Positions 1-35,032 of a DNA stretch of 35,032 nucleotides are shown here, piece after piece (position 1 is the stretch's first letter; every line of letters begins with the position of its first letter). The position numbers were made by a program, and so were the translations under genes. The stretch spans positions 1 to 35,032 of the forward strand of contig JAIOZF010000028.1 of the NCBI GenBank assembly GCA_021740745.1, given 5' to 3'. The notes beneath the pieces are model-generated. The model saw only the letters and a list, made by a program, of their open reading frames with translations, was not told the DNA's origin and did no database searches. Origin of the DNA: Crocinitomicaceae bacterium (GTDB lineage Bacteria; Bacteroidota; Bacteroidia; Flavobacteriales_D; Crocinitomicaceae).

Positions 1-110
1 AATGTCTTAATGTCTTAATGTCTTAATGTCTTAATGTCTTAATGTCTTAATGTCTTAATGTCTTAATGTCTTAATGTCTTAATGTCTTAATGTCTTAATG
101 TCTTAATGTC
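1..110. repeat. Octamer tandem array (AATGTCTT x 13.75)
   Basis: Thirteen and three-quarter perfect copies of an 8-bp unit fill the left end of the window and probably continue outside it. The array ends 9 bases (C followed by A-run) before the ATG at 120. Each unit holds ATG-TCT-TAA, so every stop overlaps the next ATG (TAATG). Perfect short tandem repeats like this usually vary in copy number by slippage. Its core, TGTCTTAA, resembles the degenerate octamers flanking the four-helix-bundle gene at 3.5-3.95 kb. Confidence 0.97.
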
Positions 111-119
111 CAAAAAAAA

Positions 120-527
120 ATGAAAACTCCCCAGGAAGTTGTTTCTTATATGTTGTCCAATGATGCATTTAGCAAGTGGATGCAAATTAAATTGAATACA
201 ATTAATCTTGGAACTTGTGAACTTCAAACTACCATTCATGCAGATATGCTCAATGGTTTTGAAATTTTACACGGTGGAATAAGCTATTCGCTTTCCGATT
301 CAGCACTTGCTTTTGCGGCCAATTCTTACGGTTTCAAATGTGTAAGCATCGAATCATCCATTTCGCATCTTCGTCCTGTAAAAAATGGTGATATTTTAAC
401 CGCTCATGCGAAAGAAATAAACCGTGGAAAAACAATCGGCGTTTATGAAGTCACCATCCTAAATCAAGACGACAAGAAAGTTTCTCACTTCAAAGGCACC
501 GTTCATATCTCTCAAGAAATCTGGTGA
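120..527 (+). CDS. PaaI-like hotdog-fold acyl-CoA thioesterase
   Basis: A 135-residue protein of the size and shape of a single hotdog domain. The PaaI-type signature is seen near residues 51-65: LHGG followed by a helix with an acidic residue (SYSLSDSALA). Members hydrolyse acyl- or arylacyl-CoA thioesters in the cytoplasm, often as tetramers. Its position just upstream of marR-fadN-fadA suggests a role in releasing CoA or clearing stalled acyl-CoA intermediates of beta-oxidation; that role is inference, and the substrate cannot be told. The ATG lies right after the octamer array and an A-tract, with no Shine-Dalgarno sequence, as is normal in Bacteroidota. The promoter must lie upstream of, or within, the repeat. 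Confidence 0.85.
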   Translation: MKTPQEVVSYMLSNDAFSKWMQIKLNTINLGTCELQTTIHADMLNGFEILHGGISYSLSDSALAFAANSYGFKCVSIESSISHLRPVKNGDILTAHAKEINRGKTIGVYEVTILNQDDKKVSHFKGTVHISQEIW

Positions 528-557
528 TTTTTTTGAAGAATAAATGTTCTGATTTTA

Positions 558-588
558 TATGTATGCATAAAATAATTTAGTACATTAG
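558..588 (+). promoter_or_regulatory. marR promoter with palindromic operator candidate
   Basis: A 12-bp near-palindrome TATGTATGCATA (558-569) is followed 11 bp later by TACATTAG (581-588), a -7-like box (consensus TAnnTTTG) 18 bp before the marR ATG. The palindrome falls where the -33 element would be. The same 18-bp motif (16/18 identical) precedes fadE at 6804-6821, so this is a good candidate binding site for the MarR protein encoded immediately downstream. Binding is inferred. Confidence 0.55.
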
Positions 589-606
589 TCGTGCTAAAAA
601 ATACGT

Positions 607-1047
607 ATGCCTGATAAACCAGATTATTTATTTGATTTCGCTGTTCGCCATTCATGGCATCGAATTTCAAGAATGTATAACCAAAAAGCGGCTGAACATG
701 AAATGACCATGTCAATCGGATTCATTTTAATGAATGTAGATAAAGCCGGAACACCGAGCACTGCTCTTGGACCAAAAATGGGAATGGAACCAACATCTTT
801 GTCAAGAACACTCAAGACCATGGAAGAACGTGGTTTAATTTACCGTCAAGAGGTAGATCATGATAAACGAAAAGTGCTCATTTTTCTTACCCTTGAAGGA
901 ATTGAAAAACGAAAAATGGTTAAAAATTTCGTTCTAGGTTTTAACGACCGCATTCTAGCAAAAATCCCTAAAAGCAAAATGAAAATATTCTTTGAAGTCA
1001 TTGAAAAAGTGGACTTAATGATTGAGGAAGATTTTAAAAATTCATAA
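607..1047 (+). CDS. MarR-family transcriptional regulator
   Basis: A 146-residue protein with the MarR winged-helix layout: an N-terminal dimerisation helix, a recognition helix around residues 60-78 (PTSLSRTLKTMEERGLI) and a basic wing (DHDKRKVL, about 86-93). The family binds short palindromes as dimers and is commonly released by small ligands. It begins an apparent operon: fadN starts only 10 bases after its stop. Together with the shared palindrome at its own promoter and the fadE promoter, this points to an autoregulated repressor of beta-oxidation, functionally comparable to FadR although from another family. An acyl-CoA ligand is plausible but not shown. Confidence 0.9.
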   Translation: MPDKPDYLFDFAVRHSWHRISRMYNQKAAEHEMTMSIGFILMNVDKAGTPSTALGPKMGMEPTSLSRTLKTMEERGLIYRQEVDHDKRKVLIFLTLEGIEKRKMVKNFVLGFNDRILAKIPKSKMKIFFEVIEKVDLMIEEDFKNS

Positions 1048-1057
1048 TAATAAAAAA

Positions 1058-3463
1058 ATGAATAGACACATTAAAAAAGTCGCCATTTTAGGTTCCGGTG
1101 TAATGGGATCGCGCATCGCCTGTCACTTCGCTAATATTGGCTGTGAGGTAGTGTTATTGGATATTACTCCCAAAGAGCTCATGACTGATGAAACAAAAAA
1201 AGGCCTAACACTTGAGTCAAAAATAGTTAGAAACAGAATTGTTAATCAATCTTTGGAAGCTGCAGTTAAGTCAAATCCTTCACCGATATATCGAAAGTCA
1301 TTTGTTCAACGCATCGTAACTGGAAACTTCGATGACGATATGTCAAAGATTTCTAACTGTGACTGGATTATTGAAGTTGTTATTGAGCGTTTGGATATCA
1401 AAAAATTAGTTTTTGAGCAAGTTGAAAAATACAGAACACATGGAACGCTTATTACATCAAACACTTCTGGAATTCCAATTCACATGATGTTGGATGGTAG
1501 ATCAGATGATTTCAAAGCTCATTTCTGTGGAACACATTTTTTCAATCCTCCGCGCTATTTGCAATTATTGGAAATCATCCCTACTCCATCTACAAAATCT
1601 GAAGTTATTGACTTTTTGATGGATTATGGTTCTCGATACTTGGGTAAGAAAACAGTATTATGTAAAGATACACCTGCCTTCATTGCGAATCGTGTTGGAG
1701 TTTATTCAATCATGGCACTTTTCCATGCTGTAACGGAAATGGGATTGACAATTGAAGAAGTTGATAAATTGACTGGACCTGTTTTAGGACGACCAAAATC
1801 AGCGACGTTCAGAACATGTGATGTGGTTGGATTAGACACTTTAGTTCATGTTGCGAATGGGTTAAAAGCCAATTGTACAACTGATGAAGAAAAAGCATTG
1901 TTTGAACTGCCAGAATACATTTCTAAAATGGTTGAAAACAATTGGCTAGGATCTAAATCTGGTCAAGGATTTTACAAGAAAGTAAAAACAGCTGATGGCA
2001 AAAGTGAAATACATGCTTTAGACTTAAAAACCTTAGAATATCGTGCATCTGAAAAAGTAAAATTCGCTACGTTAGAAATGACAAAGCCAATCGATGACTT
2101 AAAACAGCGCACAAAAATGTTGTTCATGGCAATGGACAAAGCAGGTGAATTCTATCGTAAATTATTCGGTGGTTTATTTGCTTACGTATCAAATCGTTTA
2201 CCTGAAATAACAGATGATCTATACAAAATCGACGATGCGTTAAAAGCAGGATTTGGCTGGGAATTAGGTCCATTTGAAACATGGGACATCATTGGTTTAG
2301 ATCAAGGATTAAAATTAATAGCTGACAATAACAAAACAGTTGCTACTTGGATTTCAGAAATGAAAGCAGCTGGAATCACATCGTTCTACAAACTTGAGAA
2401 AGGCCAAAAAATGTACTATGACGTACAAATAAAAGCCTACAAAACGATACCAGGAACTGAGAACCTTGTTTTATTAGATGCCTTGCGTTCAGAAAATAAA
2501 GTTTGGGGCAATGCTGATACAACGCTTGTCAATCTTGGAGATGGAATTTTAAACTTAGAATTCCACACAAAAATGAATACAATTGGTGGTGGTGTTATCG
2601 AAGGAATTAACAAAGCAATCGACCTAGCAGAAAAAGAATACAAAGGTTTGGTGATTTCCAATACTGGTCAAAATTTCTCAGCTGGAGCGAATGTCGGAAT
2701 GATTTTCATGATGGCAATCGAACAAGATTTTGACGAATTGAATTTTGCAGTTAAAGCATTCCAAGACACCATGATGCGCATTCGCTATTCGAACATTCCT
2801 GTAATCGTTGCTCCTCACAATATGGCTCTTGGCGGTGGTTGTGAGATGTCAATGCATGCCGACAAAGTTGTTGCTCATGCTGAATTATATATGGGATTGG
2901 TTGAGTTTGGCGTTGGTTTAATTCCAGGTGGCGGTGGCTCCAAAGAATATGCAAAACGTTTATCTGAGGAATTGCACGAAGGTGATATAAAAATCAATCG
3001 TTTAAGAGAACGCTTCTTGACAATCGGTCAAGCAAAGGTTTCTACATCAGCCTATGAGGCCTTTGATTTAGGATACTTGCGAGAAGGAATCGATGAAGTA
3101 GTTGTGAGTCGTGATCACCAACTTGCACGCGCAAAAGCTGCGGCAATTGAATTTTCAAACAAAGGCTACATTGCTCCAAAACGTGAGAAAAACATTACAG
3201 TAATGGGACAAGAAGGTCTTGGAATTGTATACGTTGGTGCGAATTCAATGCTTTCTGGAAATTATATGTCAGACCACGATCGCGTGATTTCTGAAAAACT
3301 TGGTTTTGTGCTTTGTGGTGGTGATTTAAGTGAAAACACTGTTGTCTCTGAGCAATATTTATTGGATTTAGAACGCAAAGCATTTGTTGAACTTTGTGCA
3401 GAACGGAAAACGCTGGAGAGATTGGAAAGCTTGGTGAAAAATGGTAAAATCCTTCGGAATTAG
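1058..3463 (+). CDS. fadN: 3-hydroxyacyl-CoA dehydrogenase / enoyl-CoA hydratase (FadN type)
   Basis: A bifunctional beta-oxidation enzyme of 801 residues. The N-terminal NAD-binding fold opens with GSGVMG at residues 12-17; the dehydrogenase signature HFFNPPRYLQLLE lies near 160-172; a second dehydrogenase C-terminal-like segment follows. The C-terminal third (from about residue 490) is a crotonase domain with the oxyanion-hole segment SAGANVGM and the acidic active-site stretch GLVEFGVGLIPGGGG. This dehydrogenase-first order is that of B. subtilis FadN (YusL), the reverse of E. coli FadB/FadJ. An in-frame TTG at 1022 would overlap marR; the ATG at 1058 gives the family N-terminus and is preferred. 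The stop codon lies inside the left octamer array of the S23 cassette. Confidence 0.93.
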   Translation: MNRHIKKVAILGSGVMGSRIACHFANIGCEVVLLDITPKELMTDETKKGLTLESKIVRNRIVNQSLEAAVKSNPSPIYRKSFVQRIVTGNFDDDMSKISNCDWIIEVVIERLDIKKLVFEQVEKYRTHGTLITSNTSGIPIHMMLDGRSDDFKAHFCGTHFFNPPRYLQLLEIIPTPSTKSEVIDFLMDYGSRYLGKKTVLCKDTPAFIANRVGVYSIMALFHAVTEMGLTIEEVDKLTGPVLGRPKSATFRTCDVVGLDTLVHVANGLKANCTTDEEKALFELPEYISKMVENNWLGSKSGQGFYKKVKTADGKSEIHALDLKTLEYRASEKVKFATLEMTKPIDDLKQRTKMLFMAMDKAGEFYRKLFGGLFAYVSNRLPEITDDLYKIDDALKAGFGWELGPFETWDIIGLDQGLKLIADNNKTVATWISEMKAAGITSFYKLEKGQKMYYDVQIKAYKTIPGTENLVLLDALRSENKVWGNADTTLVNLGDGILNLEFHTKMNTIGGGVIEGINKAIDLAEKEYKGLVISNTGQNFSAGANVGMIFMMAIEQDFDELNFAVKAFQDTMMRIRYSNIPVIVAPHNMALGGGCEMSMHADKVVAHAELYMGLVEFGVGLIPGGGGSKEYAKRLSEELHEGDIKINRLRERFLTIGQAKVSTSAYEAFDLGYLREGIDEVVVSRDHQLARAKAAAIEFSNKGYIAPKREKNITVMGQEGLGIVYVGANSMLSGNYMSDHDRVISEKLGFVLCGGDLSENTVVSEQYLLDLERKAFVELCAERKTLERLESLVKNGKILRN

Positions 3464-3499
3464 ACTTTAGGAATGAAGGATATTAAGATTTTAAGACTT
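3460..3499 (-). repeat. Left octamer array of the S23 cassette (inverted)
   Basis: Read on the minus strand, 3499 to 3460 splits into five 8-base units: AGTCTTAA, AATCTTAA, TATCCTTC, ATTCCTAA, AGTCTAAT. The first two match the right-hand array closely; the rest are decayed but keep the 8-bp phase. The array starts within the last codon and stop of fadN. Its orientation is opposite to the array at 3905-3952, so the two bracket the four-helix-bundle gene as an inverted pair. Confidence 0.75.
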
Positions 3500-3522
3500 G
3501 AATGAATTAAAAAAATAGTGAT

Positions 3523-3882
3523 TTGAAGAAAGTACATAATTTTAGGGAATTGAAAATTTGGAAAGAATCATTGGTTCTAGTTAAGAATGTTTATCTTCTT
3601 ACTTCCAAATTACCAAAAGATGAAAAATTTGGATTAGTATCTCAAATTAATCGTTGTGCCGTTTCTATTCCTTCAAATATTGCCGAAGGTTCTGGTAGAA
3701 CTACTGAAAAAGAATTTCTTTATTTTTTAAATATTGCGATATCTTCTTCTTATGAACTTGAGACACAATTAATCTTAATTGAAGATATTTTCCATATTCA
3801 GACTAAGTCTATTTTAATGGAATTAGAAACACTGCAGAAGATGATCGGTGCTTTCAAGAGAATACTAAAAACAGAAAAGTAA
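3523..3882 (+). CDS. Four-helix-bundle protein, S23/23S-rRNA-IVP family
   Basis: A 119-residue helical protein with the family hallmarks: an N-terminal FRELKIWKESLVLV helix, the block RCAVSIPSNIAEGSGR (about 44-59) and FLYFLNIAISSSYELETQL (about 66-84). Relatives are encoded in 23S rRNA intervening sequences and as stand-alone genes; the Avd protein of diversity-generating retroelements has the same fold. Biochemical function is generally unknown. An in-frame TAA at 3508 leaves TTG at 3523 as the only sensible start. It separates fadN from fadA, which are functionally paired, and is flanked on both sides by inverted octamer arrays, so it looks like an inserted cassette. No reverse transcriptase or rRNA is near. 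Confidence 0.9.
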   Translation: MKKVHNFRELKIWKESLVLVKNVYLLTSKLPKDEKFGLVSQINRCAVSIPSNIAEGSGRTTEKEFLYFLNIAISSSYELETQLILIEDIFHIQTKSILMELETLQKMIGAFKRILKTEK

Positions 3883-3904
3883 ATAATATTGATGTTGAGG
3901 TTTG

Positions 3905-3952
3905 AGTCCTAAAGTCTTAAAATCCTAACATCTTAATATCTCAATATCTTAA
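3905..3952 (+). repeat. Right octamer array of the S23 cassette
   Basis: Six consecutive 8-base units: AGTCCTAA, AGTCTTAA, AATCCTAA, CATCTTAA, TATCTCAA, TATCTTAA (consensus NRTCYTAA). The array ends 4 bases before the fadA ATG. Its orientation is opposite to the left array; the left one matches it over about 21 bases if one 8-base unit is skipped. It occupies the whole space where a fadA leader would be. Confidence 0.88.
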
Positions 3953-3956
3953 CAAA

Positions 3957-5135
3957 ATGGGACAAAGAGCATACATAGTAGCAGGATTTCGATCTGCAGT
4001 TGGCAAAGCAGGTAAAGGAGGATTTCGTTTTTACAGACCTGATGATTTGGCAGCAGATGTTATTAAACATTTGATGGCATCTGTTCCTCAATTGGATAAA
4101 TTACGCGTTGACGATGTAATTGTAGGAAATGCAACTCCTGAAGCAGAACAAGGTTTGAACGTTGGCCGAATGATCTCATTAATGGGATTAGACACTGACA
4201 AAGTTCCTGGAATGACCGTGAACCGTTATTGTTCATCGGGATTAGAAACCATTGCAATTGCCACAGCAAAGATTGAAAGTGGAATGGCAGAATGTATCAT
4301 TGCTGGTGGTGTTGAATCTATGTCAGTGATGGCAATGGGTGGTTGGAGAATTGTTCCAAATCCAAAAGTGGGCAAAGAAAATCCGAATTGGTACTGGGGA
4401 ATGGGTCTAACCGCAGAAGCAGTTGCACATCAATTTAAAGTGAGCAGAGAAGAACAAGATGCATTTGCTGTTCATTCCCACAACAAAGCATTGGCAGCAA
4501 TTCAATCCGGTCGATTCAGAGATGATATTGTTCCAGTTGAAGTTGAACGTATCTTTTTGGACGCAAATGAAAAACGCCAAGTAGAAAAATACATCGTGGA
4601 TACAGATGAAGGTCCGCGAGTAAGTAGCGTTGAAGCGTTGGGGAATTTGAAACCAGTTTTCGCCAATGGTGGATCAGTTACAGCAGGAAACTCATCTCAA
4701 ACTTCTGATGGAGCAGCTTTCGTATTGGTAATGTCTGAACGAATGGTGAAAGAATTGAATCTGGAACCAATTGCGCGTTTGGCTTCGTATTCCGTTGTTG
4801 GAGTTGAACCAAGAATCATGGGTATTGGACCTGTTGATGCAATTCCAAAAGCAATTAAAGCTGCTGGATTAACATTAAACGATATTAACTTATTCGAATT
4901 AAATGAAGCTTTTGCCTCACAATCAATCGCTGTAATTCGTGAAACTGGATTGAATCCAGACATCGTCAATGTGAACGGTGGTGCCTTGGCGCTTGGACAT
5001 CCACTTGGTTGCACAGGTGCGAAACTTTCAGTTCAAATCATGAATGAATTGAAAAAACGTCAACAAAAATATGGTATTGTTACCATGTGTGTTGGCACAG
5101 GACAAGGAGCTGCAGGAGTTATAGAAATGATATAG
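3957..5135 (+). CDS. fadA: Acetyl-CoA C-acyltransferase (3-ketoacyl-CoA thiolase)
   Basis: A full-length (392-residue) thiolase performing the last, CoA-dependent cleavage of beta-oxidation. The acyl-accepting cysteine is C92 in NRYCSSGLE; the NEAFASQ motif, the catalytic histidine H348 in GHPLGCTG and the second cysteine C378 in MCVGTGQG are all present. It follows fadN in the same direction, though separated by the four-helix-bundle gene. A biosynthetic acetoacetyl-CoA thiolase cannot be fully excluded from sequence alone, but the fad context favours the degradative role. There is no obvious promoter of its own: the upstream 50 bases are octamer repeats. Confidence 0.93.
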   Translation: MGQRAYIVAGFRSAVGKAGKGGFRFYRPDDLAADVIKHLMASVPQLDKLRVDDVIVGNATPEAEQGLNVGRMISLMGLDTDKVPGMTVNRYCSSGLETIAIATAKIESGMAECIIAGGVESMSVMAMGGWRIVPNPKVGKENPNWYWGMGLTAEAVAHQFKVSREEQDAFAVHSHNKALAAIQSGRFRDDIVPVEVERIFLDANEKRQVEKYIVDTDEGPRVSSVEALGNLKPVFANGGSVTAGNSSQTSDGAAFVLVMSERMVKELNLEPIARLASYSVVGVEPRIMGIGPVDAIPKAIKAAGLTLNDINLFELNEAFASQSIAVIRETGLNPDIVNVNGGALALGHPLGCTGAKLSVQIMNELKKRQQKYGIVTMCVGTGQGAAGVIEMI

Positions 5136-5160
5136 AGAGAAGAGAACATAGAGCCTAGAC

Positions 5161-5195
5161 CGCTCACTTCGACAGACTCAGTGCAAGTCGCTGAT
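5161..5195. repeat. REP-like short palindromic element (tentative)
   Basis: The stretch CACTTCGACAGACTCAGTG (5165-5183) has a short CACT/AGTG stem. It resembles the TCGACA-CTCAG dispersed palindromes I recall from other Bacteroidota genomes, but only one copy is in the window, so identity as a dispersed repeat is unproven. Confidence 0.3.
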
Positions 5196-5250
5196 AGACT
5201 CGTTAAATTTAAATTAGATCGATTTATATCCTTATTGGAAAATTATTTGA

Positions 5251-5281
5251 GCCGCTTTCAGAAATGGAGGCGGTTTTTTTA
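5251..5281 (+). terminator. Rho-independent terminator after fadA
   Basis: GCCGC and GGCGG arms separated by an A-rich loop are followed by eight T. It ends the marR-fadN-S23-fadA transcription unit before the promoter of the helicase gene. Confidence 0.65.
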
Positions 5282-5330
5282 TGTTATTCTCAGTCTGACA
5301 TTCGTTAATGAAGAGCTCGCACAATAATCT

Positions 5331-5338
5331 TATCTTTG
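5331..5338 (+). promoter_or_regulatory. -7 box of the helicase gene, leaderless spacing
   Basis: TATCTTTG matches the Bacteroidota TAnnTTTG box exactly and lies only 4 bases (CACC) before the ATG at 5343, so transcription should begin at or next to the start codon. No clear -33 TTG is seen. Confidence 0.65.
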
Positions 5339-5342
5339 CACC

Positions 5343-6665
5343 ATGAATAAAAATCAACAACAAATCGATTCAATTCTTGGTTCAATTGGGTTCAAAGAAT
5401 TAAATCAACTTCAACAAGAAACACTTGAGAAAAGCGAGACATCTAAAAACATGATGATTCTTTCGCAAACTGGTTCAGGTAAAACCTTTGCTTTTCTGCT
5501 ACCCTTATTTTTGCGTTTAGACCAAGATTCTTCAGATATTCAAGCAGTCATTCTTGCACCATCGCGGGAACTTGCTATTCAAATAGAGAATGTATTTCGT
5601 GCTATGAAAACTAATTTCAAAGTACTTACTTGTTATGGTGGTCACTCGATGCAAGTTGAAAAGAATAGTTTATCTGAATCTCCCGCGTTACTAATTGGAA
5701 CACCGGGAAGAATTTGTGATCACATTACTCGTAACACACTGGATTTATCCAATGTTAAGCAGTTCATTGTTGATGAATATGATAAAAGTTTGGAATTTGG
5801 TTTCGAAGATCAAATCAAATTCATCTATCAAGAATTCACTTCATTGAATCAAACGACACTTGTTTCGGCGACTGAACATAAAGAATTCCCGACATATTTG
5901 GAGTTTAATAACCCAACGATTGTTAACCATCTTTCAAATTCACAAGAACCTGATATCACATTTTGGCATTTCCCTGTTAAAACCAGCAACAAATTCGAAC
6001 GCTTGTACGATTTGTTATGTGCATTCAATGGTGAGTTAACGATCGTTTTCTGTAATTTCAGAGAAGCAACGGAAAGCGTCCATGCCTATTTAAAAGAAGG
6101 TGGATTTGACTCTATTATTTACCATGGTGGTATGGAACAAGATGAGCGCGAACGTGCATTAATTCAATTCAGAAATGGCAGTTATCATACGTTAATTTGC
6201 ACGGATTTAGGTTCACGTGGACTAGATATTCCTGAAATTCAACACGTTGTTCATTTCCAATATCCGCATAGTGAAGAAGCTTTTATTCATAGAAATGGCC
6301 GAACAGCCCGTATGAAAGCGAATGGATCTTCGTATTTGTTAATTAATAAAGAAGAAAACACACCTGATTACATCACAATTCCGAATTCTGAATTCCGAAT
6401 CCCAAATGACCTAATGGGTCCACAAGAAAGTCCGTGGATTACATTGTATTTCAGTGGAGGAAAAAAAGACAAGATTAATAAAATTGATATTGTTGGATTT
6501 TTAGGTCAAAAAGGCGGATTGAAAAAGGAAGATATTGGCTTAATTACCGTTCTTGATCATATGACTTACGTTTCTGTTAGTAGAAAAAACGTAAAAAATC
6601 TACTGTCAGTTATTAAACATGAGAAAATAAAAGGCAAAAAGTTAAAAATAGATATTTCGAAATAA
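5343..6665 (+). CDS. dbpA: DEAD-box RNA helicase with DbpA-type RNA-binding domain
   Basis: A 440-residue ATP-dependent RNA helicase. Motifs in order: GSGKT (44-48), APSRELA (72-78), GTPGR (119-123), motif II DEYD (144-147, a variant of DEAD), SAT (175-177), TDLGSRGLDIP (287-297), HRNGRTAR (316-323). Residues 366-438 match the DbpA C-terminal RNA-binding domain pattern (glycine-rich start, KKEDIGLI, YVSVS, KIKGKKLKI). In E. coli DbpA this domain targets hairpin 92 of 23S rRNA during large-subunit assembly; the same role is likely here. It lies between fadA and fadE but has its own promoter and an upstream terminator, so it is not part of the fad unit. Confidence 0.88.
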   Translation: MNKNQQQIDSILGSIGFKELNQLQQETLEKSETSKNMMILSQTGSGKTFAFLLPLFLRLDQDSSDIQAVILAPSRELAIQIENVFRAMKTNFKVLTCYGGHSMQVEKNSLSESPALLIGTPGRICDHITRNTLDLSNVKQFIVDEYDKSLEFGFEDQIKFIYQEFTSLNQTTLVSATEHKEFPTYLEFNNPTIVNHLSNSQEPDITFWHFPVKTSNKFERLYDLLCAFNGELTIVFCNFREATESVHAYLKEGGFDSIIYHGGMEQDERERALIQFRNGSYHTLICTDLGSRGLDIPEIQHVVHFQYPHSEEAFIHRNGRTARMKANGSSYLLINKEENTPDYITIPNSEFRIPNDLMGPQESPWITLYFSGGKKDKINKIDIVGFLGQKGGLKKEDIGLITVLDHMTYVSVSRKNVKNLLSVIKHEKIKGKKLKIDISK

Positions 6666-6803
6666 GAATTCGCCATGGCGGATGATTCAATCAAGCGTTA
6701 GTGCAGATTATTATGAAGGTAAAGTAACCACTCCATTAATTAGTTTTATTCAAAAAACAAGTCTAAACGCTATCTTCAAAGTTCTCCACAGTTTTTTTTT
6801 AAA

Positions 6804-6839
6804 TATGCATGCATAATATAAAAAGGTTTGCTAACTTAG
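6804..6839 (+). promoter_or_regulatory. fadE promoter with MarR-operator candidate
   Basis: A perfect 12-bp palindrome TATGCATGCATA (6804-6815) is followed by ATATAA; the 18-base block is 16/18 identical to that at 558-575 in front of marR. TAACTTAG (6832-6839) is a -7-like box of the same TAnnTTAG form as at marR, giving a leader of about 27 bases. The palindrome overlaps the expected -33 region, suiting a repressor site. Confidence 0.6.
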
Positions 6840-6870
6840 TAGCAAGACATTTAATTAATGCATAAATAGA

Positions 6871-8661
6871 ATGGAATCAGCAAGTAACAATCCAATTAAA
6901 GGCGGAGAATTTATTATCCGTGACACAAAACCAAGTGAAATTTTCATTCCAGAAGAATGGAATGAAGAGCAACTAATGATTGCTCAAATGTGTGATGATT
7001 TTATCAATCAAGAAGTTGTTCCACATTTAGAAAGAATCGACAAAATGGAAGAAGGATTTATGCCTTCACTTCTCGATAAAGCTGGTGAATTAGGAATGTT
7101 GGGAATGACAGTGCCTGAAGAATTGGGCGGAATGGGAGTTGACTTTAAAACGTCATTGCTTGCAACAGAACATTTAGGGAAAGGCTACTCCTTCTCAGTT
7201 GCATATGGCGCGCATACTGGAATTGGAACACTTCCTTTGCTTTATTATGGAACTGAAGAACAAAAAGCAAAGTACATCCCTAAATTAGCATCTGGAGAAT
7301 GGAAAGCCGCTTATTGTTTAACAGAACCTGGGTCTGGATCTGATGCTAATTCAGGTAAGACAAAAGCAAAACTTACTGAAGACGGTAAACAGTATTTGTT
7401 GAATGGACAAAAAATGTGGATTACCAATGGTGGTTTCGCAAATTTCATGACTGTTTTCGCGAAAATCGATGATGATCAAAATTTATCTGCCTTTCTTGTT
7501 GAAGCAGATAGTGAAGGAATCAGCTTAAATCCTGAAGAAAAGAAAATGGGGATTAAGGGTTCTTCCACGCGACAAGTTTTTTTCAATAACGTAAAAGTTC
7601 CCGTTGAAAATTTACTTTCAGAAAGAGGAAATGGTTTTAAAATCGCCATTAATATTTTAAATATTGGTCGAATTAAGTTGGCAGCTGGAGTTTTAGGTGG
7701 TTCCAAGGCAGCAATTAGTGATACCATTAAATATGCAAACGAACGCGAACAATTTGGGAGATCAATTTCCAAATATGGCGCAATCCGTTATAAACTAGCC
7801 GAGCAAGCAATACGCACATTTGTACTTGAATCTGCGACTTACAGAGCGGGACAAAATATTGATGATGCAATCGAAGGGTTAATCGCTGGAGGCATGCCAA
7901 AAGGTCAAGCCACATTAAAAGGAATTGAGCAGTTTGCCGCTGAATGTGCAATGTTAAAAGTTGCAGGTTCTGAATGTCTGGATTATGTGGTTGATGAAGC
8001 TGTTCAGATATATGGTGGAATGGGTTATTCCGCAGAATCTCCAGTTGAAAGAGCATACCGCGACGCTAGAATCAATCGTATTTTCGAAGGAACGAATGAA
8101 ATCAATCGTATGTTAACGGTTGATATGATTCTTCGTCGTGCCATGAAAGGTGAACTTGATTTGATGGGACCCGCAATGAAAGTCGCAGGTGAATTGATGA
8201 GTATTCCGGAAATGGGAGAACCAGTTGAAGGAGTATTAGGAAACGAACACAAATCATTGGAAGGATTCAAAAAATCGATTCTTATGGTGGCGGGAAGTGC
8301 CGTTCAAAAACTGATGCAAACATTGGCAAAAGAGCAAGAAGTTTTAATGAATATTGCTGACATGTCAATTATGACGTACCAAGCAGAATCAGTTTTGCTT
8401 CGCGTTGAAAAAATGATTGCTATGAAAGGGGAAGAAGCTTGTGCAACACAAATTGCTATTGCTAAAACTTATTTCTATGATACTGCAGATCGAATTGAGA
8501 AAGCGGCAAAAGATGCACTTAATTCCTTTGCTGAAGGTGATGAATTGAGAATGATGTTAATGGGCTTAAAACGCTTCACAAAAACGGAAGCCTTTAATCC
8601 AAAAGCCGCTCGACAACTCATCGCAGAAAGAATAATCACAGAAAACAAATATACATTATAA
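6871..8661 (+). CDS. fadE: Acyl-CoA dehydrogenase (FadE, long-chain type)
   Basis: A 596-residue flavoenzyme for the first, FAD-dependent alpha-beta dehydrogenation of acyl-CoA. The central domains carry AYCLTEPGSGSD (substrate/FAD loop), the fold segment RQVFFNNVKVPVEN and the signature YRDARINRIFEGTNEI containing the usual catalytic glutamate region. It is about 200 residues longer than short/medium-chain enzymes; the C-terminal extension matches the size of B. subtilis FadE (about 594). Electron transfer to ETF would be needed, but no ETF genes are here. It is probably co-controlled with marR-fadN-fadA through the shared palindrome. It is followed by a strong bidirectional terminator. Confidence 0.93.
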   Translation: MESASNNPIKGGEFIIRDTKPSEIFIPEEWNEEQLMIAQMCDDFINQEVVPHLERIDKMEEGFMPSLLDKAGELGMLGMTVPEELGGMGVDFKTSLLATEHLGKGYSFSVAYGAHTGIGTLPLLYYGTEEQKAKYIPKLASGEWKAAYCLTEPGSGSDANSGKTKAKLTEDGKQYLLNGQKMWITNGGFANFMTVFAKIDDDQNLSAFLVEADSEGISLNPEEKKMGIKGSSTRQVFFNNVKVPVENLLSERGNGFKIAINILNIGRIKLAAGVLGGSKAAISDTIKYANEREQFGRSISKYGAIRYKLAEQAIRTFVLESATYRAGQNIDDAIEGLIAGGMPKGQATLKGIEQFAAECAMLKVAGSECLDYVVDEAVQIYGGMGYSAESPVERAYRDARINRIFEGTNEINRMLTVDMILRRAMKGELDLMGPAMKVAGELMSIPEMGEPVEGVLGNEHKSLEGFKKSILMVAGSAVQKLMQTLAKEQEVLMNIADMSIMTYQAESVLLRVEKMIAMKGEEACATQIAIAKTYFYDTADRIEKAAKDALNSFAEGDELRMMLMGLKRFTKTEAFNPKAARQLIAERIITENKYTL

Positions 8662-8662
8662 C

Positions 8663-8692
8663 AAAAAAGCCGTCTTCGCAGACGGCTTTTTT
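8663..8692. terminator. Bidirectional terminator between fadE and selD
   Basis: AAAAAA-GCCGTCT-TCGC-AGACGGC-TTTTTT is a perfect 7-bp GC-rich stem with a 4-base loop, flanked by A and T runs so that it works on either strand. It serves convergent fadE and selD. The selD stop codon (8691-8693, minus strand) lies in its right flank. Confidence 0.95.
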
Positions 8693-9722
8693 ATTCTATA
8701 CAAATCGATTTGTTTTCAAATTCTGTTAGATGACCTATTTCCTCGTAAAAATGATTTTCTTGCTCAAACAAATCGCGAATTTCATCCAACTTCGAAGGAT
8801 CAACAGCGAACAACAATCCCCCATTTGTTTGTGGGTCGCATAACGTAAGTAATGATTCTCCTGAAATCCCTTCAACCGACTCACTAAATGCCTTCCAGTT
8901 GCGCATTGTATTATCAGGATAAATCATTTTGCTAGCTAGCTCTTTCACCCCATTCATCAATGGTATTTGAGCATAATTTACATGGGCTGTCAAGTTATTT
9001 GTTTGAACCATCTCCAGCAGATGCCCAATTATTCCAAAACCAGTGACATCGGTCATTGCATGAACGCTCGGGAAATTACTCAGGGTTCTTCCGATGCTAT
9101 TCAATTTAGTCAGTTGTACTATAAAATCCGATAACAGAGAATCTTCTAACATGCCTTTCTTCATTGCTGAACTCAAAATACCAGATCCTATTGATTTTGT
9201 TAAGATAAGCTTGTCTCCAACCTTCGCGTTAGAATTTGTTTTAAATCGATCTTTTTCTATAATTCCATTCACTGCTAATCCAAAAATTGGTTCCGGATTT
9301 TCAATTGAATGTCCACCACCAATTGCAATACCTGCTTCATCACAAATCGCGCGCGCACCCCTGATCACTTCTGAAGCCAACGCATTTGGTAGTTTATCTG
9401 TTGGCCATGCAAGAATACTTAAAGCCAAAATTGGCTTCCCTCCCATTGCATAAATATCACTAATTGAGTTTGCAGCTGCAATGCGACCAAAGTCAAACGC
9501 ATCATCTACAATTGGCGTGAAAAAATCAGTTGTACTCACTAAACACAATTCATCCGAAATAGAGATGACCGCTGCATCATCACCACCAGAGTTCCCTACT
9601 AACAAACCAAATTCAGTGGATGTTAATTGTCCCGATAGGATTTCCTTTAATGCAGCTGGAGGAATTTTACATCCGCATCCACCACCTTTCGTGAATTCCG
9701 TTAATTTTATTTTATCTTCCAT
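8691..9722 (-). CDS. selD: Selenide, water dikinase
   Basis: A 343-residue SelD, which makes selenophosphate from selenide and ATP. The N-terminal active-site motif GGGCGCK contains Cys16 and Lys19, corresponding to Cys17/Lys20 of E. coli SelD; it is the cysteine rather than the selenocysteine form. Glycine- and aspartate-rich metal/ATP segments follow (GNSGGDDAAV, TTDFFTP, GGHSIENPEP, MTDVTGFGI, DPQTNGGLL). It overlaps the end of mnmH by 11 bases and is translated after it, so the selenophosphate is most likely for 2-selenouridine in tRNA. No selA/selB/selC is in the window. Confidence 0.95.
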   Translation of the reverse strand: MEDKIKLTEFTKGGGCGCKIPPAALKEILSGQLTSTEFGLLVGNSGGDDAAVISISDELCLVSTTDFFTPIVDDAFDFGRIAAANSISDIYAMGGKPILALSILAWPTDKLPNALASEVIRGARAICDEAGIAIGGGHSIENPEPIFGLAVNGIIEKDRFKTNSNAKVGDKLILTKSIGSGILSSAMKKGMLEDSLLSDFIVQLTKLNSIGRTLSNFPSVHAMTDVTGFGIIGHLLEMVQTNNLTAHVNYAQIPLMNGVKELASKMIYPDNTMRNWKAFSESVEGISGESLLTLCDPQTNGGLLFAVDPSKLDEIRDLFEQENHFYEEIGHLTEFENKSICIE

Positions 9723-10737
9723 TTGCTATCTCAACTAATTTTTTGGCGGTATCGCTGTGTGACATTTTATGTGCATCTACCTGCACTTTTCGGACATTAA
9801 CCAATTTTTCAATTTGAAAAGAATATGCTTTATCGTAATAAACCAACGCTAGTTTAAAAGCTTGTTCAATTTCTCCAGCAGTCAAAAATTCAATCGCTGC
9901 TTTAAGATGTTGGGGCCCTAAACGCTTACCTATTTTATTCATCGAATTGGCTAAATCATCTTTCGAAAAATCACCATAATCCTTCATGATAATAGCTAAT
10001 CGTTCTTCAAAATCTTTTTCAACAACATACCGATCTGCAGCACGCATTTGTTTCCAGAACCCTTCTGGAATAACATTACTACCTATATTTCTACTTTCAT
10101 CTTCTACCCAAACTGGTCTAGTTGGATCTAACATGCGCAAACATTCAAACAGCTCATTTTCAAATTGTTCTTGACTATTTTGCACTTTCATTCCGAGCGC
10201 ACCAAAAGTTGACCCACGATGATGTGCTAATTTTTCAATGTCAATAACTTGCTCACCAAGTTGCTCTAACTCATTCAAAATATATGTCTTTGCAGCACCT
10301 GTTTTACCACTTAATACTTGAATGTTAAAGGAAGTACTAAATGTTTCATGTGCTTTAGTACGATAAGCTTTGTACCCCCCTTTGATCATCATTGGTTTCA
10401 AACCATAATAATGAAACAGAAAAGCAAAAAACTCACTTCTCATTCCACCTCGCCAACAATGAACTACTATATTTCTTCCTGCAACAATTTTTAGTGCGAT
10501 CTTCAAACGTTCACTCAAATGAGGACCAGTTAATTCCAATCCCTTCAGCACAGCTGTTTGACTCCCATTGTGTTTGTAAATCGTACCTACAATTTTTCGT
10601 TCTTCGTTTGTAAGTATTGGAATGTTCGTCGCAAGTGGAATTCTTCCAGCATTAAATTCTCCTTCACTGCGAACATCAATCAAACACACATCGTGTTCCA
10701 TTGCAAAATATTCCTCTATTGAAATTGAATTCACCAT
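9712..10737 (-). CDS. mnmH: tRNA 2-selenouridine synthase
   Basis: Also called SelU/YbbB; 341 residues. The N-terminal rhodanese domain ends in the loop HCWRGGMRS with active Cys94; a C-terminal P-loop domain begins near residue 140. The enzyme converts 2-thiouridine at the wobble base of certain tRNAs to 2-selenouridine through a geranylated intermediate, using selenophosphate from SelD. The Walker A segment reads GKTGAAKT (144-151), with Ala where the classic GxxxxGK(S/T) has Gly. A -7 box four bases before the ATG indicates a leaderless mRNA for mnmH-selD. Confidence 0.93.
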   Translation of the reverse strand: MVNSISIEEYFAMEHDVCLIDVRSEGEFNAGRIPLATNIPILTNEERKIVGTIYKHNGSQTAVLKGLELTGPHLSERLKIALKIVAGRNIVVHCWRGGMRSEFFAFLFHYYGLKPMMIKGGYKAYRTKAHETFSTSFNIQVLSGKTGAAKTYILNELEQLGEQVIDIEKLAHHRGSTFGALGMKVQNSQEQFENELFECLRMLDPTRPVWVEDESRNIGSNVIPEGFWKQMRAADRYVVEKDFEERLAIIMKDYGDFSKDDLANSMNKIGKRLGPQHLKAAIEFLTAGEIEQAFKLALVYYDKAYSFQIEKLVNVRKVQVDAHKMSHSDTAKKLVEIANGR

Positions 10738-10741
10738 GCAT

Positions 10742-10749
10742 CAAAGTTA
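10742..10749 (-). promoter_or_regulatory. -7 box of mnmH-selD, leaderless spacing
   Basis: On the minus strand TAACTTTG (exact TAnnTTTG) is followed by ATGC and then the mnmH ATG, a 4-base gap. It is the only good box in the short region upstream. Confidence 0.65.
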
Positions 10750-10806
10750 ACTATTCATTGTTTCTTCTAACTAATTCGGCATAGTATAAATAGAAAAAAT
10801 AAGGAC

Positions 10807-10833
10807 AAAAAAAAACCACCTCTAAAGGTGGCT
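10807..10833 (-). terminator. Terminator of the small secreted-protein gene
   Basis: On the minus strand CCACCT-TTAG-AGGTGG is followed by nine T. It lies about 20 bases after the stop codon of the gene at 10852-11223. Confidence 0.92.
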
Positions 10834-10851
10834 TAAAAAATCTATAGAATA

Positions 10852-11223
10852 TTATTTCAAATACTTTTCAAACAAATCTGCCATGTTAACCAATGTACCG
10901 TCAATATTTACTTCTTGAACACCGTTAGCCACCAAGAAACGAGTAATAACACTTCTACCCTTTTCATCATTTGTCACCATTGTTAATTTCGCTTTTGAAG
11001 TTTTAGCATCGAATACGACAGTAAAATAATGCGTGTAATATTTAGAATTTTGTGTTACTTCTTCAGCAGTTAAACCCGCAGGCATAACAAATGTGAATTC
11101 ACCGCTTTGTTTACCAGCTGTGATTTCAGTTTTCGTTGGACCTACCGCTACTTGAGAACGTTCTTGAGCAAATAGAGTGCTCACGCTTAATATCATTGCA
11201 AAAGAAAAAATAAGTGCTTTCAT
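10852..11223 (-). CDS. Small secreted protein of unknown function
   Basis: A 123-residue protein that I do not recognise. It has a clear signal peptide: Lys at position 3, a hydrophobic core to about residue 17 and a probable cleavage after LFAQ. The mature part of about 100 residues is rich in Thr, Val and Lys with alternating hydrophobic residues, suggesting a compact beta-rich periplasmic or surface domain, and has no cysteine. It is monocistronic: its own terminator lies downstream, and it diverges from rnhB. A box-like TATGGTTTG with an upstream TTG lies on the minus strand about 30 bases before its ATG. Confidence 0.8.
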   Translation of the reverse strand: MKALIFSFAMILSVSTLFAQERSQVAVGPTKTEITAGKQSGEFTFVMPAGLTAEEVTQNSKYYTHYFTVVFDAKTSKAKLTMVTNDEKGRSVITRFLVANGVQEVNIDGTLVNMADLFEKYLK

Positions 11224-11318
11224 GTTGTTTGTTTTTTAGCAGACGTACAAACCATAAAAAAGGTTGTATCATCAATTCTTAGGCTAAGCTACAATTTTTT
11301 TACCAAATTTGTATTTCA

Positions 11319-11924
11319 ATGGAAAAACTTTTACCCTTTTATCAAAAAAAATTAATTGAAGCAGGCTGCGATGAAGCTGGAAGAGGCTGTTTAGCAGGTC
11401 CTGTGGTAGCAGCTGCAGTTATTTTGCCGAAAGATTTTTTCCATGAATTTTTGAACGATTCCAAACAAATTTCTGAAAAGAAAAGAGAAATTCTTCGACC
11501 TATAATTGAAAGAGAAGCAATTGCATTTGTTGTGTCATATATCAATGAACTTAAAATCGATGAGATTAACATTCTCAATGCAAGTATTTTGGGCATGCAC
11601 GAAGCGGTAAAAGGCTTAGATCCACAGCCTAAGTTTTTAGCTATCGACGGAAATCGATTTCATGCTTATCCAAACATTCCTCATGCTTGCATTATAAAAG
11701 GTGACGGGAAATACATGAATATTGCTGCCGCTTCAATTCTAGCCAAAACCTATCGGGATGAATACATGGAACGAATTCATCAAGAACACCCAGAATATCA
11801 ATGGAATAAAAATAAAGGCTATCCTACATTAGCCCATCGAGCGGCTATAAAAGAATTTGGAAGTACAATACATCACCGGCAATCATTCACGCTTCTTGCA
11901 CCCGAACAACTCAGTCTTTTCTGA
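11319..11924 (+). CDS. rnhB: Ribonuclease HII
   Basis: A 201-residue enzyme cutting the RNA strand of RNA-DNA hybrids and single ribonucleotides in DNA. The metal-binding site begins with GCDEAGRG (Asp18, Glu19), followed by GPVVAAAVILP, the AIDGN segment carrying the third acidic residue, and AASILAKTYRDE with the fourth. Length and motifs are normal. A CAAATTTG box (one mismatch to TAnnTTTG) ends about 7 bases before the ATG. It is divergent from the small secreted-protein gene and is followed by a separate promoter. Confidence 0.95.
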   Translation: MEKLLPFYQKKLIEAGCDEAGRGCLAGPVVAAAVILPKDFFHEFLNDSKQISEKKREILRPIIEREAIAFVVSYINELKIDEINILNASILGMHEAVKGLDPQPKFLAIDGNRFHAYPNIPHACIIKGDGKYMNIAAASILAKTYRDEYMERIHQEHPEYQWNKNKGYPTLAHRAAIKEFGSTIHHRQSFTLLAPEQLSLF

Positions 11925-11984
11925 TAAACATTACACTGTTCATTATATAATCATGTTACACTTCTCAACAAGGGTGTGAAAGAG

Positions 11985-11992
11985 TAAATTTG
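11985..11992 (+). promoter_or_regulatory. -7 box of the propeller/OmpA gene pair
   Basis: TAAATTTG exactly matches TAnnTTTG and lies 22 bases before the ATG at 12015, giving a short leader. The -33 element is not clear. Confidence 0.5.
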
Positions 11993-12014
11993 CTTTTAAT
12001 TTATATTTAGAAGC

Positions 12015-14198
12015 ATGCTTGGACGATATGTGTTACTGACGCTTGGTGTTATTGCCTTATTATGGACGGGTTATGTCGCAATCGATCTTATAGACAAGAA
12101 GGATGAACTTGCTCCACTTCAATATTTTGGGAAAGAAGATGGAGGTATCTTGATAATTCATCGTCAAAATGAAGTTGATTTATCCACTATTAATTTCAAC
12201 ACAACAAAAGAAAATTCAAGTTTAATTAATTCACTTTCTTTTGAGTCCGCGAATGTCAAAAGTGTTTTTTTAAGCGAAAAACGTTCACATATTTTATTGG
12301 AAAGCAATGAGCTTTGGTCAAGAGAATTAGTCCGAGAATTATTTAAAGGCTCAACAGAACCATTGGATTTCTCAGGTATTAATTCATTCAAATCTGGAAA
12401 GTACGCAGGAGAAATTTATCGGAATCGCCTTTATTTATCTCAGCAAAAATACAACACAACCGTTTCTGAAAATAATTGGACAAAACATGACGTAAAATCA
12501 AGTGCGTCCCTCGTGACTTTTATTGCGGCGGATTTTACACTTACTGATATTTATTTCAAATCAGCTGGGCGGATTGACTATGTTACTAAAGCCAATTCAA
12601 ATGCTGCAGGCAATCAGGTGAAAGACAAAAGTCTGTTTGCATTTGTGTTGCCGAGCAATCTAAGCAATTACCACTTCTACGAGAAAGAGTATTTGGGAAG
12701 TATTGATGCGACATTCAAAGGTAATCCGATGTATGCATGGATGGACAAAGGCATGGTTGAATTCACTTTTAATGAACAAGTTGTGATAATTAGTGACTAC
12801 AGAGAAAGTCAAGATCCAGTTAATAGTTTATTTGATTTTGTCAAACAAGACCCAAACAATGATCAATACGGTTTTTTCGAAGATGTCAAATTAACCAAGT
12901 CTTTTCCTAATGTATCAGGTTCAGGTTTTTATGCGTTTTCAATGGATGATTTTGTTGTTTTAAGCACCGATAAAGAAACGTGTGAAAAAATAGTTGCAGA
13001 ATATAAACTAGGAAATACGCTATCTCAAAATCCAGACCGCTTGGAAGAAATTTTTACTGGATTACCTGAACGTGTTTCTGAAAGATTCGCTTCATCTGCA
13101 AGCAAGTTTTCCAAAACGGTTTATAAAAGCCAATTATTTCAAACCATCTTACCATCTGGTCAGGAAAAACTGGCAGATGAAACTGTCAAACCAAAAGAAT
13201 CGGTGACGATGAAAATGGGACAGACAATTCAAGATTTCATTGTATTGAACGGGAACGGGAACATTATTGCTATTACTAAAAACGGGAATGTTGCCGCGTT
13301 CACAAATGGGAAAAGAAATTGGGAGCGCAATTTGGGTTCTTCAGCAATCGGTACGATAGAAGAAGTCAATCTTAATGGACAAAATTATTTTGTATTTACC
13401 ACAAAAAATGGAATACATTTAATTGACCAACAAGGAAATAGTCCTTCAGGTTTTCCATTCATTATTAATGATAGTGAATTTACAACGATAGCTTCAAACT
13501 ACATCTGGAAAAACAAAAGCTATTTTGTTATACCTGATTCCAAGGGAAATCTTCAACAAATTGATTTTTCAGGAAGAAAAACAAACACATTAAAAACCGG
13601 ATTGTCTGACATCCAGACTCCAATTGATGTCTGGGTAAGTAATCGCAAACTCTACTTTGGAGTGCGGAATTCGGCTATATTTAAAATGTATGATGCTGAT
13701 TCAAGGCGTGAATTTCGTTCATTTTCAATTTTGGAGAATAGCACTAGCGCAAAAATTGAAAACGAATTGATTCAATTTGCTATTTCAAATTCAGAACTGA
13801 TTCGATTTGATCAAAAAGGTAATAAAAATACCTTGAAGGGTAATTGGAAAAACTTTAATTTACAAGGAACTACAGGTGATCTAAATAACAATTTAATCGC
13901 ATATTCAACAGGAGTTTTGAAATTAATCGATCTAGTTGGAAATGTCATCACGATCATAAATAGCGATGCAAAAGAAATAGATAATGTATCCGTCAATACA
14001 ATGGCAAATGGAAAAACAATTATATGTATTGTTGATGGTTTAGAGAATGATGTATATTTGCATGGATTAAATGGGCAACTGTTCGTTAATCAATCGTTTG
14101 ACGGAACTGGGAAATCAGTTGTTACAGATGTAGCAAATGGTAACTATCTTTTGACAACGATAGTTGATGATTTCATTGTTCAATATTCCGTGAATTAA
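12015..14198 (+). CDS. Membrane-anchored propeller-like protein, unknown function
   Basis: A 727-residue protein without a named family that I can recognise. A hydrophobic N-terminal segment (residues 4-24, LLTLGVIALLWTGYVAI) should anchor it in the inner membrane with the bulk in the periplasm. Residues about 30-390 are soluble and contain no clear motif. From about 400 to the end there are repeated beta-strand blades resembling PQQ/WD-like repeats (for example NGNIIAITKNGNVAAF, NYFVFTTKNGIHLIDQQGN), consistent with a beta-propeller. It stands 12 bases before the TSP3-OmpA gene, so the two are probably co-transcribed and may cooperate in the envelope; that is inference. Confidence 0.75.
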   Translation: MLGRYVLLTLGVIALLWTGYVAIDLIDKKDELAPLQYFGKEDGGILIIHRQNEVDLSTINFNTTKENSSLINSLSFESANVKSVFLSEKRSHILLESNELWSRELVRELFKGSTEPLDFSGINSFKSGKYAGEIYRNRLYLSQQKYNTTVSENNWTKHDVKSSASLVTFIAADFTLTDIYFKSAGRIDYVTKANSNAAGNQVKDKSLFAFVLPSNLSNYHFYEKEYLGSIDATFKGNPMYAWMDKGMVEFTFNEQVVIISDYRESQDPVNSLFDFVKQDPNNDQYGFFEDVKLTKSFPNVSGSGFYAFSMDDFVVLSTDKETCEKIVAEYKLGNTLSQNPDRLEEIFTGLPERVSERFASSASKFSKTVYKSQLFQTILPSGQEKLADETVKPKESVTMKMGQTIQDFIVLNGNGNIIAITKNGNVAAFTNGKRNWERNLGSSAIGTIEEVNLNGQNYFVFTTKNGIHLIDQQGNSPSGFPFIINDSEFTTIASNYIWKNKSYFVIPDSKGNLQQIDFSGRKTNTLKTGLSDIQTPIDVWVSNRKLYFGVRNSAIFKMYDADSRREFRSFSILENSTSAKIENELIQFAISNSELIRFDQKGNKNTLKGNWKNFNLQGTTGDLNNNLIAYSTGVLKLIDLVGNVITIINSDAKEIDNVSVNTMANGKTIICIVDGLENDVYLHGLNGQLFVNQSFDGTGKSVVTDVANGNYLLTTIVDDFIVQYSVN

Positions 14199-14210
14199 AC
14201 CTAATTACTT

Positions 14211-16727
14211 ATGAAAAAACTGTATCAATTTGTACTCTTGAGCTTTTTAGCTTTGCCTTTTACTGGAAAGTCACAAAATTATCTCGGTGTTCACAGTAGC
14301 AACTATGCAGGTGTTATGGGAACTGATCTTCAGCCAGCAAGCTTCGTGGATAGCCGTTTTTTAGTTGACGTGAACCTCTTCAGTTTCAATTTTAACTTTT
14401 ATCAAAACGCAGCTTCTTTTGATACTCGCGACATGCCAAAATGGTGGACAAAATCATTTTTGGATACCAGCATTTATAATTCGTGGGCAAAACCAGATTC
14501 AACTTTTGAAGACAAGTATATCATTCGTAATTACAATAAAAATACTTCGAAGACTTTAGGATTTTACAATAACATTCAATTGGATGTATTGAATTTTATG
14601 TTTCACATAAATCCTAAAATAGCAGTTGGTTTTTCAGGAAAAATGAGATCAATCACAAATATTGATCGAATTGACCCTAAATTAGCTGTACTTGCTGAAA
14701 ATGCTCTTGACTATCCAGATTTATGGAATATTAAATTGAATAATGAGTTACTTAGTTTTAACCATTTATCATGGATGGAATATGGAATAAACTACGCACA
14801 GGTTTTGAAAGATGACAACGAGCACTTCATGAAGGCTGGTGTTAGAGCGAAATGGCTTTCTGGGCTTGTTGCTGCATACATGTATACAGATAACATCGCT
14901 TATGATCTTAAGAATTCAGATACTTCATTTTCAATGCAAGGCGATTTTGATTATGGTTATTCCGGTAATATTGACGGATACGCAGATGGATCAACAACAG
15001 GCTTTCCGAAAAGTGCTTCTAAATTTGGTTTAGGTTTAGATTTAGGTTTCGTTTATGAATGGAGACCTGATTGGAAAGAATATAAATACGACATGGATGG
15101 TGAAACTAATCTATGGAGAAAAGATCAGGAGAAATACAAAATGCGTGTTGGTGCGTCTATTGTTGATATCGGTGGAATGAAATTTCAAAAGGGCGGTTTG
15201 TCAAGAAACTTCTCTATTAACTCAACAAATCCGATGGATTTGAACATGTTTAACAGTGATACTTCATTAGTCGATTTTGATGGAACGATTGACAGTTTAA
15301 TTCAAACAGGAACAGGTTGGACATCGGGTGAGAACACTGCTTCTACTTTCTTCATGAATACGCCAACTGCACTAAGCCTGCAATTTGACTACCATATCTG
15401 GAAATGGTTTTATGTAAATGCAACTGGAATGTTAAATATGTTGTCGAAAAAGAACAGTAGTAAAGTTCATGTTGCCAATCAAATTTCAGTTACTCCAAGT
15501 TTCGACCACCCTTGGTTCGGATTACATTTACCACTTTCATATAATAACTACTCAGGATTCAAAGCTGGTGTTGCAACTCGTCTAGGTCCATTAACAGTCG
15601 GTATGACAGATTTCAGAACACTTTTTGCTGCTGGTAAAGTGCGTGGAGCGGAATTCTATGTTGGTTTGCGCGTTCCTGTATTATATTCACATCCAAGTGA
15701 TATTGATGGTGATAAAGTATCTGATAAAGTAGATGAGTGCCTAGTTGTTCCGGGCGTTTGGGATTTCAAAGGATGTCCTGATACAGATCGTGATGGAATT
15801 AAAGACTTAGAAGACCTTTGCCCTGAAGAAGCAGGTTTAGCGAAATTCAACGGTTGTCCAGATAAAGATAACGATGGTATTCCTGACAAAGACGATGCTT
15901 GTCCTGAATTACCAGGTGAAGCTCAATACAAAGGTTGTCCAGATACTGATGGTGATGGTGTAATAGATCCTAAAGATGATTGTCCAAATGTTGCAGGTTT
16001 AGTGGCATTTAATGGTTGTCCTGATACGGATGGTGATGGAATTATCGACGGTGAGGATGCTTGTCCAGATGTTGCTGGTCCACTAATTTATGATGGATGT
16101 CCAGATACTGATAATGACGGAGTTCTTGACTTCCTTGATGCGTGTGTAACTGTTTCAGGTCCTGCAGAAAACAATGGTTGTCCTTGGCCTGATACTGATG
16201 GTGATGGTTTATTGGACAAAGATGATGAATGTCCATCTCTTGCTGGACCAATAAAAAATAAAGGTTGTCCATATATCGATACAGACAATGATGGCGTATT
16301 AGATAAAGACGATGATTGTCCATCTACTCCGGGTCCAATAACCAACAAAGGATGTCCAGAAATTTCTAAAGAAGTTGAAGAAATCTTAAAAATGGCATTT
16401 GACAATCTAGAGTTTGAAACAGGAAAAGATATTATCAAAGCTGTTTCTCTTCCTTCATTGACAGAACTTGCTGAGGTATTAGCTAAAAAACCAGAATGGA
16501 GATTGCAAATCACTGGTCACACAGATAATGTAGGTGACGATCAGAAGAATATGATTCTTTCTAAGAAACGTGCTGAGGCAGTTAAGAACTTCATGGTTTA
16601 TAAAGGAATTGCTGCAGATAGATTGTTCACACTTTATTTTGGTGAGACAATGCCTGTAGCGCCAAATGATACGCCAGAAGGACGTCAGAAAAACAGACGT
16701 GTTGAAATGAAGATTATCTTTAAATAA
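14211..16727 (+). CDS. DUF5723-like/TSP3/OmpA outer-membrane protein
   Basis: An 838-residue envelope protein in three parts. After a signal peptide (about 21 residues, ending near GKSQ) comes a region of about 470 residues with alternating aromatic strands, like the DUF5723 group of Bacteroidota outer-membrane barrels. Residues about 496-718 hold eight thrombospondin type-3 calcium-binding repeats of the D-x-D-x-D-G form, each with paired cysteines and 24-27 residues long. The C-terminal 110 residues are an OmpA/MotB peptidoglycan-binding domain (GHTDNVGD, then NMILSKKRAEAV). It should span the outer membrane, with the TSP3 stalk and OmpA domain reaching the peptidoglycan. A strong terminator follows. 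Confidence 0.88.
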   Translation: MKKLYQFVLLSFLALPFTGKSQNYLGVHSSNYAGVMGTDLQPASFVDSRFLVDVNLFSFNFNFYQNAASFDTRDMPKWWTKSFLDTSIYNSWAKPDSTFEDKYIIRNYNKNTSKTLGFYNNIQLDVLNFMFHINPKIAVGFSGKMRSITNIDRIDPKLAVLAENALDYPDLWNIKLNNELLSFNHLSWMEYGINYAQVLKDDNEHFMKAGVRAKWLSGLVAAYMYTDNIAYDLKNSDTSFSMQGDFDYGYSGNIDGYADGSTTGFPKSASKFGLGLDLGFVYEWRPDWKEYKYDMDGETNLWRKDQEKYKMRVGASIVDIGGMKFQKGGLSRNFSINSTNPMDLNMFNSDTSLVDFDGTIDSLIQTGTGWTSGENTASTFFMNTPTALSLQFDYHIWKWFYVNATGMLNMLSKKNSSKVHVANQISVTPSFDHPWFGLHLPLSYNNYSGFKAGVATRLGPLTVGMTDFRTLFAAGKVRGAEFYVGLRVPVLYSHPSDIDGDKVSDKVDECLVVPGVWDFKGCPDTDRDGIKDLEDLCPEEAGLAKFNGCPDKDNDGIPDKDDACPELPGEAQYKGCPDTDGDGVIDPKDDCPNVAGLVAFNGCPDTDGDGIIDGEDACPDVAGPLIYDGCPDTDNDGVLDFLDACVTVSGPAENNGCPWPDTDGDGLLDKDDECPSLAGPIKNKGCPYIDTDNDGVLDKDDDCPSTPGPITNKGCPEISKEVEEILKMAFDNLEFETGKDIIKAVSLPSLTELAEVLAKKPEWRLQITGHTDNVGDDQKNMILSKKRAEAVKNFMVYKGIAADRLFTLYFGETMPVAPNDTPEGRQKNRRVEMKIIFK

Positions 16728-16745
16728 TCAATAATATTTTATGGG

Positions 16746-16774
16746 AAAAAGGTCGGAATTATCCGACCTTTTTT
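16746..16774. terminator. Terminator after the OmpA gene
   Basis: AAAAA-GGTCGGA-ATTA-TCCGACC-TTTTTT: a perfect 7-bp stem, 4-base loop and T-run, 18 bases after the stop codon. The A-run on the left makes it symmetrical. Confidence 0.94.
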
Positions 16775-16783
16775 CTTTTTAAC

Positions 16784-16791
16784 TACTTTTA
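16784..16791 (+). promoter_or_regulatory. -7 box of lnt, leaderless spacing
   Basis: TACTTTTA (one mismatch to TAnnTTTG) followed by GACC and the ATG at 16796, again a 4-base gap. It lies directly after the terminator of the OmpA gene. Confidence 0.45.
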
Positions 16792-16795
16792 GACC

Positions 16796-18400
16796 ATGAT
16801 TCAACTCGACAAAAAACATCGTTACGGTTTATCGATTCTTTCAGGACTCATTATGACCGTTTCATTTCCATATACAGGAAGTTTAACACCTTTGGTTTTT
16901 GTTAGTTGGATACCACTTTTGATTTTGGAGGATTATATCACTAGAAAGAATTATCGATCCGGGAAAATATTTTTGCATGCTTATATCGCCTTCCTCGTTT
17001 ATAATATTGGGACAACTTGGTGGATTTGGAATGCCAGCCTAAATGGAGCCATTGGTGCATTTGTTTTAAACGCATTGCTGATGACATTTGCTTTTTTTGC
17101 TTATCACTTAACTAAGAAATATGTCGGTAAAAAAGAAGGATATTTATCACTTTTTTTCTTTTGGATAGCTTTTGAATATTTGCACTATCATTGGGAACTA
17201 TCTTGGCCTTGGTTGAGTTTAGGAAACACGTTTTCAATAGTTCCATCTTGGGTTCAGTGGTATTCTTACACAGGTACACTCGGCGGTACATTTTGGGTCT
17301 TATTTTTAAATGTTTTAGGATTTAGAATTATTCAAAATGTCTTTATTAAAAAAGAAACTTGGCGTATTCAAACCCCACTTTTATGGACCTTTGGTTTTTT
17401 AATATTGATTCCGATTGGTATCTCACTATCGAGCTATTATAGATACACAGAGGAGAAAAACCCTGTTGAAGTAATTGTTGTTCAGCCTAACATTGATCCT
17501 TACAATGAAAAATTTACAGGTCCGCTTGAAACACAATTGGCTAAAATCACTGACTTAGCGACTTCAAAAGTTACTGCAAAAACAAAATTCGTTATTGCTC
17601 CTGAGACAGCCATAAGTCAAGGCTTTTATGAAGAAGATGTGAATCAAGTATTTGCATTAGAGTATTTAAATGAAAAATTAGAGCAATGGAAAACACCCCA
17701 TTTATTCATAGGAGCTTCTACCGCAAAAATGTTTGAAAAACCGAATTCATTTGCATCTCGACCAATGATTGGTGGGCCTGGTTTTGTAGAATATTATAAT
17801 ACTTCAATGTTGATGAGTCAACAAAACGAAATTTATTTTATTCATAAATCCAAGTTGGTTTTAGGTGTTGAAAAACTTCCTTTTGCCTCAATTTTTCCTT
17901 TTTTAGAGAAACTTTCCATTGAAAATGGTGGCACAACAGGTACTCTTGGAGTGGAAAAAGAATCGAAAGTTTTGACCACTAATGAATTGACCTTTGCGCC
18001 AATGATTTGTTATGAATCTATTTATGGTGAAATGCTAGCCGAGCAATGCCGAAAAGGGGCGCAAGCACTTTTTGTAATTACGAATGATGGTTGGTGGGGA
18101 GATACGCCTGGTTACAAACAGCATATGAGTTTTTCGCGCCTTAGAGCAATAGAAAGTCGCAGATCAGTAGCAAGATCAGCCAATACGGGGATTAGTTGTA
18201 TCATAAATCAACGAGGAGATGTTATTCAGCAATTGGGTTGGTGGAAAGCTGGGGCTTTGCGCGGCAATATCAACAAGAACGATGAAATCACTTTTTACAG
18301 CACGTATGGCGATGTGATCGGGCGTTCATTTACATTTGTAAGCGCCTTGCTTTTGCTCCTTACGTTTGTTAAGTTTTTTAAGAAAAAATACATTCGATAA
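16796..18400 (+). CDS. lnt: Apolipoprotein N-acyltransferase
   Basis: A 534-residue inner-membrane enzyme adding the third acyl chain to the N-terminal cysteine of lipoproteins. About six hydrophobic segments occupy residues 10-215, with a nitrilase-like periplasmic domain from about 224 to 500. The likely catalytic triad is Glu270 (APET), Lys351 (HKSKL) and Cys405 (MICYESIYGE). The loop usually written LVPFGE reads LVLGVE here (354-359), keeping the glutamate. A last hydrophobic helix precedes a Lys/Arg-rich end. Its last two sense codons and stop (ATT CGA TAA) form the first unit of an octamer array. Confidence 0.93.
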   Translation: MIQLDKKHRYGLSILSGLIMTVSFPYTGSLTPLVFVSWIPLLILEDYITRKNYRSGKIFLHAYIAFLVYNIGTTWWIWNASLNGAIGAFVLNALLMTFAFFAYHLTKKYVGKKEGYLSLFFFWIAFEYLHYHWELSWPWLSLGNTFSIVPSWVQWYSYTGTLGGTFWVLFLNVLGFRIIQNVFIKKETWRIQTPLLWTFGFLILIPIGISLSSYYRYTEEKNPVEVIVVQPNIDPYNEKFTGPLETQLAKITDLATSKVTAKTKFVIAPETAISQGFYEEDVNQVFALEYLNEKLEQWKTPHLFIGASTAKMFEKPNSFASRPMIGGPGFVEYYNTSMLMSQQNEIYFIHKSKLVLGVEKLPFASIFPFLEKLSIENGGTTGTLGVEKESKVLTTNELTFAPMICYESIYGEMLAEQCRKGAQALFVITNDGWWGDTPGYKQHMSFSRLRAIESRRSVARSANTGISCIINQRGDVIQQLGWWKAGALRGNINKNDEITFYSTYGDVIGRSFTFVSALLLLLTFVKFFKKKYIR

Positions 18401-18454
18401 TTCGATAATTCGATAATTCGATAATTCGATAATTCGATAATTCGATAATTCGAT
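18392..18454. repeat. Octamer tandem array (ATTCGATA x 7.9)
   Basis: Sixty-three bases of perfect 8-bp repeats start in the final two codons of lnt and run into the intergenic region. ATTCGATA differs in sequence from the TGTCTTAA family but has the same unit length. Perfect identity suggests recent slippage expansion. Confidence 0.97.
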
Positions 18455-18468
18455 GAACTAATAAAACG

Positions 18469-18499
18469 AAAAAAGGCCAATGTTGTTGAACACTGGCCC
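18469..18499 (-). terminator. Terminator of the 525-residue secreted-protein gene
   Basis: On the minus strand GGCCA and TGGCC arms with an inner TGTT/AACA stem and GTTG-type loop are followed by a T-run (A-run 18469-18474 on plus). It lies 20 bases after the stop codon at 18519, between convergent lnt and this gene. Confidence 0.85.
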
Positions 18500-18518
18500 T
18501 CTTATTTTATCTAAAAAT

Positions 18519-20096
18519 TCAATCGTTGAATTTTAATATTCCAAATTTTTCTTTTTTACCATATACTGCATAGACAAGCATTTCTTTTGTATTGTAATCT
18601 ATATAAAACTGTTTTGGTACAGCAAGTGCAGAAATTTCTTGTCTGTCAAAGAATGTTTTACGGGTTAAATCACCTTCATCAATACCTAATTCAACAATAG
18701 CAACCACATTCTTTTTCTTTCCATAATTAGCCGTATAAACATCACCGTTACTCCTTCCTATAAACTTGCCTGTCTCATCGTAGTTCTTAACGTTATCATT
18801 AAAAATAAAACAAATTTTACCATTATCTACGAACCGAGCATAAGAACTGTAAGGACCTCCATCATTTGTTGAAATTTGGCTCTTACTAATCCTTTTTAAC
18901 CAATCAAATTCTCCATCGGTGTTAACTTTAAACGCAATTATATCGTTGTAATAATAGGTATATGTAGTTCTTGTTGAACCCGTTCTAGGGTCAGTATAGG
19001 TAGTAACAACAACATAGTATTGCTCAATTGAACCAACAATACTTCCATCTTTTAATACTTCAGCTTGTCGCATAACATAATCATACAACTGCGGTTCACC
19101 CTTCCCTTTTTTCTCTCTCTTTTCAGCTTTTTCTTTATCGCGATCAGACCAATCTTGTGTTATAAAGTCCTTTCCAAACTTTTCAAATCCTTCATCAATC
19201 ACTTCTTGTTTATCAAAATCGGCTCGCATATAAAATAAACCTGAAACACCTGCCTTATCTTGATCACCATAAATCCCTGTTAACGTCATAATGCGTTCAT
19301 TATCAGAATTCATTGTCAATGCTTCCACACGCTTTCCTTCCAAACTCAAGGTAAACTCTTCAATACCATCTGGATTGATATGAAAAATATGCATTGCTTT
19401 ATAATTCAAGTATTTTCTAAACAACTTCTTGTCACCTTCAGAATATTCTATAACCGAAATAAAATAATCACCGGTATTCGACAAATAATGTTGTTGGATT
19501 GATGATAAATTTCCTTCAAAAGGCATTTTATAATCACCCTCTGAAATTTCATTCATATCATTGTCGAAAATTTTAAAACCATACTTATCCTTTTCTTCTT
19601 TCCTTCCTGGAATTTCCCAAATAACACCAAAGAAATCATTGTTTCTTGAATTAATTACCTCAAAAAATCCACGTGATTTATTCTTCTCCAATTCAAAACT
19701 TGCGAGCAATTTTGCTTCTCCTTTCGGTAATAATTCTTTTGAATACTCCTGAATATAAATACTATTTTTCCCTTCCTTTTTATCAGAAATGAAAACAACC
19801 AATTTCCCACCAACATTGCGTGCCCCTTCAAAATTTCCAAGTCCGCCGTCTACTTTCATAACTAATTTGCCTGTTGCAGAAATTGTCATGTTGGAATGTT
19901 CTGAAACTTTATATGAGCCTAATAATACTCCACCAGTCCATCTCAAGGTATAAAAATCACTTCCTCCTTTTGGTAACACCGAAATTAATCTACCCGTTGA
20001 TTTCTCCATCGCTCCCCATTTTACAAGGTAATCTTGCGAAAAGACTGTATTTGCTATAAACAAGCTTGCGAGAAGTAATGTGGCTAATTTGATCAT
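18519..20096 (-). CDS. Large secreted protein of unknown function
   Basis: A 525-residue protein that I cannot assign to a family. It has a signal peptide (MIKLATLLLASLFIA core, probable cleavage after VFSQ) and no later membrane segment. The mature part has recurring short beta blocks (for example STGRLISVLPKGGS, GKLVVFISDKKEG, GKICFIFNDN), suggesting a beta-propeller-like fold, and a Lys/Glu-rich charged stretch near residues 315-335. There is no C-terminal type IX secretion domain; the end is short and plain, which favours a periplasmic location. It begins 28 bases after purB in the same direction and could be read from the purB promoter. Confidence 0.8.
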   Translation of the reverse strand: MIKLATLLLASLFIANTVFSQDYLVKWGAMEKSTGRLISVLPKGGSDFYTLRWTGGVLLGSYKVSEHSNMTISATGKLVMKVDGGLGNFEGARNVGGKLVVFISDKKEGKNSIYIQEYSKELLPKGEAKLLASFELEKNKSRGFFEVINSRNNDFFGVIWEIPGRKEEKDKYGFKIFDNDMNEISEGDYKMPFEGNLSSIQQHYLSNTGDYFISVIEYSEGDKKLFRKYLNYKAMHIFHINPDGIEEFTLSLEGKRVEALTMNSDNERIMTLTGIYGDQDKAGVSGLFYMRADFDKQEVIDEGFEKFGKDFITQDWSDRDKEKAEKREKKGKGEPQLYDYVMRQAEVLKDGSIVGSIEQYYVVVTTYTDPRTGSTRTTYTYYYNDIIAFKVNTDGEFDWLKRISKSQISTNDGGPYSSYARFVDNGKICFIFNDNVKNYDETGKFIGRSNGDVYTANYGKKKNVVAIVELGIDEGDLTRKTFFDRQEISALAVPKQFYIDYNTKEMLVYAVYGKKEKFGILKFND

Positions 20097-20124
20097 GTAA
20101 TTAAGTTTGATTAATTATTAATAG

Positions 20125-21480
20125 TTATTGAACCAATTGAATACCTGTATAATTATGAGGCGTGACCATTTTTAACTCTGACTTAAGTGCTGAAGAAACT
20201 TCTAGCGTGTCTATAAACGCGTGCACTGAATCTTTGGTTACACGTTCATTCTTACGCGTTAAACCTTTTAATGCTTCATAAGGTTTTTGGAATCCTTCAC
20301 GACGAAGAATTGTTTGAATAGCCTCAGCAACCACTGCCCAATTATCTTCTAAATCATCTACGAATGCTTGCTCATTAAGTAATAATTTATCTAATCCATT
20401 TAAGGTAGATTTAAACGAAATTAAGGTGTGCGCGAAAGGCATTCCGATTGTTCGTAAAACTGTTGAATCGGTAAGATCTCTTTGTAATCTTGAAACAGGC
20501 AATTTCGCAGCTAAATGTTCAAATAAGGCATTCGCAATACCGATATTTCCTTCCGAATTTTCAAAATCAATAGGATTCACTTTGTGAGGCATTGCTGAAG
20601 AACCTATTTCACCTTCTTTCAATCGTTGCTTAAAATAATCCATTGAAATATACGTCCACATATCACGATTCAAATCAAGAATGATCGTATTGATTCTTTT
20701 CAGATTATCGAACATTGCAGCTAAATTGTCATAATGTTCAATTTGCGTTGTGGTTTGACTTCTACTTAAACCAAGTTTTTCGTTAACAAAATTATTGGCA
20801 AACTCAACCCAATTTCGCTCTGGAAAAGCAACAAAATGAGCATTAAAATTACCAGTTGCTCCACCAAATTTCGCAGAATAAGGAACATTTTTCAATTGAG
20901 CTAACTGAATTTCCAAACGTTCACTAAACACTTGAATTTCTTTCCCTAAGCGCGTTGGAGAAGCTGGTTGACCATGCGTGTGAGCCAACATGGAAACATC
21001 TTTCCATTCGTTCTTCAACACTTTTAGTCGGTCTATAACTTTTTGAATTAAAGGCAAATACACTTCTAACATTGCTTCTTTAATTGACAATGGAACAGAA
21101 GTATTATTGATATCCTGAGAAGTTAGACCAAAATGGATAAACTCTACATACGCATCCAATCCTAGTTGGCTTAAGCGATCTTTTAAAAAGTACTCAACAG
21201 CCTTAACATCGTGATTCGTGATTTTCTCTGAATCTTTAATCCATTGTGCATCTGCTTCAGAAAAGTTTGAGCAAATACCTCTCAAATCAGCAATTCTATC
21301 TACTGGAAAAGACGACAAAGGTCCAACACCAGCTTCAACTAAAGCAATGAAGTATTCAACTTCAACAATTACACGGTAACGAATTAACCCAAATTCTGAA
21401 AAATATTGTTGAAGTTCATTCGTTCGTCCATGATATCGTCCATCAACAGGAGAAATGGCTGTAAGCTGTGTTAAATGCAT
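20125..21480 (-). CDS. purB: Adenylosuccinate lyase
   Basis: A 451-residue enzyme of purine synthesis that removes fumarate from SAICAR and from adenylosuccinate. It is of the E. coli PurB type: the N-terminus LTAISPVDGRYHGRTNEL, THGQPASPTRLGKE, and the superfamily signature GSSAMPHKVNPIDFEN with the catalytic flexible loop. The tetrameric all-helical architecture is expected. The minus strand shows TAACTTTG about 42 bases before the ATG. Confidence 0.96.
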   Translation of the reverse strand: MHLTQLTAISPVDGRYHGRTNELQQYFSEFGLIRYRVIVEVEYFIALVEAGVGPLSSFPVDRIADLRGICSNFSEADAQWIKDSEKITNHDVKAVEYFLKDRLSQLGLDAYVEFIHFGLTSQDINNTSVPLSIKEAMLEVYLPLIQKVIDRLKVLKNEWKDVSMLAHTHGQPASPTRLGKEIQVFSERLEIQLAQLKNVPYSAKFGGATGNFNAHFVAFPERNWVEFANNFVNEKLGLSRSQTTTQIEHYDNLAAMFDNLKRINTIILDLNRDMWTYISMDYFKQRLKEGEIGSSAMPHKVNPIDFENSEGNIGIANALFEHLAAKLPVSRLQRDLTDSTVLRTIGMPFAHTLISFKSTLNGLDKLLLNEQAFVDDLEDNWAVVAEAIQTILRREGFQKPYEALKGLTRKNERVTKDSVHAFIDTLEVSSALKSELKMVTPHNYTGIQLVQ

Positions 21481-21522
21481 AAAAAAGGTTGTTGTTTACT
21501 ACTAAATACAATAATGAAAGCG

Positions 21523-21530
21523 CAAAGTTA
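21523..21530 (-). promoter_or_regulatory. -7 box of purB
   Basis: TAACTTTG on the minus strand, an exact TAnnTTTG, 42 bases upstream of the purB ATG. The predicted leader is about 35-40 bases, unlike the leaderless genes nearby. Confidence 0.55.
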
Positions 21531-21570
21531 AGAAATCACGAGAGAATAAGCTTGAATAAACAAGTATGAT

Positions 21571-21578
21571 TAAATTTG
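21571..21578 (+). promoter_or_regulatory. -7 box of the EI24 gene, leaderless spacing
   Basis: TAAATTTG (exact TAnnTTTG) is followed by AGC and ATG at 21582. The in-frame TTG at 21576 lies inside the box, so it cannot be the start if this box is used. Confidence 0.55.
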
Positions 21579-21581
21579 AGC

Positions 21582-22415
21582 ATGCATTTTTTTCGAAACA
21601 TTTATTTTGGGTTCAGAGCATATTGGAGAGCAATACAATTCATAAAAAAACACAAGCTCTACTGGTACATATTAATACCTGCAGTTTTAATGCTCGGAAT
21701 ATATAAACTAGGCGAAAAAATTCAATTTCATGAGGTTGTTATTCAAACGAAATCAATGAATGATATTGTTTGGTCGATGCTTCGCATGCTCTTTGAGATA
21801 TCCATTGCACTGCTTCTTATGAAATTTGCCAAATACTTAGTGGTTATTCTTCTTTCACCATTGCTATCTTTTTTAAGTCAAAAATGCGAGAAAATTCTAA
21901 CCGGAAATATATATTCTTTTAATGTCAATCAATTGGTTCGTGACGTAAAGCGAGGACTACAAATTGCCATACGAAATATCATGTGGGAGTATTTTTTCTT
22001 TCTAATAATATACCTTTTAGCGCTGACGGGATGGGATGAACCACAAAAAGCACCCATATTCTATCTAACTTTTATAATCGGATTTTTCTATTATGGCTTC
22101 AGCTTTATTGATTATGTGAATGAAAGATTGCGTTTAAATGTAGATGAAAGTATTTTGTTTGTAAGAAAGCATAGAGGATTAGCCATTTCGATCGGAAGCA
22201 TATATTCTATTTTAATTCTTGTTCCAGTTGATTTAGGCGTTCTTTTCACTGCAAAAGCATTTGAAAATGGATTTTTCAATGGCTTAGGAACATATTTGTT
22301 TCATTTGTTTTTATGGATTTGTGCTTCATGCGCACCCATATTAGCTATCGTAGCATCTACCCTAGCGATGAATGATATAGTAAACCTCAAGAACAACATC
22401 TATTCACAGAAATAA
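21582..22415 (+). CDS. EI24-domain (CysZ-like) membrane protein
   Basis: A 277-residue integral membrane protein with the EI24/CysZ layout: the N-terminal FFRNIYFGFRAYWRAIQFI amphipathic segment, then about five to six hydrophobic segments (around residues 31-45, 65-90, 137-152, 160-175, 200-225, 236-260). In enteric bacteria CysZ moves sulfate inward; Bacteroidota homologues are uncharacterised, so sulfate transport is only a possibility, and no cys genes are nearby. The start is taken as ATG 21582 rather than TTG 21576 because of the promoter box. It is monocistronic by context. Confidence 0.75.
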   Translation: MHFFRNIYFGFRAYWRAIQFIKKHKLYWYILIPAVLMLGIYKLGEKIQFHEVVIQTKSMNDIVWSMLRMLFEISIALLLMKFAKYLVVILLSPLLSFLSQKCEKILTGNIYSFNVNQLVRDVKRGLQIAIRNIMWEYFFFLIIYLLALTGWDEPQKAPIFYLTFIIGFFYYGFSFIDYVNERLRLNVDESILFVRKHRGLAISIGSIYSILILVPVDLGVLFTAKAFENGFFNGLGTYLFHLFLWICASCAPILAIVASTLAMNDIVNLKNNIYSQK

Positions 22416-22506
22416 AATATCCTGTGTTTTTTAATAGAATATTTTCCAAAGCGGCAAAAATTGCTTTCTTTTGTAGGCGAATTAATCCGCTTTAAACGAA
22501 TTCACT

Positions 22507-23883
22507 ATGCAAACAAAAGCACTTTTTTTATTTCTTTTTTTATTGCTGATCAATTTTGCTCAAGCATCTACTGTTGCGCCACCTGACACAACAACCAATT
22601 TAACTGATAGAGCAGCTGCTTTATTGATAATTGATGAGGGAAGAACATTGTTCGAACAGGGAAAAGTAAGAGATGCATTAATTCGTTTTCGACAAGCTGC
22701 AGTAAAGGATCCTAATACTTGGAAAGCTCCATATTGGATTGCTCAGTGTCACTACACAATGAATAACTTTGGTTATGCTTTGCAATATGGTAACCAAGCA
22801 GTTTCGTTGGAAAAAGATGATATCAATAAAGAAATTTATGAACTATTAGGCAAAGCATGTCATAGAACGGGCCTTCTTGATTCGGCACTAATTCATTATG
22901 ATTTAGCACTAAATAGTCTTTCTAAACAACGTGTAAAAGATCTGCAAATTGAACTGCGTATTGCGCAAGTGAAATTTGCTCAAGCTCAAATCCAAAGTGG
23001 TGTCCCATCAAAAAAAACAGCTTTTTCGAGCGAAGTCAATTCTGGATACAATGATTATACGCCTATTTTAGCGTCTGGAGGAAAGGAACTCTATTTTGCT
23101 TCAAGAAGAAGTGATACAAAGGGAGGGAATATGAATCCAGATGATCAAGAATTTTTTGAAGATGTTTACAAGGCTTCATGGAATGTTGAAACGAGCACAT
23201 GGGACAGTGTGTCAAATGATTTAGGAAGAATTAATTCAGACGGTTTTGATGCAATTTCTTATATATCTCCAAACGGTATCAATGGATTAATGACAATTAA
23301 TTTAACAGCAACTTCTGCTAAAAAATCGACAAAAGGATCAGATATTTTTGAAATTGAATATTCAAATAAAAGCTTATGGTCAACTCCAAAAAGAATTAAG
23401 AATAAAACCATTAATACAAGTTTCTTCGAAGGTTCAGCTACTATGACATCTGACATGGGTTCGATGTATTTTGTTTCTGACCGAAAAGGTGAAAAAAGTT
23501 CAACTGACATATACGTGGTTGAGCGAAAAGGTAAAAATTGGGGAGAAGCAAAGCCTTTACCGATGGACAAAATCAACACAATTGGCAGAGAAACTACTCC
23601 TTACATAACTGGAGATGGTCGTTTTCTTTTCTTCAGCTCAGATGGCTTAAATGGAATGGGAGGATTGGACGTTTACGTGGTGGAAAATCTTGGAGGAGGA
23701 ACTTGGGGGACACCAGTGAACCTAGGAATTGCCGTAAATAGTGTGAGTAATGATAGTCACTTTCAATTTTACCCTGAATTGAAAAAAGCAGTAATGGTGA
23801 CATTTGAAATCGTTGGTCAAAAAGCGAGTTTAGATATGTACGAAGTTGACATGTCTAATTTCACTTACCCAACTGGAAAATAA
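22507..23883 (+). CDS. TPR and PD40 (WD40-like propeller) secreted protein
   Basis: A 458-residue envelope protein. A signal peptide (residues 1-20, ending QAS) is followed by tetratricopeptide-like helices (about 35-165: LIIDEGRTLFEQGKVRDAL, then two further repeats). The rest has PD40-type blades with the typical phrases GGKELYFASRR, GSMYFVSDRKG and GRFLFFSSDGLNGMGGLDVY. It resembles the N-terminal two-thirds of PorE-like Bacteroidota proteins but lacks their carboxypeptidase-regulatory and OmpA domains. Periplasmic scaffolding is the likeliest role; its partner is unknown. A TTCTTTTG box-like stretch lies about 35 bases upstream. Confidence 0.82.
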   Translation: MQTKALFLFLFLLLINFAQASTVAPPDTTTNLTDRAAALLIIDEGRTLFEQGKVRDALIRFRQAAVKDPNTWKAPYWIAQCHYTMNNFGYALQYGNQAVSLEKDDINKEIYELLGKACHRTGLLDSALIHYDLALNSLSKQRVKDLQIELRIAQVKFAQAQIQSGVPSKKTAFSSEVNSGYNDYTPILASGGKELYFASRRSDTKGGNMNPDDQEFFEDVYKASWNVETSTWDSVSNDLGRINSDGFDAISYISPNGINGLMTINLTATSAKKSTKGSDIFEIEYSNKSLWSTPKRIKNKTINTSFFEGSATMTSDMGSMYFVSDRKGEKSSTDIYVVERKGKNWGEAKPLPMDKINTIGRETTPYITGDGRFLFFSSDGLNGMGGLDVYVVENLGGGTWGTPVNLGIAVNSVSNDSHFQFYPELKKAVMVTFEIVGQKASLDMYEVDMSNFTYPTGK

Positions 23884-23914
23884 TTTGTGGAATATCTAAT
23901 AATATAACATCTAG

Positions 23915-23943
23915 AAAGCATCACACTTCGTGATGCTTTTTTT
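23915..23943 (+). terminator. Terminator after the TPR/PD40 gene
   Basis: AAAGCATCA and TGATGCTTT arms around a small loop, followed by T7. An in-frame ATG at 23944 touches the T-run, which argues for the downstream ATG at 23962 as the start of the next gene. Confidence 0.9.
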
Positions 23944-23961
23944 ATGCTTAAAATCTATCTT

Positions 23962-25938
23962 ATGAAAAGAATCTTAGTTTTCAGTTTAACTGTCTTAACA
24001 TTCAGTAATGCATTTGCTCAAAAAGAGTCAAGCCATTCATCTGAAATTAAAAAAGTCACTGTGTTTTTTCAAGGCGCACAAGTAGAACATTCAAAATCGA
24101 TTGAGTTAAAAAGTGGCAAGCAAGAAATCGTTTTTCAGCGACTAACAGATTTTCTTGATCCAAACTCTGTGCAAGTAAAAGCTAAAGGTGATTTGACAAT
24201 ACTTTCTGTTCGAACAAGAAAAAATTATGAGGATTTAAAAATATCAAGTGGCGAAATAAATTTGCTCAATGTTCGAAAGAAAAAACTCGAACAACGAGAT
24301 CAAGTGCTTAGAGACGAATATGATGTCCTCGGATTTGACAAAGCCTTATTGCTTAATAACCGCGATTTAAAAGGTAACGATAATGGGCTAAAGGTCGCAG
24401 AACTGAAAGAAGCATATGCATTTATGCACCAAAAACTCACGGAAATTGGGGCGCGCCAATCGAGTATTTATAGCGAAATGGAAGAAATCAACAAGGAATT
24501 AAATCAGATTGAACAGGAAATCATTAGTCAGCGAGCTAAGCCGGTAATTAACTATACCGAAGTTATCGTTGAAATTGATGTGGAAAAGAGTACGACAGGG
24601 GAATTCTTCTTCTCTTACATCACTCCAAAAGCATCTTGGAAGCCATATTATGATATGAGAAGTGAAGGAATTGGAAAACCTGTGCGCCTGGAAGCAAAAG
24701 CACTTGTAAATCAAACTTCTGGCATTTCATGGGACAATGTTGACTTAGTACTTTCTACTAATGATCCTTATGAAAATTCAAAAGAACCTATAATTAACCC
24801 ATGGTATATTGGCTATAATATTTACCCTCAGCAACGTCAAGCATACACGCGGCAAATTCCACAAGTGGACTATTCAGGAGAAAAGCTACGCGGTGAGGTA
24901 ATTGATGCTTCAACAGGAGAACCCTTGCCTTTTGCACGTGTTACCTTTCCGTCCAATCCAAACGTTGGAGCGGTCACAGATTTTGATGGTAAATTTGAAA
25001 TAACCGTTCCGGCAAATGAAAAGTTTGTGAATGTCTCTTTCATCGGCTTCAATAATGTGCAACTTGGAATTACCTCGCCTTATTTAAAGTCCTTCCTTCA
25101 ACCCAATCAACTAGAATTGAATGAAGTAATGGTAACTTCTGAAGACGCATATTATACAGATAATGCTGCAATGTCAATTTCAAAAAAGGACATTGAACGG
25201 ATACCTGGAGTTTCATCTCGTTCTAAAAACAAAAAAAATAGATCAAAATCGTATGCCCCTGCCCCATCCGTAAACGCAAGTAGCGGAGTAAGTTGGTCCT
25301 CAAATGTTGCAACGGTAGCTGTGAAAAAAGATCTGCGAATGGAATATGCTATTCAATCCAAATTCAGCGTTCCTTCAGATGGAGTTAATCAACGTGTTCA
25401 AATTGCCACTTACGAATTACCTGCAGATTATGAATACCATTCGATTCCAAAACTCGATGCATCTGTATTCCTAACAGCACAGGTATCAGGCTGGGAAAAA
25501 CTGAATTTATTGAACGGTGAATCCAATTTATACTTTGATGGAACATATATCGGAAAAACCTTCTTAGATGTTAATTCGACTAAGGACACAATTTCACTTT
25601 CTTTAGGAAAGGATAATAAAATACAAATTGAACGCACCAGAATTCGCGAGAAAAGTGGAAATAAAGTTATTGGTTCTCGTCAAAAATTCGAAGTGACGTG
25701 GGAAATAAAAGTGAGAAACAATGGTGGAGCGAACATTCCAATTATTGTAAAAGATCAATTCCCAATTACGACTGATACAGATATAAAAATCAAATATGGT
25801 GATGCTTTAGAAGCAAAACAAGATGAAAACACGAAAATTTTGACGTGGATTTTTAAACTGGAAGCTGGAAAAAGTAAGTCCATGTTATTCGATTATTCGA
25901 TAGATTATGGTGCTGGGAAAGTGCTCTATATTGAATAA
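23962..25938 (+). CDS. MuiA-family (DUF4140/DUF4139) protein with inserted regulatory-like domain
   Basis: A 658-residue secreted protein. It begins with a signal peptide (MKRILVFSLTVLTFSNAFAQ), then a DUF4140-like segment (VKKVTVFFQGAQVEHSKSI), a coiled coil (about 95-180) and a DUF4139 domain starting near residue 190 (FFSYITPKASWKPYYDMR). The DUF4139 part is interrupted at about residues 310-390 by a carboxypeptidase-regulatory-like beta sandwich (LRGEVIDASTGEPLPFARV ... DFDGKFEI), then a Ser/Asn/Lys-rich linker, and resumes at VAVKKDLRMEYAI. MuiA was named from E. coli mucoidy inhibition; the molecular function is unknown. The ATG at 23962 is preferred over 23944 because it gives a proper signal peptide and avoids the terminator. 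Confidence 0.85.
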   Translation: MKRILVFSLTVLTFSNAFAQKESSHSSEIKKVTVFFQGAQVEHSKSIELKSGKQEIVFQRLTDFLDPNSVQVKAKGDLTILSVRTRKNYEDLKISSGEINLLNVRKKKLEQRDQVLRDEYDVLGFDKALLLNNRDLKGNDNGLKVAELKEAYAFMHQKLTEIGARQSSIYSEMEEINKELNQIEQEIISQRAKPVINYTEVIVEIDVEKSTTGEFFFSYITPKASWKPYYDMRSEGIGKPVRLEAKALVNQTSGISWDNVDLVLSTNDPYENSKEPIINPWYIGYNIYPQQRQAYTRQIPQVDYSGEKLRGEVIDASTGEPLPFARVTFPSNPNVGAVTDFDGKFEITVPANEKFVNVSFIGFNNVQLGITSPYLKSFLQPNQLELNEVMVTSEDAYYTDNAAMSISKKDIERIPGVSSRSKNKKNRSKSYAPAPSVNASSGVSWSSNVATVAVKKDLRMEYAIQSKFSVPSDGVNQRVQIATYELPADYEYHSIPKLDASVFLTAQVSGWEKLNLLNGESNLYFDGTYIGKTFLDVNSTKDTISLSLGKDNKIQIERTRIREKSGNKVIGSRQKFEVTWEIKVRNNGGANIPIIVKDQFPITTDTDIKIKYGDALEAKQDENTKILTWIFKLEAGKSKSMLFDYSIDYGAGKVLYIE

Positions 25939-25954
25939 CGAAAATAATCTTCAC

Positions 25955-25985
25955 AAAAAGCCGATCTTAAACGTTCGGCTTTTCT
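25955..25985. terminator. Terminator between the MuiA-family gene and truA
   Basis: AAAAGCCGA and TCGGCTTTT arms with a 10-base loop, 17 bases after the upstream stop. The T-run is short (TTTT then CTC), so strength is moderate. Confidence 0.75.
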
Positions 25986-26000
25986 CATGAAATGAAATTG

Positions 26001-26008
26001 TATTTTTG
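26001..26008 (+). promoter_or_regulatory. -7 box of truA, leaderless spacing
   Basis: TATTTTTG (exact TAnnTTTG), then CAGT, then ATG at 26013. It overlaps the coding positions of a longer in-frame start (25992), which supports the shorter gene model. Confidence 0.65.
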
Positions 26009-26012
26009 CAGT

Positions 26013-26744
26013 ATGAAGAGGTATTTCTTTGAGATTTCCTATAACGGTACAGATTATTATGGTTGGCAACGTCAGCCTAAACAAATTTCTGTGCAAGAAG
26101 AAATTGAAGATACACTTACAAAAATATATTCCAATACCCCACAAAGTATTCTTGGTTGCGGAAGGACAGATGCAGGTGTTCACGCCAAACATTTCATCTT
26201 TCATTCCGATCTTGAGGGAATCGAAGACATAGATCAATTCGTTTTCAAATTAAATCGCATGCTGCCTGAATCCATCGTTGTACATTCGATGTATGAAGTA
26301 GAATCGATAAAACATGCTCGTTTCGATGCAACACGAAGAAGTTATCGCTATTTCATGCATTTAAAAAAAGATGCTTTCCACAACGGCCTAAGTTGGTACT
26401 ACCCAAAAGCGCTTGATATTGACAAAATGAATGAGGCAGCCAACCATTTGATTGGTAAAAAGGATTTCACTTCGCTTTCAAAATTGCATACAGATGTGAA
26501 AACGAATATTTGTGATGTTCAAAGTGCACATTGGTTCATTGAAGGAAATCAGCTCATTTTTGAAATCAGTGCAGATCGTTTTTTACGTAATATGGTGAGA
26601 GCAACTGTTGGCACATTAATCGAAGTTGGACTTGGGAGAATTGAACCTTACGAAATGTTAGAAATTCTTGAAAAAATGGATCGTGGTGCGGCGTATACTT
26701 CTGTTCCGGCACATGGCTTGTTTTTGTGGAAGGTGGAGTATTGA
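26013..26744 (+). CDS. truA: tRNA pseudouridine(38-40) synthase
   Basis: A 243-residue enzyme isomerising uridines 38-40 in the tRNA anticodon arm. The N-terminus RYFFEISYNGTDYYGWQRQ is standard, and the catalytic aspartate is Asp53 in GCGRTDAGVHA. Further family blocks are FDATRRSYRYF, GKKDFTSL and the C-terminal FLRNMVRATVGTLIEVG. The upstream ATG at 25992 would add seven atypical residues and overlap the promoter box, so 26013 is chosen. It is followed by the palindromic ArsR-type operator region, not by another gene of the same unit. Confidence 0.95.
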   Translation: MKRYFFEISYNGTDYYGWQRQPKQISVQEEIEDTLTKIYSNTPQSILGCGRTDAGVHAKHFIFHSDLEGIEDIDQFVFKLNRMLPESIVVHSMYEVESIKHARFDATRRSYRYFMHLKKDAFHNGLSWYYPKALDIDKMNEAANHLIGKKDFTSLSKLHTDVKTNICDVQSAHWFIEGNQLIFEISADRFLRNMVRATVGTLIEVGLGRIEPYEMLEILEKMDRGAAYTSVPAHGLFLWKVEY

Positions 26745-26766
26745 AGTACCAATGAACACTGGGCTT

Positions 26767-26793
26767 CTTCGCAATATTGCGAAGTTGCAATAT
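26767..26793. promoter_or_regulatory. ArsR-type operator candidate, palindrome plus half site
   Basis: CTTCGCAATATTGCGAAG (26767-26784) is a perfect 18-bp palindrome. GCAATATT recurs at 26786-26793, giving an adjacent extra half site. No T-run follows, so it is not a terminator. It lies about 80-100 bases upstream of the ArsR-type gene, whose promoter may use TTG near 26816 and TAACTTCA near 26838; binding by that protein is inferred. Confidence 0.6.
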
Positions 26794-26870
26794 TTAAATT
26801 TTGAGAAATATTTTTTGATACGATTTTCTTTTTTCTTAACTTCAAGTAAAACATAAAAGAAAATCAAAAA

Positions 26871-27164
26871 ATGGGTGCATCAAAAACAAAACACTATTCA
26901 AAGGAAACAATTCAGATAGCTCAATTGGCAAATGCACTAGGGCATCCTGCTAGAATTACAATTATTCAACTGCTAAAGGAAAATACTTATTTTCGAAATG
27001 TTGAATTTCAGAAAGTCCTTCAGCTATCGCAGACAACAGTGCACAATCATCTTTTAAAATTAAAATCAGCTAAAATCATAGAATTCAATTATTCTCCAAA
27101 TGAATATCACGTGAATTTAATACCTGAAAATTTAGATGACTTAAATTACTTTATCAGGGAATGA
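26871..27164 (+). CDS. ArsR/SmtB-type winged-helix regulator
   Basis: A 97-residue DNA-binding protein. The ArsR start LANALGHPARITIIQLL (about 17-33) and the recognition helix SQTTVHNHLLKLKSAKII (about 56-73) are clear, with a short wing (EFNYSPNEYHV). The metal-binding cysteine motif ELCVCD of classical ArsR/SmtB proteins is absent and the protein contains no cysteine, so arsenic/zinc sensing by that site is unlikely. It is a single gene with no co-directional partner, so its targets are itself or elsewhere. The 18-bp palindrome upstream suggests autoregulation. Confidence 0.88.
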   Translation: MGASKTKHYSKETIQIAQLANALGHPARITIIQLLKENTYFRNVEFQKVLQLSQTTVHNHLLKLKSAKIIEFNYSPNEYHVNLIPENLDDLNYFIRE

Positions 27165-27216
27165 AACTATTGCAAGTGCATTTGAATCGGATAACAATAA
27201 CCATCCCCTACAATTC

Positions 27217-28497
27217 CTACTCCACCACCAAAATATAGTTATTCTTCTTCCCCTTCCCTAACAAAACGTATCGACCATTGATTAAATGTTCTTGTGTCAA
27301 CTGAAATTCTTCACCAACTTTCTCTTTGTTTACCGAAATAGCATTTCCCTTTAATTCACGTCTTGCCTCACCATTTGAAGCCATGAAATTAGTCAGACCA
27401 GCCAATGCGTCAACTATAGAAATACCAGTTCCAAAATCATTCTTACTCACAATTGCTTGAGGCACACCATCAAAAATGGCAAAGAAATCCTTTTCAGATA
27501 AGGCTTTTAAATCATCCGATGTAGATTTTCCGAAAAGTATATTGGAAGCAGTGATTGCCGTTTGAAGCGCCTCTGCTCCGTGAACTCGAACAGTTATATC
27601 TTCTGCAATTGCCTTTTGTAAAATACGCAAATGTGGAGCCTCATTGTGTTCTTTCTCCAATGCTTCAATTTCCTCTTTCGATTTCAAGGTGAAAATGCGG
27701 ATATAATTGGTTGAATCAGCATCACTTGAGTTTAACCAAAACTGGTAAAATTCATACGGTGAAGTTTTCTCAGGATCTAACCAAACGCTTCCTCCTTCTG
27801 TTTTGCCAAATTTTGTCCCATCTGCTTTTTTAATCAATGGAGTCGTTACAGCATATGCTTCACCACCCGACTTACGGCGAATTAATTCAGTTCCCGTAAC
27901 AATATTTCCCCATTGATCTGAACCTCCAAGCTGAACAATACAACCTTTATGCAGATTCAAATGGTAAAAATCATATCCTTGTACCAGCTGATAAGAAAAC
28001 TCTGTAAAGGACATTCCTGTTTCCAAACGCGATTTAACTGAATCTTTCGACATCATATAATTCACAGAAATGTGCTTACCCACATCGCGGATAAAATCCA
28101 AAAACGACAAGTCCTTAAACCAATCGTAATTGTTGACCATTTCAGCTGAGTTTTCTCCACTGCTAAAATCCAAAAATTTCTCAAGTTGACCTTTAACACT
28201 AGCCACATTGTGATTCAATGTATCTGCGTCCAATAAATTTCGCTCTTTCGACTTTCCAGAAGGATCACCAACCATACCTGTTGCGCCACCGACCAGCGCA
28301 AAAGGCTTGTGTCCTGCTCTCTGAAAATGAACCAAAGTCATAATTTGAACTAAATGTCCAACATGCAATGAATCAGCGGTTGGATCGAATCCGATATATC
28401 CGCTTGATACTTTTTTATTTAAAGCTTCTTCTGTTCCGGGCATGATGTCGTGCACCATACCTCTCCAGCGCAATTCTTCGATAAAATTTGTTGGCAT
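27217..28497 (-). CDS. tyrS: Tyrosyl-tRNA synthetase
   Basis: A 426-residue class I aminoacyl-tRNA synthetase charging tRNA-Tyr. The HIGH equivalent is HVGH (in [14 protein letters not shown]), the tyrosine-binding part includes [14 protein letters not shown], and the KMSKS equivalent is KFGKTEG. The C-terminal about 80 residues form an S4-like RNA-binding domain ([10 protein letters not shown] ... [13 protein letters not shown]). It starts 2 bases after the gldA stop on the same strand, so the two are one transcription unit with gldA first. Confidence 0.96.
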
Positions 28498-28499
28498 TT

Positions 28500-29399
28500 T
28501 TATTTTGTTAATTCTTTAAATACTTCTTCTAATGTGCGTTCTTCTGTTTTCAATGTCAACACCAAGAAACCATTCTGCTGCGCAAATTGCGCAATCACTT
28601 TTCTCAAATCAACATCATCAGTGGTCTCCAACAACCAACCATCGTTGACTTTTTCTACTTTGCGAATATGGTTCAACTTCGTCAACAATGATTTTGAAAC
28701 ATTTCCCTCAAACTCCACATATACCGTTTGGTGTGACTGATCCATTTGAAGTTCATGCGCTGTATTATCTGCAACGATTTGACCTTTATTGATGATGATT
28801 ACACGGTCACAAATTGCCTCAACTTCTTGCATGATATGCGTTGAAAGCATGACCGTTTTCGATTTTCCAATTGTTCGGATTAACTCACGTATTTCAACCA
28901 ATTGATTTGGATCCAAACCTGAAGTAGGTTCATCCAATATCAACACCTGAGGATCATGAATAATCGCAGCTGCTAAGCCTACACGTTGTCTATATCCTTT
29001 CGATAAAGCACCAATTTTCTTGTTTTGTTCTACCTCTAGTCCAACAGCCTTAATCATTTCGTTGACACGTTCTTTTACTTTTTTAATCTTGTAAATCTTG
29101 CCAACGAACTCCAAATATTCCTTCACGTACATATCCAAATACAAGGGATTGTGCTCTGGCAAATAACCAATAAGCTGACGTGTGTCCAATGAATCCACAT
29201 CAACCGGTAAGCCACATACCTTCACATCACCTGAAGAGGCATTGATAAATCCAGTTAAAATTTTCATTGTTGTCGATTTACCAGCACCATTTGGACCTAG
29301 AAAACCAACGATTTCACCGTCGTTTATGGTAAATGAAATATCTCTTACTGCCGCTTGTTCTCCGTAATATTTGAAAAGATTTTTTACCTCTATTGACAT
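28500..29399 (-). CDS. gldA: ABC transporter ATPase, gliding-motility GldA type
   Basis: A 299-residue ATP-binding subunit. Walker A is GPNGAGKST, the signature region is [12 protein letters not shown], Walker B is [13 protein letters not shown] and the switch histidine is in STHIMQEVE. The N-terminus [20 protein letters not shown] and the length fit Flavobacterium GldA, which works with GldF and GldG in gliding motility; those genes are not here. A generic Bacteroidota ABC ATPase is the alternative. An open frame extends 51 codons upstream (to 29552) but has no ABC-like sequence and is not used. Co-transcribed with tyrS. Confidence 0.82.
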
Positions 29400-29543
29400 G
29401 TCGAAAAATTTGAATGGCGAATATACTGAAAATTGCACATTTGACCCGCCACAGCCGATTGAAAATTCGAAGATTCTAATCAAAACACAAGGTTTAAGCT
29501 CCATCAAACATTTCCAAATCACCCATCTCCTTTCTACTTTTTG

Positions 29544-29613
29544 CATTTTCAATTTTCAATTTCTCACCACTTCCATTTTACATTTTAAATTCTTCATTTT
29601 CACTTTTTCATTT
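29544..29613. repeat. Degenerate heptamer array (TTCATTT-like)
   Basis: Ten consecutive 7-base units from 29544, such as CATTTTC, AATTTTC, TCCATTT, TACATTT, TTCATTT, TCACTTT, TTCATTT, lie in the gldA-rsgA divergent region. The strand is strongly pyrimidine-rich. It ends 17 bases before the rsgA -7 box. It may be a decayed tandem repeat or a bent/AT-rich upstream element; function is unknown. Confidence 0.6.
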
Positions 29614-29630
29614 AACTCATAATTCTACCT

Positions 29631-29638
29631 TATCTTTG
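29631..29638 (+). promoter_or_regulatory. -7 box of rsgA, leaderless spacing
   Basis: TATCTTTG (exact TAnnTTTG, identical to the helicase box at 5331), then CCGCT and ATG at 29644. It should drive the rsgA-dtd unit and perhaps the genes beyond. Confidence 0.65.
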
Positions 29639-29643
29639 CCGCT

Positions 29644-30594
29644 ATGCCGATAAAAGGAGTCGTTTTAAAATCTACCGGAAAATGGTACACTGTTGAATTG
29701 AATGATGGTTCAGTTATAAGTGCGCGTATACGTGGGCGATTAAGACTTGATGGCTTGAGAACAACCAATCCAATTGCTGTTGGTGATATCGTTATTTTAG
29801 ACGACAATCCAGATGATGAAGGAAAACACTGCATTTCTGATTTCGAAAAAAGAAAGAATTACATTGTTCGTAAATCAACGAATCTAAGCAAGCAAATGCA
29901 GATCCTGGCGGCCAATGTTGATCGTGCATATTTGTTAGTGACCCTTAAATCGCCAACTACTCAATTGGCATTTATCGACCGCTTTTTGGTAGCTGCCGAA
30001 TCGTTTCGGATTCCAACAACAATACTTTTTAATAAGATTGATCAATATGCGCCAATTGAAATCGAAACAGTAGATTACTTGTGTGATTTATATGAATCAA
30101 TTGGCTATCCATGTTATAAAATTTCAGCGGAGAACAAAACGAATATTGATTTTTTACGAGAAGAGATCAAAGGAAAACAAGTAATGATTTCTGGTCATAG
30201 TGGCGTAGGAAAAAGTACACTCGTTAATGCCTTGGATCCAGCAATGGATTTAAGAACAGGTGAAATTTCTCAAGCCCACTTACAAGGCCAACACACCACC
30301 ACTTTCGCCGAAATGCATAAGTTAGCTTCTGGAGGTTATATCATTGACACTCCTGGAATTCGTGCTTTTGGAATTGTCGATTTAGACAAGGAAGTGATTT
30401 CACATTATTTCCCAGAAATGCGTTCGTTAATTGGTGAATGTAAATTTCACAATTGTCAACACCTCAATGAACCAAAATGTGCTGTTAAAGAAGCTGTTGA
30501 GAACGAAACAATTGCTGGTAGTCGCTATGCTACCTACGTTCAATTATTGACGGAAGATGAAAATGATGTTCACCGAAGAAATATTTACGGATGA
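29644..30594 (+). CDS. rsgA: Ribosome small-subunit GTPase RsgA
   Basis: A 316-residue circularly permuted GTPase acting late in 30S subunit maturation. An N-terminal OB-fold (about 1-70) is followed by the G domain with permuted motif order: G4 FNKID, then G1 [10 protein letters not shown], then G3 DTPG. The C-terminal zinc-knuckle region carries C-x-F-H-N-C-x-H and a later Cys ([16 protein letters not shown]). Its stop overlaps the dtd start by four bases (ATGA), so translation is coupled. Confidence 0.95.
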
Positions 30595-31043
30595 GAATTG
30601 TTGTTCAACGTGTAAAATCAGCTTCCGTTCAAATTGAAGGAAAAACAGTCGGTTCGATAGATCAAGGATTACTAATCCTTATGGGAATTGAAAACGACGA
30701 TACACAAGAAGATTCCGAATGGTTGATTCAAAAAGTCAATGGCTTGCGTATTTTTTCCGATGAGGAAGGTAAAATGAATCATTCCATCCAAGATATTAAA
30801 GGTTCATTTTTGCTGGTTAGTCAATTCACCTTACATGCTTCAACGAAGAAAGGAAATCGTCCGAGTTACATTAAAGCAGCTCGACCAGAAACAGCTATTC
30901 CTTTGTACACTAGTTTTATAGAACAGCTAAAATTGCATTCTAACTTGCCCGTTCAAACAGGTGTTTTTGGGGCTGACATGCAGGTGAGTTTGGTCAATGA
31001 TGGACCTGTAACGATAATAATTGACAGCAAATTGAAGGAATAA
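30591..31043 (+). CDS. dtd: D-aminoacyl-tRNA deacylase
   Basis: A 150-residue enzyme freeing D-amino acids from tRNA. The start [15 protein letters not shown], the active-site segment SQFTLHAS with KKGNRPSY, and the C-terminal NDGPVTI (Gly-Pro motif that rejects L-amino acids) are all in place. It overlaps rsgA by 4 bases. The next gene begins 32 bases later on the same strand. Confidence 0.96.
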
Positions 31044-31075
31044 TCTTTATTTTGTATTTCAAGAAGTAAAAAACA

Positions 31076-32482
31076 ATGACGTTTAATTCGGTCCAATTCA
31101 TCCTATTTCTGCCACTCGCATTATTGCTGTATTATGCTGTGAATGCGAATAGAAGATGGATTGTACTCTTATTGATGAGTTACATTTTTTATGCAGGTTG
31201 GAAAATTGAATACCTGGCATTAATCGTTTACTCAACACTCATTGATTATTTCATTGCGCAATGGATTTTTAGCACCTCATCCAAAATTAAAAAAAGGTGG
31301 TTGCTGGCACTAAGTCTTGTTTCGAATTTTAGTTTACTGATTCTATTCAAGTATTTCCATTTTTTAATTGGTGGAAGTCCATGGTTTAAAGACTTGGCTG
31401 ATTCAAATGAAACGATGCTTTGGCTGCAATTTGTTTTTGAATATGGCATTCCAGTTGGAATTTCCTTTTACACTTTTCAAACGGTTAGCTACACATTGGA
31501 TGTCTACCACGGACGCATTGAACCAGAAAAAAATCTCGGGAAATTCGCCTTGTTTGTGACCTTTTTTCCGCAATTAGTTGCTGGACCAATCGAACGATTT
31601 TCAGAATTACATCCCCAATTATTTACTGCCTTCAAACCAAAGTTGGAAACGTTTCGCCTTGCTTTTCAATTGTGTCTGTACGGCTTCTACTTAAAAATGG
31701 TCATTGCTGATAATCTTGGGGATATTATAAGTCCACTCTTTGCAACTCCCGCTAGCTATGATTTAGCGAGTAAAATCATTTCCGCATTTCTTTTTGGATT
31801 TCAGATTTTTGCCGATTTCTTTGGATATACACTCATCGCAATTGGTGTTGCGCACCTGTTTGGTGTTCGTTTGATGGACAACTTCAAATCTCCTTACGGG
31901 TCTTATTCGTTACGCGAATTTTGGAGTAAATGGCATATTTCGCTTTCAACTTGGTTCAGAGATTACATTTACATTCCGTTAGGCGGAAGCAAACATTCTA
32001 GAAATCGATGGATTCTTGCCATTCTCTTAACATTCGGTTTAAGTGGTTTATGGCATGGTGCCAATGTGACCTATATCTATTGGGGCTTGTTTCATGGTGC
32101 TTACTATGTAATAGAACAGCGATTATTTCCAGCTCCACCCAAAGATAAAATGAAATTTACCGAGAAATCGCTGCGTTGGATAAGCACGTTTATCGCCATT
32201 ACTTTTGGTTGGTTGTTGTTCCGTGTAAGCAGTATGAAGGATGTTTCAGTTTTCTTTTCTCATACAGGTGATATGAATATTTTCCAATCAAACATTCTAC
32301 TTTTGTTTATTCCAATCATTGGCTTTTTTATGTTGGAAATTCTTTTCAGACAGCAACGCATCGATCAATTTCTTGAAAATAAAAGTCCACTTGTACGTTG
32401 GTCCATATATTCTTTTACACTCATTAGCATACTGCTTTTCAGTGCGCGGGGCGATATGCAATTCATCTATTTCCAATTCTAA
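31076..32482 (+). CDS. MBOAT-family O-acyltransferase
   Basis: A 468-residue polytopic membrane protein of the AlgI/DltB group, which transfers acyl groups to extracytoplasmic glycans or teichoic-acid-like acceptors. About ten hydrophobic segments, the segment KWHISLSTWFRDYIYIPLGG (about 283-302) and the WHGA motif with the catalytic histidine are seen. Its stop overlaps the next gene's start (TAATG), and that gene encodes an SGNH-like partner, the usual arrangement in which the MBOAT protein moves an acyl group across the membrane and the partner places it on a sugar. The acceptor polymer is not indicated by neighbours. Confidence 0.9.
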   Translation: MTFNSVQFILFLPLALLLYYAVNANRRWIVLLLMSYIFYAGWKIEYLALIVYSTLIDYFIAQWIFSTSSKIKKRWLLALSLVSNFSLLILFKYFHFLIGGSPWFKDLADSNETMLWLQFVFEYGIPVGISFYTFQTVSYTLDVYHGRIEPEKNLGKFALFVTFFPQLVAGPIERFSELHPQLFTAFKPKLETFRLAFQLCLYGFYLKMVIADNLGDIISPLFATPASYDLASKIISAFLFGFQIFADFFGYTLIAIGVAHLFGVRLMDNFKSPYGSYSLREFWSKWHISLSTWFRDYIYIPLGGSKHSRNRWILAILLTFGLSGLWHGANVTYIYWGLFHGAYYVIEQRLFPAPPKDKMKFTEKSLRWISTFIAITFGWLLFRVSSMKDVSVFFSHTGDMNIFQSNILLLFIPIIGFFMLEILFRQQRIDQFLENKSPLVRWSIYSFTLISILLFSARGDMQFIYFQF

Positions 32483-33465
32483 TGAAGCCATATAACTACA
32501 TAGCATCGCGTTTGATTGGCTTTGTGCTGATTCTCTTGATTGGAAGTATCATCTATCAATTTACCATCTATCCATCCATAAAAAAATCGGAAGGATGGTT
32601 GCAGCATTTAGCGGAAAGACAATTGGAAAAAAACGCTGAGATACTTTATTTTTCCTCATCAACAAATAAGGCTTTTGGTCCGACTGACACAGATCAACGA
32701 AGCATTGTGGAAATAGTAAAAAATTCAATTCAACACAAAATAGTTTCCATTGATACGGGTGCTATTCATTGTGGAATCTTTTATGAAATTTTAAAACGCA
32801 TACCACAAAATCAACTTCCAAAAAAAATCATCATTGACTTAAACGTCAGGAGTTTTGGCAACAATTGGATTCATTCTGGTTTAGAAAATTCGCTGCAACG
32901 AAACCTAGTGTATTGGAATGCTTATCCAGGTGTCATCAATCATTTAAGGGCATCCATGAAAGTGTACAATTACCAATCGCCTGCTGAACACCATAGCGCA
33001 ATTGAATATGGTGAAAAGTTCGCTGAATTGCCTTTCGGAAATAGTCATACTACCATAAAAAAATGGTGCGATTCACTTTTCAAAGCATCAAAAACTCCTG
33101 AGGAAGGAATGACCATGATTCGTCATTTTGGTCATTTTATAGATGAGAAAAATACCATGCTTCGAAATGTGGATTTAATCGTAGAATGGGGCAAAAAACA
33201 ACACATTCCCATCGTTTTTATTATCTTACCAGAAAATGTACACCGAATGGAGTTTTTGGTGGGAAACGATTTGCGCAACCTGGTAGAACAGAATGCTGAT
33301 TTCCTGCAAAAAAGGTATTCAACAAAAAATGTACAAGTGATTAATCTGGTCGATGATTTAGACGAAACCGTATTTTTTGAATCCTTTCCAACCGAGCATT
33401 ATACCAGTGTTGGACGAAAGCATATTGCACAAAAAATGATTGAAAAAATCAATTCTAAAAAGTAA
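32482..33465 (+). CDS. MBOAT-partner SGNH/GDSL-like membrane-anchored protein
   Basis: A 327-residue protein with one N-terminal membrane helix (about 9-30) and an extracytoplasmic domain. Block I looks like FSSSTNKAF (57-65), where a serine would be the nucleophile; IIIDLNVRSFGNNW (116-129) follows; and the C-terminal TEHYTSVGRKHIA places a histidine near residue 306 as in block V of SGNH folds. The asparagine/glycine blocks are not obvious, so enzymatic competence is uncertain. Translation is coupled to the MBOAT gene by TAATG, suggesting that they act as a pair comparable to AlgI with AlgJ/AlgX or DltB with DltD. Confidence 0.7.
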   Translation: MKPYNYIASRLIGFVLILLIGSIIYQFTIYPSIKKSEGWLQHLAERQLEKNAEILYFSSSTNKAFGPTDTDQRSIVEIVKNSIQHKIVSIDTGAIHCGIFYEILKRIPQNQLPKKIIIDLNVRSFGNNWIHSGLENSLQRNLVYWNAYPGVINHLRASMKVYNYQSPAEHHSAIEYGEKFAELPFGNSHTTIKKWCDSLFKASKTPEEGMTMIRHFGHFIDEKNTMLRNVDLIVEWGKKQHIPIVFIILPENVHRMEFLVGNDLRNLVEQNADFLQKRYSTKNVQVINLVDDLDETVFFESFPTEHYTSVGRKHIAQKMIEKINSKK

Positions 33466-33466
33466 G

Positions 33467-33793
33467 ATGGAGATCAAAGAAGCACAACAGCGGGTTGATG
33501 ATTGGATCAAGGAATTTGGGGTTCGTTATTTCAATGAACTGACCAATACTGCTATGTTGATGGAAGAAGTTGGCGAAGTTGCGCGTATTATGGCGCGTCG
33601 CTACGGTGAACAAAGTGAAAAAGAATCCGACAAGGACAAAGACTTGGGAGATGAAATGGCAGATGTGCTTTTTGTATTGATTTGCTTAGCGAACCAAACA
33701 GGAATTGATCTAGAAGAGGCTTTGCGCAAAAACCTCGACAAAAAAACAGGGCGAGATCATTCTCGTCATAAAGAAAATAAAAAGTTATTATGA
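33467..33793 (+). CDS. MazG-like nucleotide pyrophosphohydrolase
   Basis: A 108-residue all-helical single MazG-type domain. The Mg-binding pattern EExxE (33-37, MEEVGEV) and ExxD (63-66, DEMAD) is present. Such short forms hydrolyse (d)NTPs to monophosphates and pyrophosphate, acting in house-cleaning. The frame opens at 33440 inside the previous gene, but ATG 33467, one base after that gene's stop codon, gives the family start EIKEAQQRVDDWI. It overlaps the following helicase gene by four bases (ATGA). Confidence 0.9.
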   Translation: MEIKEAQQRVDDWIKEFGVRYFNELTNTAMLMEEVGEVARIMARRYGEQSEKESDKDKDLGDEMADVLFVLICLANQTGIDLEEALRKNLDKKTGRDHSRHKENKKLL

Positions 33794-34413
33794 GTTCATT
33801 ATCAATACTTAGAAAAGAATTAGCTGAAATAATGCCTGATTTTGGGATGACAGAATTAAATCCTTTTCAGGTTTCTATTCTTGAAGCTTTCAAATCGGGT
33901 AAAAACTTATTGATTGAAGGTCCTGAAGGAACAGGAAAGTCAACCGCAATTATGGTTGCCGCTTTGCAAAAAATCACCGAAGCTTCAGAAGGTTCACCAC
34001 GTGCAATCATCGTTTGTAGTACCGATCAAAAAGCTAAAGACCTGAAAGAAAAATTTGCTTCTTACGGTCGTTATTTCGATTTAACGGTTGATTTAATCAC
34101 GGAAAAAGGTAAAATGCTGCACCAACGAAATGATCTTTTTGATGGGACAGAAATCATCGTTGGAACACCAAAGCGTTTGTATGAATTGTACTTACAAAAT
34201 GGATACAACGTCAGTAAAATGAAGTTGTTTGTACTTGATGATGCGATTGAACTATTCAAGGGTGGTTTTAAAATGCAAATTGGTCGCTTGGCTGATAGTT
34301 TACCGAAATGTCAACACTTACTATTCTCAACAACGTTCAACGATTACCGCATCGAAGAATACTTGGAGGAATATGTACCGATTACACAACATGTTATTGC
34401 TGACACAGAATAG
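33790..34413 (+). CDS. Single-lobe DEAD-box helicase-like protein
   Basis: A 207-residue protein equal to only the first RecA lobe of a DEAD-box helicase. A Q-motif-like NPFQVSILEAF (24-34) precedes Walker A GPEGTGKS (44-51); a motif Ib-like GTPKR (125-129) follows. Motif II reads DDAI (150-153) where DEAD is expected, and motif III reads STT (180-182) instead of SAT. The second RecA lobe is missing, and the following gene does not encode it, so this is not a simple frameshift. It might bind ATP or RNA without full helicase activity. Start coupled to the mazG-like gene. Confidence 0.75.
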   Translation: MSSLSILRKELAEIMPDFGMTELNPFQVSILEAFKSGKNLLIEGPEGTGKSTAIMVAALQKITEASEGSPRAIIVCSTDQKAKDLKEKFASYGRYFDLTVDLITEKGKMLHQRNDLFDGTEIIVGTPKRLYELYLQNGYNVSKMKLFVLDDAIELFKGGFKMQIGRLADSLPKCQHLLFSTTFNDYRIEEYLEEYVPITQHVIADTE

Positions 34414-34447
34414 GAACAAATAAGGGTTTCGACTGTTTTATGAAACG

Positions 34448-34822
34448 ATGAGTAGAGAAGAATTAATAGAATTGCGACCGCTAATTCCGTCAGCCCTTGT
34501 GGATGACACAAAAGAATTGGAGCATTTCCAGAATGAAGTTTTGCGTCCTATCATTAAGTACCAACACGACTTCATCGAAATGTATTTCAAAGCCAATGAG
34601 CAATTTCAAGAACTCATCAAACAAAAGAAATCGCGCTTAGAATTTCAAGACAAGGTGAAGCATTTTACTGGCAACCAAGCAAATATTAAACACCAATTGA
34701 TTGGCGCAATTCTAGGACTGTTAACAGAAAAAGAATTGGTTTTTTATTGGAAAAATGCCTCCGATCTTAACAAACGCATTTATCAAATGGTTTGTCAACG
34801 TGTTTCAGATACGTTTTATTAA
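34448..34822 (+). CDS. Small helical protein of unknown function
   Basis: A 124-residue protein with no family that I recognise. It is rich in Glu, Lys, Gln and Phe, mostly helical, with no signal peptide or membrane segment, so cytoplasmic. A charged helical stretch lies around residues 40-70 (FIEMYFKANEQFQELI), and a hydrophobic LIGAILGLLTEKEL follows near 88-101. It begins 34 bases after the single-lobe helicase gene in the same direction and is the last gene of the rsgA run, so it may act with the helicase-like protein; this is inference only. Confidence 0.75.
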   Translation: MSREELIELRPLIPSALVDDTKELEHFQNEVLRPIIKYQHDFIEMYFKANEQFQELIKQKKSRLEFQDKVKHFTGNQANIKHQLIGAILGLLTEKELVFYWKNASDLNKRIYQMVCQRVSDTFY

Positions 34823-34826
34823 TACA

Positions 34827-34874
34827 AGTTTTCGCAGCGGTAATTTTCCGCAGCAGTGATTTTCCGCAGCAGTG
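34827..34874. repeat. Three tandem 16-bp units (ATTTTCCGCAGCAGTG)
   Basis: Two perfect adjacent copies occupy 34843-34858 and 34859-34874, and a degenerate copy (AGTTTTCGCAGCGGTA) occupies 34827-34842. They begin 5 bases after the last stop codon. The GCAGCAGTG part is shared with the inverted repeats that follow. Confidence 0.85.
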
Positions 34875-34932
34875 CAACTGCAGCGGTGCACTGTTTTTTT
34901 GACAAACTTTTCGCTGCAGTTGCACTGCTGCG
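34865..34932. repeat. Perfect 21-bp inverted repeat, 26-base spacer
   Basis: Positions 34865-34885 (CGCAGCAGT-GCA-ACTGCAGCG) and 34912-34932 are exact reverse complements. Each arm is itself an imperfect hairpin. A third similar hairpin, CCGCTGCAGT-TTT-ACTGCTGCGG, lies at 34959-34981, and another partial copy is cut by the window end at 35018-35032. The GC-rich units stand out from the AT-rich surroundings. Confidence 0.93.
34870..34900 (+). terminator. Terminator candidate embedded in the repeats
   Basis: CAGTGCA (34870-34876) and TGCACTG (34887-34893) form a perfect 7-bp stem with a 10-base loop, followed by T7. It fits the end of the rsgA-to-34822 run. Its left arm is also part of the long 21-bp inverted repeat, so the two structures exclude each other. 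Confidence 0.75.
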
Positions 34933-35032
34933 TTATTTTTCAAAATTCTTCAAATGCTCCGCTGCAGTTTTACTGCTGCGGCAGAATTTTGAGCAAAATT
35001 GTTTTAAATGAATATTTGCAGTTTTACTGCTG

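Follow-up and report, generated by a model that had tools for sequence, protein, structure and literature searches.

Why should a small gene for an S23/IVP-family protein, framed by two inverted arrays of short repeats, lie between the fadN and fadA genes of a Crocinitomicaceae bacterium? The arrangement had been described in an earlier note on the window, the stretch of 35,032 nucleotides analysed here, and the name fadN, based on gene order, is taken from that note. The identity it gave for the small gene of 119 residues was confirmed: the product scores 115.5 bits in a profile search against PF05635, for which the curated cut-off is 33.8. The reading preferred here, to which we give a probability of roughly 0.6, is that the segment is a hairpin cassette of the intervening-sequence (IVS) type, kin to the intervening sequences of 23S rRNA and lodged in the spacer of a protein operon (Table 1).

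Table 1. Features at the fadN-fadA junction, with positions in the window
Feature	Position	Strand	Basis
fadN-like 3-hydroxyacyl-CoA dehydrogenase / enoyl-CoA hydratase gene	1022..3463	+	Pfam 3HCDH_N, 3HCDH, ECH_1; ORF list
Left arm, degenerate GAYNTTAA-like octamers, G/A-rich	3462..3499	+	inverted repeats; period 8 against dinucleotide shuffles, p 0.01
Gene for the S23/IVP protein (119 aa); TTG start, uncertain	3523..3882	+	PF05635, E 1.7e-33
Right arm, degenerate octamers in opposite orientation, C/T-rich	3905..3952	+	inverted repeats; TRF; period 8 against dinucleotide shuffles, p 0.002
Whole inserted cassette, arm - S23 - arm	3464..3956	+	junction comparison; missing as a unit in G010, G012 and G014
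fadA-like acetyl-CoA acyltransferase (thiolase) gene	3957..5135	+	Pfam Thiolase_N, Thiolase_C

The insert between fadN and fadA

The fadN stop codon (TAG, 3461-3463) bounds the insert on the left and the fadA ATG on the right. S23 is the only open reading frame of at least 80 aa within these limits, and no transposase or recombinase was found by profile search among reading frames of that size in the cassette. Three comparisons between close S23 orthologues gave dN/dS values of about 0.12, 0.25 and 0.44, which indicate that the protein is under purifying selection. PADLOC models matched 0 families of anti-phage defence, and an Rfam search of 3000-4400 returned a single sub-threshold match that is put down to chance.

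The claim that the flanking octamer arrays match in inverted orientation over about 21 bases held, with positions 3479-3499 pairing with 3912-3932 over 21 nt at 90% complementarity. A longer pair, 3462-3498 with 3905-3941, spans 37 nt and is 73% complementary. TRF at score 30 detected the right array at 3907-3952, with periods of 8 and 16, and missed the left one. Dinucleotide shuffles put the p of the inverted match between the two spacers at about 0.0015 when gaps are allowed (2000 shuffles) and at 0.002 when they are not (500 shuffles). In the MFE fold of the cassette the arms form the outer stem, giving it the complementary termini of a 23S rRNA IVS, and the gain in folding over shuffled sequences is slight (z -1.73; 7 of 100 shuffles were equally good). 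The signal at this locus is significant but modest, and the strength of the case rests on recurrence at other loci.

The earlier note had also proposed that gene and arrays make up one cassette, and that relatives lacking the 0.49-kb segment be sought. Three genomes of the same genus were found to have a tight fadN-fadA junction with neither the S23 gene nor the arrays, and the end of the aligned FadN is separated from the fadA ATG by 9 bases, stop codon included. The absence of the whole segment supports the view of a single cassette. The accompanying suggestion that the cassette targets octamer repeats finds no support at these three empty sites, which carry no array; that it generates such repeats, the other option in the earlier note, is a possibility.

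Recurrence and polarity of the arms

For comparison, 40 large and 60 smaller regions were hand-picked from a list of high-scoring S23 matches, and the sample consequently favours canonical S23 genes. Matches covering fewer than 70 profile positions were excluded, hence also L008 from the window's own genome. One representative per 85% cluster was kept for the cluster, collinearity, G.U and 65-locus spacing counts.

In the 40 regions, matching inverted flanks were found at 24 of 43 S23 genes, compared with 15 of 618 control genes and with 5 of 213 controls in the size range 80-200 aa. Inverted arrays of 7 or 8 bp are far commoner beside S23 than beside other genes. When inverted pairs spaced 350-600 bp and bearing 7/8-type arrays in both arms were collected from these regions, 19 of 20 enclosed S23. 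Inverted arms are present in 66 of 140 S23 clusters as against 0.7% of swapped flanks, and in 53 of 86 S23 genes from named genomes as against 4.8% of swaps. The arm threshold is reached by 113 of 217 clusters, nearly half falling short, and in plasmid records an arm score of 14 is reached by 9 of 11 of the 25 listed (a raw count), the exceptions being L310 and L312. Where arms and both neighbours are present (65 loci), the left arm starts at most 20 bp from the upstream gene in 53 cases, the end of the right arm is at most 20 bp from the downstream gene in 47, and both arms lie this close in 42. The arm-S23-arm arrangement is general and recurs across phyla.

The arms are also polar. With the direction of S23 as reference, the left one is rich in G in 109 of 113 clusters, and it is so too in all 8 of the 8 loci whose S23 gene points against both its neighbours. 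The unit itself is degenerate and differs from locus to locus, and is not the fixed octamer NRTCYTAA of the earlier note. Across the wider set the most frequent period is 7, with 8 bp at fadN-fadA. Comparison of species shows that arm sequences turn over, yet partners stay matched. On average, a locus's own arms match better than arms swapped in from an orthologue at the same site, although the same-site pairs used here and in the identity comparisons below are not independent. Among the close relatives of the window, own arms are no better than swapped ones (23.5 vs 23.5 for L003-L010; 15 vs 20 for L003-L012).

How the arms might stay matched

In the preferred reading, the S23 gene would form the loop of a hairpin and the two arrays, inverted to each other and built of units of 7 or 8 bp, the two strands of its stem, the whole sitting in a protein operon between the stop codon of one gene and the start codon of the next. 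The arms might pair in the operon transcript, whereupon the S23 reading frame would loop out or, by analogy with rRNA, be removed by RNase III. Paired arms would keep the fadN stop and the fadA start close to each other, which could make such an insert tolerable in housekeeping operons. The arms would stay matched mainly because one templates the other during replication, through templated correction of imperfect palindromes, while slippage would create the short units. The S23 protein probably binds the hairpin, either as RNA or as DNA.

A less probable explanation, though a serious one, is that the RNA stem itself is selected, each cassette being a processed intervening sequence of mRNA in which compensatory changes preserve pairing for RNase III. 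This is known for an rRNA IVS (PMC4990558, in excerpt), folds show the arms as the outer stem, and S23 runs in the same direction as both neighbours at 108 of 136 loci compared with 361 of 645 background triples. The 136 loci are those of 140 clusters in which both neighbours could be called, the other 4 being left out. However, arm mismatches have no excess of G.U over A.C (87 vs 110 in the fullest cluster set). The same was seen in two more versions with overlapping data, one of 140 vs 178, from which the fadN-search loci L039-L068 were left out, and one of 51 vs 70. This lack of a G.U excess favours copying from arm to arm at the DNA level over plain selection of an RNA stem. Arms, with their polarity, are also kept at loci where S23 is antiparallel to both flanking genes.

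Somewhat more doubtful is the proposal that the arms are DNA terminal repeats and that S23, together with some further enzyme, inserts or copies a non-autonomous mobile element. It accords with the absence of insert and arms as a unit at the empty sites, with 91 distinct neighbour pairs among 179 loci, and with three to four cassettes within one region each in L103, L104, L153 and L154. A tree, however, needs only 19 site changes, where the minimum is 15, to place 101 S23 rows at 16 shared downstream genes, so jumps look rare and the candidate of frequent transposition is weakened; in this tree the site label is the downstream gene cluster alone, close orthologues are among the rows, and the number of changes is a raw count. 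The duplicates L009 and L032 (of L003 and L001) were left out of the tree and of the identity comparison. S23 identity also tracks that of the neighbours when sites are pooled (rho 0.74 and 0.78). Within seven large sites, correlation with the downstream neighbour is 0.54, 0.81 and 0.92 in three and 0.25, 0.06, 0.10 and 0.20 in four, which leaves room for exchange and means that vertical descent is only partly supported. By eye, no clear target-site duplication is visible at fadN-fadA; arms diverge fast. One S23 query of phage records gave no match at 1e-5. The earlier note had thought the cassette possibly mobile, but S23 lineages mostly follow insertion sites, which makes frequent moves doubtful.

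It is improbable that the arrays are independent, iteron-like binding sites for S23 that share a motif and are not copies of each other. Degenerate, locus-specific units and a polarity that follows S23 would suit such sites, but the arms are collinear beyond their unit content: shuffling the units lowers the match (Fisher p 1e-28 over 69 loci), and 51% of these loci reach p up to 0.05 singly while the other half do not. Least probable is that spacers are simply rich in 7/8-bp arrays and that S23 lies there by chance, since, although 38 of 62 arrays of period 7 or 8 are more than 150 bp from S23 and the window holds two array sites without it, the other 24 are at most 150 bp away from one of these genes, a zone of about 29 of 782 kb, and matched flanks are rare in control genes of the same regions and in swapped flanks, which refutes chance repeats as the source of the inverted pairing.

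Arrays equally common at sites without S23 had been named in the earlier note as evidence against its proposal. This point is touched in part, in that S23-free arrays do occur, more thinly than beside S23. One of those in the window, an (AATGTCTT)n array at 1-110, was predicted to belong, as its right arm, to a second S23 cassette whose remainder was lost at the contig end, and the prediction failed, with S23 upstream of the preceding gene in 0 of 19 relative loci. In relatives the array is preceded by a gene that is situated on contig C86, and this contig has the same array at its end, oriented alike. The array at 1-110 is classed as solo, with the sequence between the two contigs unread.

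Relation to known repeat systems

REP/RAYT-type elements likewise place a small gene between inverted repeats in spacers; unlike them, the S23 cassette has no transposase and its repeat unit varies by locus. According to the earlier note, Avd of diversity-generating retroelements shares its fold class with S23. Avd was not matched by the S23 profile search, and no reverse transcriptase was found among five nearby genes scanned by profile. The only solved structures matched were 2gsc and 2rld, both of S23 proteins. S23 proteins, as parts of a cassette, become open to concrete tests.

Heptamer arrays have been described in Nostoc (GGGGA(C/T)T), Xanthomonas (GGGAATC) and Beggiatoaceae (TAACTGA), between operon genes or just 5' of start codons, and some can form hairpins (excerpts of PMC2670836, PMC4692102 and PMC4679880). 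Such STRR heptamers of cyanobacteria and kin are like the 7-bp arrays in operon spacers of the wider S23 set, whereas their unit is mostly fixed and that around S23 is locus-specific, with 8 bp in place of 7 at fadN-fadA. The term S23 is absent from the two of these three papers in which it was looked for. A term search of open-licence papers for S23 together with repeats returned none, and the excerpts of PMC6749651, PMC8700078 and PMC5041132 hold nothing bearing on S23 with repeat arms.

A bolder and quite tentative proposal is that a single class of selfish hairpin cassette takes in the rRNA IVSs, the genes labelled "four helix bundle protein" that are scattered over bacterial operons, and some of the heptamer arrays of cyanobacteria, Xanthomonas, Beggiatoaceae and Bacteroidota. 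S23 would then be the maintenance protein of the cassette, acting on the hairpin in such a way that copying from arm to arm makes the short tandem units and keeps changing arms matched, and solo arrays would be remains or precursors. A cassette whose ends, polarity and empty sites are defined joins repeat puzzles formerly described apart. It also suggests that many of the genes labelled "four helix bundle protein" are carried as cargo of a cassette and do not belong to the operon around them.

The closest likeness is to the 23S rRNA IVS. One rRNA insert was examined, L319, the sole locus matching rRNA pieces among all loci compared, where an S23 gene inside an Azospirillum 23S rRNA gene is flanked by heptamer arms that share the polarity of the others. 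In Coxiella the 23S IVS contains S23 and heptamers and is bounded by inverted repeats (PMC4990558, in excerpt). With these the fadN-fadA cassette shares an S23 reading frame inside, a size of about 0.45 kb, complementary ends and short tandem repeats near the reading frame, the last being no formal criterion for an IVS. It differs in that its unit is 8 bp and not a heptamer, and in that protein genes, in place of a 23S rRNA helix, surround it. The rRNA IVS may be one special form of an insert that is widespread in protein operons.

The S23 gene between fadN and fadA

The proposal in the earlier note that an S23/IVP-family gene (PF05635) lies between fadN and fadA, framed by inverted 8-bp arrays, is borne out by the coordinates of the open reading frame, by the complementarity of its flanks and by shuffle tests. 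Both flanks consist of 8-bp units in opposite orientations, and a 21-nt stretch is 90% complementary. Against dinucleotide shuffles, the pairing of the flanks has a p value of about 0.0015, and a period of 8 has p values of 0.01 and 0.002.

Features of the window referred to in the text
Feature	Position	Strand	Description
fadN	stop 3461-3463	+	Pfam hydroxyacyl-CoA dehydrogenase and enoyl-CoA hydratase
S23 ORF	3523-3882	+	Pfam 23S_rRNA_IVP
fadA	start 3957	+	Pfam thiolase
Array ahead of thioesterase gene	1-110		perfect (AATGTCTT)13.8, ending 9 bp ahead of the gene
Array at gene end	18392-18454		perfect (ATTCGATA)7.9, without S23
Tandem repeat	15765-16044		81 bp, 3.5 copies, within a large ORF

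When a C-terminal stretch of FadN was used to search 30 genomes, the window's own among them, the fadN-fadA junction was readable at 20 loci, the window's own included. S23 with flanking repeats is present in eight of these junctions, and S23 was not found in the other 12. Genomes carrying the cassette here include G002, G003, G007, G008 and G011, as well as G015, in which the contig is split (L018). The relatives lacking the segment that the earlier note proposed to look for exist within the window's own genus: in G010, G012 and G014 the fadA ATG follows the aligned end of FadN after 9 bases, stop codon included, and the junction holds no array. Within the genus, the gene and its arrays are thus either both there or both missing. 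The G004 junction (L042), also without S23, holds a 109-base stretch bearing a different inverted repeat, and the genes at L051, one of the 12, are 683 bases apart.

Named relatives of its S23 suggest that the window's genome belongs to Bacteroidota, near Flavobacteriales. It has eight PF05635 matches, seven of which passed a length filter. For six of the seven, the inverted match between a gene's own flanks is equalled by at most one of about 60 swapped flanks; for the seventh (L001), it is equalled by 5 of 60. One of these loci, L007, is of a different type, with near-identical terminator-like hairpins on both sides of S23 and no octamers. The repeat unit is 7 bp at L004 and 8 bp at the window's cassette (L003) and L006. 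The earlier note asked whether other S23 genes carry inverted NRTCYTAA arrays; the unit is locus-specific rather than fixed.

Inverted arms around S23 genes

Of 296 genomes sampled across the phylum, 232 have a PF05635 match. Among 43 S23 genes in 40 regions (up to 20 kb each), the median inverted score was 20, compared with 13 among 618 control ORFs (p 5e-13, Mann-Whitney), and a strict ungapped threshold was passed by 24 of the S23 genes versus 15 of the controls (5 of 213 among those encoding 80-200 aa). A scan for inverted pairs, run blind to S23, covered the same regions; these were picked for S23 content, and the counts describe what pairs enclose there, not whole-genome frequency. At spacings of 350-600 bp, S23 was enclosed by 19 of 20 pairs with 7/8-type arrays in both arms and by 0 of 17 array-less pairs; the proportions were 11 of 13 where a single arm held an array and 5 of 8 for arrays in both arms at other spacings.

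Across a wider set of 179 S23 genes in 140 clusters, the own-flank match exceeded the 95th percentile of swapped flanks in 75 clusters and the 99th in 45, and 66 passed the ungapped threshold versus 0.7% of swaps. Of 217 S23 clusters overall, 113 reach the arm threshold and nearly half miss it. It is passed by 53 of 86 S23 genes (80 loci) from named genomes versus 4.8% of swaps, the swap figure being raised by homology among some of these loci.

The best flank period in the wider set is mostly 7 (57 flanks), followed by 14 (24) and 8 (18). Of 65 loci having both neighbors and ungapped arms, 53 have a left arm that begins no more than 20 bp from the upstream gene end, 47 have a right arm that stops no more than 20 bp from the downstream gene, and 42 show both, as expected if the arms are the termini of an insert placed in a tight spacer. 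The arms are collinear copies beyond common motif content (pooled loci, Fisher p 1e-28), and 51% of 69 loci reach p values up to 0.05 singly. Both neighbors run in the same direction as S23 in 108 of 136 loci, compared with 361 of 645 background triples. With orientation set by the S23 gene, the left arm is rich in G in 109 of 113 clusters, and likewise in all eight armed loci where S23 opposes both neighbors; thus, polarity is a property of the element and not of the host operon.

An inverted 8-bp array pair with no recognizable S23 between its arms (L112:525-980) is a possible S23-less cassette. Three to four S23 genes occupy consecutive gene junctions within one region (L103, L104, L153, L154), which from its neighbors, judged by eye, looks like a phenylacetate-type operon.

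Residence of the gene and turnover of its arms

The dN/dS ratios of the S23 gene (0.018/0.144, 0.059/0.132 and 0.059/0.234) indicate that it is under purifying selection. S23 genes sharing a downstream gene mostly form one lineage, with 19 changes over 101 rows and 16 groups (minimum 15), a count taken without comparison to a shuffled expectation. Over all same-site pairs combined, identity of S23 tracks that of its neighbors (rho 0.74 and 0.78); within single sites the trend is clear at only three of the seven large ones. Long residence with losses, or spread by recombination via flanking genes, fits these sequence comparisons better than frequent jumping. Of the possibly mobile cassette envisaged earlier, the unit is supported, gene and arrays being absent together; frequent jumping is doubtful, S23 lineages being mostly site-bound.

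Where S23 identity at the same site is below 70%, cross-species arm matches (means 12.4 and 13.7) are little better than chance (median 12 for swapped flanks from unrelated loci), while each locus's own arms still match (17.9 and 18.6). At 70-98% identity the gap is small (20.1 own, 18.4 cross-species), and among the window's closest relatives the own-arm advantage is absent (L003-L010, 23.5 versus 23.5) or reversed (L003-L012, 15 versus 20). Over longer times, then, arm sequence turns over and complementarity is kept.

Selection on an RNA stem predicts more G.U pairs than A.C mismatches in the sense strand. No such excess was found in the arms (87 G.U versus 110 A.C, p 0.12), nor in two further counts on overlapping data. 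When the window's cassette is folded, the arms do form the outer stem, with a z of -1.73 that 7 of 100 shuffles equal. Given the missing G.U excess and the modest fold, RNA processing is kept as a predicted function of the arm stem, and DNA-level copying between the arms is proposed as the likelier way in which they stay matched.

Heptamer arrays and 23S rRNA intervening sequences

The earlier note named octamer arrays equally common at sites lacking S23 as contrary evidence. Arrays without S23 do occur, with 38 of 62 arrays of 7/8-type periods not within 150 bp of an S23 gene, though they are sparser there than beside S23. Contig C86, which carries the gene that precedes the thioesterase gene in relatives, ends in the (AATGTCTT) array in the same orientation as the window. 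This array was not found in the stretches shown upstream of the thioesterase gene at 19 relative loci, and although it looked like a right arm, it was rejected as one, having no inverted partner in readable sequence.

Published work describes 7-bp STRR hairpins ahead of hoxW and in the hupS-hupL spacer, with no function assigned (PMC2670836), arrays of GGGAATC and GGGGA(C/T)T (PMC4692102), and TAACTGA arrays ahead of start codons (PMC4679880). The term S23 is absent from the latter two, and among the matches listed from non-subscription literature, no title or abstract opening ties operon S23 genes to such arrays. The published heptamer arrays may be parts of S23 cassettes.

A plasmid search with an S23 protein returned 25 records, mostly cyanobacterial, and 9 of the 11 examined have arms above threshold, with heptamers such as GGGAACA / TGTTCCC. 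Heptamer-armed S23 genes also sit within cyanobacterial CRISPR operons (L311, L316 and L318; cas6-S23-cas4 and cas10-S23-cmr3), and L311 has additional long same-direction arrays on both sides.

In a plasmid record of Azospirillum lipoferum 4B, a 23S rRNA gene (Rfam LSU) is interrupted by S23 (L319). This insert, the one rRNA example compared, has inverted arms built of heptamers with the polarity seen at the other loci, and these arms form the outer stem of its fold (z -10). The Coxiella intervening sequence is reported to have a 28-bp terminal stem and is excised by RNase III, and it carries tandem heptamers of strain-variable copy number ahead of the S23 start (PMC4990558).
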